A stretch of DNA of 48,023 nucleotides from Deltaproteobacteria bacterium. Lineage in GTDB: Bacteria; Myxococcota_A; Polyangia; JAAYKL01. Below, in pieces: positions 1-48,023 of this stretch. The number at the start of each line of letters is the position of its first letter. Position 1 is the stretch's first letter. Made by a program: the position numbers and the translations under genes. The stretch lies in the NCBI GenBank assembly GCA_030595125.1, contig JAUVDV010000040.1, forward strand, positions 1-48,023. Reading direction: 5' to 3'. Below the pieces are notes generated by a model, which was given only the letters and a program-made list of their open reading frames with translations, was not told the DNA's origin and searched no databases.

Positions 1-429
1 GGCGCGAAAATCCACGTCCGTCTGGATCATGATCTCCCCACCGGGGACCAGCAGTCTGACAAGATCCCGCCCCAACTCCTGCGTGACGACCATCCGCTTG
101 GCATGCTTCGCCTTCCACCAGGGATCCGGGAAGTTGATGAAGACGCGTTCGAAACACCGGTCCGGCTGCATCCGTTTCAGCAGGGCGCGGGCGTCCCCGT
201 GACGAACGATGACGTTCCCTAGAGCCCTCTTTTGAGCACGTGACTCGACGAGGTGAACCCACTTTCTCCTCGTCTCTATTCCCAGGATTGTCGCCTCGGG
301 GCGATACAGGGCACGCTCCATAATGAAGCGCCCCTTGCCGAATCCGATCTCCAACTCCAGCGGCCTTCCACGCCCGAGAATCTCCTCGAGGTGGATAGGA
401 CCCTCCTGTGAAAACACGGGAACATCCAT
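1..429 (-). CDS. trmB: tRNA (guanine-N7-)-methyltransferase, N-terminal part (cut by window edge)
   Basis: The first 143 codons of TrmB, which uses SAM to methylate guanine 46 in the variable loop of tRNAs. The SAM-binding glycine motif is visible (LELEIGFGKGRF, about residues 22-33), followed by the acidic end of strand 2 (ILGIETRRKWV) and the family signature FPDPWWKAKHAKR. The C-terminal third lies beyond position 1, so the gene is partial only because of the window. I used the ATG at 429. An in-frame TTG at 471 overlaps the lon stop as TTGA and would add 14 residues; neither has a strong ribosome binding site. The gene lies directly downstream of lon and is probably co-transcribed with it. 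The family assignment is safe; the start is not. Confidence 0.9.
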   Translation of the reverse strand, partial: MDVPVFSQEGPIHLEEILGRGRPLELEIGFGKGRFIMERALYRPEATILGIETRRKWVHLVESRAQKRALGNVIVRHGDARALLKRMQPDRCFERVFINFPDPWWKAKHAKRMVVTQELGRDLVRLLVPGGEIMIQTDVDFRA

Positions 430-467
430 GTACGGTTTTTGCGATTCGCTCCCGTCGAGATCCGGAT

Positions 468-2804
468 TCAACTGCTCTTTGCCTCGTCGTTTTCGCTCTC
501 CAGGGTCACGTCCAGAATCTCCTCCATCCGGTGCACGAACACCAGATCCAGATCCTCCAGGATCTCCTCGGGGATATCGGGCTTGTCCTTCTTGTTGCGG
601 TCCGGAAGCACGATGGTCTTGATGCCGGCGCGATGGGCAGAAAGCACCTTCTCCTTGATGCCGCCGACGGGAAGCACGAGCCCCCGCAATGTGATCTCTC
701 CGGTCATCGCCACGTCGGGCCTTACCCGTCTGTCCGAAAACAGTGAAACCAGGGCGGTCAGCATGGCCGAACCCGCGCTCGGCCCGTCCTTGGGGACGCT
801 TCCGGCGGGAACGTGAATGTGCACGTCGTACTTCTCGCTGAAATCGGGATCCAGGCCCAGTTTCACCGCGTTTGCCCGGACGTAAGAGAGCGCGGTCTGG
901 GTTGACTCCTTCATGACATCGCCGAGTTGACCCGTCATCGTCATCTTTCCCGAACCCTTCATCTTGGTGGCCTCGATGAATATGATCTCTCCTCCGTTTG
1001 GGGTCCAGGCCAGGCCCGTGGCCACGCCGGGCACCGCGCAACGATCGGCCATCTCCGGCTCGTAGCGAACCGGCCCGAGGACCTCCGTGACGAACTCGTC
1101 GTTCGCCTCGAACACGCCGTCCCCCTGCCCCTTCGCCACCTTTACAGCGACGGAGCGACACACGGCAGCGATCTCTCTTTCGAGATTCCTCACGCCCGCC
1201 TCGCGGGTGTACGAATCGATAATCCGGTATACCCCATCGTCCTTGAAAAGTAGCTTGTCCTCGTCGAGTCCGTGCTCGGTGGTCTGTTTGGGGATGGTGA
1301 AGCCAAACGCGATGCGCTTCTTCTCCTCGCGGGTGTAGCCGGGGATCTCAATAACCTCCATCCGGTCGAGCAAGGCGTGGGGAACAGTGGCCAGCGTGTT
1401 CGCCGTGCCTATGAACATCACCTTGGAGAGATCGTACACCACCTCCAGATAATGGTCGGAGAAGGAGTTGTTCTGCTCGGGATCGAGCACCTCCAGCAAC
1501 GCCGACGCCGGATCTCCCCTGAAATCCGCCCCGAGCTTGTCCAGCTCGTCGAGCATGAACAGGGGGTTCACCGTCCCCGCCTTCTTCATACCCTGGATAA
1601 CCCGCCCGGGAAGCGCGCCCACGTATGTTCTGCGATGACCGCGAATCTCGGCCTCGTCGCGAATCCCCCCCAGCGATATCCGCACGAACTCCCGGCCGAT
1701 GGCCCTCGCGATGGAACGCCCCAGGGATGTCTTGCCCACACCGGGCGGCCCGACCAGACACAGGATGGGGCCCTTCTTGTTTGGATTGAGCTTGAGGACT
1801 GCGAGCTGCTCGATGATACGCCGCTTTACTTTCTCCAGGTCGTAATGATCCTCGTCGAGAACCTCCTGCACCTTGTCAACGTCCAGCTTGTCTTCCGTGG
1901 CCTTCTTCCACGGGATCTCCAGAAGCCAGTCCAGATAGGTACGCGAAACCGTGTACTCGGCGGAGGAGCTCTGCATATGCCGAAGCCGGCTCAGCTGCTT
2001 GCTGGCCATCTTCTCGGCCTCCGAACTCATGCCGCTATCCGAAATGCGATTTTTCAGTTCATCAATCTCGTCCTCGTCGTCCTCGCCTTCGCCGAGCTCT
2101 TCCCTGATGGTCTTGAGCTGTTGCCGGAGGAAGTACTCCCGCTGGCTGCGACCCATCTCCTCCTGCACGGACGAGGTGATCTCCTTCTTGACCTTCAGCA
2201 TCTCCAGTTGTTTGGTCAGCAACTTGAGGCAGATTCGAATCCTCCGCCCAACGTCCACCGCCTCGACGACTTCCTGTTTTTCCGCCACGTCCACGGTCAG
2301 ATTGGACGCGACCAGATCCGCCAGGATGCCCGGCTCCGTCACGTGATCGAGTATCCCTGTCGCCTCCTTGGGCAGGTTTGGCAGCAACGTTATCAACTGC
2401 CTTCCTGTCTCCTTCAAGCTCTGCGCAAGGGCCTCGATCTCCAGGTCTTCGTTTGGCTCGTCCGGTATGGTGAGCACTCGGGCCCGAAGATACGGATCCG
2501 TGTCGATCTCTTCCACAATCTGAAATCGCTCAACGCCTTGAAGGACGACCGAATAGTTGTTGTCACCCAGCTTGATCACCTTGAGGATCCGGGCGATGGT
2601 TCCCATCCTGTAGAGGTCGGACCAATCGGGATCCTCGGTCTGGGCAGATTTCTGGCTCAGCACTCCGATGATCTGCTCCTCGGTATCCGAAACCGACTCA
2701 ATTATCTTTATCGATTTCTCACGTCCGACATTTATGGGCACCACCGATGCCGGGAACATGACCGAGTTTCTCAAAGGTAATATGGGTAGCTTTTTTTCTG
2801 TCAT
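468..2804 (-). CDS. lon: ATP-dependent protease La (Lon)
   Basis: Cytoplasmic AAA+ serine protease that unfolds and degrades damaged and short-lived regulatory proteins. The 778 residues have the usual LonA plan: N-terminal LON substrate domain (about 5-200), a coiled helical linker with an acidic patch near 240-250, the AAA+ module with Walker A GPPGVGKT (352-359) and Walker B FMLDELDK (416-423), and the protease domain with catalytic Ser676 in PKDGPSAG and Lys719 in GGIKEKV. The 43-residue Ser-Lys spacing matches E. coli Lon. Length is normal. The ATG at 2804 starts the conserved TEKKLPILPLR segment; no clear Shine-Dalgarno precedes it. trmB follows closely. No CIRCE-type repeat is seen upstream, but an unusual hairpin lies at 2902-2932. 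Confidence 0.98.
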   Translation of the reverse strand: MTEKKLPILPLRNSVMFPASVVPINVGREKSIKIIESVSDTEEQIIGVLSQKSAQTEDPDWSDLYRMGTIARILKVIKLGDNNYSVVLQGVERFQIVEEIDTDPYLRARVLTIPDEPNEDLEIEALAQSLKETGRQLITLLPNLPKEATGILDHVTEPGILADLVASNLTVDVAEKQEVVEAVDVGRRIRICLKLLTKQLEMLKVKKEITSSVQEEMGRSQREYFLRQQLKTIREELGEGEDDEDEIDELKNRISDSGMSSEAEKMASKQLSRLRHMQSSSAEYTVSRTYLDWLLEIPWKKATEDKLDVDKVQEVLDEDHYDLEKVKRRIIEQLAVLKLNPNKKGPILCLVGPPGVGKTSLGRSIARAIGREFVRISLGGIRDEAEIRGHRRTYVGALPGRVIQGMKKAGTVNPLFMLDELDKLGADFRGDPASALLEVLDPEQNNSFSDHYLEVVYDLSKVMFIGTANTLATVPHALLDRMEVIEIPGYTREEKKRIAFGFTIPKQTTEHGLDEDKLLFKDDGVYRIIDSYTREAGVRNLEREIAAVCRSVAVKVAKGQGDGVFEANDEFVTEVLGPVRYEPEMADRCAVPGVATGLAWTPNGGEIIFIEATKMKGSGKMTMTGQLGDVMKESTQTALSYVRANAVKLGLDPDFSEKYDVHIHVPAGSVPKDGPSAGSAMLTALVSLFSDRRVRPDVAMTGEITLRGLVLPVGGIKEKVLSAHRAGIKTIVLPDRNKKDKPDIPEEILEDLDLVFVHRMEEILDVTLESENDEAKSS

Positions 2805-2901
2805 TTCGTATTGTTTCGTGTGTTTTCAGTCCCTGATTCTACCGCGTGGGACACAGTTATTCCAAACTCCCCGCACTGTCAAATCAAGGCGTTTCACACA
2901 G

Positions 2902-2932
2902 AAAGAATCCCTTTTTCGAAAAGGGTTTCTTT
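2902..2932. other. 13-bp AT-rich stem-loop between lon and the divergent small gene
   Basis: Arms 2902-2915 and 2919-2932 pair over 13 bp (AAAGAA, one T:T mismatch, CCCTTTT) around the 3-base loop TCG. The right arm ends in a T-run that continues past the stem, which resembles a rightward intrinsic terminator. However, no rightward gene ends here; in the leftward direction it would lie in the lon leader, about 100 bases before the ATG. The function is not known. It could block antisense read-through into the small gene or act as an RNA structure in the lon leader. Confidence 0.5.
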
Positions 2933-2975
2933 TTCCCTTGCAAGGTCGGGCTCAGCCCGTTACAAGAGATGAAAT

Positions 2976-3005
2976 TTGACACAAGGCGGGCCTGAGTGGT
3001 ACATT
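2976..3005 (+). promoter_or_regulatory. Sigma70-type promoter for the small membrane protein
   Basis: A perfect -35 (TTGACA, 2976-2981) is followed after 18 bp by the -10 TACATT (3000-3005). Transcription would start near 3012, about 40 bases before the ATG at 3055. It is one of the better promoter matches in the window and supports the small gene that follows. Confidence 0.55.
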
Positions 3006-3054
3006 GTCCTACGGGTAAGTCGGTGTCGGAGAGAGCCGCGGAAAAGGAAACCAC

Positions 3055-3240
3055 ATGATTCTGAAACTCGCACCTGTCGCACTTCTTCTTCTGGCAGCAC
3101 TGGTTCCGCTCTGCACAGGCACCGTGTGGGGTAATGTTCTCTTGCTGTTTATCGTTTCCGGCATCTTTTTCGGCACCATTTCCCTTGGACAGTGCCCCCC
3201 TCCAAAGGAGAGCAGAGCTCTGGCGAACAACAAGACCTGA
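3055..3240 (+). CDS. Small hydrophobic membrane protein (61 aa), unknown function
   Basis: I do not recognise this protein. It has a Lys at position 4, a hydrophobic stretch at about 5-21, a short polar break, a second hydrophobic stretch at about 28-45, and a polar Lys/Asn-rich tail with one Cys-Pro-Pro-Pro motif. This fits a two-span inner-membrane protein, or a signal peptide followed by one span. Support for a real gene is a TTGACA promoter (2976-3005) and the ribosome binding site AAGGAA seven bases before the ATG. The gene diverges from lon and precedes the TIGR04552-like gene by 43 bases, so the two may be co-transcribed. Confidence 0.55.
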   Translation: MILKLAPVALLLLAALVPLCTGTVWGNVLLLFIVSGIFFGTISLGQCPPPKESRALANNKT

Positions 3241-3283
3241 GCCTCTCATCTAGCCCTCCGCTTCGTTTCCAAGAGTTATTTAC

Positions 3284-4372
3284 GTGAACCCAAACGCAAC
3301 AATCCAACCGATGCAGTATCGTCATCTGGACAGCTTTTCGCTTTTCGATCTCGAAATGGCCCGCCTCGTTCTGCGGGGCGGAAGCGTGCTCGATTGGGTC
3401 AAGCTGAGCCTTACGAGTGACGAGATACAGGAATTGATCAGGTCTCATCGCCTCGATCTGGACGACCCCGAGGACCTGGCAATGGTCGAACGAATTCGCG
3501 ATGAAGCCATCGCCTATCTCAAGCGGGAGTACGATTTCCCCATTCCAAAGCCGCTGCGAATCGCCTCACTCCCCGACCTGCTGGAGATAGCCAGCGATCT
3601 ATCCAACCGCCATCGACAGCTCGGTGCCTGCACGCTCCTCAAGGCGATGCACGTGATCAATCACTTCGACGCGAGCGAGGCCAGGCAAGCCCTGGAGATG
3701 ACTGACCAGTCGCTCTTCTTTTCTGCGGAGGAGTTGATCTACAAGACCGTCAGCAAGATGATGGCCGATCAGCTTCCGGTGGTGGAGTTCATGGGAGGGC
3801 GCAAGCAGCGGTCGAGCATGGTGACCAAGTTACTCTCCAAGAACGATCCCCTCTCGGCGCAGCTCTTCGACAAAATGAGGTTCCGGGTGGTGACTGCCAC
3901 CAAGGATGACGTCCTTCCGACCATCGCTTTCCTGTGCAGAAACCTGTTCCCCTTCAACTATGTGCTGGGAAAAGAGTCGACCAACACCCTCCTGCCCTTC
4001 GGAACGTACTGTAGTAAAAACGAGCACCTGTCAGACCTGGTGGAGCGTTCACAGATGAACCCAAAAATCGAGAACTCCCTCCAGCCCATGTCCAACACCC
4101 ACTCGTCGCCCAACTACAAGGTGGTCCACTGGGTCGCGGACATGCCCCTCCGGATCCGGGATTACCACAACGCGTACAACACCGACGGCATCAATCCGAT
4201 TCCTCGCCCGATAATCTACGTCCGGGCCGAGGTGCAAATCCTCGATCGCCGCACCCACAGAACTAACGAGCGGGGACACGCTTCACACCGGCGCTACAAG
4301 GAAAGACAATCAGATTTCGTGCTCAACAGATTGAGGATCGGAACGCACGGCAAGCAACCAACCAAATCGTAA
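3284..4372 (+). CDS. TIGR04552 family protein (conserved in Myxococcota)
   Basis: A 362-residue soluble protein that resembles, from memory, the TIGR04552 family of unknown function found in myxobacteria. Shared features are an N-terminal LVLRGGSVLDW segment (about 28-38), the FPIPKPLRI stretch (about 85-93), the CTLLKAMHVINHFD helix, and the block KLLSKNDPLSAQLFDKMRFRVVT, which recalls the nucleotidyltransferase-like core of RelA/SpoT proteins. The end has a conserved-looking HASHRRYKERQ motif. No enzymatic role is established here. The GTG at 3284 is used, with a weak AAGAG upstream; an ATG at 3311 (MQYRHLD) is an alternative. An AT-rich inverted repeat at 4372-4392 (AAAAAATGGCCATT, then T-run) may terminate the transcript. 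Confidence 0.72.
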   Translation: MNPNATIQPMQYRHLDSFSLFDLEMARLVLRGGSVLDWVKLSLTSDEIQELIRSHRLDLDDPEDLAMVERIRDEAIAYLKREYDFPIPKPLRIASLPDLLEIASDLSNRHRQLGACTLLKAMHVINHFDASEARQALEMTDQSLFFSAEELIYKTVSKMMADQLPVVEFMGGRKQRSSMVTKLLSKNDPLSAQLFDKMRFRVVTATKDDVLPTIAFLCRNLFPFNYVLGKESTNTLLPFGTYCSKNEHLSDLVERSQMNPKIENSLQPMSNTHSSPNYKVVHWVADMPLRIRDYHNAYNTDGINPIPRPIIYVRAEVQILDRRTHRTNERGHASHRRYKERQSDFVLNRLRIGTHGKQPTKS

Positions 4373-4456
4373 AAAAATGGCCATTGTTTTTTAGCTATTT
4401 TTGGCGGCGGCTGACACTTAGACGAAAACATTTCTCCGTCACGAAAGGGTGTCATA

Positions 4457-5587
4457 ATGTTTTCGCTATTTGCCAAAACCCTTGTTGCGTTGTCGGTGCT
4501 CTGCATCGGCGTAGCCTCATGTAATGTCCCGGACGACCGCGATAGTGACGCAGGCGCGGATGCAGATTCCGACACAGACACAGACGCGGACACTGACACC
4601 GACGCGGATTCAGACACCGATACGGATACGGGTGTAGACCCCAACGACAAGGATGGGGATGGGTTCAGCCCTCCGGACGATTGCGACGATAACAACGAGT
4701 TCGTCAACCCGATGGCTATAGAGGATCTGGGCGACGAGGGCACCGGAGATCTGGTGGATAACGACTGCGACGGCGATACCGACGAGGAAGAAGGCATATG
4801 CGACTGCACAGGACTGGGCAACAGCGAGGCGGATCTAACAACTGCTCTTGACCTTTGTGATAATCGGTTCGTCCTTTCCGTCGGCAAGATCCTCACCTCC
4901 TCGGGGGGCGACGTGGCCTTCGACACGCTCACCCACCAGGGCTCCAATACGTGCATCTTGCCCACGAACGGCTGTGAGATGGCCGTCATCAGTTCCGGAC
5001 CGGTGGGCCAGTCCAACCCAAATCAGGCGCAGGACATGGGCGGGGGAATGGCCGATATTTCCCTGGACCCCATAACCGATTTCATGGGCAATAACCCCAC
5101 AACCTCCATCCCCTATGCATCTTGCGACGTCACCCAGATCGAGCTGACCCTCGTCGCCCCCACCAACGCTCTCGGGTTCTCCTTCGACTCCCTGTTCGGT
5201 TCGGCGGAGTACGACGAGTGGATCGGCGATGGATTCAACGATGCGTTCTATGCGATCGTGGAGGACGCCAACCTCAACGGCGGATCGACCACCAATATCG
5301 TGTTCGATGATCTGGGCGTGGAGGTCGAGGTTGACAATAACTTCTTCGAGAACGCCTCTTACCCCTGCGACGAGACCGGCTCAGGCTGGGAACCTGCGAT
5401 TTCCGGGGTCTCCGGTTCCACCGGATGGTTGCGCACCACCTGGGAGGTTGTCCCCGGAACCACCTTCAAGATCACGTTCTCAATCCACGACGAGGGCGAC
5501 TGCGCCTGGGACTCCATCGCCTTCATCGACAACTTCACGTGGTCCACCCAGCCCGTGGAGCCCGGCACCGACCCGATTATCGAGTAA
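4457..5587 (+). CDS. Secreted lipoprotein with Asp/Thr linker, MopE metal-binding motif and choice-of-anchor-L-like domain
   Basis: A 376-residue surface lipoprotein. The signal peptide ends in a lipobox (GVASC, acylated Cys22). A low-complexity Asp/Thr/Ala tract (about 24-60) serves as a flexible acidic linker. Next is a MopE-type putative metal-binding motif, DKDGDGFSPPDDCDDN then DNDCDGDTDEEEG (about 63-112), with paired Cys. The remaining 250 residues look like the choice-of-anchor L domain: FSFDSLFGSAEYDEW, then GFNDAFYAIV, and a late SIAFIDNFTW. The ATG at 4457 is preceded by AAAGGG. The protein is likely exposed on the outer membrane and may bind calcium or copper-like ions; the ligand is not known. 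Two other DTD-type or related lipoproteins lie at 19964-21199 and 46957-47790. Confidence 0.85.
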   Translation: MFSLFAKTLVALSVLCIGVASCNVPDDRDSDAGADADSDTDTDADTDTDADSDTDTDTGVDPNDKDGDGFSPPDDCDDNNEFVNPMAIEDLGDEGTGDLVDNDCDGDTDEEEGICDCTGLGNSEADLTTALDLCDNRFVLSVGKILTSSGGDVAFDTLTHQGSNTCILPTNGCEMAVISSGPVGQSNPNQAQDMGGGMADISLDPITDFMGNNPTTSIPYASCDVTQIELTLVAPTNALGFSFDSLFGSAEYDEWIGDGFNDAFYAIVEDANLNGGSTTNIVFDDLGVEVEVDNNFFENASYPCDETGSGWEPAISGVSGSTGWLRTTWEVVPGTTFKITFSIHDEGDCAWDSIAFIDNFTWSTQPVEPGTDPIIE

Positions 5588-5627
5588 TCGCCAAACACCA
5601 CATAATGAGCGAGGGGTTGAGGCGGAA

Positions 5628-5703
5628 AACCTCACACCCGACCCCTCTCCCGCAAGCGGAGAACCTCACCCCCGACCCCTCTCCCGCAAGCGGAGAGGGG
5701 AGA
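5628..5703. repeat. Two tandem 34-bp palindromic repeats, left flank of the DUF559 gene
   Basis: Two direct copies of a 34-bp unit (5628-5661 and 5662-5695) begin AACCTCACMCCCGACC. The second copy is complete: CCCCTCTCCCGC, loop AA, GCGGAGAGGGG forms a GC-rich hairpin with one bulged C, extending to 5703. The first copy stops at GGAG, so the next copy has been joined onto a truncated stem. Related units lie on the other side of the DUF559 gene at 6159-6262. Confidence 0.9.
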
Positions 5704-5765
5704 AAGAAATGGGAAATGGGCGTATAAAATGGGAAATAGCGACTATGGAATAGGATAGAGGCAAG

Positions 5766-6128
5766 GTGTCGAAACGTGAGTTGATAGAGTTGGCGCGAGA
5801 GATGCGCAAGAACCCCACTCCTTCCGAGGAAGTATTTTGGCAGGCTGTACGCAGCCGTCGCCTCAACGGCGTCAAGTTCCGCAGACAGCAAGTCATTGAG
5901 CAGTTTATAGTCGACTTCTTCGTTCCATCGCATCGTCTCATCATCGAGATCGATGGCGGCGTTCATCGTGGTCGCGAGGAGCACGACAGTTTGCGCGAGC
6001 AATTTTTAATGGACTGTGGACTTCGGGTGTTGCGCTTCAGGTCCGGTGACTTGGAACTTCGACTCGACCATGTCCTGGACACGGTCCGTACAATTTTACT
6101 CGAAATAGAGGGGGAACAAACACTGTGA
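5766..6128 (+). CDS. DUF559 (Vsr-like PD-(D/E)XK) endonuclease-domain protein
   Basis: A 120-residue protein of the DUF559 family, which is related to very-short-patch-repair endonucleases. Family marks are RKNPTPSEEVFWQAVR (about 13-28), FRRQQVIEQFIVDFF (about 38-52), the acidic LIIEIDGGVH motif (about 57-66) with the likely catalytic Asp/Glu, and LRVLRFRSGDLE near residues 86-97. Length is typical. The start is a GTG with AGAGG five bases upstream. An inverted repeat (CACTGTG 6121-6127, CACAGTG 6140-6146) overlaps the stop codon. Palindromic repeats on both sides suggest that gene and repeats form one mobile or selfish unit. The true substrate of DUF559 proteins is not known. Confidence 0.88.
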   Translation: MSKRELIELAREMRKNPTPSEEVFWQAVRSRRLNGVKFRRQQVIEQFIVDFFVPSHRLIIEIDGGVHRGREEHDSLREQFLMDCGLRVLRFRSGDLELRLDHVLDTVRTILLEIEGEQTL

Positions 6129-6158
6129 CTTGATCAGGCCACAGTGATTCCCCCTCTC

Positions 6159-6284
6159 AAACCTCACCCCCGACCCCTCTCCGGTAAACGGAGAGGGGAG
6201 CATAAAATGAGAGAACGCCGATTCCCCCTCTCCACCTGATGGAGAGGGGGCAGGGGGTGAGGTGTGTGAGAGGGACGTGAGGTT
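6159..6284. repeat. Palindromic repeats in opposite orientation, right flank of the DUF559 gene
   Basis: Unit B1 (6159-6200) runs the same way as the left copies: CCTCACCCCCGACC then the hairpin CCCCTCTCCG, loop, CGGAGAGGGG. Unit B2 (6224-6262) is inverted: CCCCCTCTCCACCTGATGGA then GAGGGGGCAGGGGGTGAGGT. ATTCCCCCTCTC occurs twice (6147-6158, 6221-6232). The region ends with GTGAGGTT (6277-6284), the reverse complement of the AACCTCAC that opens the left flank at 5628, so the whole 657-bp block has inverted ends. Confidence 0.85.
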
Positions 6285-6315
6285 GGAATAGTACCCCCGC
6301 ACAACGGTTTCCTTC

Positions 6316-6345
6316 TTGATACCGCTCCCCCATGGGGGATATAAG
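6316..6345 (+). promoter_or_regulatory. lepB promoter with a 12-bp palindrome in the spacer
   Basis: The -35 TTGATA (6316-6321) and -10 TATAAG (6340-6345) are 18 bp apart. The spacer contains the perfect palindrome CCCCCATGGGGG (6327-6338), placed where a repressor, or a MerR-like activator acting on the spacer, could bind. Transcription would start near 6352, about 25 bases before the lepB start. Confidence 0.55.
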
Positions 6346-6377
6346 AAACCACAATTCGCTTTCGAGGAGCAACCGTC

Positions 6378-7634
6378 TTGAATTTTCGATACTTCGCGTA
6401 CAAGTTCTGGTACCTGATGTGGTTTGTACTCATCCCGTTCGTTCTGTCCTGGGTGGTGATCGATATCCTTGATCGATTGGAGGTCGTGGACGAGTTTGAA
6501 CCCTGGTACGTGCTGGCGTTCTTCGCCGTGCTGGTGGTGGTGGTCTACTCACTGCGAGACAGGCTCCCCTTCTGGCGGGACAACGATCCAAACAGCCCGT
6601 TCAACCGAGGCCACAGGGCCAAGGCAGCCGCGCATCTCCTCAAGCGGGTGAAGAAGATCCTTGAAAAGAAAGGCTACAAGGTTTCGGAACGCGGGCGAAC
6701 GGAGTTGAACACTACCATCGGATCCCTCGAAAAAGCCCTCGACTCGGAAGACCACGACAAGATCTCCAATCTGGCGCAGAAGCTCGAGGACAAATCCAAC
6801 CGGCACATGCCGTTCGCGCGCAAGAGCGCCGCGAGGGAGTACTTCGAATCCATCGGCGTCGCGGTGTTGGTCGCGGTCTTCCTGCGGCTGTTCGCGGTAG
6901 AGGCATTCAAAATACCGAGCGAGTCCATGGTGCCCACGCTGATGGTGGGAGATCACATTTTCGTTAGCAAGTACCTCTACGGCATTTCACTGCCCTTCAC
7001 CAACAAGCGCCTGGTTCGCTTCTCGGATCCGAAACATGGTGAGGTCGTCGTTTTCGTAAAGCCTTCCCTCCAGGAGCAAACCGGCTCGCCGGCCACGGCC
7101 CGCTTGCCGGACTTCCTCGACGATTACGAGATGATCGGGAAGGACTTCATCAAGCGCATAGTGGCGCTCCCGGGGGACACGGTGGAGATGCGACAGGATG
7201 TCCTCTTCATCAATAAAAAGGAGATCCCCAGGTGCCGAGTGGGCACCCGCACATACCGTTCCCTCAACCACTACCGGGACAAGTGGGAGGACCACGAGGG
7301 GGATCTATGGATGGAGAAGCACGGGGAATATCTCTACACAATCGTGGAAGAAACGGACGGGCGGCAGGATGACTTCGGACCCATCCAGGTCCCTGACGAT
7401 CAGGTCTTCGTGCTCGGGGACAACCGGGACAACTCCAACGACTCCAGATACTGGGGATCGGTTCCATTTGACAACATCAAGGGGCGTGCTGGCATGATAT
7501 GGTGGTCCAACAGGCGTCCGCACGGGTTCCAATGGGATCGATTCGGCGATTTCATCATGCATATGCCCGAGCTGACAGATGAACAGAAGGCCGCGCTCGA
7601 CAAGTGCGCGTTGAACGGCCCGACAGGAAAGTGA
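6378..7634 (+). CDS. lepB: Signal peptidase I
   Basis: Membrane-bound Ser/Lys protease that removes signal peptides from secreted proteins. Two transmembrane segments lie at about 9-30 and 43-58, followed by a charged 95-residue cytoplasmic insert (about 60-155) and a third hydrophobic segment (about 158-176) leading into the catalytic domain. Catalytic Ser183 sits in PSESMVPT and Lys259 in KRIVALPGD; the box E motif GDNRDNSNDSRYWG is intact. At 418 residues it is longer than the usual 220-320, because of the N-terminal membrane region and the insert. The start is TTG, with GAGGAG nine bases upstream. It has its own promoter (6316-6345), and an outer-membrane barrel gene follows immediately. 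Confidence 0.95.
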   Translation: MNFRYFAYKFWYLMWFVLIPFVLSWVVIDILDRLEVVDEFEPWYVLAFFAVLVVVVYSLRDRLPFWRDNDPNSPFNRGHRAKAAAHLLKRVKKILEKKGYKVSERGRTELNTTIGSLEKALDSEDHDKISNLAQKLEDKSNRHMPFARKSAAREYFESIGVAVLVAVFLRLFAVEAFKIPSESMVPTLMVGDHIFVSKYLYGISLPFTNKRLVRFSDPKHGEVVVFVKPSLQEQTGSPATARLPDFLDDYEMIGKDFIKRIVALPGDTVEMRQDVLFINKKEIPRCRVGTRTYRSLNHYRDKWEDHEGDLWMEKHGEYLYTIVEETDGRQDDFGPIQVPDDQVFVLGDNRDNSNDSRYWGSVPFDNIKGRAGMIWWSNRRPHGFQWDRFGDFIMHMPELTDEQKAALDKCALNGPTGK

Positions 7635-7642
7635 TTTCGAGG

Positions 7643-8296
7643 ATGCTTTTTCGCCTGCTGAGCGCCTGCCTGATCTCCCTGTACGCTGCCACGGCTGCGG
7701 CAGGGCAAGAGGAGGCCGAGGCTTCGTCAAAGGACGCAGGGTCCGAGGCCAAGTCCGAAAAGAAGACCACCGACTGGCGCAACAATTCCGAGTTGAAGCG
7801 TCGTCCCGGTTCATATCTGGGCGGTACCATGGCCTACGTTCAATCCCGTGCATGGGCGGAGGAGACCGACGACCATGGCGATCTCAGCTTCGGCCCTCTC
7901 CACACATGGGGAGTGGCATTCAGAGTAGGCGACGCCTTCGCCGACTGGTTCGCTGTCGGGTTTCAGGTATTCCTGACAAATAAAAGATCGGAAGATGAGT
8001 CCATCGGCGCCTTCGAACTCATGCTCGACGCCTCCTTCTACCCGTACAAGGGCCTGGGGATCCGACCCTCGGTCGGTATCGGGCTCGGCTTCGCCTCGGG
8101 AAAGAACGACTGGGAGGTCGGCGGCGGCGGTCCGGCCTGTCTGGCCCTGGCGGTCCTCTACGAATTCCGGGTAACGCGGTTCTTCTCGATCGCGCCGGTC
8201 GTAAATGTCTCCTGGATCACCGGCGAGAACTTCGACGGCCTCTTCATGCTCATAGGAATCGAGTTCACCAAGTGGTTCAAGACCGCCACCGGTTGA
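7643..8296 (+). CDS. Predicted outer-membrane beta-barrel protein
   Basis: A 218-residue exported protein with a clear signal peptide (LFRLLSACLISLYAATAAAG), a charged Glu/Lys-rich linker (about 22-50), then alternating amphipathic strands rich in Gly and aromatic residues (YLGGTMAYV, FADWFAVGFQVFL, GLGIRPSVGIGLGF, FSIAPVVNVSW). It ends in a strand close to the C terminus, as expected for a small 8-stranded barrel. No exact family is recognised. The ATG at 7643 gives the best signal peptide; a GTG at 7631 overlaps the lepB stop (GTGA) and would also fit. It is probably co-transcribed with lepB and overlaps the convergent vanZ-like gene by 20 bases. Confidence 0.75.
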   Translation: MLFRLLSACLISLYAATAAAGQEEAEASSKDAGSEAKSEKKTTDWRNNSELKRRPGSYLGGTMAYVQSRAWAEETDDHGDLSFGPLHTWGVAFRVGDAFADWFAVGFQVFLTNKRSEDESIGAFELMLDASFYPYKGLGIRPSVGIGLGFASGKNDWEVGGGGPACLALAVLYEFRVTRFFSIAPVVNVSWITGENFDGLFMLIGIEFTKWFKTATG

Positions 8297-8663
8297 ACAC
8301 GACAAGACCGATCATCGCGCCGAGCGTTCCCCCTACAACATCTGCAAGAAGATCCCCCACAGAAGCGGTTCGTCCGGGAACGAAGAACTGATGAGTCTCG
8401 TCCAGCGCGCCGAGAACCAGGACCATGGCGAATACCACGACAATCAAAAAGAGACGACCACGTGGAGGACGCTTCCAATTGGCGAGCCATCCGGTCAGCA
8501 GGAATCCCACTGGCAGATACTCAACCGCATGAATGAGTTTGTCCCAGATCTTCAGGCCGAAATCCTGGAAGAACGAACCGGAAATATGGGAGAGAACAAA
8601 GATGGCCGCTACGTATAGCGCAACCGCCCCAAAAAACATTCTCCCTCGCAACCTCGGTGTCAT
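8277..8663 (-). CDS. VanZ-like family membrane protein
   Basis: A 128-residue integral membrane protein with four hydrophobic segments (about 8-27, 46-61, 70-87, 104-123). It has the VanZ-like signature: DKLIHAVEY (41-49) and DETHQFFVPGR (88-98), followed by Asp104 and Asp108. VanZ gives low-level teicoplanin resistance in enterococci, but most relatives have no known role, and resistance should not be assumed. Its ATG overlaps the miaB stop as ATGA, which indicates translational coupling with miaB. The 3' end overlaps the outer-membrane barrel gene on the opposite strand. Confidence 0.88.
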   Translation of the reverse strand: MTPRLRGRMFFGAVALYVAAIFVLSHISGSFFQDFGLKIWDKLIHAVEYLPVGFLLTGWLANWKRPPRGRLFLIVVVFAMVLVLGALDETHQFFVPGRTASVGDLLADVVGGTLGAMIGLVVFNRWRS

Positions 8664-9985
8664 CGGATGGCCGGTTTCCCTTCGAGACTGTGAGAATGAG
8701 CCGCAGTCACCTCCACCTCCACGAGACGTCCCACCAGATCGTCGATGGTACTTCCGTCCGTGGGAACGAAATTGACAATCTGGCTATTCCTGGCGCGCCC
8801 GGAGACCTGCCCCGGCATTCTTCCCTCGTTCGTGACCAGGACCTCCAACTTTGTCCCGACCATCGATCCTCTCCACCGCCGCTCCAGGTTCTCGATGCGC
8901 TCGTGCACCGCGTCCAGGCGCCGAACCTTCTCGTCTTGTGGCACATCGTCATCGAGGCTCGCAGCCCTTGTCCCCGGTCGAGGCGAGTATTTAAAAGAGA
9001 AGGCCCCGCTGAAACCAACGCGGTCTATCAGGGCGAGTGTCTCCGCGAAGTCCTCGTTCGTCTCCCCCGGGTAACCGACGATCAGATCGGTGGAGATCCC
9101 TATAGCTGGACAGGCCTCACGCAACTTCGAAACAACGAGCAGATAGTCCTCCACGTTGTAGCGGCGCCCCATCCTTGAGAGGATGCGGCTGGAGCCCGAC
9201 TGTACGGGAAGGTGGATGGACTCACATAGACTCCTCAGTCTGCCGAAGGACGAAGTGACATCCGGCGTCATATGCCTCGGGTGGGGAGACGTGAAGCGCA
9301 ACCGCTCGAGGCCCTCCACTGAATCGAGGCGCCGCAGGAGTTCCGCAAAACCCACTTCGCCGCTCTGGTAGGCGTTGACCTTCTGGCCGAGCAGAGTGAC
9401 CTCCACAACGCCGCTGGCAACCAGGCCCCTGACCTCCGACTCCACATCCTCGATCGGTCTGTGGCGCTCCGGACCTCGAACCGTGGGCACAATGCAATAG
9501 GCGCAACGCTCCTGACATCCCTTCATTATTGTCACGAATGCAGTGGCCTCGCGCCTCGACGTTCCCGGCCCCGGGGTCAAGAAGTCCTCCGGGCGTCCCC
9601 GATCAAAACCCGTCAGAACGAGAGTATCTTCCCGCAACTTCACTTCTTCGACCAGTTCGACCAGCTGTCCGTAATGATCTGGAGCAATGACCATATCAAC
9701 TCCGGGAATCAGGTCGAAAATGCGCTCGCCTTCTTGCTGGGCCACGCAACCCACTATCCCCACGATGATGTCGCGCCTCCCCCTCTTCAACTTCCTGAGG
9801 CGACCCGTCTCCGAGATGGCCTTGTGCCAGGCCTTCTCCCGAATGGTGCAACTATTGATAAGAGCGACATCGGCCTCACGAGGATCGACGGTCATGGTGT
9901 AACCTGCAGATCTGAAAATCTCCTCGATCCGGCGGGAATCGTGGACATTCATCTGGCAGCCGAATGTCTTGACGTATAGTTTCAT
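8660..9985 (-). CDS. miaB: tRNA-2-methylthio-N6-dimethylallyladenosine synthase
   Basis: Radical-SAM methylthiotransferase that adds the 2-methylthio group to i6A37 of tRNAs reading U-starting codons. The N-terminal UPF0004 domain supplies three cluster ligands, Cys10 (FGCQMN), Cys46 (NSCTIREKA) and Cys80 (VGCVAQQ). The radical-SAM cluster ligands are Cys157, Cys161 and Cys164 in GCQERCAYC. A C-terminal TRAM domain (about 370-440) binds tRNA. The NSCTIREKA context is typical of MiaB rather than MtaB or RimO. At 441 residues the length is normal. The ATG at 9985 starts MKLYVKTFGCQMN. A vanZ-like gene is coupled downstream. The gene diverges from the PilZ gene. Confidence 0.96.
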   Translation of the reverse strand: MKLYVKTFGCQMNVHDSRRIEEIFRSAGYTMTVDPREADVALINSCTIREKAWHKAISETGRLRKLKRGRRDIIVGIVGCVAQQEGERIFDLIPGVDMVIAPDHYGQLVELVEEVKLREDTLVLTGFDRGRPEDFLTPGPGTSRREATAFVTIMKGCQERCAYCIVPTVRGPERHRPIEDVESEVRGLVASGVVEVTLLGQKVNAYQSGEVGFAELLRRLDSVEGLERLRFTSPHPRHMTPDVTSSFGRLRSLCESIHLPVQSGSSRILSRMGRRYNVEDYLLVVSKLREACPAIGISTDLIVGYPGETNEDFAETLALIDRVGFSGAFSFKYSPRPGTRAASLDDDVPQDEKVRRLDAVHERIENLERRWRGSMVGTKLEVLVTNEGRMPGQVSGRARNSQIVNFVPTDGSTIDDLVGRLVEVEVTAAHSHSLEGKPAIR

Positions 9986-10123
9986 TGCGAAAGTATTTGT
10001 CCTATTTAGATGCTCCGGTCAAATCAGGACAGTTTCTCGGCCGGAAATCTCGCCAGACTGGATATCCAAGTACTAAATGAGATATATTGCTTTTTTGGTG
10101 TCTTCTGCGAAAAGAGTAATGCT

Positions 10124-10522
10124 GTGGTCGATAATGACGACAATAGAAGAGGAAACCCCCGGGCTCTCATAGAGTTAAAGGTAGAGTATCGGCGCCTCAA
10201 TACGTTTTTTGCGGACTACACCAGGAACATCAGCAGAGGCGGCACGTTCATAAAGACAAACAAACCCCTGGATATCGATACGGAGTTTCTCTTCAAACTC
10301 CAAATCCCCACTCTCGAGGAGCCCATCGTCCTCAAGGGCAAGGTGCAATGGGTCGTCACACCGGAAGAGGCGACGGAAGATACACCACCCGGAATGGGGA
10401 TCAAGTTTCTTTACGAGGACGGGATCCGACGCGGCGATATCGAAACCAAGGTGGAACGCCTGATGATCGACAGCCTGGGCAATCACGTTTACAACAAGCT
10501 CATTCGCCAACACCCCAAGTAG
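10124..10522 (+). CDS. PilZ domain protein, TIGR02266-like
   Basis: A small c-di-GMP receptor-type protein (132 residues from this start). The PilZ fingerprint is present: the RxxxR switch as R9-G-N-P-R13 and the second motif NISRGGTF (35-42), followed by beta strands (DTEFLFKLQIP, LKGKVQWVV, GMGIKFLYED). This spacing recalls the myxobacterial TIGR02266 group, several of which affect motility. I chose the GTG at 10124, with AAGAG nine bases upstream, because the domain begins right after it. The open frame continues upstream to 10010, but that part is poorly protein-like. The 138 bases between this start and miaB would hold both divergent promoters; no convincing -35/-10 pair was found there. 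Confidence 0.8.
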   Translation: MVDNDDNRRGNPRALIELKVEYRRLNTFFADYTRNISRGGTFIKTNKPLDIDTEFLFKLQIPTLEEPIVLKGKVQWVVTPEEATEDTPPGMGIKFLYEDGIRRGDIETKVERLMIDSLGNHVYNKLIRQHPK

Positions 10523-10657
10523 CCACCATCCTGACACTCTCTGCACCCCCTGCTCGCAAGCCCCAAAAGAATTAGCTCGTTTGCCTTGACTTGAGGGCGT
10601 CGAGTGGACTAGTTCTCAAGATACCGAAACAATTTGCACCAAGACGAAGAGGTCGCC

Positions 10658-11161
10658 ATGGCAAAACGGGACGTTGAACAGGAAAACGTGAGGATCACCG
10701 ATGTCCCGCCACCGCCCTCGGCAATTCAAAAGGTCGATGACGTTTTCATCGTCGTAACCCAGGCGTTCTGTCCTAACAACCACAACCTGGTTACCGACGA
10801 CAACGAAAAGTTCGACGGCTACCCGGGAATCCGTCTAAAAATCGTCTCCGGCGATCGAACCGGCAATGTGTTTCTCTCACCTTTTCACGGTGACGATTCC
10901 AAGAAAGGCGATCTTGATTGGGAAGACGGCACCCAAATGGAAGTGCGATGCCCCAAATGCAATATCGTTCTTCCAACGCTGGCGAAATGCCATTGCGACA
11001 AGGAAGGCTACGAAGGCGACATCGTCAAGCTCTACCTCAACTCCTCTCTGAATGACAGCCATATTCTGGCCCTGTGCAACGTCTGGGGTTGTCGCAGATC
11101 TCGCACTATCGACAACTGGAACATCATCTCGGAGTATTTCGACGGACAGATCAGCGATTAA
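10658..11161 (+). CDS. Cys-rich putative zinc-binding protein, unknown function
   Basis: I do not recognise this 167-residue cytoplasmic protein. It has seven cysteines: Cys38 in FCPNNHN, Cys98 and Cys101 in a CPKC knuckle, Cys111 and Cys113 in KCHCDKEG, and Cys140 and Cys145 in LCNVWGC. CPKC plus CHC is spaced like a zinc ribbon, and Cys38/His42 may join a second site with Cys140/145. There is no signal peptide or membrane segment. The ATG at 10658 has AGAGG five bases upstream; an in-frame TTG at 10634 is less likely. A -35-like TTGACT lies at 10586-10591 but its -10 is poor. The neighbours are a PilZ protein and an HTH protein on the same strand. Confidence 0.75.
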   Translation: MAKRDVEQENVRITDVPPPPSAIQKVDDVFIVVTQAFCPNNHNLVTDDNEKFDGYPGIRLKIVSGDRTGNVFLSPFHGDDSKKGDLDWEDGTQMEVRCPKCNIVLPTLAKCHCDKEGYEGDIVKLYLNSSLNDSHILALCNVWGCRRSRTIDNWNIISEYFDGQISD

Positions 11162-11247
11162 TTTTTCTCCCGACCATTCAAAACGCAATAACTACCTCAG
11201 ATAGCCACATCCCGCACTTCGCAAATGCGACTTCGCCCGCCAATCTG

Positions 11248-11275
11248 GAATCGTCTCCACTGACGAATCGTCTCC
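11248..11275 (+). repeat. Tandem 11-bp direct repeat next to the HTH-gene promoter
   Basis: GAATCGTCTCC occurs at 11248-11258 and again at 11265-11275, with a 17-bp period; the six bases after each copy are also similar (ACTGAC, CTTGAC). The second copy abuts the -35 of the following promoter. Two direct half-sites upstream of a -35 are typical of a DNA-binding activator such as a response regulator. Confidence 0.6.
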
Positions 11276-11276
11276 C

Positions 11277-11305
11277 TTGACTACTTGGCAGAAAAGCACT
11301 ACTAT
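11277..11305 (+). promoter_or_regulatory. Promoter of the small HTH gene
   Basis: The -35 TTGACT (11277-11282) and -10 TACTAT (11300-11305) are separated by 17 bp. The start point would be near 11312, giving a leader of about 30 bases before the ATG at 11341. Confidence 0.6.
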
Positions 11306-11340
11306 TGTATAAATTTACACTCCCAATGGAAGGGCGAAGA

Positions 11341-11559
11341 ATGACTACCCCCAAGAAGAAAAACCGTGTTCTTTCGGTAAAGGACGTTGCCAAAATGTGT
11401 CAGGTTTCCAACGAAACCATCAGACGCTGGATCCGGAAACACGGGTTGAACGCCTACAACATCACCGGCGGGCTTGCGATAAAAATCCTGGAATCGGATC
11501 TGAAGTCCTTCTCCGAAGAACTAAAGGTATTTGTGGACTGGGACTACCTGGACGAGTAG
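11341..11559 (+). CDS. Small helix-turn-helix DNA-binding protein (72 aa)
   Basis: A single MerR/excisionase-like helix-turn-helix: LSVKDVAKMCQVSNETIRRW (about 11-30), followed by a wing-like stretch (HGLNAYNITGGLAIKI) and an acidic C-terminus. There is no effector or dimerisation domain, so it may be an excisionase-type architectural factor or a small regulator. The ATG at 11341 has GAAGGGCGAAGA upstream. Its promoter region carries a tandem direct repeat (11248-11275) that could be its own operator or that of another regulator. It ends 6 bases from the convergent cyclophilin gene, with no terminator visible between them. Confidence 0.8.
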   Translation: MTTPKKKNRVLSVKDVAKMCQVSNETIRRWIRKHGLNAYNITGGLAIKILESDLKSFSEELKVFVDWDYLDE

Positions 11560-11565
11560 ACACCG

Positions 11566-12279
11566 CTATTCGAGCCGAATAACTGATTCTATCATCACCG
11601 CACTCGTCGGTACATCTTCCATTGTCCCGCTCTCCCGCTCGACACGTTCCGTTTTGACAGATGAAATGGAGTTCACGACCGCCATCCCCTCGTCAACTTC
11701 GCCAAAAGCGGCATATGCGCCATTGAGTTGCGGAACACTGGCGACGCATATGAAGAACTGGCTCGAGGCGCTATTCGGATCGCTGGTACGGGCCATGGAA
11801 ACGACTCCCGGAACATGCTTGAAACCAGGAATGATCTCCAGGGCCACCCGTGAGTCCGCACTCACCCTGACCAGTGAGGCGTCGAATCCGCCTCCCTGGA
11901 TCATGAACCCGGGGATGATCCTGTGGAAAATCTTGTCCGAGTAGAATCCGCTATCGACATAATGCAAAAAGTTATCAACGGTCTTCGGCGCAGCTTTTCC
12001 GTACAAACCAATCACGATTCTGCCCATCGATGTCTTTAGTTCCACACGATGGGTGATCTCAGGTTTTGATGGCACCTCGAGAGGCACCGGCATGGCAGCA
12101 TGTTGGCCCGCAGGGGCCCCTCGCGTGGCTCCTCCCCCCCCCTGCCCCTCGGGGGCCGCAGAAGAACCCTGACCACCGCCACAGGAAACACACATACACG
12201 CCAAACCGGCGACCAGGAATAACAAGCCGCTGAGATGCCGTGCGCTGCGAACGAACGAAAGCCGACGATGCTCGATCAC
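11566..12279 (-). CDS. Cyclophilin-type peptidyl-prolyl cis-trans isomerase, lipoprotein
   Basis: A 237-residue PPIase of the cyclophilin family that speeds proline isomerisation, here probably tethered in the envelope. The N-terminus has a hydrophobic signal (LSGLLFLVAGLAC) with candidate lipobox Cys28 and a second Cys33, then a Gly/Ala-rich linker to about residue 70. The cyclophilin core follows: TSMGRIVIGLYGKAAPKTVDNF, FHRIIPGFMIQGGG, and SQFFICVA. The start is a GTG whose GTGA overlaps the atpE stop, so it is translationally coupled to the ATP synthase genes. The open frame extends further upstream inside atpE but is not protein-like there. The placement after atpE is odd and may be incidental. 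Confidence 0.9.
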   Translation of the reverse strand: MIEHRRLSFVRSARHLSGLLFLVAGLACMCVSCGGGQGSSAAPEGQGGGGATRGAPAGQHAAMPVPLEVPSKPEITHRVELKTSMGRIVIGLYGKAAPKTVDNFLHYVDSGFYSDKIFHRIIPGFMIQGGGFDASLVRVSADSRVALEIIPGFKHVPGVVSMARTSDPNSASSQFFICVASVPQLNGAYAAFGEVDEGMAVVNSISSVKTERVERESGTMEDVPTSAVMIESVIRLE

Positions 12280-12599
12280 GGCTTGATCATAATCGCGATA
12301 ATCAAGGCATAAATGACCAGGGACTCGATCAACGCCAGGCCGAGAATCATCGGAGTGAAGATCTTGCTGGCGGCGTTCGGATTGCGGGCGATCCCCTCCA
12401 GCGCCGCAACGGCTGTCTTGCCCTGGGCAAATGCGCCTCCAACTGCAGCGAGGCCGATTGCCAACCCGGCCGCCATTGCCTTCCAACCGATGTCCTCACC
12501 ACCGCCTTCGACGCCTGCCTCCTGGGCGAATACTGTAGACGAAGCAATAAACGTGACCATAGTCACAGTGAGGAAAGTGAATAGCTTGCGAATCTGCAT
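12276..12599 (-). CDS. atpE: F0F1 ATP synthase subunit c
   Basis: Ring subunit of the F0 rotor. Unlike most c subunits it begins with a cleavable-looking signal peptide (about 1-25, ending VFA-QE), then an acidic spacer and two transmembrane hairpin helices (about 40-68 and 80-105) joined by the ARNP polar loop (71-74). The ion-binding carboxylate is Glu92 in IESLVIY. Gln59, Glu92, Ser93 and Tyr97 occupy the positions that coordinate Na+ in Ilyobacter-type rings; the Thr that normally follows Ser is Leu here. I used the ATG at 12599, six bases after GGAGAA, rather than the ATG at 12623. The gene lies between atpB and the cyclophilin gene. Confidence 0.95.
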   Translation of the reverse strand: MQIRKLFTFLTVTMVTFIASSTVFAQEAGVEGGGEDIGWKAMAAGLAIGLAAVGGAFAQGKTAVAALEGIARNPNAASKIFTPMILGLALIESLVIYALIIAIMIKP

Positions 12600-12630
12600 G
12601 TCCGGTTCTCCTTTTGAATCCACTCAGAGA

Positions 12631-13404
12631 TCAATGCTCCTCGTGGGCGATCGCCATCCCGATGTACACAATAGAAAGAATGCAAAAAACTGCCACCTGT
12701 ACAAGACATACCACCACGCCCAGAAGCAGCATGGGGACCGGTACGAGGAACGGCACCAGCAACGTGAACGTGGCCACAACCTTATGATCCGCGAACATGT
12801 TGCCCATGAGACGAACACTCAAAGAGAGCGGTCGTGCCAGATGGCTTATCAATTCGATGCAAAACATTAGCAGCATCAGCGGTAACGCGTACCACTTGCG
12901 GATAGGGCCGAAGAAGTGCGCAAAGTAACCGATGCCGTTATTCTTGACCCCGTAAATATGAGTGGTGAAAAAGATGACGATGGCCATGGCCAGCGTGGTG
13001 TTCAGGTTTGCCGTGGGCGGCTCGAAACCAGGAACAAGGCCCAGCAAATTGGAGAAGAAGATGAGGAACGCGCAGCTCCCTATGAGCGGCAGGAAGAAGA
13101 GCGCCGGCTTGCGATCCATGCTTTTTTCCATGGTGCTCAGGGTGCCCTCGATCATCATCTCGAAAAAGGTGCGAAGAGTGAATCGCCCGTCGGGGATCAG
13201 CGCCTTTTTAATGTTGCTGATCTTGGGATGCACGCTGAGCACGAGCCCAATCAGTAGCAATCCGACAAAGGCAAACGCCACGACGAACTGTATGCTGATA
13301 TCGGCATCATTGGCGTAGGAGGTGCCCAGGGCGTCCTGAAGCTTCAGGCGCCATGCCTGCATGTCGGTGAAAAGCAGATCGAACCACGTCGTGCCGTGGG
13401 GCAT
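12631..13404 (-). CDS. atpB: F0F1 ATP synthase subunit a
   Basis: Stator subunit that forms the ion half-channels beside the c-ring. The 257 residues carry five to six hydrophobic helices. The essential arginine is Arg198 in RPLSLSVRLMGNM, with the preceding ELISHLARPL helix, both diagnostic of the family. A cytoplasmic stretch PDGRFTLRTFFEMMIEG follows the first helix. The stop lies 31 bases before the atpE ATG and the ATG immediately follows the atpI stop, so these are one operon. Confidence 0.97.
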   Translation of the reverse strand: MPHGTTWFDLLFTDMQAWRLKLQDALGTSYANDADISIQFVVAFAFVGLLLIGLVLSVHPKISNIKKALIPDGRFTLRTFFEMMIEGTLSTMEKSMDRKPALFFLPLIGSCAFLIFFSNLLGLVPGFEPPTANLNTTLAMAIVIFFTTHIYGVKNNGIGYFAHFFGPIRKWYALPLMLLMFCIELISHLARPLSLSVRLMGNMFADHKVVATFTLLVPFLVPVPMLLLGVVVCLVQVAVFCILSIVYIGMAIAHEEH

Positions 13405-13785
13405 CTACTGTTCCTCCCTCAGAGCCGCGTTGCCCTGCGTCAGGGCCTGGTGCGCGGACCGTGCCAGGATACCCAGAACCAGAGAGGAAAGCCCTACCAA
13501 AAAAGCGATCGGTGACACACTTCCGGTACCCATCACCAGAGCGACAGCCACCAGGATACCGATGGTCTTGATAGCGAGGAAAACCCCGAAACGTTTTTTG
13601 TTTCCCGTTGCCGCCATGCGAACGCCCACCCACCTGAAGCCGAGCCAGTTGAATGCTGCCAGCACCGAGCCCGCGAGCGCACCGAGGAAGATGGGAATGT
13701 CCCAGAAGAGTGTGGACGAAACGGTGATCACCGCGCCCCACAGGAACACGTATAAATCAATCTTTTCTAGAAGACGGCGTTCCAT
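13405..13785 (-). CDS. atpI: ATP synthase subunit I (AtpI family)
   Basis: A 126-residue membrane protein with four hydrophobic helices (about 11-27, 29-47, 65-85, 89-106). Position directly before atpB and the general pattern match the AtpI/ATP-synt_I family, which helps c-ring assembly or Mg2+ supply in other bacteria. Sequence conservation in this family is low, so the assignment rests partly on context. The ATG at 13785 lies inside the 3' end of the preceding atpZ-like gene (29-base overlap), suggesting coupling. Confidence 0.8.
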   Translation of the reverse strand: MERRLLEKIDLYVFLWGAVITVSSTLFWDIPIFLGALAGSVLAAFNWLGFRWVGVRMAATGNKKRFGVFLAIKTIGILVAVALVMGTGSVSPIAFLVGLSSLVLGILARSAHQALTQGNAALREEQ

Positions 13786-14053
13786 TACCGCTCAACATCC
13801 TCTTTGCGGACCTCGCCGCGTCGTAAATCGCCTTGGCCGCAGCGCCCAGGCCCAGAGCAAAGCCGACCCAAAAAAACACGGGCTCCGTATCCAACCAATC
13901 GTCCAGATACTGTCCTCCGACAATGCCGATGAGGACCGCAATGCCCATCTCCAGACCGACGGCCCCATACCGGGTCGCCTGCCTCCACATCTTCTTCTCG
14001 GAGAGGTCCGTGTGCTCCTCCAGATGGAGAATAACTCCATCAAAAAAAGACAA
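13757..14053 (-). CDS. atpZ: AtpZ/AtpI family protein
   Basis: A 98-residue protein with two membrane helices (about 30-50 and 58-75) of the ATPase_gene1 (AtpZ) type: RYGAVGLEMGIAVLIGIVGG, then YLDDWLDTEPVFFWVGFALG. In some bacteria AtpZ with AtpI forms a Ca2+/Mg2+ channel linked to ATP synthase. The start is a TTG at 14053 with GGGAG about ten bases upstream. A methionine at residue 22 is an alternative that would begin closer to the conserved part. First gene of the F0 group; F1 genes and the b subunits are not in this window. Confidence 0.82.
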   Translation of the reverse strand: MSFFDGVILHLEEHTDLSEKKMWRQATRYGAVGLEMGIAVLIGIVGGQYLDDWLDTEPVFFWVGFALGLGAAAKAIYDAARSAKRMLSGNGTPSSRKD

Positions 14054-14134
14054 TTTCGTTCATCTCCCGTCTAGCATAAGTGCCATTAACGGTCAACAAG
14101 GACCTCCCATAACAGGCCATAAAATAACGAGATT

Positions 14135-14677
14135 TCAGTGGTTTGATGTGTCCACGGAAGGAGACGGATGGAACCTTCGACCAACGAGTCCGCCGATGGC
14201 GCCGATGCCCAGACCGAACACCACTATAGCGACGACCTTGACGATCGTCGCGCCACTCGTCACGGCCATAATCAACATACCGGCGCTGCACGCCAGCGCT
14301 CCGTCCTTGATATTGCCCGAGAGGCGACCCACCGCAACACCAACCGCTAATGGAATGAAAAAAAGCAGGACGACCAGGCTGATGATGACACCCATGTTGT
14401 CCAGGAGAATGGAGAGCACCTCGTCTTCTTCCGTGTCGAGGCTCTCCATCGCCTTCTCGTCTTCCTCGTCCGTGAGATCCTGGCGCTTCTGAATCTCACC
14501 CGCCCTCTCCATCGCTTCCGTCAGTCCGTCGTTCGGAGCAATGACGTACCTTGCGATCAGAAGCTCACCGATGGACACCAGCCCCCATAATATTATCGCA
14601 CCGGCGGCTATCCAGCGGATGTTGAATGCGCGCCTTATCGGCTCTCGTTCAATTTCGTTCACGTTGCTTTGACTCAA
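14135..14677 (-). CDS. Membrane protein of unknown function (180 aa)
   Basis: I do not recognise this family. Hydrophobic segments lie at about 22-44, 94-118 and 129-166, the last long enough for two spans rich in Gly/Ala. Between the first and second is an acidic, helix-prone loop (LTDEEDEKAMESLDTEEDE). The TTG start overlaps the stop of the HIT gene as TTGA. It sits between the HIT gene and the F0 genes on the same strand, with 81 bases before atpZ. A role linked to ATP synthase is possible only by context. Confidence 0.7.
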   Translation of the reverse strand: MSQSNVNEIEREPIRRAFNIRWIAAGAIILWGLVSIGELLIARYVIAPNDGLTEAMERAGEIQKRQDLTDEEDEKAMESLDTEEDEVLSILLDNMGVIISLVVLLFFIPLAVGVAVGRLSGNIKDGALACSAGMLIMAVTSGATIVKVVAIVVFGLGIGAIGGLVGRRFHPSPSVDTSNH

Positions 14678-15021
14678 CCCATGGGCCGCATGTCGCGACC
14701 ACCCATAATGTGCAGATGCAGATGAAACACGACCTGCCCTCCTGATTTCCGGCAGTTGATGACCTGTCTGTAGCCCGTCGCGCCGATTCCCTTTTCCCGC
14801 GCGATCTCCACGGCCACGAGCATCATCTTGCCAAGCATCTCCTTGTGGCGCTCCTCGACGTCGTCCAGGGTTTCTATGTGTTCTTTGGGGATCACCAGAA
14901 AGTGCACCGGCGCCGCCGGGCTGGCGTCCTCGAAGGCAAGCAGGTCATCATCCTCGTAGAGCTTCTGCGCGGGAATCTCGCCCCTGACGATCTTGCAGAA
15001 AATACAGTCGGTGGTGTTCAT
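14674..15021 (-). CDS. HIT family (histidine triad) nucleotide-binding protein, HINT type
   Basis: A 115-residue HINT-like hydrolase that cleaves purine nucleoside phosphoramidates. The histidine triad is H100-L-H102-L-H104 followed by IMGG; the N-terminal CIFCKIVRGEIPAQ and the VHFLVIPKEHIETL segment are standard for the group. Length is typical. The ATG at 15021 is used; GAGG lies about eleven bases upstream. The coupled downstream gene encodes a membrane protein and then the F0 genes follow, so this may be the first gene of that operon. Confidence 0.93.
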   Translation of the reverse strand: MNTTDCIFCKIVRGEIPAQKLYEDDDLLAFEDASPAAPVHFLVIPKEHIETLDDVEERHKEMLGKMMLVAVEIAREKGIGATGYRQVINCRKSGGQVVFHLHLHIMGGRDMRPMG

Positions 15022-15105
15022 GGAAATACTAACCTCACTCGTAGAATTCCGTAGAAAGTATCCGTAAGCCGTAATCTACCTCACCTCAAGAAAAAGTCAT
15101 CCGGC

Positions 15106-15134
15106 TTGTTTCCAGGTTACGTCCATAGTAGAAA
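15106..15134 (+). promoter_or_regulatory. Weak candidate promoter for the 61-residue protein
   Basis: TTGTTT (15106-15111) and TAGAAA (15129-15134) are 17 bp apart and lie about 27 bases before the ATG at 15161. Three of six and four of six consensus bases match, so this is tentative. The HIT gene diverges from the same 139-base gap. Confidence 0.3.
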
Positions 15135-15160
15135 ATGAGAGCACGTGAAAGGACAGCGTC

Positions 15161-15346
15161 ATGGAATACAAGGGGGTCAAGGTCTTCTCGGCGACAAAGG
15201 CCAGGGAGCGGGTGGATCTTGGTAACGCTATCACGGAATGGATCCAGGACAACCCCGATCTCGTTATCAAGGACACAGTGGTCAGGCAGAGCTCGGACAA
15301 CGAGTTCCACTGCATCACCATAATATTGTTCTACGATTTCAACTAG
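15161..15346 (+). CDS. Small conserved-looking protein (61 aa), possibly dodecin-like fold
   Basis: A compact protein with a predicted strand (YKGVKVFSA), a helix (TKARERVDLGNAITEWIQDN) and two strands (DLVIKDTVVRQSS and EFHCITIILFYDF). The well-formed pattern and the AAGGA site eight bases before the ATG argue for a real gene, and I recall similar hypothetical proteins in myxobacteria. The beta-alpha-beta-beta order is that of dodecins, small flavin- or CoA-storing shells, but the dodecin motifs are not present, so this is only a structural suggestion. It is a single-gene unit, ending 17 bases from the convergent prfA stop. Confidence 0.7.
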   Translation: MEYKGVKVFSATKARERVDLGNAITEWIQDNPDLVIKDTVVRQSSDNEFHCITIILFYDFN

Positions 15347-15363
15347 GCGCCGGGGGTGCCGCT

Positions 15364-16437
15364 CTAATTCCCGTGGTCCTTCAGGGCCTCTGCCTGAAAG
15401 TGTGCTCTGATCAATTGTAGAAACTCGCCCAGTTCGCCTCCGAGCATCGCGTCCAGTTTGTGAACGGTCAATCCGACGCGGTGATCGGTGATCCTTCCCT
15501 GAGGGAAATTGTACGTTCTGATGCGCTCCGATCGATCTCCGCTCCCCACCTGGTTCCGTCTCTGGGTCGCTCGTTCCTCGGACAGTTCAGCCTGAATCTT
15601 GTCGTATAGCCTGGCCCGCAGGATCTTCATCGCCTTCGACTTATTCTTGTGCTGCGATTTTTCGTCCTGACATATCACCACAAGGCCGCTGGGAAGGTGT
15701 GTTATTCGCACCGCCGAGTCGGTGGTGTTGACGCACTGACCGCCGGGACCGCCCGCGCGCATGACGTCAATCCGCAGATCCTTGTCCTCGTCGATGTTCA
15801 GTTCCACCTCTTCTGCCTCCGGCAATACCGCCACTGTAACCGCCGAAGTGTGAATTCTTCCCTGACTCTCGGTCACCGGAACCCGCTGAACCCTGTGCAC
15901 GCCGCTTTCGTACTTGAAATACGAGAAGATCTCCTTGCCGGAGATGGAGGCAATCACCTCTTTGTAACCGCCCCCATCCGTTTCGGAGGCGCTCATTATC
16001 TCTACCTTCCAACCCTGAGATTCAGCGAAGCGGCAATACATTCTGAACAGGTCCGCCCCAAAGAGCGCCGCCTCGTCACCACCCGTGCCGGCACGAACCT
16101 CGATGATGACGTTCTTTGTGTCGTCGGGATCCCTGGGCAGAAGCAGCAACTTGATCTTCTCTTCGAGGGCTGCGCGCTGGTCTTTCATCCCCGGCAAATC
16201 TTCTTTGGCGATAGCCTTCAGGTCATCGTCATCGCCGTCAATTGCTCCCTCGTACTCCTCGATATCCTCCAGCAGCGCCCTGAATTCGCGGTAGGTCGGC
16301 ACGATCTCATCGAGATCGGAACGCTCCTTCGAGAGCTTGGTGAATTCCTCACGATTAGAGATGACCGATGGATCGCAGAGCTTGGTTTCTATCTCTGTAA
16401 AACGCTTCTCGATCTTGGCCAGCTTGTCCAACAGCAT
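15364..16437 (-). CDS. prfA: Peptide chain release factor 1
   Basis: Class I release factor that reads UAA and UAG and triggers peptide release on the ribosome. The stop-codon recognition tripeptide is PVT (187-189) in VQRVPVTE, which is the RF1 form; RF2 has SPF. The catalytic GGQ is at 232-234 in RAGGPGGQCVNTTDSAVRITH; the residue after GGQ is Cys instead of the usual His. At 357 residues the length is normal. The ATG at 16437 follows AGAGGTGAACGG. It begins 4 bases after the DUF1385 stop, so the two are surely co-transcribed, with rpmE and rho upstream. Confidence 0.97.
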   Translation of the reverse strand: MLLDKLAKIEKRFTEIETKLCDPSVISNREEFTKLSKERSDLDEIVPTYREFRALLEDIEEYEGAIDGDDDDLKAIAKEDLPGMKDQRAALEEKIKLLLLPRDPDDTKNVIIEVRAGTGGDEAALFGADLFRMYCRFAESQGWKVEIMSASETDGGGYKEVIASISGKEIFSYFKYESGVHRVQRVPVTESQGRIHTSAVTVAVLPEAEEVELNIDEDKDLRIDVMRAGGPGGQCVNTTDSAVRITHLPSGLVVICQDEKSQHKNKSKAMKILRARLYDKIQAELSEERATQRRNQVGSGDRSERIRTYNFPQGRITDHRVGLTVHKLDAMLGGELGEFLQLIRAHFQAEALKDHGN

Positions 16438-16441
16438 CCGT

Positions 16442-17515
16442 TCACCTCTGCACTGCTTGACCCTCTGTCCGAGCGCCTCTGAGATCGTCAACGGCGTCGA
16501 CAAAAGATTCAAAATCCTTGAAAACCAGCAACTCCTCGTCAGCAGGAACCGATTCTCCGACCTTCTCCCTCCACAGGGACGTACGGAGCGCGGCAAGTGC
16601 CACTTCGATCTGATCATCGTCTGGTCGACGGGTTGTCAGCAACTGCATGGCAAGCCCCGGCCACAGAAACGGCTTCAAAAAGGGGTTGTCTACGTGACGA
16701 CCGGCAAACCTGTTGAACTCGTACGATACCCCGGCGACCGGTATCAGGAGCGGCAATTTGACCAACACCACAAGGATGTGATTGTACCACGGCTTGCCTT
16801 CTCCAGGCTTGGCCCACTCAGGCATATAGGGAAGCAACAACGCCGCTACTACAATGAAAACGAGAATGACCACCATTATGAACGCGGTGCCGCACCTCGG
16901 ATGAAGAGTGGACTTCTTGCGGGCGTTCTCGACGATGAGATCCTCGCCGGCTTCGTGTGTATAGATGGAGACATGCTCTGCCCCGTGGTACATGAACACC
17001 CTGCGGATGTCCTTGAACAAACTGATCGCCGAGATGTACCCCACAAAGATGAGGATCTTAACGCCCCCGTCCACCACGTGATAAAGCACATCGTTGACCG
17101 TCAGCGCCTTGCCTGTCAAGAGCGTGCCGGTGTACGTCGCGGCCAGGTGTGGAAGCATCTTGAACAAGCCGATGGCCATGACGACGCTTATCAGCATGGG
17201 CAAGATAAAGACGAGCCGGTTATCCTCGGCGCCCGAGGCCTTCTCATCTTCCGGCATGGCCTCTTTGGCCGAAAAACTGAGAGCCTGCATGCCGTTCATC
17301 ATGGCTTCAAGCATCACGATGGTGCCCCGAAGGAAGGGCCACTTCAAAAACTTCAATCTGTCCCAGAGGGAGCGCCACACATCTTCTTTGATCACGATCT
17401 CGTTGTTCGGTCGGCGCACCGCCACGGCGAAACTGTTGGGGGAGCGCATCATCACCCCCTCCATGACAGCCTGCCCTCCAACCTGTACCTTTGCTTTTTT
17501 GCCAATGATTGACAT
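16442..17515 (-). CDS. DUF1385 family membrane protein (YqhQ-like)
   Basis: A 357-residue membrane protein of the DUF1385 family. Family marks are GGQAVMEGVMMRSP (about 13-26), the motif YHGAEH with HEAGEDL downstream, and HPRCGTAF. Five or so hydrophobic segments lie between residues 95 and 300. DUF1385 genes are commonly placed between rpmE and prfA, as here; the function is unknown. The ATG at 17515 has a very good GGAGGAATC site. A long inverted repeat lies in the leader at 17552-17605. Confidence 0.92.
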   Translation of the reverse strand: MSIIGKKAKVQVGGQAVMEGVMMRSPNSFAVAVRRPNNEIVIKEDVWRSLWDRLKFLKWPFLRGTIVMLEAMMNGMQALSFSAKEAMPEDEKASGAEDNRLVFILPMLISVVMAIGLFKMLPHLAATYTGTLLTGKALTVNDVLYHVVDGGVKILIFVGYISAISLFKDIRRVFMYHGAEHVSIYTHEAGEDLIVENARKKSTLHPRCGTAFIMVVILVFIVVAALLLPYMPEWAKPGEGKPWYNHILVVLVKLPLLIPVAGVSYEFNRFAGRHVDNPFLKPFLWPGLAMQLLTTRRPDDDQIEVALAALRTSLWREKVGESVPADEELLVFKDFESFVDAVDDLRGARTEGQAVQR

Positions 17516-17551
17516 GATTCCTCCGGTCGACCTGCCGACACCCGAACAAGC

Positions 17552-17605
17552 CTGGACCCCAACACCCGACAGGTCATTTCTACCCCAACTTCGGGCCGGG
17601 TCCAG
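17552..17605 (-). other. Inverted repeat in the rpmE-DUF1385 gap
   Basis: CTGGACCC (17552-17559) and GGGTCCAG (17598-17605) are perfect reverse complements enclosing 38 bases that themselves contain CCCCAAC twice. In the leftward transcript this would close a large stem-loop between the rpmE stop and the DUF1385 ribosome binding site. There is no T-run, so it is not a classical terminator; it may stabilise or process the mRNA. Confidence 0.4.
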
Positions 17606-17624
17606 TATCTCTCTTTTTCAGCAG

Positions 17625-17840
17625 CTAAGAAGTGGTGCGCTTGTTGCCGTATTTCTTGCGGAAGCGCTCGATACGGCCAGCAGAATCGATCAGCTTTTGC
17701 TTGCCGGTGTAAAACGGATGACATTCGGCACAGATCTCGAGCGTCATGTCCTCGCCCTTGGTGGAGCGGGTCTTGACCTTGTTGCCGCAAGCGCAACTAA
17801 TGGTGACCTCTGTGTACTTGGGGTGTATTCCCTTCTTCAT
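17625..17840 (-). CDS. rpmE: Ribosomal protein bL31 (zinc-binding form)
   Basis: A 71-residue large-subunit ribosomal protein. The four zinc ligands are present: Cys16 and Cys18 (CAC), Cys37 and Cys40 (CAEC), followed by the signature [20 protein letters not shown]. This is therefore the zinc-containing paralogue, not the zinc-free YkgM form. The ATG at 17840 starts MKKGIHPKY, with GAGG seven bases upstream; an upstream frame extension is not part of the protein. It lies 66 bases after rho and is probably in the same transcript. Confidence 0.96.
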
Positions 17841-17906
17841 CTTAAATACCTCACATGGCCCACCGGACATCTTGCGTATGGCGCTGTAACCCGGTGTTCG
17901 GCCAAC

Positions 17907-19157
17907 TTATTGGTTCATGGACTCGAGGAACTCCTGGTTTGACTCGGTCCGCCTGAGCTTATCCAGCAGAAACTCCATGGAGTCAATAACATTCAATGGA
18001 TGCAGGAGCTGCCGGAGCAACCATACGCGCTGAAGTATGAAATCCTCGAGAAGGAGTTCTTCTTTCCTTGTGGCGGAACGGTTGATGTCCAGACACGGAA
18101 AAATCCTCTTCTCCATGAGCTTGCGATCCAGGTGTATCTCGCTGTTGCCGGTTCCCTTGAACTCCTCGAAGATCACCTCGTCCATACGTGAGCCCGTATC
18201 CACGAGCGCCGTGGCGATAATTGTCAGGCTACCCCCACCCTCGATGTTCCGGGCGGCGCCGAAGAACCTCTTGGGCTTGTGAAGGGCGTTGGAGTCGACA
18301 CCACCCGAGAGGATCTTGCCGGAGGGCGGAACTACGGTGTTATAGGCGCGAGCCAGGCGCGTAATGGAATCGAGCAGGATGATCACGTCATGGTTGTGCT
18401 CGACAAGGCGCTTGGCCTTCTCGATGACCATCTCGGCCACCTGCACGTGGCGCTGGGCCGGTTCGTCAAACGTGGAGCTGATGACTTCTCCGTCCACGCT
18501 CCGGGCCATGTCCGTCACTTCCTCGGGACGCTCGTCGATGAGCAGCACGTGGAGCTTGGCCTCGGGGTGGTTTACAGCAACGGCGTTGGCGATATCCTGG
18601 AGAAGCACCGTCTTGCCTGCCCGTGGCGGGGAAACGATGATGCAACGCTGTCCTTTCCCTATTGGGCAGAGAAGATCGATGATCCTGGTGGAGTCGTTTT
18701 GATTTTCCGGCGTCTCGAGGTTGTACTTCTCGTCCGGATAAAGAGGCGTGAGGTTGTCAAACAGGATCTTGGTCCTGGCTACCTCTGGTGGGGCGTGGTT
18801 GATGGTCTCCACCTTGAGCAGCGCGAAGTATCGCTCGGACTCCTTGGGCGGCCTGATGTTGCCGGCCACGATATCGCCCGTGCGCAGGTTGAACCTGCGA
18901 ATCTGCGAGGGCGAAACGTAGATGTCGTCGGGGCCCGGAAGGTAATTGTAGTCAGGCGCTCGCAAAAAACCGAACCCATCGGGGAGCGTCTCGAGGACCC
19001 CCTCGCCGGTGATTGCGCCGTCCTTGTCGGACTGTGCCTGCAAAAGAGCGAAGATGAGCTCTTGCTTGCGCATTCCGGCGGCGCCGTCGATATTGTAATC
19101 GTCTGCCATCGCGGTCAGCTCTGCGATGGGTTTTTCCTTGAGATCCCTCAAATGCAT
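17907..19157 (-). CDS. rho: Transcription termination factor Rho
   Basis: Hexameric RNA helicase that ends transcription at rut sites. The 416 residues comprise the N-terminal helical cap (1-45), a cold-shock-like RNA-binding domain ([23 protein letters not shown] region, about 55-125) and the RecA-type motor with the P-loop PPRAGKT, Walker [16 protein letters not shown], the Q-loop region [19 protein letters not shown] and the R-loop [12 protein letters not shown]. No large insertion is present, unlike some actinobacterial and bacteroidete Rho. The ATG at 19157 has AAAAGG upstream. A roughly 180-base leader separates it from a good promoter, in line with known autoregulation of rho in other bacteria. 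Confidence 0.98.
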
Positions 19158-19342
19158 GTCATTTTCCTTTTCGGTTCTTTGTCTAAGAAACTCTTGTGAT
19201 ACCGCTGTCTCGCGGTTTTTGGAATTGCCTGTAAGCTAGGAAGGCTTGTTTTCTTCTGTCTTGCTGCTTATCTTGACACTTGTGTTGCGGTGTCGTTCTT
19301 TCAAACCTGGAGCGGCAAGAACGATGATTAATTCTGTGAGTT

Positions 19343-19370
19343 ATTTTAGTCTCGGCCCTTTGGTTGTCAA
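19343..19370 (-). promoter_or_regulatory. rho promoter
   Basis: On the minus strand a perfect -35 TTGACA (19370-19365) is followed after 16 bp by TAAAAT (19348-19343). The transcript would start near 19336 and carry about 180 untranslated bases before the rho ATG at 19157. That leader contains a small hairpin (ACCGC/GCGGT at 19201-19216) and A- and C-rich stretches without long structure, as expected for a Rho-sensitive leader. Confidence 0.6.
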
Positions 19371-19393
19371 GTATTATCATACGGAGATAGACA

Positions 19394-19888
19394 ATGACCA
19401 TAGATGCGATACGAATTGCCACCCTGTCCCTGCTGATTGTTTCCCTCACGTGCGCAACGGCGTGCAAGGGTGATAGGAGCGCGGTGGATGCGCCGAAGGA
19501 CCCTGCCAGATGCAAGCTCCTCGATCTCGGCGAAGCGACGGATTTCATGTCCTCGGGCAAGCCGGTCCCCGACGATCAGCTCGTCGGCATGGCGGGAATA
19601 GCCGACCCCAAAATGCTGGTCTGGCAGGATGCCAAAACAAAGCGTGTCCACTACGTCACCAAGATCATGGGGGCCGGCGGGAAGCTCCTGTACACGGAAC
19701 GGGTCCCGGCGGGCAAGGAACCGCGCATTCTCTCGGACTTCAAGGGGACCATCAGATTGTGGAAGAACCTTCCCGAAAAGGACGCTCTCGATATGGCGAA
19801 AGCGCTGAAGAAGGAATGGGGAACAGAGATCGACCCGAACGATACCTACCTCCTGACCGGCGGCGTAAAGCCGGAAGGTTGCATATAA
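19394..19888 (+). CDS. Putative lipoprotein of unknown function (164 aa)
   Basis: I do not recognise this protein. The N-terminus is a signal peptide (IATLSLLIVSLTCATAC) with likely lipidated Cys24 (Cys20 is an alternative). The mature part is soluble and mixed alpha/beta, with DDQLVGMAGIADPKMLVWQ, then VHYVTKIMGAGGKLLYTERV and a C-terminal Cys that could pair with Cys40. The ATG at 19394 has GGAGA seven bases upstream. It diverges from rho and converges with the FG-GAP lipoprotein 75 bases downstream; no terminator is visible in that gap. Confidence 0.75.
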   Translation: MTIDAIRIATLSLLIVSLTCATACKGDRSAVDAPKDPARCKLLDLGEATDFMSSGKPVPDDQLVGMAGIADPKMLVWQDAKTKRVHYVTKIMGAGGKLLYTERVPAGKEPRILSDFKGTIRLWKNLPEKDALDMAKALKKEWGTEIDPNDTYLLTGGVKPEGCI

Positions 19889-19963
19889 CGAGGTTGCAAG
19901 AACAAAAGAGAGAAGGGGCCAAGCCTGGACAACTTGACCATTGTGACCGATGCAGTTATCCGT

Positions 19964-21199
19964 CTACGGAATACAATCGCTCTCCCACCAGGTAATCTCA
20001 TCGTCCCATTGCGCCGCGCCGAGTACGTCCATGTCTCCGTCTCCGTCAATATCTGCGGCGTATACCGAACATGCGTTCCGGAATCCTCCATCCACCGCGT
20101 GCTCGGTCCATGCGGTTCCGTCACCCGCAGTGTTCTCCCACCAGGTGATTTCAAAGGCGTAGAAGGCCGCGCCGAGCACATCCATGTCGCCGTCTCCGTC
20201 AACGTCCGCCGCATATACTAATTGGGCACCGTCGAAATCCCCATCCACCGTGTGCTCGGTCCATGCGGTTCCGTCACCCACGGTGTTCTCCCACCACGTG
20301 ATATCATCTTTTATATTAGCCGAGCTGAGCACGTCGATGTCACCGTCTCCGTCAATATCTGCGGCGTATACCGAAGTGGCAAACCAGAATGTCTCAGCCA
20401 CCGTATGCTCGGTCCAGGAGGTACCGTCACCCGCAGTGTTCTCCCACCAGGTGATATCATCGGCATCAGCCCCCGAGCCGAGCACGTCCATGTCTCCGTC
20501 TCCGTCAATGTCCGCCGCGTATACGGAAACGGGGCCATCGAATGCCCCATCCACGGTGTGCTCGGTCCAGGCGGTTCCGTCACCTGAGGTGTTCTCCCAC
20601 CAGGTTATGGCATCTAAATATCTTGCCGCACCAAGCACGTCCATATCGCCGTCTCCATCCACGTCGGCGGCATATACCGAACAGGCGCCGCCGAATGCCC
20701 CATCCACCGTGTGCTTTGTCCAGGCGGTACCGTCGCCCGTTGTGTTCTCCCACCAGGCTATGTCATCGTCGCTAGTCGCCGCGCCGAGCACGTCCATGTC
20801 TCCGTCTCCGTCAATGTCCGCCGCGTATACCTCTATGGCGCCATCGAAAGCTCCATCTATCATGTGCTCGGTCCAGGCGGTACCGTCGCCCGTTGTGTTC
20901 TCCCACCAGGCGATTAGATTATCGTTTTTCGCCGCGCCGAGCACATCCATGTCGCCGTCGCCGTCCACGTCCGCAGCGTATACCGAACTGGCGCCATCGA
21001 AAGCTCCATCCACCGTGTGCTCGTTCCAATTGGGAATCGAAGCACAGACCGGATCGGTATCCGTATCAGTATCCGTGTCTGTGTCCCCATCCGTATTGGT
21101 GTCGGTGTCGGTGGTCCCACCGTCACTGCTCGGCGAGCCTTCCGAGCACCCGCCGTAAACCAGCGCGGTCGCAAGTGCCATCAAAAGCAAGTGCCTCAT
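19964..21199 (-). CDS. FG-GAP/VCBS-repeat lipoprotein with DTD linker
   Basis: A 411-residue surface lipoprotein. The signal peptide has lipobox VYGGC (Cys18) and is followed by a Thr/Asp tract (about 28-50). The rest is seven tandem 51-residue FG-GAP-like units, each with VYAADxDGDGDMDVLG, then xIxWWENTxGDGTAWTEH. The DxDGDGDxD loops bind calcium in this superfamily, and the repeats probably form a beta-propeller. At the DNA level the repeat is 153 bp. The last unit ends at WWESDC. The promoter, leader and signal-peptide start are closely similar to those of the leucine-rich lipoprotein at 46957 (module at 21200-21262). The long plus-strand open frame here is only the antisense of the repeats. 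Confidence 0.9.
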   Translation of the reverse strand: MRHLLLMALATALVYGGCSEGSPSSDGGTTDTDTNTDGDTDTDTDTDTDPVCASIPNWNEHTVDGAFDGASSVYAADVDGDGDMDVLGAAKNDNLIAWWENTTGDGTAWTEHMIDGAFDGAIEVYAADIDGDGDMDVLGAATSDDDIAWWENTTGDGTAWTKHTVDGAFGGACSVYAADVDGDGDMDVLGAARYLDAITWWENTSGDGTAWTEHTVDGAFDGPVSVYAADIDGDGDMDVLGSGADADDITWWENTAGDGTSWTEHTVAETFWFATSVYAADIDGDGDIDVLSSANIKDDITWWENTVGDGTAWTEHTVDGDFDGAQLVYAADVDGDGDMDVLGAAFYAFEITWWENTAGDGTAWTEHAVDGGFRNACSVYAADIDGDGDMDVLGAAQWDDEITWWESDCIP

Positions 21200-21262
21200 T
21201 GCTGCACTCTTTCGTTTTAAACGTGGGATTATTCTATCATCTTTGGAGGATGTTTGTCCTGC
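21200..21262 (-). promoter_or_regulatory. Promoter-leader module of the FG-GAP lipoprotein gene
   Basis: Reading leftward, the 63 bases before the ATG are GCAGGACAA, 17 bases, TAGAAT (-10), three bases, CCACG, TTTAAAACGAAAG, then nine bases to the ATG. The same blocks at the same distances precede the lipoprotein gene at 46957. AGGACA, 18 bp upstream of TAGAAT, would be the -35. The distal end overlaps a hairpin (TCCTGC 21257-21262 with GCAGGA 21277-21282) that may end the giant TPR transcript. Confidence 0.6.
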
Positions 21263-21317
21263 TTCGGCGGCCCTTCGCAGGATCTTTGGATTTGGAAGCT
21301 CTGCGGAAGGATAATCT

Positions 21318-24300
21318 CTACGTCCCGATCACTATTCCGAGTGTCTCGCGGAGTTTGAAGTACTGCTCGGAGATGCTGAACAACACCAGCTCCTTGATCT
21401 TCTCCTTGGCCGGAATCTCCTCGACACCACCTGTCTCTGCCTGGATCATCTTTGCTGCCGTCTCCAGATCGTTTGCCAGCAGGAACCCTGCGCGACAAGC
21501 GGTTATCTCTACGGTCTTGATCCATGCCTTCAGGTCCGCCTGTTCACCCGAATTGATGAACTTCTTGACGATCTTGGACAGATTTTCCGCTTCCATCGGG
21601 TTGAGGTTCTGGCGAAGCGCCTGAACATACTGGGCCAGAGAACCGGATTTGTCCTTGGGCAAATTGAAGTCCGGCTGGCCTATCTTCATGGCCGCGAGCA
21701 GGAGATTCTTGAGCTCACCACGGGTCGGGAGGACCCAGCGGATGTAGTGCTCAGGCCGGTAGTAGGCCAGGTGCTTGGTGACCATGAACAGCAGATCCTG
21801 CGGCGAGTATCCGGATAGCAGACTCGCCCCGCAGGCTGACGCCATTGGATCCGTGACTGCGAAGTTGAGCCCGCCCGGCTTGTCGTCCTGGATGTACAAG
21901 TCCGGTACCACCGGGATATTCATGACCTGCGCAGCGTAGAAGAAGGTCTTGGAGAAAGTCAGGGTATCGTTCACCGGACGCTTTTGGTTCTTCTTGAGCC
22001 CAAACGCCTTGATGGGCTGTACCTTGATGGCGCGCACCGACCTTGTAACCAGTTCGAAGATCTTGCCGATGTAAACGGATTCTTCATCGTGGAACAAATC
22101 CTTGATCCAGCGCTCGTTGTCCAGCCTCGCCTGAGCCCTGACACTGCCCCTTGTGCGATACTGCTCGAAGAACTGCTGCTCCTCTGTGTCGGCCTTCTTG
22201 AGGAACGCCAGGGTCGAACACAGACACCATGCTTTATCGTACTGGCGGTGATCGAAATAGAGCTTCCGAAGAGCCTTGTAGGAATCGACCCGGTAGGGGT
22301 TCTTGTTGATCAGAGCCTGGTGCTCGGCGATGGCGTCGTCGAGCTTTTCGGGCATCTTCATGTAGAGCTCGGCCAGGATCTCGTGCCGCATCATGTTGTC
22401 CGGATCGAGGCTGGCCGCCATCTTGAACGCCTCGGCCGCAGCCTCCAGTTGCCCCATCCTCGTACGGTAGATCTCGCCCAGGAAGTGCCAGAGGTTGATC
22501 TCGAGTTCCTGCTTTTCACCTCCGCCGACACGATGAAGCATCTTGCGGTAGTTGCGCTCCAGGTTTTTCCAATCCTTTTTCTGGGTGAGAATTCTGTCGA
22601 TTGCCTCGAAGGCCTTGAGGTTCTCCAGGCTCGCGTCGAGCGATCTGTTAAAGAAATCTACGGCATCCTCGGCGCTCTTGATCTCGTCGCGATAGATGAC
22701 CGCCATGGAGTAGAAGAGCCGACCGAGCTTGATGTCGTCCTCCTCCATGTCCGTGACCTTCAGGATGATCTCCACGACCTTCTGCCACTGCTTGGTGGTC
22801 TGGTAGAGTGGAAGCATCTTGTGAAGCACCGGCCTGTTTTCCGGTTTCAACTCCGAGGCCTCGGCATATGAAGAGATCGCCTTCTGAGGATTCTTCAACC
22901 TCTCCTGCCAGATATCGCCGATGTCCACCATGAGGTCGAACTTGTGGTCGTCGTCCTGCACCGCATCGATGAGTATCTTCTTGAAATGAATTACCTGCTC
23001 GAAATTCTTCTGCTCCGCGTGCAGGCCGATAACCTCCTCGAGGGTAGGCTCGTGGGACGGATCGATCTCAAGGGCCTTGTCGAACATGTTGAGCGCCTTG
23101 CGGCGTTCTTTTATCTGCGCCTTGATGTGTCCAAGCCTGTAGAAGATATTGACGATCTCTTCCTTGCCCTGGTCGTCCCTGTGATGGACGAGCACCATCT
23201 GGTATAGCTTGAACGCCTTGTCCCAATCCTCCATCCGATAGAGAATATCAGCCAGCCCGAGCAAGGTAGGCAGGTGCGATGTGTTCATGTCGTAGGCTGA
23301 CTGGTAAGCCTTGAGGGACTTCTCCAGGTTGCCCCTGCGATCCGCCACCATTCCCAGCTTACGCTGAAGCGGTTGCATCTCGGATGAATCGCGCTTGCCG
23401 CCCAACCTTACCAACATATCCAGCATCAACTCCGCGTCTTCCCATCTCTCCTGCTTGATGTACACGTCTACCAGAGGCTCCGCCGCCTCCTGGTTATCCG
23501 GATCGGATTGCAGTGACCGCTCGAACCATTCGATACCCGCGTCCTCTTCCCCCAGTTTGTTCCGGGCAAGATCTCCCAGCATGAACTGAAGCTTAGACTT
23601 GGAGCGATCGTTCTCGGTAAATTCCTGTTCGGACTCCAGCACCCTGGCCGCCGCGAGCCACTCTGCGTCGTCGATATGGATATTCCTCAGGGACTCGAGA
23701 CTCGGCAGGTGGCCGGACTCGATATCCAGCGCCGACCTGAAGTGCTCGACGGCGCTTTTGCGGTCCATGAGATTTTCCGCGTTCAACTTGCCCAGGCGGT
23801 AATACAGGTCCACTTTCCGATCCGGCTCGACAACCGTCTGAGCCAGCCTCGCCAGGGTGTCGTGGGCCGCAGACCAATCCTCGGTCAGAGTCTGCAGTTT
23901 TGCCAGCTCGTCGAGCGCGGACTCGTGCTCCGGCTCGATGTCCAGGATCTCCTTGTAGGCATCCATCGCGCGATCCATATCCTCCAGCTCGGAGGAATAG
24001 GTATTGCCGATGACCTCGTAGAGAACGACGCGCGCTTCCCGGTCGTGAGTGATTTCCACGTGCCGTTCAAGTGTTCCTATCAGATCTTGCCAGCGACCCG
24101 TCTGCCTGTACAGGCGCTCGAGAGCCTGCAATGCGCTCTCATGGGCAGGATCGACATCGAGAATTTCTTCCAGGCGCTCAACAGCCTTGTCGAGATTCCT
24201 GAACTCTTCTTCGAGCATCGCTGCAATTCGGGTGAGCAGTTCTATGCGCTCCCGTTCGCTGCCCGAATATTCAAGCTGCAACTCCAGGATATCGAGCAGG

Positions 24301-27300
24301 TCCGGCCAGGCTTCGTTCTTGGAGAACAAGCGCTCCAATCCCTTGAGTGAAGGCAGGTTGCTCTGATCGATCTCGAGGCTCTTGCGATATTCCTCGATGG
24401 CCGCGTTGGTGTCTCCGAGGTTGTCCTCCTGGATCTCTGCGATCCGCAGGTGAGTTGCCACCGTGGCATCCGGATCCTCCAGCACATCGATCTTGCGCCT
24501 CAGGATGGGGATGAGTTCTCGCCAGTTTCTGGATGTACCGAACATCCTCTCCAACGCGATAAGCGCTGGTTCCAGGCTCGGATCGATATCCAGCGCCTTC
24601 TTGTAGGCCTGCTTGGCTTCAGGCAAATCATCCAAGTATTCCTCGAAGATCTGCCCCAACTCCACGAGAATGCCCTTCCTGCCCTCGTCTTCTTGCTCGG
24701 ATTCGATGGCTCGTTTAAGAACCTCCACCAGCTCCGCCCACTGTTTGGTTCCGCGATAGAGCTCTCCCATGAGCTTCAGCGCCGCAACATTGTCTGATTC
24801 GAGCTGCAGCACCTGCTGGTAATAAGCTATCGCGTATTCCGGGTGGCCCAGCTCATCGGCGTACCACTTGCCGATCTTCAGGCACAGGTTGATCTGGGTG
24901 GGCTTGTCGTCCATGGACTGAAGCACCTGATTGCACGACGCGAGCAGATCGTTCCACTTGTCCGTAACCGATGCCAGCCGCTCCAGGTGTTTTGCCGTCT
25001 CGTCATTGGAGTAGTCGGTTGTGAAAGCACGCTGCATGACCTCGAAGGCATTTTCAGTCTGGTCTAGCTTGTCTTCGTAAATAGCGGCCGCCTTGTGGAG
25101 CAATACCACCTCGTCCGCCGGCTCCGCCACGTAATTGAGACGGGTGGAGTACATCTTGATGAGCTCCTCCCAGGTCTCCTCCTCGGTCATTATTTCGACC
25201 ATGCGGTCGAATGCATGCACATGCAGCGGCGACATCTCCAGGATGCGAGCGTACGGCCCCTTGGCCCTCAACGGCTCTTCAAGCTTCTCCTCAATTGCGA
25301 GCGCCTGTCCGAGCCATGTCTCCACCTGCTCGTCTCCCTCGAGCAGCCCGCCCTTGCGGCCGAGCACTTCCACGTACTCCTCCCACATGGCCTGCTCTTC
25401 GTAGAGCTTCTCCAGCGCAATTGTGGGTTTGATATCTACCGGATCCACATCGGCGGCTTTTACCCATGCGTCGATGGCGTCCATGGGCCGCTCGAGCGTG
25501 TCGGAGAATATGGTCCCCATCTTGGAGTAGTATTCCTTTATCTGCTCCGCCTCGAACTCTGCCGCTCCAGCCTCTATCACCCTGTCGAGGACCTCGATGA
25601 GATCTTCCCACTCCTGGTTGGCCTCGTGGATCTTCGCGATGGCCTGCAAGGCGCTGATATTGTCCGGATCAATGCTCAGAACATTCTGCCAGTTGTCGAT
25701 GGCGTTATGATCTCTCTCCAGACACTCGCCCCACACCAGGCCGAGCTGGCTGTACAGTTTGACCCGGGTCTCGTCGTCATCAGCGATGGTGACCGCGCGC
25801 TCCAGCACGTCGACCAGCTCGCTCCAGTTTTCTTCCCTCGAATAAAGATCGGCCAGGGCTCCCAGGGCCATTCCGTCCTCGCCGAGAATGTCGAGCACAT
25901 TGCTCCACAGCTCCACCGACTTGGGAATGTTGCCAAGGCAATCGGAGGAGATGGTGGCCATCTTGGCGAAGAGATCGGCCTGGGCGGCCTCACTGTCGAT
26001 GGCGTCCTTCATCTTCTCATATATGGTGTACAGTTCCGCCCATGCTTCCCTGTCGGCATAGATCACTTCCAGGCGATCGAGGGTCTCTCTGTGTCCCGGG
26101 TCCAGATCGTCGATAATGCGATGGTAGGCAACCCTTGCCTTCTCGAACTCGTCGAGTTGTGACTCGTACACGTTGCCCATTCGATGAATGTAAGCAACCT
26201 GCTCTTCTTCCGAAGTCACTGTTTTGCCGAGCATTTCAAGGATCTCGACCAGGCGTTCCCATTCCATGTACTGGGTGTAGATCCGGTCGAGTGCAGAGAG
26301 GACATCCAGATCGTCTCCTCCCAGCTGCAGGCAACCGCGGTAGGCCTGTTCTGCTCTGGCAGCGTCGTGAAGCTCTTCCTCCGAAACCCGTGCGAGCTTC
26401 TTGGCCACGAAACGTTTGATCTGATCGTCCTCTTTTTTGGTGAACAGATCCTGATAAAGATCCGCGAGTTCCGTCCAGGCGTCGGAGCTTCCCGCGAGCT
26501 TCTCCACCTCTTCGCCGGAATGCTCGTCGAACGGATCCTCGGAAAACGCACGACAGTACCAATTGAAGGCTTCGACCCCATCCAGCAGACGCTCCTCGTA
26601 CAGCTCCGCAATGCGGTGCATCAAGGATACGCGTTCCTCCACCTCTTCTATATCTTCGAGCTGTTGCCCGTGCAGATTGACCAGCTTCTCCCACTCCGCA
26701 TTCATGCGGCACAGTGGCTCCAGAATCTCCGCTATCTCTCCCCTTCGCTCACCCTCGGCAAACAGAAGCTCCAGCGCCGCGACTGACTGATCATGGGTGG
26801 GCTCGGCCGCCAGGATATCCCTGTAGACCTCAACCGCCTTTTCAACGTTCTCCAGATCCTGCTGATAGAGTTGACCCAACCGGAACTGCACGCCGAGGCT
26901 CTCCTCGGGATCCTCCATTATGAGAGCTTCCTTCTGAAGAGTGGAAGCAAGATCCTCCCAGCGTTCGGCTATCTGGAATAACTTGTCCAGATGCAGGATC
27001 GCCTCTCGGTTCTCCACATCGAACTCGAGGACCTTCTGGAACCTGGCAATTGCGTCATCCGGACGGTCCAGTTTCTCCTCGTATATCGCGGCCACCCTGG
27101 AACCGAGAGTCACAGCGCTCTCCGCCTCTACGACATCCACGAGCTGCTGATCGAACAGGCTCGCCAGATCCTCCCACTTTCCGGTCTGGTCGGCGATATC
27201 GTCCAACCTTTCGAGCGTCTTCTCGTTGACCTTGTCCACCGCCAACGCCCTCGCATAGATGTCAAAGGCCTCGTTGGGAACGTCCAGGTGTAGATCGCTC

Positions 27301-30300
27301 TCCAGCAATTCTGCCATCTGATGGAGGATCTCCACCCTCTGCCAGTTATCCTCCGTGACCCCGAGCTTGACCTCGAGCACACCGATGAGCTTTCGCCACT
27401 CAGCCAGATCCTGGTAGATGGGCTCGAGTACCTCGACTGCGAGCAACGGCTCGCTCCCACCGGCAACCAACTCTTCGAGTATAGCTATCGACGGCGCGTG
27501 CTCGGGTGAGACTATCAGAATATCCTTGATGTACTCCACGGCTCGCGGGATATCCTCCAGGTGTCGGACATAAAGCTCACCAATGCGGTACTTGAACGAA
27601 ACGGCCTCGTCCGGATCCTCCGTAAGTTCCACCTCGCGCTCCAGAACAGACAGCAGGTCGTGCCACTCCTCGGTTTCCGAGAACAGCACGTCGAGCCTTT
27701 GTATTGCCTGGAAATCATCCGGATCGAATTCGATTATCCTCTGGTATGTCTCGATGGCCTTTCGAATGTCGCTCATCTCGCCCTCGTACATGGCGCCGAG
27801 GATGTACAACACTTCCTTCTTCTCTTCGGGAGTCGAGACAAGATCAACCTTGCGATTGTATATTCCCTGAAGATCTTCCCATCGTTCCAACCTCAAGTAG
27901 AGGCCCTCGAGTTGCGCAATGGCGTTTAAATCATCCTCGTCAATATCGAGAATTCGCATGTAGACGCTGATAGCCTGATCCGTATTTTCAATGATCTCTT
28001 CGTAGATCTGGCTGGCCTTGAACAACAACCCCTTCTGCTCCTCGAGATCGGTGACCATCTCTACCTTCTTGAGATAGATATTCGCCAACTCGGTATAGTT
28101 CTCGTTTATCTGGTAGGCACCCTCGAGCGCCGTGGCCGCGTCGACGTGCATCGGATCGATGGCGAGCACCTCCCGATAGTGTTCGATCGCCTTGTCCACA
28201 TTTTGCAGCTGCTCCTCACAGATAACGGCGATCTTCAGGTGGTAGTCAGCGGCCAGATCCATATTGTCCATGGATTCGATAGTGGACTCGTAGATGGTGA
28301 CCAGCTCATCGTACAACACCAGCACACGTGCCAATCGATCGAGTTCTTCTCTCGTTCGCTCCTCGGCTGGATCCTGTGCCAGAGCCCGCCCCAGAGTCTT
28401 GAATGCCTTCTCCGGCTCGTCGCCGGCTGTCTCGTAGAGTCCGGCTATCTCGTGCAGGAGATCGACCTTCCGGGCGATGGTCTCCTCCTCGGCGATCATT
28501 ATCTCGAAAACCCCTATCAATTTCTCCCACACTCCAAGCGTGCGATAGATCGGCTCGAGAATCCCGGCGACATCTTTACGGAACTCCTGTACCTCGATGA
28601 TTCGCTCGAGCGCATCGATCGCCGGCTGGTTCTGCGGATCCATTTCGATGATTTCGCGGTATATCTCGACAGCCGCATGCAACTCATCGAGCCGTGTTTC
28701 CCTGAGCCCCGCCAGGCGAAGCTTGAGTTCCACAATCCTGTCAGGATCTCCCTCGAGACTGAGCTGTTGCTGAAGGTTGTCCGCCAGGTCGGTCCACTTT
28801 TCCAGTTCAACGTAGAGCTTGTCCAGATCCTGCAGGGCGTTCACGTTGGACGGGTCGATGTTGAGGATCTCCTTGAGGCAACCCACCGCATCCTCGGGTC
28901 GCTCGAGCATCTCCTCGAAGATCATCGACATGTGACGGAAGATCTGTTCCTTTTCGGTAGCGTCTACCGTCGCCTCGACTTTATTCCTGAGCACTTCTAT
29001 CAATTCGGGCCATTTCTCCGTCCTCGAATAGATCTGCTCGAGGGCTGCAATGGCTTCGGTATTTTGCTGATCCAGATTCAGAGCGGCGTTGTACGAGGCG
29101 ATCGCATTATCGACGTTCTCGAGCTGGGTGTCGTGAATCCTGGCGGCCCTCAGCCACAGGTCTTTCCCGACCTCAGGATCTTCCGCATTTAACCCGCCCT
29201 CTTCGAGAAGGACCACGAGATCATCCCAGGAATCGAGGATCGCTGTGATCTCCTCCATCTGTTCCAGGGCTTCCTTCTGCTCAGGATTGATCTTGAATGC
29301 GCGGCTGTACGCCACAAAGGAGCGCTCAGGTGAGCCTATGCGCTGGGAGAAGATCGTTCCCTTTTTCATGAGGTATTCGATCTTTTCAAATTCATCGTCC
29401 GAATGCTTAAACAGAATCTCTATTGACTTGATCAGGTTCTCCCAATCCTCTGCCTCCTCGTATAACGGAGAAAGAATCGAGGCGGCTTCTGCCTGCTGCG
29501 ACTCTTCATCGAGGAGACCCTCGAGAGCGGCGATCGACATCTCGTGATCGATACTGACAGCCAGGACTTCCCTGTAGCAATTTAGCGCCCGAGCCTTGTC
29601 ACCAAGATGCACTTCGAGAACCTGTCCCATGCGGAATTTGAGATCCAGTTCGTCCTCTTCGCTCATGACGCCCTGTTCCAACTCCCGTTCTATGATCCCG
29701 GACAGATCTTCCCAGCGTTCCTCCTTGGTGAAGAGGCGGTCCAATGCAGCGAGAACCTTGGGCTCGTCGCCGGCCATCTCTATTATCTTGTTGTAGACAC
29801 TTATGGCTTTGTCCGAATCGCCTATCTCTTCTTCCCAGAGAAGCGCCTGGTTGTAGAGGATCTCTTTCTTCTCTTCGTCGTCCTCCGCCATCTCTATGCG
29901 CTTGGCATATATTTCGAGGAGTTCCTCGTATCTGCCCATCTGGGCGAAAATCTTTTCGAGGGCCCATACTGCGCGCGAGTTCTTGGGGTCCTCGAGAAGA
30001 ATGGAATCGTAATGACTGAGGGCGTCCTCCGGCCTTCCGACCTCCTCGTTCAGAACTCGAGCCAGCCTGAGGCGCAGTTCGAACTTGTCGCTCTCTTCAA
30101 CGCTGACAAAGGCCTTGCCGTATGCCTCAACGACCTCTTCCCATCGGCCGGCCTTCCCGGCGGATCTCTCCAGGTCATCCTGAGTCATGGAGTCCGCAGG
30201 CATCTGCTCAAAGGCTTTGTGGAAGCCCTCGAACGCTCGGTCCGCATCCCCGATCTCCTCCTCGGCGATCCTCGCGATTCGCTGACGCATTGCCAGTTTC

Positions 30301-32948
30301 TCGCCGTCGTCTTCCATGTGCTCGAGGGTCACTTCCAGGACATTGGCCAGCTTGACGGGCTCCTTGCCGTTTTCCTCGAAGATGGGAATCAGCGCCTGTG
30401 CCGCCTCCAGATTTTGTCCGTCCAGTTCGAGCACTGTTTCGTAGCATTTTGCCGCCCGATCGATACGTTCCTTCTTGTCTCTCCACAGCTGAGCGATCTT
30501 GAACTGAAGTCCGACTTTGTCTTCAACCTCCGCACCCTGCTTGTCCGCCTCTCTCTCCAACACGCGGATGAACTCGTCCCACTTGCCGGTGGAGCCGTAG
30601 AACTCCTCGAGTTCGTCCCATGCGCGCATCGCCAGATAGCGTTTCTTGAGCTGTTCCTGTGCACGCCTGTCGTCCGGATTGATCTCGATGAGCGATTTCC
30701 ATGCCTCCACTGCGCGAGCGTCATCACCTATCTTGTCGCCAAAGACCACTCCAAGCTTTTGGTAGATCGCGGCCTGCTCCGAGGTGTCGACGGCGATCTG
30801 CGCCTGCTTCCCCAGAACTCCGGTCAGCTTTTCCCATTCCTTGGCGCGCTCGTACAAACTCGCCAGATCCCCGAAAGCCTCGGCGTTCTCCGGATCTTCC
30901 TCGAGCACCGCTTCCCACAGCTCGATGCAGATCGCCGGACGCTTGAGCCGTTCGGTTGCCATCTTGGCGATATCCACGAGAGCCTGGGATTTATCCATAC
31001 CGGATTCCAGAGCCTCGGCCTCCTTCTTCATGATGCCGATCAACTTCTCCCAGTCGCGGCGCTTCTCGTACATTTCCTTGAGGAATTCGATGGCCTGCTC
31101 GTGATTGGGATCGGCGGCAATTACCTGCTCAAAAGCCTTGATGGCCTCTGCCTGGTTGGAAAACTTCTGAATAAACAGCTGGGCGACCTTGAGCCAGATA
31201 CTAACCTTGTCCTCATCGGTCTTCGCCTGCTCGCCCTTGACCTTGAGAACTTTCACCAGATCTGGCCAGCGTTCCATCGCCTCGTACTTATCTATTGCAG
31301 CGTCCAGGGCCGGCAGATAGCCCGGCATGATCTTCAGAACGGCCTGGTAGGTGTTGACCACCATCACGTCCTGGTTGAGGTGTTCATTATAGATCTTTGC
31401 CAGCGTCATCTGAGCGTTGACGGCGTATGCCTGATTTTCCACTCCCCTGCCCTGCCGCTTGAGGAAATCAGCCATGGCCGACCACTTCCCGGTGTCTGCG
31501 TAGAGCACAAGAAGCGCATCGATGATGTCCGGATGCCCCGGAGCCTTCGACCACGCATCCTGCCAGGCCTTGATCGCCTTGTCGGCGCCGTCGGACTCCG
31601 CATCTCTCGCGGCCTGCATGACCTCCTCCAGCTCTGGAGAAACAGCGCGATCCAGGATCAACTCTCCTCCCGAATCGTCTTCCGGCTCTTCTTCCGGCTC
31701 GGCCTCGGGTTGCGGCGCCTCTTCTTCGGCGCCCCCCTCCTCCTCGTCGGTTTCTTCGCCATTCACCGAGCTGTCTTCCATGTCCTCGCCCTGGTCCTTG
31801 GGGTCCGATTCAGAATCGTTCTGCATCTCGTTCTCCTCGAAGAATCTCCCCGTTGCCTCGTTCTCGGGGTCGATACGCCGTAGTTCCTGGTAGTAACGCA
31901 CTGCCTGTGATGGGTCCGCCAGCACGGTTCCCCATAGCCACCCTGCCGCCTCGAGCAGATCGACTCGGCTCTCGCCCTTCGTCTGCTCCATACCGGCTTC
32001 CACAATGTCGGCGGCCGCGCTGGTGTCGCCTTCCTCCAAATAGAAATCCATAAGAAATCCAAGAATCCCCGGCAGGGTCGTGTCGGATCGCCAGGCCTGT
32101 TCGAGGAACGGTACCGCGCGCTGAACGCTCCCGTGCCTCAACAACCACCTCTGCCCGATTCTGAACATCACACCGGGACGTTCTTGTGCGGATATTGACT
32201 GCAGGATCTCGGCGTGGAATGCCGCCAGCCCCGCCTCCCCCTCCTGCTCCATGAGCACCTGCTCCAGGACCAGCACTGCTCCGCGATGATCCGGATCCGC
32301 GTGAACCGCACGCCGCAGCAACTCGGCCATCTTGTCGGAGCCATTGGCACGGTGAAGCATGGCCGCCCTGAAGAGCAGCTCGCCGTCGGCCGGCGTATCG
32401 TCGGTACTGTCCACCAATTCCTGTGCGCGGGCCTCCCATGCGTCGCCGGATTCAAGATCACCCAGAATATTGACAGCCCAGGCGTTGCCCGGTTCTATCT
32501 CGATGATCTTTTCGCACTCCTGGCGCAGCTCATCTTTTTTCCAGAAGATCAGGTAGAACTCCGACAAATCTCTGTGCAAAGCCACACGCCCCGCAGGGTC
32601 CTCCTCGATATCGAATTCGAGAGATAAAATTTTCTCCAGGGTCGGCAGTCGACCCATCTCCCAGTATACCCGTCTGGCCTCGCGCAACGCATCCGCCGCG
32701 TCGGCCTTGGCCTTGAACGCCTGCTGGTAATGAGCGATGGCCTTGGCCTTCTGGAGAAACTTGTCTTCCCAGAGCCTCGCGACAGCCATGTGCATCTCGC
32801 AGCACTCTACGGGATCATCGAGACCCTCGATTTGTCCCTCCAGGTGAAGGATGTAGTCCGTCCAGTTCTCGAAGCCCGCATGTGCTCGTTTCGTCATCTC
32901 TTCTAATACCGCCTGTTTACTGTTGTTCGTACCACCGGCACCGATCAC
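21318..32948 (-). CDS. Giant tetratricopeptide-repeat protein (3876 aa)
   Basis: A cytoplasmic repeat protein built from roughly forty units of about 72 residues, each equivalent to two TPR hairpins, with recurring WxxLxxxLE, A(L/I)xxYxxVLxxDPxN and ALExLY patterns. Residues 1-380 are a first TPR block; about 380-428 is an acidic Glu/Asp/Pro-rich spacer; the last 270 residues (about 3606-3876) form a different helical domain with LAYYRPEHYIRWVLPT at its core. No catalytic motif is seen. Such proteins act as scaffolds. The GTG at 32948 lacks a good ribosome binding site; ATG 32897 (MTKRAHAGFENW) is a plausible alternative. It follows the TPR exported protein by 36 bases on the same strand, from a promoter at 33901-33929. 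The frame is open over 11.6 kb, so no frameshift is present. Confidence 0.92.
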   Translation of the reverse strand: MIGAGGTNNSKQAVLEEMTKRAHAGFENWTDYILHLEGQIEGLDDPVECCEMHMAVARLWEDKFLQKAKAIAHYQQAFKAKADAADALREARRVYWEMGRLPTLEKILSLEFDIEEDPAGRVALHRDLSEFYLIFWKKDELRQECEKIIEIEPGNAWAVNILGDLESGDAWEARAQELVDSTDDTPADGELLFRAAMLHRANGSDKMAELLRRAVHADPDHRGAVLVLEQVLMEQEGEAGLAAFHAEILQSISAQERPGVMFRIGQRWLLRHGSVQRAVPFLEQAWRSDTTLPGILGFLMDFYLEEGDTSAAADIVEAGMEQTKGESRVDLLEAAGWLWGTVLADPSQAVRYYQELRRIDPENEATGRFFEENEMQNDSESDPKDQGEDMEDSSVNGEETDEEEGGAEEEAPQPEAEPEEEPEDDSGGELILDRAVSPELEEVMQAARDAESDGADKAIKAWQDAWSKAPGHPDIIDALLVLYADTGKWSAMADFLKRQGRGVENQAYAVNAQMTLAKIYNEHLNQDVMVVNTYQAVLKIMPGYLPALDAAIDKYEAMERWPDLVKVLKVKGEQAKTDEDKVSIWLKVAQLFIQKFSNQAEAIKAFEQVIAADPNHEQAIEFLKEMYEKRRDWEKLIGIMKKEAEALESGMDKSQALVDIAKMATERLKRPAICIELWEAVLEEDPENAEAFGDLASLYERAKEWEKLTGVLGKQAQIAVDTSEQAAIYQKLGVVFGDKIGDDARAVEAWKSLIEINPDDRRAQEQLKKRYLAMRAWDELEEFYGSTGKWDEFIRVLEREADKQGAEVEDKVGLQFKIAQLWRDKKERIDRAAKCYETVLELDGQNLEAAQALIPIFEENGKEPVKLANVLEVTLEHMEDDGEKLAMRQRIARIAEEEIGDADRAFEGFHKAFEQMPADSMTQDDLERSAGKAGRWEEVVEAYGKAFVSVEESDKFELRLRLARVLNEEVGRPEDALSHYDSILLEDPKNSRAVWALEKIFAQMGRYEELLEIYAKRIEMAEDDEEKKEILYNQALLWEEEIGDSDKAISVYNKIIEMAGDEPKVLAALDRLFTKEERWEDLSGIIERELEQGVMSEEDELDLKFRMGQVLEVHLGDKARALNCYREVLAVSIDHEMSIAALEGLLDEESQQAEAASILSPLYEEAEDWENLIKSIEILFKHSDDEFEKIEYLMKKGTIFSQRIGSPERSFVAYSRAFKINPEQKEALEQMEEITAILDSWDDLVVLLEEGGLNAEDPEVGKDLWLRAARIHDTQLENVDNAIASYNAALNLDQQNTEAIAALEQIYSRTEKWPELIEVLRNKVEATVDATEKEQIFRHMSMIFEEMLERPEDAVGCLKEILNIDPSNVNALQDLDKLYVELEKWTDLADNLQQQLSLEGDPDRIVELKLRLAGLRETRLDELHAAVEIYREIIEMDPQNQPAIDALERIIEVQEFRKDVAGILEPIYRTLGVWEKLIGVFEIMIAEEETIARKVDLLHEIAGLYETAGDEPEKAFKTLGRALAQDPAEERTREELDRLARVLVLYDELVTIYESTIESMDNMDLAADYHLKIAVICEEQLQNVDKAIEHYREVLAIDPMHVDAATALEGAYQINENYTELANIYLKKVEMVTDLEEQKGLLFKASQIYEEIIENTDQAISVYMRILDIDEDDLNAIAQLEGLYLRLERWEDLQGIYNRKVDLVSTPEEKKEVLYILGAMYEGEMSDIRKAIETYQRIIEFDPDDFQAIQRLDVLFSETEEWHDLLSVLEREVELTEDPDEAVSFKYRIGELYVRHLEDIPRAVEYIKDILIVSPEHAPSIAILEELVAGGSEPLLAVEVLEPIYQDLAEWRKLIGVLEVKLGVTEDNWQRVEILHQMAELLESDLHLDVPNEAFDIYARALAVDKVNEKTLERLDDIADQTGKWEDLASLFDQQLVDVVEAESAVTLGSRVAAIYEEKLDRPDDAIARFQKVLEFDVENREAILHLDKLFQIAERWEDLASTLQKEALIMEDPEESLGVQFRLGQLYQQDLENVEKAVEVYRDILAAEPTHDQSVAALELLFAEGERRGEIAEILEPLCRMNAEWEKLVNLHGQQLEDIEEVEERVSLMHRIAELYEERLLDGVEAFNWYCRAFSEDPFDEHSGEEVEKLAGSSDAWTELADLYQDLFTKKEDDQIKRFVAKKLARVSEEELHDAARAEQAYRGCLQLGGDDLDVLSALDRIYTQYMEWERLVEILEMLGKTVTSEEEQVAYIHRMGNVYESQLDEFEKARVAYHRIIDDLDPGHRETLDRLEVIYADREAWAELYTIYEKMKDAIDSEAAQADLFAKMATISSDCLGNIPKSVELWSNVLDILGEDGMALGALADLYSREENWSELVDVLERAVTIADDDETRVKLYSQLGLVWGECLERDHNAIDNWQNVLSIDPDNISALQAIAKIHEANQEWEDLIEVLDRVIEAGAAEFEAEQIKEYYSKMGTIFSDTLERPMDAIDAWVKAADVDPVDIKPTIALEKLYEEQAMWEEYVEVLGRKGGLLEGDEQVETWLGQALAIEEKLEEPLRAKGPYARILEMSPLHVHAFDRMVEIMTEEETWEELIKMYSTRLNYVAEPADEVVLLHKAAAIYEDKLDQTENAFEVMQRAFTTDYSNDETAKHLERLASVTDKWNDLLASCNQVLQSMDDKPTQINLCLKIGKWYADELGHPEYAIAYYQQVLQLESDNVAALKLMGELYRGTKQWAELVEVLKRAIESEQEDEGRKGILVELGQIFEEYLDDLPEAKQAYKKALDIDPSLEPALIALERMFGTSRNWRELIPILRRKIDVLEDPDATVATHLRIAEIQEDNLGDTNAAIEEYRKSLEIDQSNLPSLKGLERLFSKNEAWPDLLDILELQLEYSGSERERIELLTRIAAMLEEEFRNLDKAVERLEEILDVDPAHESALQALERLYRQTGRWQDLIGTLERHVEITHDREARVVLYEVIGNTYSSELEDMDRAMDAYKEILDIEPEHESALDELAKLQTLTEDWSAAHDTLARLAQTVVEPDRKVDLYYRLGKLNAENLMDRKSAVEHFRSALDIESGHLPSLESLRNIHIDDAEWLAAARVLESEQEFTENDRSKSKLQFMLGDLARNKLGEEDAGIEWFERSLQSDPDNQEAAEPLVDVYIKQERWEDAELMLDMLVRLGGKRDSSEMQPLQRKLGMVADRRGNLEKSLKAYQSAYDMNTSHLPTLLGLADILYRMEDWDKAFKLYQMVLVHHRDDQGKEEIVNIFYRLGHIKAQIKERRKALNMFDKALEIDPSHEPTLEEVIGLHAEQKNFEQVIHFKKILIDAVQDDDHKFDLMVDIGDIWQERLKNPQKAISSYAEASELKPENRPVLHKMLPLYQTTKQWQKVVEIILKVTDMEEDDIKLGRLFYSMAVIYRDEIKSAEDAVDFFNRSLDASLENLKAFEAIDRILTQKKDWKNLERNYRKMLHRVGGGEKQELEINLWHFLGEIYRTRMGQLEAAAEAFKMAASLDPDNMMRHEILAELYMKMPEKLDDAIAEHQALINKNPYRVDSYKALRKLYFDHRQYDKAWCLCSTLAFLKKADTEEQQFFEQYRTRGSVRAQARLDNERWIKDLFHDEESVYIGKIFELVTRSVRAIKVQPIKAFGLKKNQKRPVNDTLTFSKTFFYAAQVMNIPVVPDLYIQDDKPGGLNFAVTDPMASACGASLLSGYSPQDLLFMVTKHLAYYRPEHYIRWVLPTRGELKNLLLAAMKIGQPDFNLPKDKSGSLAQYVQALRQNLNPMEAENLSKIVKKFINSGEQADLKAWIKTVEITACRAGFLLANDLETAAKMIQAETGGVEEIPAKEKIKELVLFSISEQYFKLRETLGIVIGT

Positions 32949-32984
32949 GTTAGCCGACCGACACCACCAAATGCCTTTCGACCG

Positions 32985-33860
32985 CTACTGCATGGGCGAT
33001 CCGACCGCTATCTCCGCAAGACGCGCATTCGCCGCCGAGACGTAGTCCATTCGCGTCTTTTGATTAGCTGTTTCGAGGAACTTCTCAAGCCATATTTTGG
33101 CGTTCTCTTTGTTTGTGTATGAGTACGACCAGCCGAGACTGAACATGGCGTCTTCCATGTCCGGCTTCATCTCGAGCGCCTGCCTGAACTCCACGACAGC
33201 CTTCTCGTACTCCTTTTTTTCCGAAAGGACCGTACCAAGCCTGTGATGCAGCACCGCCAGCTCATCGCCGCGACCGTCGAGAGCCTTGATGCCTTCGTGA
33301 AGCACCTGCTCCCCCTGCGAGAGGAAGCCGTAGTCCAGATACAGAGAGCCCAGTTCGCGATAGGCGTCGAAGAACTTCCCGTTGACCTTCAACGAATCGG
33401 TGTACTTCTGCAACGCCTCCTCGGGGCGATCCATCTCCTCGAGGACCCTGCCGAGGCGGTAATGCGCCTTGTACAGCTTTGCGTCGAGCTCAATGGTGCG
33501 CTTCAACTCCGTTTCTGACTGCTCGTATTGCCCCATCCACTGATATACTTCGCCGAGTTGGTAGTGATATATCGCCAATTCATCGTTGAGCGCGATGGCC
33601 TTCTGCAGATGCCTGGCGGCCTGTTCGTATTCTTTGGTTTCGATGTACACAATCGCCAAATTGTGATGCGCCTTCTCGTTTTCCGGATCGAGGCTAACGG
33701 CCTTGCTGCAATCCCTGATTGCCTGCGGGAAAAGTTTTCTGCGATGGTACTCTACACACTTGTTCATCATCTCGACTGAGTGGACATGTTCACGGCTACA
33801 TTTCCCGCCGGTGAGCAGGGTCGCAAGCGCGCAAACAACCAAAATCAGCTTCTTACTCAT
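32985..33860 (-). CDS. TPR-repeat exported protein, possible lipoprotein
   Basis: A 291-residue protein with a signal sequence (KKLILVVCALATLLTGG) ending just before Cys21. The residue before that Cys is Lys, which is not a standard lipobox, so lipidation is uncertain. It is followed by six or seven TPR motifs (for example AIRDCSKAVSLDPENEKAHHNLA and EYEQAARHLQKAIALNDELA). PilF/PilW-type pilotins have a similar outline, but no specific match can be claimed. The ATG at 33860 has AGGAG seven bases upstream; the frame upstream of it is not coding. It is the first gene of the giant-TPR operon. Confidence 0.85.
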   Translation of the reverse strand: MSKKLILVVCALATLLTGGKCSREHVHSVEMMNKCVEYHRRKLFPQAIRDCSKAVSLDPENEKAHHNLAIVYIETKEYEQAARHLQKAIALNDELAIYHYQLGEVYQWMGQYEQSETELKRTIELDAKLYKAHYRLGRVLEEMDRPEEALQKYTDSLKVNGKFFDAYRELGSLYLDYGFLSQGEQVLHEGIKALDGRGDELAVLHHRLGTVLSEKKEYEKAVVEFRQALEMKPDMEDAMFSLGWSYSYTNKENAKIWLEKFLETANQKTRMDYVSAANARLAEIAVGSPMQ

Positions 33861-33900
33861 GGAGTTGCTCCTGTTCTGTAGAGACACGTAATAGCAGGCA

Positions 33901-33929
33901 ATTTTAGAGAAGAGACGGGGGGATGTAAA
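33901..33929 (-). promoter_or_regulatory. Promoter of the TPR operon
   Basis: On the minus strand TTTACA (33929-33924) and TAAAAT (33906-33901) are exactly 17 bp apart, each five of six to consensus. The start point would be near 33894, about 34 bases before the ATG at 33860. It drives the TPR exported protein and probably the giant TPR gene. Confidence 0.6.
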
Positions 33930-33953
33930 CCCCATCAAACGACGTAACGTACT

Positions 33954-33996
33954 ATTTTTTAAAAAATCAATCGTGCCCGCGTCGATACGGTTGATT
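33954..33996 (-). terminator. Intrinsic terminator of the HEAT/Cache operon
   Basis: Leftward transcripts from the HEAT gene meet AATCAACCGT (33996-33987), a 12-base loop, and ACGATTGATT (33974-33965), pairing at nine of ten positions, followed by a run of T. The T-run is part of a perfect 14-bp palindrome ATTTTTTAAAAAAT (33954-33967). Confidence 0.6.
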
Positions 33997-34040
33997 ACAC
34001 ATGCAATTGAACCGTGCTCTTTACAATAGAAGAAGCGGCT

Positions 34041-34778
34041 TCATGAGCCCAGTTTCACTAGCTTTCCGCTCTTATCCTGCTTGTATTGTCTGGGCAGGAT
34101 CGCATCCACTTTCTTCTTGTATCCCTGGGTCCTCCATTCCAGATTTACAAACGCCTCGATGACCTGATTGCGCACCCGGATGCTCTCGTCCCCGCACATG
34201 GTCTCCAGAAGAGGTTCCCTGGACAACTCGTCGCCATGCTCCGCCAACGCAACGACCGTCTGAAACCTGACGGTTTCGTCTACATCCTCGAGAAAAGGAA
34301 TCAATGCCTCGACAACGTCTTTTGCCGGAATCTCCGCGAGGGCCATTATGGTCTGGATCTTTCGGTCCGGGTTCCTCTCGTATTCGGTATCGAACTCGCT
34401 CAGAACATCTAGCATCTCCGTCTTGTAGTCCTCCGGCGAAATGATGTTCCGCAACACCCTCTGCACCCAGTTGACCGACTCGGCAGATCGCAGCGCCTTT
34501 GAAATATGTTTGACCGCCGGTTGGCCGATCTCGATGAGCGCCTCGCTCACCCACTCTTTTTCCTTCTCGTCTTCGCTGGATGGTTCCGCGTTTACCCCGA
34601 ACCTGGCCAGCAATCCCCGAATGGCCGTCGCGTCCCCTTCCCTGGCGAAATCAATCAATTCCGCGAGGGCAATCTGGCGGTAGTCTTTGGGGGTGAACTT
34701 GTTGTTGGCCCGCTTGATCCGTTTTTCGACCTTCCGCAGGCGCCGTTTTTCCCTGGAGAAGAAATCTAAGATACCCAT
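34041..34778 (-). CDS. HEAT-repeat protein
   Basis: A 245-residue soluble protein. The first 30 residues are basic (FFSREKRRLRKVEKRIKRAN). Helical pairs follow, typical of HEAT repeats: residues about 85-125 (AVKHISKALRSAESVNWVQRVLRNI), 140-175 (IQTIMALAEIPAKDVVEALIPFLED) and 175-215 (VRFQTVVALAEHGDELSREPLLETM). These form a curved protein-binding surface. No enzyme motif is present. The ATG at 34778 lies 9 bases after the stop of the Cache/HAMP sensor gene, so the two are in one operon and may act together; the HEAT protein could be the cytoplasmic partner of that sensor. Confidence 0.85.
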   Translation of the reverse strand: MGILDFFSREKRRLRKVEKRIKRANNKFTPKDYRQIALAELIDFAREGDATAIRGLLARFGVNAEPSSEDEKEKEWVSEALIEIGQPAVKHISKALRSAESVNWVQRVLRNIISPEDYKTEMLDVLSEFDTEYERNPDRKIQTIMALAEIPAKDVVEALIPFLEDVDETVRFQTVVALAEHGDELSREPLLETMCGDESIRVRNQVIEAFVNLEWRTQGYKKKVDAILPRQYKQDKSGKLVKLGS

Positions 34779-34787
34779 ACTGATGCC

Positions 34788-36014
34788 CTACCCGTTTTCC
34801 GAACCGTTCTCTTCCTCTTCATCTTCACCGGTGAGAACGCTGATGAGCTGGTTGATCCTGTAACCCAGACCGCCGACTTCAGCCGACTTGACATCAAATC
34901 TGTACTCGAACTCGCCATTGATAACCTTGAGAAGACCTTCCTCTATTTGCACCACCGGCTTGAGGAAGTGTTTCCCGAGCAGCATACCGGCCACTATCAC
35001 CACCAGCGCCGCGACCACCAGGAAAACGAGGACCATTATCAGGCAACTGCGATGGTCCGACGCGGCATCCACCGATCCCATTATCACGTTTGCGATCCGA
35101 TCCTTCTTGTCCGAATTCATGGACGGCAGGACCACGGCAAGGTAGCTCGCTCCCTCGATATCGAGCGCGAAAACACCAGAGGGATGACCGCTGTCCAGGG
35201 CGCCGGAGACCTTGTCGGAAGCCACATTCTTGAGCTGCTGAGCCAGGCTCTGGCGGGCCGTGTCGGTTTCAAAAGAAGAACTGTAGATGTTGTCCGCCAC
35301 GAGAACGGCCACATCCAACCCGAGCTTCTCCTTCTTGATCTTGGCGACGCCGTTGGAGACCTCGAATCCGATTACCAGCGCTCCGGCCACGTCATCTCCC
35401 ATCCAGATGGGCGCGGCGGCCAACTCCAGAAGGCCACTGTTCATCAGGGTGCAATACTTGTCGTCCTTTTCGGCGGACTTGCCGAGGGGGGAGTTGTCTA
35501 CGGACCACAGTGAATAAGTTGCTTCGCCGTCCAGGGCTCTCTTTACTACCTTAATGGCACCGGAGACGTTTCTCCCCGCAGGGCACGCGTTGGGCGTTGT
35601 GTTTCGGGCGATGACGACCCCGTTGCGATCGGTGATAAACACCAGTTCCGGTTTCTTGTCTCCCCTCGCTGCCCACAACTCCGAGTACATCTCGACCGCC
35701 TGGACCCCTGCCCGGTACCACTCCTGCCTGATCTTTGTTTCCACTTGTGCTTCGGTCTGGCCCTCAACAGGTGCGATCTCCACCGGGGCGAACGCCTGAG
35801 TGACATCCTTGGTCATGGCCTGCTTGCGGACATCGAAAAGAAGTTCGTAACCACGAAGCGCCTCGGAACGAGCAAACAGGCTACCGGTCGTTCGGAGCTG
35901 TGACTCGATTCGTGTTTTTGTGTTCCCTTCCATGGTGGAACTCATCACAAAATATGAAGCCAGACCCAAAACAAGGACCACTACTAAGTTCGGTAGAATG
36001 ATTTTTGCTCGCAT
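34788..36014 (-). CDS. Cache-like sensor with HAMP segment and no output domain
   Basis: A 408-residue membrane protein. One transmembrane helix (about 6-25) and another (about 320-345) enclose a 290-residue periplasmic region with the look of a double Cache domain (VFITDRNGVVIARNTTPNAC, later LAAAPIWMGDDVAGALVIGF). After the second helix is a HAMP-like segment (LKPVVQIEEGLLKVINGEFEYRFDV) and a short acidic tail; there is no kinase, cyclase or chemotaxis domain. The ATG at 36014 follows AAGGGG by eight bases; the frame upstream is not coding. It is co-transcribed with the HEAT gene. Signal output must therefore go through a partner protein. Confidence 0.82.
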   Translation of the reverse strand: MRAKIILPNLVVVLVLGLASYFVMSSTMEGNTKTRIESQLRTTGSLFARSEALRGYELLFDVRKQAMTKDVTQAFAPVEIAPVEGQTEAQVETKIRQEWYRAGVQAVEMYSELWAARGDKKPELVFITDRNGVVIARNTTPNACPAGRNVSGAIKVVKRALDGEATYSLWSVDNSPLGKSAEKDDKYCTLMNSGLLELAAAPIWMGDDVAGALVIGFEVSNGVAKIKKEKLGLDVAVLVADNIYSSSFETDTARQSLAQQLKNVASDKVSGALDSGHPSGVFALDIEGASYLAVVLPSMNSDKKDRIANVIMGSVDAASDHRSCLIMVLVFLVVAALVVIVAGMLLGKHFLKPVVQIEEGLLKVINGEFEYRFDVKSAEVGGLGYRINQLISVLTGEDEEEENGSENG

Positions 36015-36069
36015 AGGGTAATCCCCTTCTTCCCGGGTCTCTGCGACCCCCATTCTTTCTGATATCTTG

Positions 36070-36109
36070 TTGTGATTCCGAGTAAAATTGCCTATCACCA
36101 GCTAGTGAT
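36070..36109 (+). promoter_or_regulatory. Promoter of the HDAC-like gene with overlapping 16-bp dyad
   Basis: TTGTGA (36070-36075) and TATCAC (36093-36098) are 17 bp apart. A near-perfect dyad, ATCAC-CAGCTA-GTGAT (36094-36109), with a central AGCT, covers the -10 and the likely start point, a good place for a repressor. The Cache/HAMP operon diverges from the same 127-base gap, so the site could control both. Confidence 0.45.
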
Positions 36110-36141
36110 CAAGTCAAGGTCGACACATGGAAGGAGATGTG

Positions 36142-37188
36142 ATGAACGCCGCTTTTTTGTTTGACGAGAGCTTTAAAAAACACGTCTGCCAGTACTACCA
36201 TCCAGAGCGCCCGGAGCGATTGGACGCGGTGAAGGAAGGCCTCGAATTATCGAACGCCTGGGGACCGGCATACCGAGTAAACCCCAGACCCGCCACTGAC
36301 GGCGAACTGGAACGCGTACACGACCCGGATTACGTGAAAACAACAAAACAAGCCCTGGAAAACCGGAGCATTGGAAACCTTGATCCCGATACTTTCTTTT
36401 CTGAGGGAACCCGGCATGCCGCTCTTTGCGCCGCCGGAGGGGGAGTGGACCTGGTAGCTGCGGTCCACGAAAGGAAGGCCGAGTGGGGATGGGCCGTTGT
36501 ACGCCCTCCGGGTCATCACGCGAGCATCTCGACACCCGGCGGTTTTTGTATCTTCAACAACATCGCCGTGGCTGCCGCATCCCTGCTCGCGAGGGAAGAC
36601 GTCGAACGCGTGGCCATCTTCGATTGGGACGTTCATCACGGAAACGGTACCCAGGATCAATTCTGGGATAATCCCGACCTCCTCTTCATGTCCATGCACC
36701 AGTGGCCTCATTATCCCGGATCCGGATTGTCGAATCAGATCGGAGGCTCACAAGCGCTGGGCAAGACTGTGAACTTCCCGTTTCCAGCTGGAATGGGAGA
36801 CGGTGATTTTCTTGCTGTAATCGATAAAGTGCTCACACCCATGCTCGGTTCATTCCGGCCGGACCATATCCTGGTAAGCGCGGGTTTCGACACCCACAGG
36901 AACGACCCATTGAGCGGCATGGAGGCGACCAGTGAATGCTTCGGCCGGATGGCGGCGAGGATCAAGGCGCTGGCGGACGAGATTTGCTCGGGACGTCTGA
37001 CCCTCTTTCTCGAAGGGGGATATGATCTGGACGCGCTTACTTCTTCAGCGAGTTCCGTGGTGCGGGGCATCGACGGAACCCTCGAAGATCACAACGCTTC
37101 CCAGGAATTCACCCCCAGCTCCGCAGGTCGCGAAGTGATAAAATCGACGATAAACGAGGTTGCGCCCCATTGGCCGGATATATTCTAG
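36142..37188 (+). CDS. Histone deacetylase-family protein (class II, acetoin-utilisation/amidohydrolase type)
   Basis: A 348-residue zinc amidohydrolase that removes acetyl groups from lysine side chains, polyamines or similar amines. All active-site residues are present: the catalytic pair His125-His126 in RPPGHHA, zinc ligands Asp163 and His165 in DWDVHHGNGTQ, and Asp250 in AGFDTHRNDPLSGM; the C-terminal Gly-Gly-Tyr is in LEGGYDLDAL. The substrate is unknown. The ATG at 36142 has GGAG five bases upstream; an ATG at 36127 is less likely. It has its own promoter and dyad (36070-36109), and the next genes are 160 bases downstream with a separate promoter. Confidence 0.95.
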   Translation: MNAAFLFDESFKKHVCQYYHPERPERLDAVKEGLELSNAWGPAYRVNPRPATDGELERVHDPDYVKTTKQALENRSIGNLDPDTFFSEGTRHAALCAAGGGVDLVAAVHERKAEWGWAVVRPPGHHASISTPGGFCIFNNIAVAAASLLAREDVERVAIFDWDVHHGNGTQDQFWDNPDLLFMSMHQWPHYPGSGLSNQIGGSQALGKTVNFPFPAGMGDGDFLAVIDKVLTPMLGSFRPDHILVSAGFDTHRNDPLSGMEATSECFGRMAARIKALADEICSGRLTLFLEGGYDLDALTSSASSVVRGIDGTLEDHNASQEFTPSSAGREVIKSTINEVAPHWPDIF

Positions 37189-37280
37189 ATACAACTTCAC
37201 AGATTACCGCATATCTCATCGTATATATTCACCTTTCCCCCGCCTGGCATAATTTTCGTCAAGAACGGCAAATTGGGATA

Positions 37281-37310
37281 ATGACAAATACCCGGCAATT
37301 AATGTAAAGT
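37281..37310 (+). promoter_or_regulatory. Candidate promoter of the signalling/rph operon
   Basis: ATGACA (37281-37286) and TAAAGT (37305-37310) are 18 bp apart, giving a start near 37317 and a short leader to the AAGGAG site before the ATG at 37348. The genes from 37348 to 42325 are tightly spaced and may all be read from here. Confidence 0.45.
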
Positions 37311-37347
37311 GATTGCCTTCGAATTTGTATTTGAGAAGGAGTCGTCG

Positions 37348-37908
37348 ATGATCAAGTTTCTACTCGAAAAATTCAGGCAAGCTCCGGGGCCCATGAAGCA
37401 ACCTCGCCTGATTGTCGCCGATCTCGCCGAGGAGGCGATCGATCTGTTGACGGTGTATCTCAAAAGAGAACAGGACGCAGGCGGAACGGGCCATCATGTG
37501 GAAACCGCATATCCGGCGCCGTCCTCACCATCAAAAGGTGACTCCGACGCCACGACGGAGAAGGCCGGAACCGATCCGGGCAAAACCGAATCCGGTCTCG
37601 AACTGGACCCCAGACTGGCGACGGCCGTCGAGGCCACCGGCAACAAGCGAAAGCAGGAATTCAAGGTTCTGGCGATCCTCTGGGATGCAAAGGAGCGCGA
37701 CATTGCTCCGATGTCGGCAAAGGCCATCTCTCAACACGGAATCGAGATGGGTCTCTCCATCCGCCACGAAAACGTCCGCAAGGTCATCCGCATGCGGCTC
37801 GACAAATATGTGGACGTACACGCGGAAGGAGTGGGAAGCGGCACGGTTTATCGCTACAGAATTTCGTCGGACGGTATCAAATACTTTACGACGAGCTACT
37901 TCAACTAG
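37348..37908 (+). CDS. Protein with C-terminal winged-helix-like region, unknown function (186 aa)
   Basis: I do not recognise a named family. The N-terminal 45 residues are helical (MIKFLLEKFRQAP, LIVADLAEEAIDLLTVYLKRE). Residues about 50-90 are a low-complexity Pro/Ser/Thr/Gly linker. The C-terminal 90 residues resemble a winged helix: KRKQEFKVLAILWDAKERD, MSAKAISQHGIEMGL, RHENVRKVIRMRLDKY and a final strand pair GTVYRYRISSDGIKYF. A small DNA- or protein-binding regulator is likely. The ATG at 37348 has AAGGAG six bases upstream. The response regulator starts 9 bases after its stop. Confidence 0.72.
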   Translation: MIKFLLEKFRQAPGPMKQPRLIVADLAEEAIDLLTVYLKREQDAGGTGHHVETAYPAPSSPSKGDSDATTEKAGTDPGKTESGLELDPRLATAVEATGNKRKQEFKVLAILWDAKERDIAPMSAKAISQHGIEMGLSIRHENVRKVIRMRLDKYVDVHAEGVGSGTVYRYRISSDGIKYFTTSYFN

Positions 37909-37917
37909 AACGGTATA

Positions 37918-39417
37918 ATGCGTTTTCAGGATTCCAGCCAACCGGCGGAGGCACCCCGCGTTCTCGTTGTCGACGACGAGAAAGTAATCAGGGAAATACT
38001 CGCTGATTTTCTCTCTCTCGAGGGTTTTCAGGTATCCACCGCACCGGACGGAATAGCGGCCCTCGAACGACTGTACGAAAAAACGTTCAACATGGTCATC
38101 TCCGACCTCAAGATGCCGAACATGGGTGGCCTGGAACTGTTGGGTAAAATCCAGGTGGAGCACAAGAACGTGCTCACGGTCATCATGACCGGTTTCGGCA
38201 CGGTGGAGACCGCGATCGAGGCAATGAAGAAAGGCGCATACGACTACATTCTCAAGCCGTTCAAGGTAGAGGAAGTCGTGCACGTCATTCATAGAGGAAT
38301 CGAAAAGCAACGACTCATTTCCGAAAACATCCACCTCAAGGAAATCATCTCTCTGCACGAACTCTCGGAGGAGTTGCAGTCCACACTGTCTCTCGGCGAG
38401 GTTCTCGACTCCGCCCTCGCAGCGTCCGTATCAAATATCGGCTGCGATCTGGCCCGAATCCACCTGGAGAAGTATTCCGGCAGGGAATTCGAAGAAGTTT
38501 CACTACGAGTGCATCCCGACGCCCCTCCGGAAATTGAGGAAGGCCGTCTGAATGTCAGGGAGATCATCAATCACCTCAAAGACAATCGCGGCATCCTGGC
38601 CCACGATTCGACCGCCGCTCACTTCTTCACCAGTGCTCCGCAAAACCTCTCCACCTTCATGAGCGTTCCCCTCGTGACTCGCCAGCGCACCATCGGCCTT
38701 CTGTCCGTCCACTCCTGCACCGGGGACACGAGGTTTACGGAGGGCCAGCGCAAAGTCCTGAATATGCTCGGCTCCCGAACCGCTGCGGCAGTCGACAACG
38801 CCATGCTCTACGAAAATCTCCAGCAGACATTCAGTCAGACCATCCAGGGTCTGGCGCGAGCCCTCGAGGCAATGGATCCATACACCGCCGGTCACTCCGA
38901 CCGGGTCACCGTCTACGCCAGGATAACGGCCGAAGAACTCGGGGAACCGGAAGACCAGATCGAGATGATAACCCAGGCCGCGGCGCTTCATGACATAGGC
39001 AAAATGGGCTGCCACGCAAACCTGAACAAGCCCGGCAAGCTCACGGACGAGGAGTACGAGATCGTCAAGATGCATCCGACCTTCGGCCGGGAGATCCTCA
39101 AACCCATCACCTTCTTGCAACCCATCATCCCCGGAGTGCATCTGCACCACGAAAGATGGGACGGAAAGGGATATCCGCTCGGGCTCGAGGGCGAGGAGAT
39201 ACCCATGATCGCCCGCATTCTCTCGGTGGCGGATTCCTACGACGCCATTACTTCCAGCAGAGCCTACCGTAAAGCAATGAAACACTCGCAAGCTGTGGAC
39301 GAACTGACTCGCTGCGCGGGAACCCAGTTCGCTCCCAACGTCATCGAAGCTTTCCTCCGGGGAATTGAAAAACATCGCGAGGACCTCATCCGACGCGACA
39401 TCGAAGTCCCCGAATAA
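37918..39417 (+). CDS. Response regulator with GAF and HD-GYP domains (c-di-GMP phosphodiesterase type)
   Basis: A 499-residue three-domain protein. The receiver domain (about 13-125) has the acidic pair Asp19-Asp20, phospho-acceptor Asp63, Thr91 and Lys113. A GAF-like domain (about 145-295) follows, with LGEVLDSALAASVSNIGCDLAR and FMSVPLVTRQRTIGLLSV. The HD-GYP domain (about 308-490) has His326, His358-Asp359 in LHDIGKMG, His410-His411 and the GYP at 418-420 in WDGKGYP. HD-GYP proteins hydrolyse c-di-GMP. The active-site residues appear complete. The histidine kinase gene starts 7 bases downstream and is the natural partner. The ATG at 37918 lacks a strong ribosome binding site. Confidence 0.95.
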   Translation: MRFQDSSQPAEAPRVLVVDDEKVIREILADFLSLEGFQVSTAPDGIAALERLYEKTFNMVISDLKMPNMGGLELLGKIQVEHKNVLTVIMTGFGTVETAIEAMKKGAYDYILKPFKVEEVVHVIHRGIEKQRLISENIHLKEIISLHELSEELQSTLSLGEVLDSALAASVSNIGCDLARIHLEKYSGREFEEVSLRVHPDAPPEIEEGRLNVREIINHLKDNRGILAHDSTAAHFFTSAPQNLSTFMSVPLVTRQRTIGLLSVHSCTGDTRFTEGQRKVLNMLGSRTAAAVDNAMLYENLQQTFSQTIQGLARALEAMDPYTAGHSDRVTVYARITAEELGEPEDQIEMITQAAALHDIGKMGCHANLNKPGKLTDEEYEIVKMHPTFGREILKPITFLQPIIPGVHLHHERWDGKGYPLGLEGEEIPMIARILSVADSYDAITSSRAYRKAMKHSQAVDELTRCAGTQFAPNVIEAFLRGIEKHREDLIRRDIEVPE

Positions 39418-39424
39418 TCAGTTC

Positions 39425-40999
39425 ATGTCAACTCACGGAGTAGACAAGAAGACCGACCGTGGCATCCAGGTACGATTTTCGGTCAGGAATCGCGTCATAG
39501 CGGGCTTTGCAACGGTGGTGATGGCTTTCACCTGCCTCATCACGTACAGCATCGTTCTGCATCGCCAGACTACCGCCGAGTTGTCGCTGATAAACTCCAC
39601 CTATCTTCCACTGACGCTCGGCACGTCCGACATTCGCGCTACCCAGCTTGTCTTCAACACCCTGATGGACAGGCTTGCGGACGATCCCAATCAATCCGTA
39701 ACGCGAGACTGGATCGACGCTGCGAGACGCTATCGCCCGGTGACCCTGAGGCGACTCGAGAAACTGATCGGCAGGGCCCTCAAATCGAACATCCCCGAAG
39801 ACGAGTCGGTCTTCCTCTCGGAGATGAAGCGGCGGCTTCGCCAGGTAGGGAAACGCTATCGCGACAACGAGGCCAAGTTCTCCATGCTTTACTCCGAAAT
39901 GGACGCGGGGCATGTCGAGGAAGCGACAAGCCAGATCGAGAGTCTCAAACGATCCGAACGCCTGCTCGACAAGGTACTCGCCGGTATCGAATCGGAACTA
40001 AATCGTCACATCACGGAGGTCGCTACAATCGCGGAACAGGACAGCGTGCGCGCCACCCTGGCCCTGGTGGTGCTGACAATCGTCGCTCTTCTCGTCGGAG
40101 GCGCGGTAGTGCTCTCGATCCATCGACTGCTCGCGCCCCTCAAGCGTCTCCAGGCCGCCGTTGCCAATGTCGCGCGCGGCAAGCTGGAGACCCGAATCGA
40201 GGTTGGAAGACAGGACGAGATAGGAGCGCTGGCATCCGGGTTCAATCGCATGACCGACGCCCTGGCCGAACGCGATCAGATGCTTATAAGGTCCGAACAG
40301 CTGGCCACCGCCGGAAAGATGGCCGCCCAGGTAACCCATGAAATCCGCAACCCGCTCTCGTCCCTTGGACTGAACGCCGAGCTTCTCGACGAGGAACTCG
40401 AGGCCGGGGCCACAGAGGCAAGAACCCTTCTGGCCGCAATGCAGGACGAGATCGAACGTCTCACGGGAATCACCGAGTCCTATCTTCGCTTCGCGAGACT
40501 TCCCGAGCCCGAACCCGAGTTCGGGGACCTCAACGCGGTGGTGGAAGCGTCCCTGGAATTCATGGCCGGGGAATTCAGCGAGCTGGGCATCACCACCGAA
40601 TCCAGACTCTATCGAGACCTCCCCCCCGTTCTGTTCGACAAGGGACAAATCCGCCAGGCGCTCATCAATCTTCTGCGCAACGCTTGCGAGGCCATGCCCG
40701 GGGGCGGAAAGGTTCAGGTCACCACCAGCGCCGATGAAAAAAACGTGGAGATGCGGATCTCCGATACCGGCGTCGGTATTTCCACGGAGGCCGTGAAACA
40801 AATCTTCGAAAGCTTCTACACCACCAAGAGCGGAGGCACCGGGCTGGGCCTTGCGATGGTTCGCCAGATCTGCCTCGCCCACGGCGGCGAGGTGCGCCAC
40901 GAAGAAACCGACGATCCGGGAAGCGTGTTCGTGGTGTCTCTTCCAGGCAGCCCGATGGAAAAGAGAGAAAAGAACGATGACAAACAAACGAACGAGTAA
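39425..40999 (+). CDS. Sensor histidine kinase (HAMP, HisKA, HATPase)
   Basis: A 524-residue membrane kinase. Two membrane helices (about 23-45 and 210-232) flank a helical periplasmic region of about 165 residues, typical of four-helix-bundle sensors. A HAMP linker (about 233-285) precedes the HisKA domain with phospho-accepting His305 in THEIRNPLSSLGL. The ATPase domain has the N box (INLLRNACEAMP, about 414-425), G1 DTGVGI (447-452) and G2 GGTGLGLAMV (470-479). The ATG at 39425 has no clear ribosome binding site; translation may depend on the upstream response regulator gene. Its last 23 bases overlap the start of rph. Confidence 0.95.
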   Translation: MSTHGVDKKTDRGIQVRFSVRNRVIAGFATVVMAFTCLITYSIVLHRQTTAELSLINSTYLPLTLGTSDIRATQLVFNTLMDRLADDPNQSVTRDWIDAARRYRPVTLRRLEKLIGRALKSNIPEDESVFLSEMKRRLRQVGKRYRDNEAKFSMLYSEMDAGHVEEATSQIESLKRSERLLDKVLAGIESELNRHITEVATIAEQDSVRATLALVVLTIVALLVGGAVVLSIHRLLAPLKRLQAAVANVARGKLETRIEVGRQDEIGALASGFNRMTDALAERDQMLIRSEQLATAGKMAAQVTHEIRNPLSSLGLNAELLDEELEAGATEARTLLAAMQDEIERLTGITESYLRFARLPEPEPEFGDLNAVVEASLEFMAGEFSELGITTESRLYRDLPPVLFDKGQIRQALINLLRNACEAMPGGGKVQVTTSADEKNVEMRISDTGVGISTEAVKQIFESFYTTKSGGTGLGLAMVRQICLAHGGEVRHEETDDPGSVFVVSLPGSPMEKREKNDDKQTNE

Positions 41000-41744
41000 C
41001 GACAAGGGTCGAGAGGTCAAGATAAGCACTAATTTCCTCAAGCATCCGGAGGGTTCCGTCCTCGTGGAGACCGGCGACACAATGGTCGTCTGCACGGCCT
41101 CGGTCGAGGATCGCGTGAAGGACTGGATGCGAGGCAAGGGACGGGGATGGATCACCGCCGAATACGCCATGCTCCCGCGAGCCAACTCCAATCGCTCGCG
41201 GCGCGAGGGGCAGTTCGGCCGATGGCCGTCGAGTCGATCCCAGGAGATACAACGGTTGATAGGCAGGTGCCTGCGCGCCTCCATCTGGCCGGCGCGTCTG
41301 GGAGAAAAAAGCATTACCATCGACTGCGACGTCCTCCAGGCGGACGGCGGCACCCGCACCGCGTCGGTCACGGGCGGGTTCGTCGCGCTCGCGCTGGCCC
41401 TCGACCGACTCTTCAAGGCCAACAAGATCAAGCGCCGACCTTTCAAGTCCATGATGGCCGCCATAAGCGTCGGCCTTGTCAAAGGTGAGGTGCTGCTGGA
41501 TCTCGACTACTCTGAGGACTCCACCGCCGATGTGGATCTCAACATCGCCGGAGACGGCCTCGGCGGCATTGTCGAAGTACAGGGGACCGCAGAGGGCGAG
41601 CTGTTCAAGGCTTCCAAGATGGCGGAGATGACAAACCTGGGGCTCGAGGGAATCGCCTCCCTCGTGCAGATTCAGAAGGATGCCCTCAAAGCGGCCGGCG
41701 TGGACATGGACGCCATGGTGGAGGCCCCCGAGGATCTTCCTTGA
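40977..41744 (+). CDS. rph: Ribonuclease PH
   Basis: Phosphorolytic 3' exoribonuclease that trims tRNA 3' ends, 255 residues. Conserved blocks are HPEGSVLVETGDTMVVCTASVE, GWITAEYAMLPRA, EIQRLIGRCLRA, the active-site IDCDVLQADGGTRTASVTGGF, and LLDLDYSEDSTADVDLNI. Two regions differ from the family norm: the N-terminal RPDGR motif is replaced by NKRTSNDKGR, and the usual AVVDLKALGE is ASIWPARLGE, with Trp in place of the conserved Asp. The core phosphate-binding and acidic residues are kept, so it is probably active. The ATG at 40977 lies inside the end of the kinase gene. rdgB overlaps the rph stop by four bases. Confidence 0.95.
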   Translation: MTNKRTSNDKGREVKISTNFLKHPEGSVLVETGDTMVVCTASVEDRVKDWMRGKGRGWITAEYAMLPRANSNRSRREGQFGRWPSSRSQEIQRLIGRCLRASIWPARLGEKSITIDCDVLQADGGTRTASVTGGFVALALALDRLFKANKIKRRPFKSMMAAISVGLVKGEVLLDLDYSEDSTADVDLNIAGDGLGGIVEVQGTAEGELFKASKMAEMTNLGLEGIASLVQIQKDALKAAGVDMDAMVEAPEDLP

Positions 41745-42325
41745 ATCGTCTGGTCATCGCCACCCGCAACCGGGGAAAGGTCGCGGAGATAGCCGGTCTG
41801 ATCGAGAAGCTCGGCTATTCGGTCACCTCTCTCCTCGACGCCCCGCAGGTTCCCGACATCGTCGAGGACGCCGACACTTTTGAAGGAAACGCCATAAAGA
41901 AAGCGGTCGAGACTTCGCAAATTGTCGACTGCCCTGCCCTGGCCGACGACTCGGGACTGGAAGTCGACGCCCTGGGCAAACGACCGGGGATTCACTCCGC
42001 AAGGTACGGCGGTGACAATCTGAGCGACGAGCAAAGATATCTACTGTTGCTGCGTGAGATGCGGGACATCCCGAATGGCAAGCGCACCGCCCGGTTCCGT
42101 TGCGCCATGGCCTACGTCGAACCGCAAAGCGAACCCAAATTGTTTAACGGAACCTTCGAGGGAAAAATTGGATTTACCCCCGTGGGAGTTAACGGATTTG
42201 GATACGACCCCGTCTTCATCCCAAACGGATACGACATCACCCTCGCCGAAATCCCACCGGACGAAAAGAAGAAGATCAGCCACCGGGCGAAGGCCCTCGC
42301 AGCGTTTGTCGATTGGTTGCGCTGA
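41741..42325 (+). CDS. rdgB: dITP/XTP pyrophosphatase (HAM1/RdgB)
   Basis: House-cleaning enzyme that hydrolyses dITP and XTP to monophosphates, keeping them out of DNA and RNA. The 194 residues show the family motifs: IATRNRGKVAEI (6-17), TFEGNAIKKA, ADDSGLEVDAL, GIHSARYGG, GFGYDPVFIP and the C-terminal SHRAKALAAF. Length is normal. The start is a TTG that overlaps the rph stop (TTGA) with GAGG seven bases upstream. The rph-rdgB pairing is common in bacteria. Confidence 0.96.
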   Translation: MNRLVIATRNRGKVAEIAGLIEKLGYSVTSLLDAPQVPDIVEDADTFEGNAIKKAVETSQIVDCPALADDSGLEVDALGKRPGIHSARYGGDNLSDEQRYLLLLREMRDIPNGKRTARFRCAMAYVEPQSEPKLFNGTFEGKIGFTPVGVNGFGYDPVFIPNGYDITLAEIPPDEKKKISHRAKALAAFVDWLR

Positions 42326-42363
42326 TTTTTTCTTGTTCCCAATTAACGCTTTTCATGGCGTGA

Positions 42364-42376
42364 TACGTTTCACGTA
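42364..42376. promoter_or_regulatory. Small dyad upstream of the large membrane-protein gene
   Basis: TACGT-TTC-ACGTA (42364-42376) is a perfect 5-bp inverted repeat in the 77-base gap between rdgB and the 1453-residue gene, about 27 bases before its start. It may be an operator or chance; no convincing promoter pair accompanies it. Confidence 0.25.
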
Positions 42377-42402
42377 AGATCATCGATATATCGGGGGACC
42401 CC

Positions 42403-45400
42403 GTGAAAAGAAAGAGAGCACACCTCATGCCCATCAAACGAGCATTTCTCGCGTTCGCGATCATCGCCGGTATGGTCATCTGCCTCGCGCCGTCGCGGGC
42501 ATCGGCCGAACCGTTTCCGATCGAGGATCTGCCACCCGATCTGGACTCGTGGGTGCTCTGGGTTCTCGACGACGTGCCGGATCACTTCTGCCCGGCAGTT
42601 GACGGCGAAGCTGTCTGCCTGTGGCCCGGAGAGCTGATGCTCGCGCTCAACGGTTCGGGCGGACGGTTCAGTATGTCCGTGACCGCAGACAGGGATCTGT
42701 TCTTCTCGCTTCCAGGAGACCCGGCCCACTGGCCCCTGGAGGTGACCCTCGACGGCAGACCCGCAGTCGTGCTGAACCTCGACGGTTCCCCGCAGATTCG
42801 AGTACAGCGCGGGACCTGGAAGGTGGAGGGACAACTCATCTGGAACGAAATGCCCGAGGGAATCCATATCCCCATCACGATCGGGCTCGTGTCTCTCGAG
42901 GTGGAATCCAAGCCGATCCCGTTCCCACGCCGGGACGAGGACGGACTACTGTGGCTCCAGAGCGCCCTGAACGAAGAAGCGGAAGGCGACCGCCTGGACC
43001 TCGAAGTTTATCGCAAGCTCCACGACGACGTCCCACTCTCGGTTGTCACAAAGATCGTCCTGCGCGCGTCGGGCAAATCCCGGGAGGTAGATCTCGGTCC
43101 GGTGCTGCTGGCGAACACCACTATCATGAGCGTCAGTTCGGACATTCCCGCCCGGATCGACAAGGAAGGCCACCTCAGAATCCAGGTTCGCGCCGGCACG
43201 CACGACATCGCGCTGACCGCCCGGTCCAACGGTTCTCCCAAAGAGTTTACCTGCACACCCCGGAAGGAGCCCTGGCCCGCGGAGGAGATCTGGGTATGGG
43301 AGGGAGACGAGGTACTGAGGCAGGTAACCACTCTGGGCCCTCCGGGAATCGACCCGTCGAGAACAAACCTCCCAAAGGAGTGGTCCTCCCTGCCCGCTTT
43401 TCTGATGCAACCCGACGGCAAGCTCCAGCTGACCACGACCCGCAGGGGAGAGCCGGATCCGCCCCCTGACCAGATCAGCCTCTCGCGGGAGCTATGGATG
43501 GATCTGGATGGTTCCGGATTCACAGTGCGCGACAACCTCTCAGGCGAACTCAACAGAACCTGGCGGCTGGATCTGGAGCCCCCCGGCGAGCTGGGCCACG
43601 TCTCCGTCGACGGGCAGGACCAGTTGATCACCGTGAATCCCGGCACCAAAAAGCCCGGTGTCGAGCTTCGAAGCGGGAGCCTGAGCATGACCGCGGAATG
43701 GAGGACCGGCGAATCCACGCGGAAGCTTCCCGCAGTGGGCTGGACGCAAAGCGTTCAGGATCTCGACGCCACCCTCAACCTGCCTCCCGGCTGGACCCTG
43801 ATTACCGCGCGGGGAGTGGACGACCTGCCGGGAACCTGGTGGGACGAGTGGGACCTGTTCAGTTTCTTCTTCGTCCTTCTGGTGGCTCTCGGCGTCGGGA
43901 AGCTCACTCGCTGGTTCTACGGAGTACTCGCCCTCTTCACCCTGGTGTTGATCCACCTTGAAACCGAACTCGGTTTCGTCGTCTTCATCAGCCTTTCCCT
44001 CCTGCTCTTCCTCGGACTGCTCAAGGTCCTTCCTCGGGGCAAGCTCCACGTGGCCGTGAGGATCTGCTGGTGGGTAACCGTCGGAATCCTGGTGCTGGCT
44101 CTCGTACCGTTCAGCGTGACACAGGCTCGCACGGGTCTGTACCCTCAGATTGATGACGAGGGTGGCTACAACGATTTCGATCTGGCCGCCATACCCGCCC
44201 TGCCCATGGCCATGGGAGGAATGGCCGACGAGAGTATCGTGCTCGAGGAATTGGACGCCCGGATCGACGATGGGGAGAGGGATATGGGTATCGGCGATGC
44301 CATCACCGGAGAATTCGAACAGGCCGAGTTCGAACAAAGCAAGGGGAAGGTAAAAAAGAAAGCCGCGTCCAAACCGATGGCACAGCGGGCTCTGACGGGA
44401 AAGGCCGACAATCTCGACGGGTTCCTCGACATCGCCTCCTATCCATCTGGATCGAACGTCAATGCCCGAGGGGGTAAGGGCGGACAGTTCTGGCGCAAAT
44501 CTCTCCAGCAGGATCCCAAAGCCGTGGTTCAGACCGGCCCCGGCGTACCCACCTGGACCTGGCGGAGCTGGCAGTTGACCTGGTCCGGTCCGGTCGACAA
44601 GGGCCACGAGATCGATCTCTTTTTACTGTCGCCCCGTGCGAATATGATCCTGTCCTTCCTGCGAATCTTGCTGCTCGTCTTCCTGTCCCTGGTAATAATA
44701 AGGGAGGCCGTGCGCACCGTCGCCGGCAAGACCGACGAAAAACCCAAAAAACCATCACCCAAAAAGACAGCAAAGAAGGCGGTTGCCGCAACTGCGGGAG
44801 CGATTCTCATGATCGCGAGCCTCCTGGCGCCGGCAAAGGCGTCGGGCGCCGAGCAACCCTCGCAGCAAGTGCTCGACAACCTCCTGGAGAAAATCACGCG
44901 GGTGGCCGATTGCAGCCCCGACTGCGTCTCCACTTCGCTTCTGGAGGTGGAACTGCAAGACGAAGTCTTGACCCTGGACGCCGACGTTCATGTGGGCGCA
45001 CCATCCAGCTGGCGTATTCCCGGACCCGCCGGAAACTGGGTCCCGCGGGACGTCATTGTCGATGGACGAAGAAGCACGGCCATGGCTCTGCTCGATGACG
45101 GGTTCCTCCACCTTCGCCTCGGTAGTGGTCGTCATCATGTGCGCGTGTCCGGACCCGCCCCGCCAGGCGATGCTGTAACTCTCGAATTCGGCGAGACGCC
45201 ACACCGGGTCGTGGCACAGGCGCCCGGATGGACCATCGACGGTCTGAGAGAGGACGGTCGGGTCGAGGCATCGATACAACTGAGCCGGCTGCAGGATTCC
45301 ACCGCCAGGGACGGCGCGACATCCGAAGTGGACGAGCACTCCTACCCGCCCTGGCTGGAGGTCACACGCACTCTTGATCTCGGAATTCCCTGGCTGGTGC

Positions 45401-46764
45401 ACACGGTAGTGCGCAGGGTGAGCCCGACAGGATCTCCTGTGATGGCGCGAATCCCGTTGCTCAAAGGCGAGTCCGTCACCGAATCCGATCTTCAGGTGGA
45501 GGAAAACGCCGTGGTGCTCTCCATGGGCCGCGACGATACAAACGTGGTGTGGTCGTCCACCCTGGATGAACGAAAGCAGATCGAACTCGTCGCCCCGAGC
45601 GAAAGCCCGTGGTCCGAAACCTGGGTACTCTCCTGCAGCCCCACGTGGCAATGCGATTTCGATGGGCTCAACCCCATCAGACACAAATCGAGCGGCGATC
45701 TGCAGCCCACCTTCAAGCCGTGGCCCGGGGAAAAACTCGAGATCGAGATGGTCAGGCCGAACGGGGTCGAGGGACAATCCATCACTGTGGACTCCGCGCG
45801 GCTTCACGTATCTCCGGGGATCCGCCTCCTCAAGGCAACCCTGGACATGGTCATACGGTCAAGTCAGGGCGGCGTTCAGGTGATCACCCTTCCCAAAAAG
45901 GCATCCATTCAAAAGCTGTCCGTCAACGACGAGGAGCGACATTTCCGCCAGAAAGGAAAGAAGCTCGAGGTAACCCTCAAGCCGGGGTCGCAGTCCATCC
46001 ATCTGGAATGGCAGCAACCGGGAGGTATCTCTTCGATTCACAAGGTTCCCAAAATAGATCTGGGCGGTCCCGCCGCCAACGCCAAGGTCGTGGTGGAGCT
46101 TCCAAACGATCGATGGCTCCTGTGGGCCGGCGGTCCATCGTGGGGACCGGCGATTCTCTTCTGGGGATTCCTGCTCACCATTCTCCTGGGGGGCCTCATC
46201 CTCGGCCGCCTGTCGCTGAGCCCTCTGAAAGACTGGCAATGGATGCTTCTCGCCCTGGGTCTGACGCAGATTCCCGTGCCGGTCGCCCTGATCATTGTCG
46301 GCTGGTTCTTCATTCTCGAGTGGAGAAAACGGAAGGCGCCAACCCACTTCTTCTGGCACAACACCCTTCAGATCGTGATCGGCATGTGGACCCTCGGCGC
46401 GCTCATCTGCCTGTTCGCGGCGGTTTACTCGGGGCTCGCAGTGCAACCGGACATGCAGGTTTCCGGCGCGTCCAGCAGCGACACCGAGCTTATCTGGTAC
46501 ATGGACAGAATCGACGGCTCGATGCCGCAACCCTGGGTCCTCAGCCTGCCCGACCTCGCATGGAAGATCCTCATGCTCCTGTGGTCCCTGTGGCTGGCGT
46601 GGAGTCTCGTCAAATGGTCGCGATGGGGATGGAAAGCCTTCAGCCACCAGCGTCTCTGGCGCCCCATACCCATCCCCACACCCAGGACTCCCGCACCCGC
46701 TCCTTCAGCGCCGGCGTCCCCGAAGCCTGAGGTACAACAAGAGAACGCCGAGGAAAAGGAGTAG
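42403..46764 (+). CDS. Large exported membrane protein with two-fold internal duplication (1453 aa)
   Basis: I do not recognise a named family. A signal peptide (about 11-35, AxA site ASA-EP) leads to a beta-rich ectodomain (about 40-475), then membrane helices (about 485-575), a charged Met/Gly/Asp-rich region, another helix (about 747-768), a Lys-rich stretch, and a second signal-peptide-like segment (about 789-816, ending AKASGA). A second ectodomain (about 830-1225) and helices (about 1247-1400) follow, with a Pro-rich cytoplasmic-like tail. The two halves align in order: Cys63/Cys72 with Cys837/Cys841, W110PLEVTLDGRP with W879VPRDVIVDGR, LEVYRKLHDDVP with LEVTRTLDLGIP, and PWPAEEIWVWEGD with PWSETWVLS. 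The GTG at 42403 follows GGGGG; an ATG at 42427 is equally possible. It may act as an envelope assembly or surface protein. Confidence 0.85.
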   Translation: MKRKRAHLMPIKRAFLAFAIIAGMVICLAPSRASAEPFPIEDLPPDLDSWVLWVLDDVPDHFCPAVDGEAVCLWPGELMLALNGSGGRFSMSVTADRDLFFSLPGDPAHWPLEVTLDGRPAVVLNLDGSPQIRVQRGTWKVEGQLIWNEMPEGIHIPITIGLVSLEVESKPIPFPRRDEDGLLWLQSALNEEAEGDRLDLEVYRKLHDDVPLSVVTKIVLRASGKSREVDLGPVLLANTTIMSVSSDIPARIDKEGHLRIQVRAGTHDIALTARSNGSPKEFTCTPRKEPWPAEEIWVWEGDEVLRQVTTLGPPGIDPSRTNLPKEWSSLPAFLMQPDGKLQLTTTRRGEPDPPPDQISLSRELWMDLDGSGFTVRDNLSGELNRTWRLDLEPPGELGHVSVDGQDQLITVNPGTKKPGVELRSGSLSMTAEWRTGESTRKLPAVGWTQSVQDLDATLNLPPGWTLITARGVDDLPGTWWDEWDLFSFFFVLLVALGVGKLTRWFYGVLALFTLVLIHLETELGFVVFISLSLLLFLGLLKVLPRGKLHVAVRICWWVTVGILVLALVPFSVTQARTGLYPQIDDEGGYNDFDLAAIPALPMAMGGMADESIVLEELDARIDDGERDMGIGDAITGEFEQAEFEQSKGKVKKKAASKPMAQRALTGKADNLDGFLDIASYPSGSNVNARGGKGGQFWRKSLQQDPKAVVQTGPGVPTWTWRSWQLTWSGPVDKGHEIDLFLLSPRANMILSFLRILLLVFLSLVIIREAVRTVAGKTDEKPKKPSPKKTAKKAVAATAGAILMIASLLAPAKASGAEQPSQQVLDNLLEKITRVADCSPDCVSTSLLEVELQDEVLTLDADVHVGAPSSWRIPGPAGNWVPRDVIVDGRRSTAMALLDDGFLHLRLGSGRHHVRVSGPAPPGDAVTLEFGETPHRVVAQAPGWTIDGLREDGRVEASIQLSRLQDSTARDGATSEVDEHSYPPWLEVTRTLDLGIPWLVHTVVRRVSPTGSPVMARIPLLKGESVTESDLQVEENAVVLSMGRDDTNVVWSSTLDERKQIELVAPSESPWSETWVLSCSPTWQCDFDGLNPIRHKSSGDLQPTFKPWPGEKLEIEMVRPNGVEGQSITVDSARLHVSPGIRLLKATLDMVIRSSQGGVQVITLPKKASIQKLSVNDEERHFRQKGKKLEVTLKPGSQSIHLEWQQPGGISSIHKVPKIDLGGPAANAKVVVELPNDRWLLWAGGPSWGPAILFWGFLLTILLGGLILGRLSLSPLKDWQWMLLALGLTQIPVPVALIIVGWFFILEWRKRKAPTHFFWHNTLQIVIGMWTLGALICLFAAVYSGLAVQPDMQVSGASSSDTELIWYMDRIDGSMPQPWVLSLPDLAWKILMLLWSLWLAWSLVKWSRWGWKAFSHQRLWRPIPIPTPRTPAPAPSAPASPKPEVQQENAEEKE

Positions 46765-46788
46765 GGGCGAACCTGCGTGTGTTCGCCC
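46765..46788 (+). terminator. Hairpin after the large membrane-protein gene
   Basis: GGGCGAAC (46765-46772) and GTTCGCCC (46781-46788) form a perfect 8-bp stem with an 8-base loop, starting one base after the stop codon. There is no T-run, so it may be a Rho-dependent 3' end, an mRNA stabiliser, or a dispersed palindromic repeat. Confidence 0.45.
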
Positions 46789-46800
46789 TGATCTCGACGG

Positions 46801-46873
46801 CGGACCCGTCACGTTCATCCAGAGCCCGCCTCGCCATAGCCTTGCGACGGCGGGTAGCATGTCCTCTTGATCG
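46801..46873. repeat. Dispersed intergenic repeat, copy A (intron-free) with inserted hairpin
   Basis: Left part CGGACCCGTCACGTTCATCC (46801-46820) and right part GTCCTCTTGATCG (46861-46873) recur in the same order at 47842-47884. Copy A has about 30 extra bases between them: a palindrome, CCCGCCTCGC (46825-46834) pairing with GCGACGGCGGG (46844-46854) with one bulged base. Beyond 46873 the two copies share nothing. Confidence 0.75.
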
Positions 46874-46893
46874 CGAAGGCGGACAATCGTCAA

Positions 46894-46956
46894 GCAGGAC
46901 AACCAACCCCAATAAATGTTAAAATGCTCCCACGTTCAAAACGAAAGGCTTGGGGC
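46894..46956 (+). promoter_or_regulatory. Promoter-leader module of the leucine-rich lipoprotein gene
   Basis: GCAGGACAA (46894-46902), 17 bases, TAAAAT (-10, 46920-46925), GCT, CCCACG, TTCAAAACGAAAG, then nine bases to the ATG at 46957. Total length and the position of every block equal those of the module at 21200-21262. AGGACA 18 bp before TAAAAT would be the -35. Confidence 0.6.
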
Positions 46957-47790
46957 ATGAGGCGCGTGCTGTTGATAATGTCGACAATCGCGCTGGTTTG
47001 CGGCGGGTGCTCGAACGGCTCGTCGAGCAGTGACGGTGAAACCGATACCGGTCCGGTCGAGTGCAATCTGGGAGAGTACAGCGGCAGTTTCACCATTGGC
47101 ACACAATCGGATATTGCAGCCCTCGCGGGATACTCGTCGATCTCGGGAGATCTGGATGTCGACTGCCCTTCGTGCACCGACTTGGGCGAGTTGATTTGCC
47201 TCACATCGGTGGGCTGGGAATTGCGATTTTGGAACAACGCCTCCCTTACTAACTTGGACGGTCTTAGCGCTCTCACCTCTGTGGGCACGGCCTTGGTCAT
47301 CTACGACAACGCCTCCCTGACAAACTTGGACGGCATTAGCACCCTCACCTCGATAGTTAATAACTTGTACATCTCCGAGAACGACGCCCTCACCAACCTG
47401 AACGGTCTTAGCGGCCTCACCTCGTTGGGCGGGGACTTGAGAATCGCCAACAACGACTCCCTCACAACTCTGGACGGCCTGGGCGGGATCACCTCGGTAG
47501 GCTGGAATTTGTGGATCATTGAAAACGACGTCCTCACCGACCTTGACGGCCTGAGCGCACTCACCTCGGTGGGTGGCTTGGATATTGGGAACAACCCCAC
47601 CCTTACCAACCTGGACGGCCTGAGCGGCATCACCTCGGTGGGCGGGAATTTGCGCATCGACGACAACGACATTCTTCCCGACTGCGAGGCATGCGACCTG
47701 CTGGACCAGCTCACCAGTGGACCCACTTCGATAGATGTCCACGACAACCTCAACGACTCATGCACACCGGTTCCGGGGAGCTGTCCGTAA
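46957..47790 (+). CDS. Leucine-rich-repeat (receptor-L-like) lipoprotein
   Basis: A 277-residue surface lipoprotein. The signal peptide ends at lipobox VCGGC (Cys18), followed by a Ser/Asp-rich linker. The mature part holds about seven 24-residue repeats of the type NxxLTNLDGLSxLTSVGGxLxI, which should stack into a parallel beta solenoid resembling bacterial receptor-L-like domains. Flanking Cys pairs (CPSC and CEAC plus a late Cys pair) probably cap the solenoid. The ATG at 46957 is chosen because the signal peptide starts there and because the FG-GAP lipoprotein begins the same way (MRHLLLM against MRRVLLIM). The gene lies between two copies of a dispersed repeat. Probably cell-surface binding; no ligand is known. 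Confidence 0.88.
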   Translation: MRRVLLIMSTIALVCGGCSNGSSSSDGETDTGPVECNLGEYSGSFTIGTQSDIAALAGYSSISGDLDVDCPSCTDLGELICLTSVGWELRFWNNASLTNLDGLSALTSVGTALVIYDNASLTNLDGISTLTSIVNNLYISENDALTNLNGLSGLTSLGGDLRIANNDSLTTLDGLGGITSVGWNLWIIENDVLTDLDGLSALTSVGGLDIGNNPTLTNLDGLSGITSVGGNLRIDDNDILPDCEACDLLDQLTSGPTSIDVHDNLNDSCTPVPGSCP

Positions 47791-47841
47791 GGCGGTTTTT
47801 TTCTAAGAACTCGGGGTCTTTGGATCGGGGCCCTGCGACGT

Positions 47842-47884
47842 CGGACCCGTCTCGTTCATCCGCCGTAGCCTGTCCTCTTGATCG
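47842..47884. repeat. Dispersed intergenic repeat, copy B (interrupted by the intron)
   Basis: CGGACCCGTCTCGTTCATCC (47842-47861), a short joint CGCCGTAGCC, and TGTCCTCTTGATCG (47871-47884) repeat copy A at 46801-46873. On the minus strand it is the 3' exon of the group II intron, which begins at 47885. Confidence 0.75.
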
Positions 47885-47959
47885 GTAGAGTAGGCTCGGG
47901 ACGTTCCCGTCCCGAGCCCCTCGCCAGATCCGTACTTGGAGATTTCCACCATACGGCTC
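47885..47959 (-). ncRNA. Group II intron domains V and VI
   Basis: Domain V is 47959-47927 (33 bases): GAGCCGTAT, distal GGTG-GAAA-TCTCC, a two-base AA bulge, then GTACGGATC; it contains the catalytic AGC triad (47958-47956). Domain VI pairs GAG (47922-47920) with CTC (47890-47888), leaves the single bulged A at 47891, and continues with GGCTCGGGAC/GTCCCGAGCC (47918-47909, 47902-47893) closing a six-base loop. The bulged A is the seventh base from the intron end, where the branch-point adenosine lies in known introns. Confidence 0.8.
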
Positions 47960-48023
47960 CTCCGCTGACATGACTCACTGGGCTGGCCCCCAGAACACCT
48001 TTTGGGACTGGGGGACCGGGAGA
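47885..48023 (-). mobile_element. Group II intron, 3' end (continues past the window)
   Basis: Read leftward, the last 139 bases have the layout of a group II intron 3' end: a stem (CTGGGGG 48008-48014 with CCCCCAG 47987-47993) that may belong to domain IV, then domain V, a 5-base linker and domain VI, ending in CTAC at 47885. The open frame with a stop just before domain V (TGA at about 47977-47979) may be the end of a reverse transcriptase, but too little is visible to say. The 5' end and any maturase gene lie beyond 48023. Domain V has a non-standard G:A opposition in the AGC triad and a mismatch in the distal stem, so the copy could be decayed. Confidence 0.75.

Follow-up and report, generated by a model that had tools for sequence, protein, structure and literature searches.

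Domain V of group II introns holds the catalytic metals through its catalytic triad and two-base bulge, and these elements have counterparts in the spliceosome. The triad strand reads AGC or CGC, and the introns are known to use three types of target: homing sites, terminators and attC sites (reviewed in PMC4424553). Among the described systems closest to the intron reported here are the endonuclease-minus introns designated unclassified/g2, a group that includes introns from Myxococcus and Sorangium (M.xa.I1 and Sg.ce.I1; PMC3552965). It lies at the end of the window, the 48,023-nucleotide stretch of DNA analysed, which is a complete contig (C170) of a 5.39 Mb genome in 203 contigs (G000). 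Like the unclassified/g2 introns, it has a Myxococcota host and, judged from its lineage, a reverse transcriptase (RT)/maturase of a type without an endonuclease domain, and the D5-D6 and D1 regions of its family match the Rfam models RF00029 and RF02005, respectively. Unlike them, it targets a dispersed palindrome and begins with GAUGCG. The g2 group of Toro and Martinez-Abarca (2013), as described there, is a plausible home for it.

Group IIC introns, including the IIC-attC introns (PMC4424553, PMC7923331), also combine an inverted-repeat target with an RT that has no endonuclease domain. In contrast to the window intron, however, they carry a CGC triad and recognise an IBS1 of 3-4 bp, with an upstream hairpin replacing IBS2, and the IIC-terminator introns insert after the hairpin whereas the window intron inserts inside it. 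Membership of group IIC was rejected on the basis of the AGC triad and of the 6-bp IBS1 and 6-bp IBS2. In P. putida KT2440, two of the nine copies of a group II intron lie in REP elements (table in PMC1525189), whereas all six visible 3' ends of the window intron lie in a palindrome that its EBS sequences match. This table entry is the one precedent for a REP-targeted group II intron found in our literature search, which left subscription papers mostly outside its reach. Insertion sequences of the IS110, IS3 and other families likewise exploit dispersed palindromes as multicopy targets (PMC1525189), but these are DNA transposons, while the window element would be a retroelement guided by intron RNA.

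We propose, with high confidence, that the window ends in the 3' end of a mobile group II intron of an endonuclease-minus lineage, which would retrohome through EBS/IBS pairing to TTGTCCGCCGTCG/C (the slash marks the insertion point). From its sequence, the element is a genuine and probably active group II intron. Its main interest is the dispersed palindromic homing site, together with lineage-wide departures in the catalytic core. Matching the guide to a dispersed palindrome would offer an RNA-guided retroelement a simple route to multicopy status, and the finding of changed core bases at the triad pair and bulge in a family that has nevertheless apparently multiplied recently makes the base identity needed at these positions testable.

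Domains V and VI and their copies

RF00029, the Rfam model of group II D5-D6, matches positions 47885-47961 of the window (minus strand) over its full length with 41.1 bits (E = 8.7e-05), just exceeding the gathering score of 40. The 77-nt region has a folding energy of -43.8 kcal/mol (z = -6.9 relative to shuffles), and the occurrence of the same sequence at five more contig edges rules out chance. The original prediction of a group II intron 3' end at this edge, made from the letters alone, is thereby borne out. Domain V comprises 33 nt, GAGCCGUAUGGUGGAAAUCUCCAAGUACGGAUC, at 47927-47959 (minus strand), exactly where it had been placed, with an AGC triad strand and a two-base bulge. The prediction had called it textbook, which it is not quite: the bulge is AA (47937-47936) and not the consensus AY, and in the comparative pairing the loop becomes an AAA triloop with a closing G.U pair, or alternatively a GAAAU pentaloop, in place of a clean GAAA tetraloop. 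In the triad pair, G3 (47957) faces A31 (47929), as had been noticed. A UGG linker (47926-47924) leads into the domain VI helix (47888-47922, minus strand), in which A47891, the putative branch point, is bulged at position -7 from the intron 3' end (47885, ...CUCUAC). This agrees with the prediction and with the general rule that domain VI bulges an A 7-8 nt from a 3' end in AY. A mechanical call also yields the foreseen 73-codon open reading frame (ORF) across D5-D6 (47750-47971, minus strand), which overlaps the structured RNA and is spurious; a protein-only annotation pipeline could call a false gene here.

Five other contigs of the genome (C70, C71, C86, C111 and C166) end in the window's 138-140 terminal bases with zero differences. 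The intron 3' end is thus present at least six times, with different flanking DNA at each copy. All six copies break off within 2 bases of one point, approximately one assembler k-mer length into the repeat, the contig edge lying here because the assembler met multicopy sequence. The intron body (about 2 kb) is absent from the genome bin, where an RT search gave two further introns, on C65 and C99, and no more, and consequently no single contig connects the 5' and 3' ends. In Deltaproteobacteria bacterium CSMAG_220 (G001), a member of the same genus, a 3' end 95% identical to that of the window is present, as are both intron ends, and its visible copies again lie at contig edges or close to them. 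In a further congener, G002, neither intron end was found, and the palindromes are present but empty. Since the six visible copies are identical, we argue for a recent spread of the intron family to at least six places in the window's genome.

The intron 5' end, exon recognition and the reverse transcriptase

Intron 5' ends were searched for using the left exon expected from empty sites. Five contig edges of the genome (C2, C89, C117, C201 and C114) carry such an end, the left exon running into GATGCGACCAGGCAATGCTGG. All five introns begin GATGCGACCAGG, four of them without differences over the 122 nt shown, and each is preceded by the left arm TCCGCC(G/T)TCG. The same left-exon/intron junction is found in CSMAG_220. 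RF02005, a D1-D4 model, matches the diverged C201 copy, the longest of the five, with 72.1 bits (cut-off 49), while the other four stretches, cut by the contig edge, score below the gathering scores of the Rfam group II D1-D4 models. In the C201 copy (L199/L110), D1 is followed by repeated GGGTAGGGGTCAGACCC units.

EBS1 and EBS2 were read in this one diverged copy. Intron position 234 holds EBS1, CGACGG, and position 207 holds EBS2, GGACAA; these are exactly complementary to IBS1, CCGTCG (-6 to -1), and IBS2, TTGTCC (-13 to -8), respectively, each pairing at 6/6 positions; shuffled targets pair equally well at both sites in 993 of 200,000 trials (0.5%). In the related introns of G007, G013 and L115, the EBS1 position (232, 231 and 228, respectively) pairs with the intron's own, different exon, G-U pairs being counted. 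This covariation of EBS1 across relatives fixes the register and hence the 5' end. In the introns of G006, which belongs to another genus of the family and whose copies may be incomplete, no EBS1 pairing could be assigned.

Placed by the empty sites and the EBS1 register, the 5' end reads GAUGCG. The prediction of a GUGYG boundary was therefore right in that a 5' end exists, on other contigs, but wrong as to its letters. GAAGCG is the 5' end in G007 and G013, and GUGCG or GUGUG ends occur within the intron's own clade (L115, with GUGCG, L117 and L119). Because accepted members also break GUGYG, one of them beginning with UUGCG (PMC7923331), the intron is classed as a variant within group II rather than as a separate kind.

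The part of the RT/maturase seen in the window comprises its C-terminal 15 residues, LPVPQSQKVFWGPAQ, with the stop codon (47975-48022, minus strand), cut by the contig edge. They correspond to the RT end on contig C33 of CSMAG_220, where 125 RT residues end in LPAPNSHKVFWGPAQ and a stop codon, and full RTs are present in relatives. The expectation of an RT and a 5' end on the missing side was accordingly borne out in part, by this C-terminus and by the 5' ends on other contigs, but the RT body is absent from the bin. Three RTs of the lineage score above the cut-off of TIGR04416 (NCBIfam) and match Pfam RVT_1, and none of these three contains an HNH endonuclease domain. Judged from these homologues, the RT lineage of the window intron is of the endonuclease-minus type.

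The palindromic target

The 3' exon in the window (47852-47884, minus strand) corresponds to the right-hand half of a palindrome with dispersed copies (CGATCAAGAGGACAG GCTACGGCGGATGAACGA). In all six 3' copies of the genome the 3' exon is such a right half, C-(loop)-GCTATGGCGGATGAACGA or a close variant, the right arm on C111 reading GCTATGGCGAGAT. Unoccupied palindromes of the same genome read TTGTCCGCCGTCG/CCCTTCGGGCTATGGCGGATGAACGA with a loop of varying length, and empty palindromes of the form TTGTCCGCCGTCG/C...GCTATGGCGGATGAACGA are found both there and in G002. The intron thus enters the left arm of these dispersed hairpins, at TTGTCCGCCGTCG/C, a setting that the original prediction had no means of seeing. 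The right arm gives 33 matches at up to 3 mismatches (13 exact), against four for a reversed control, and the REP-like palindrome is present in approximately 25-30 copies. Five palindromes were folded as single strands of DNA: three clearly exceed shuffles in stability (z = -2.3, -4.1 and -5.0), one does so weakly (z = -1.7) and one does not (z = 0.4). By eye, the palindrome is neither an integron attC site, its ends misfitting the R''/R' consensus, nor an intrinsic terminator, there being no following T-run.

In the proposed mechanism, the spliced-out intron RNA would enter the DNA target TTGTCCGCCGTCG/C by reverse splicing, with the EBS2/IBS2 and EBS1/IBS1 pairings as its guide. The intron RT would then copy the inserted RNA, probably primed at a replication fork. 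With the left arm of a multicopy palindrome as its target, one specificity would give many sites, presumably outside genes. An alternative is that the shape of the hairpin is recognised beyond its sequence, as terminators and attC sites are by group IIC introns. The right arm is present in seven of the eight known 3' exons of G000 and CSMAG_220, the insertion point lies one step above a conserved C-T mismatch, within the apical stem, and the G007 intron likewise sits within an inverted repeat, all of which would suit recognition of shape. However, the 13-nt target, where it occurs exactly, mostly lies within a palindrome anyway, so that base pairing alone predicts the same pattern. Moreover, the eighth 3' exon, at the C121 site of CSMAG_220, has no right arm, and the pairing is long (12 bp), unlike that of group IIC. 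We consider recognition of shape unlikely. Pairing between the EBS sequences and the left arm suffices to account for the insertions. A wider proposal would join such structure-aided homing of the window's branch to REP-like hairpins, which would add a fourth specificity to homing sites, terminators and attC, with a broad active lineage possessing a non-canonical core (a G.A triad pair, a UU or AA bulge and, in the window's branch, a GAWGCG 5' end). This combination seems unlikely.

Positions 46874-46886 of the window (minus strand) and their neighbours form a cluster of nested palindromes belonging to this family, at the start of a repeat-containing ORF (46867-47790). A second repeated element, whose ends read GAGGGTGTCG, lies in the same palindromes on C23 and C24 (L195 and L196, from the edge to about 129), C146 (L047) and C168 (L048), and therefore other mobile DNA seems to use the hairpins too. 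The genome encodes six short (about 141 aa) Y1 (IS200-like) transposases, on C7, C80, C162, C134, C198 and C91, and two longer ones (about 300 aa), on C83 and C64, that are possibly RAYT-like. In G006, four 5' ends of the related intron (L238, L243, L245 and L246) are preceded by an ATT sequence resembling GTCAATCCAGCCC(A/C/T). From this shared upstream sequence, the G006 intron also seems to have a target that is repeated and dispersed.

Catalytic-core variants across the lineage

The loci gathered, nearly all from the RT lineage of the window intron, contain 48 distinct D5s. The triad pair is G.A in 35 of these, G.U in eight, A.G in four and G-C in one, and the two-base bulge is AC in 26, UU in 12, AA in five and UA in three. 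The helix pairs of the lineage's D5s covary, 31 cells being changed on both sides, compared with 11 in shuffles. The exact D5 pattern was not found in viral contigs. A tree of RTs, made from the C-terminal 121 columns and with CSMAG_220 standing for the window's lineage, places that lineage in a clade of 16 RTs with support of 100/100. Its members come from Myxococcota, Acidobacteriota, Lentisphaerota and Pseudomonadota, and it holds most of the UU, AA and UA bulges and both G.A and G.U triad pairs. This distribution over D5s and RTs indicates that the core departures are lineage traits.

The G opposite A in the triad had led the original prediction to suggest that the core may be divergent or dead. 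Divergent it is, as it departs from consensus. The case for a degenerating remnant is that consensus introns have G.U at this pair, that the bulge and the 5' end are off consensus as well, and that a decayed copy does exist (C201, with foreign repeats after D1). Yet the G.A pair, occurring in D5s from several phyla and at many loci with open RT frames, is by this comparison the commonest state of the lineage and not decay, and the identity of the six copies over 138 nt suggests a family that spread recently; a dead intron is thus very unlikely. Less credible still is that the repeated contig ends are chimeric contigs produced in assembly. Although the six 3' copies do stop within 2 bases of each other at about the k-mer length, their flanks differ while the position in the palindrome is always the same, and the same type of junction occurs in an independent genome, CSMAG_220. 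With departures that are traits of the lineage and zero divergence among the visible copies, we argue instead for recent activity of the intron, which may continue at present.

The two other introns of the genome differ from it in the core. In the C65 intron (L002, 8772-8848), AAC replaces AGC and a G lies opposite, an A.G swap also seen in L130, L227 and L232. The C99 intron (L012, 3699 bp) has a canonical D5, with G.U and an AC bulge. A serine-recombinase-like element bounded by inverted CTCCCACGCAATAGACAACTT apparently splits its RT gene, which resumes near the active-site region.
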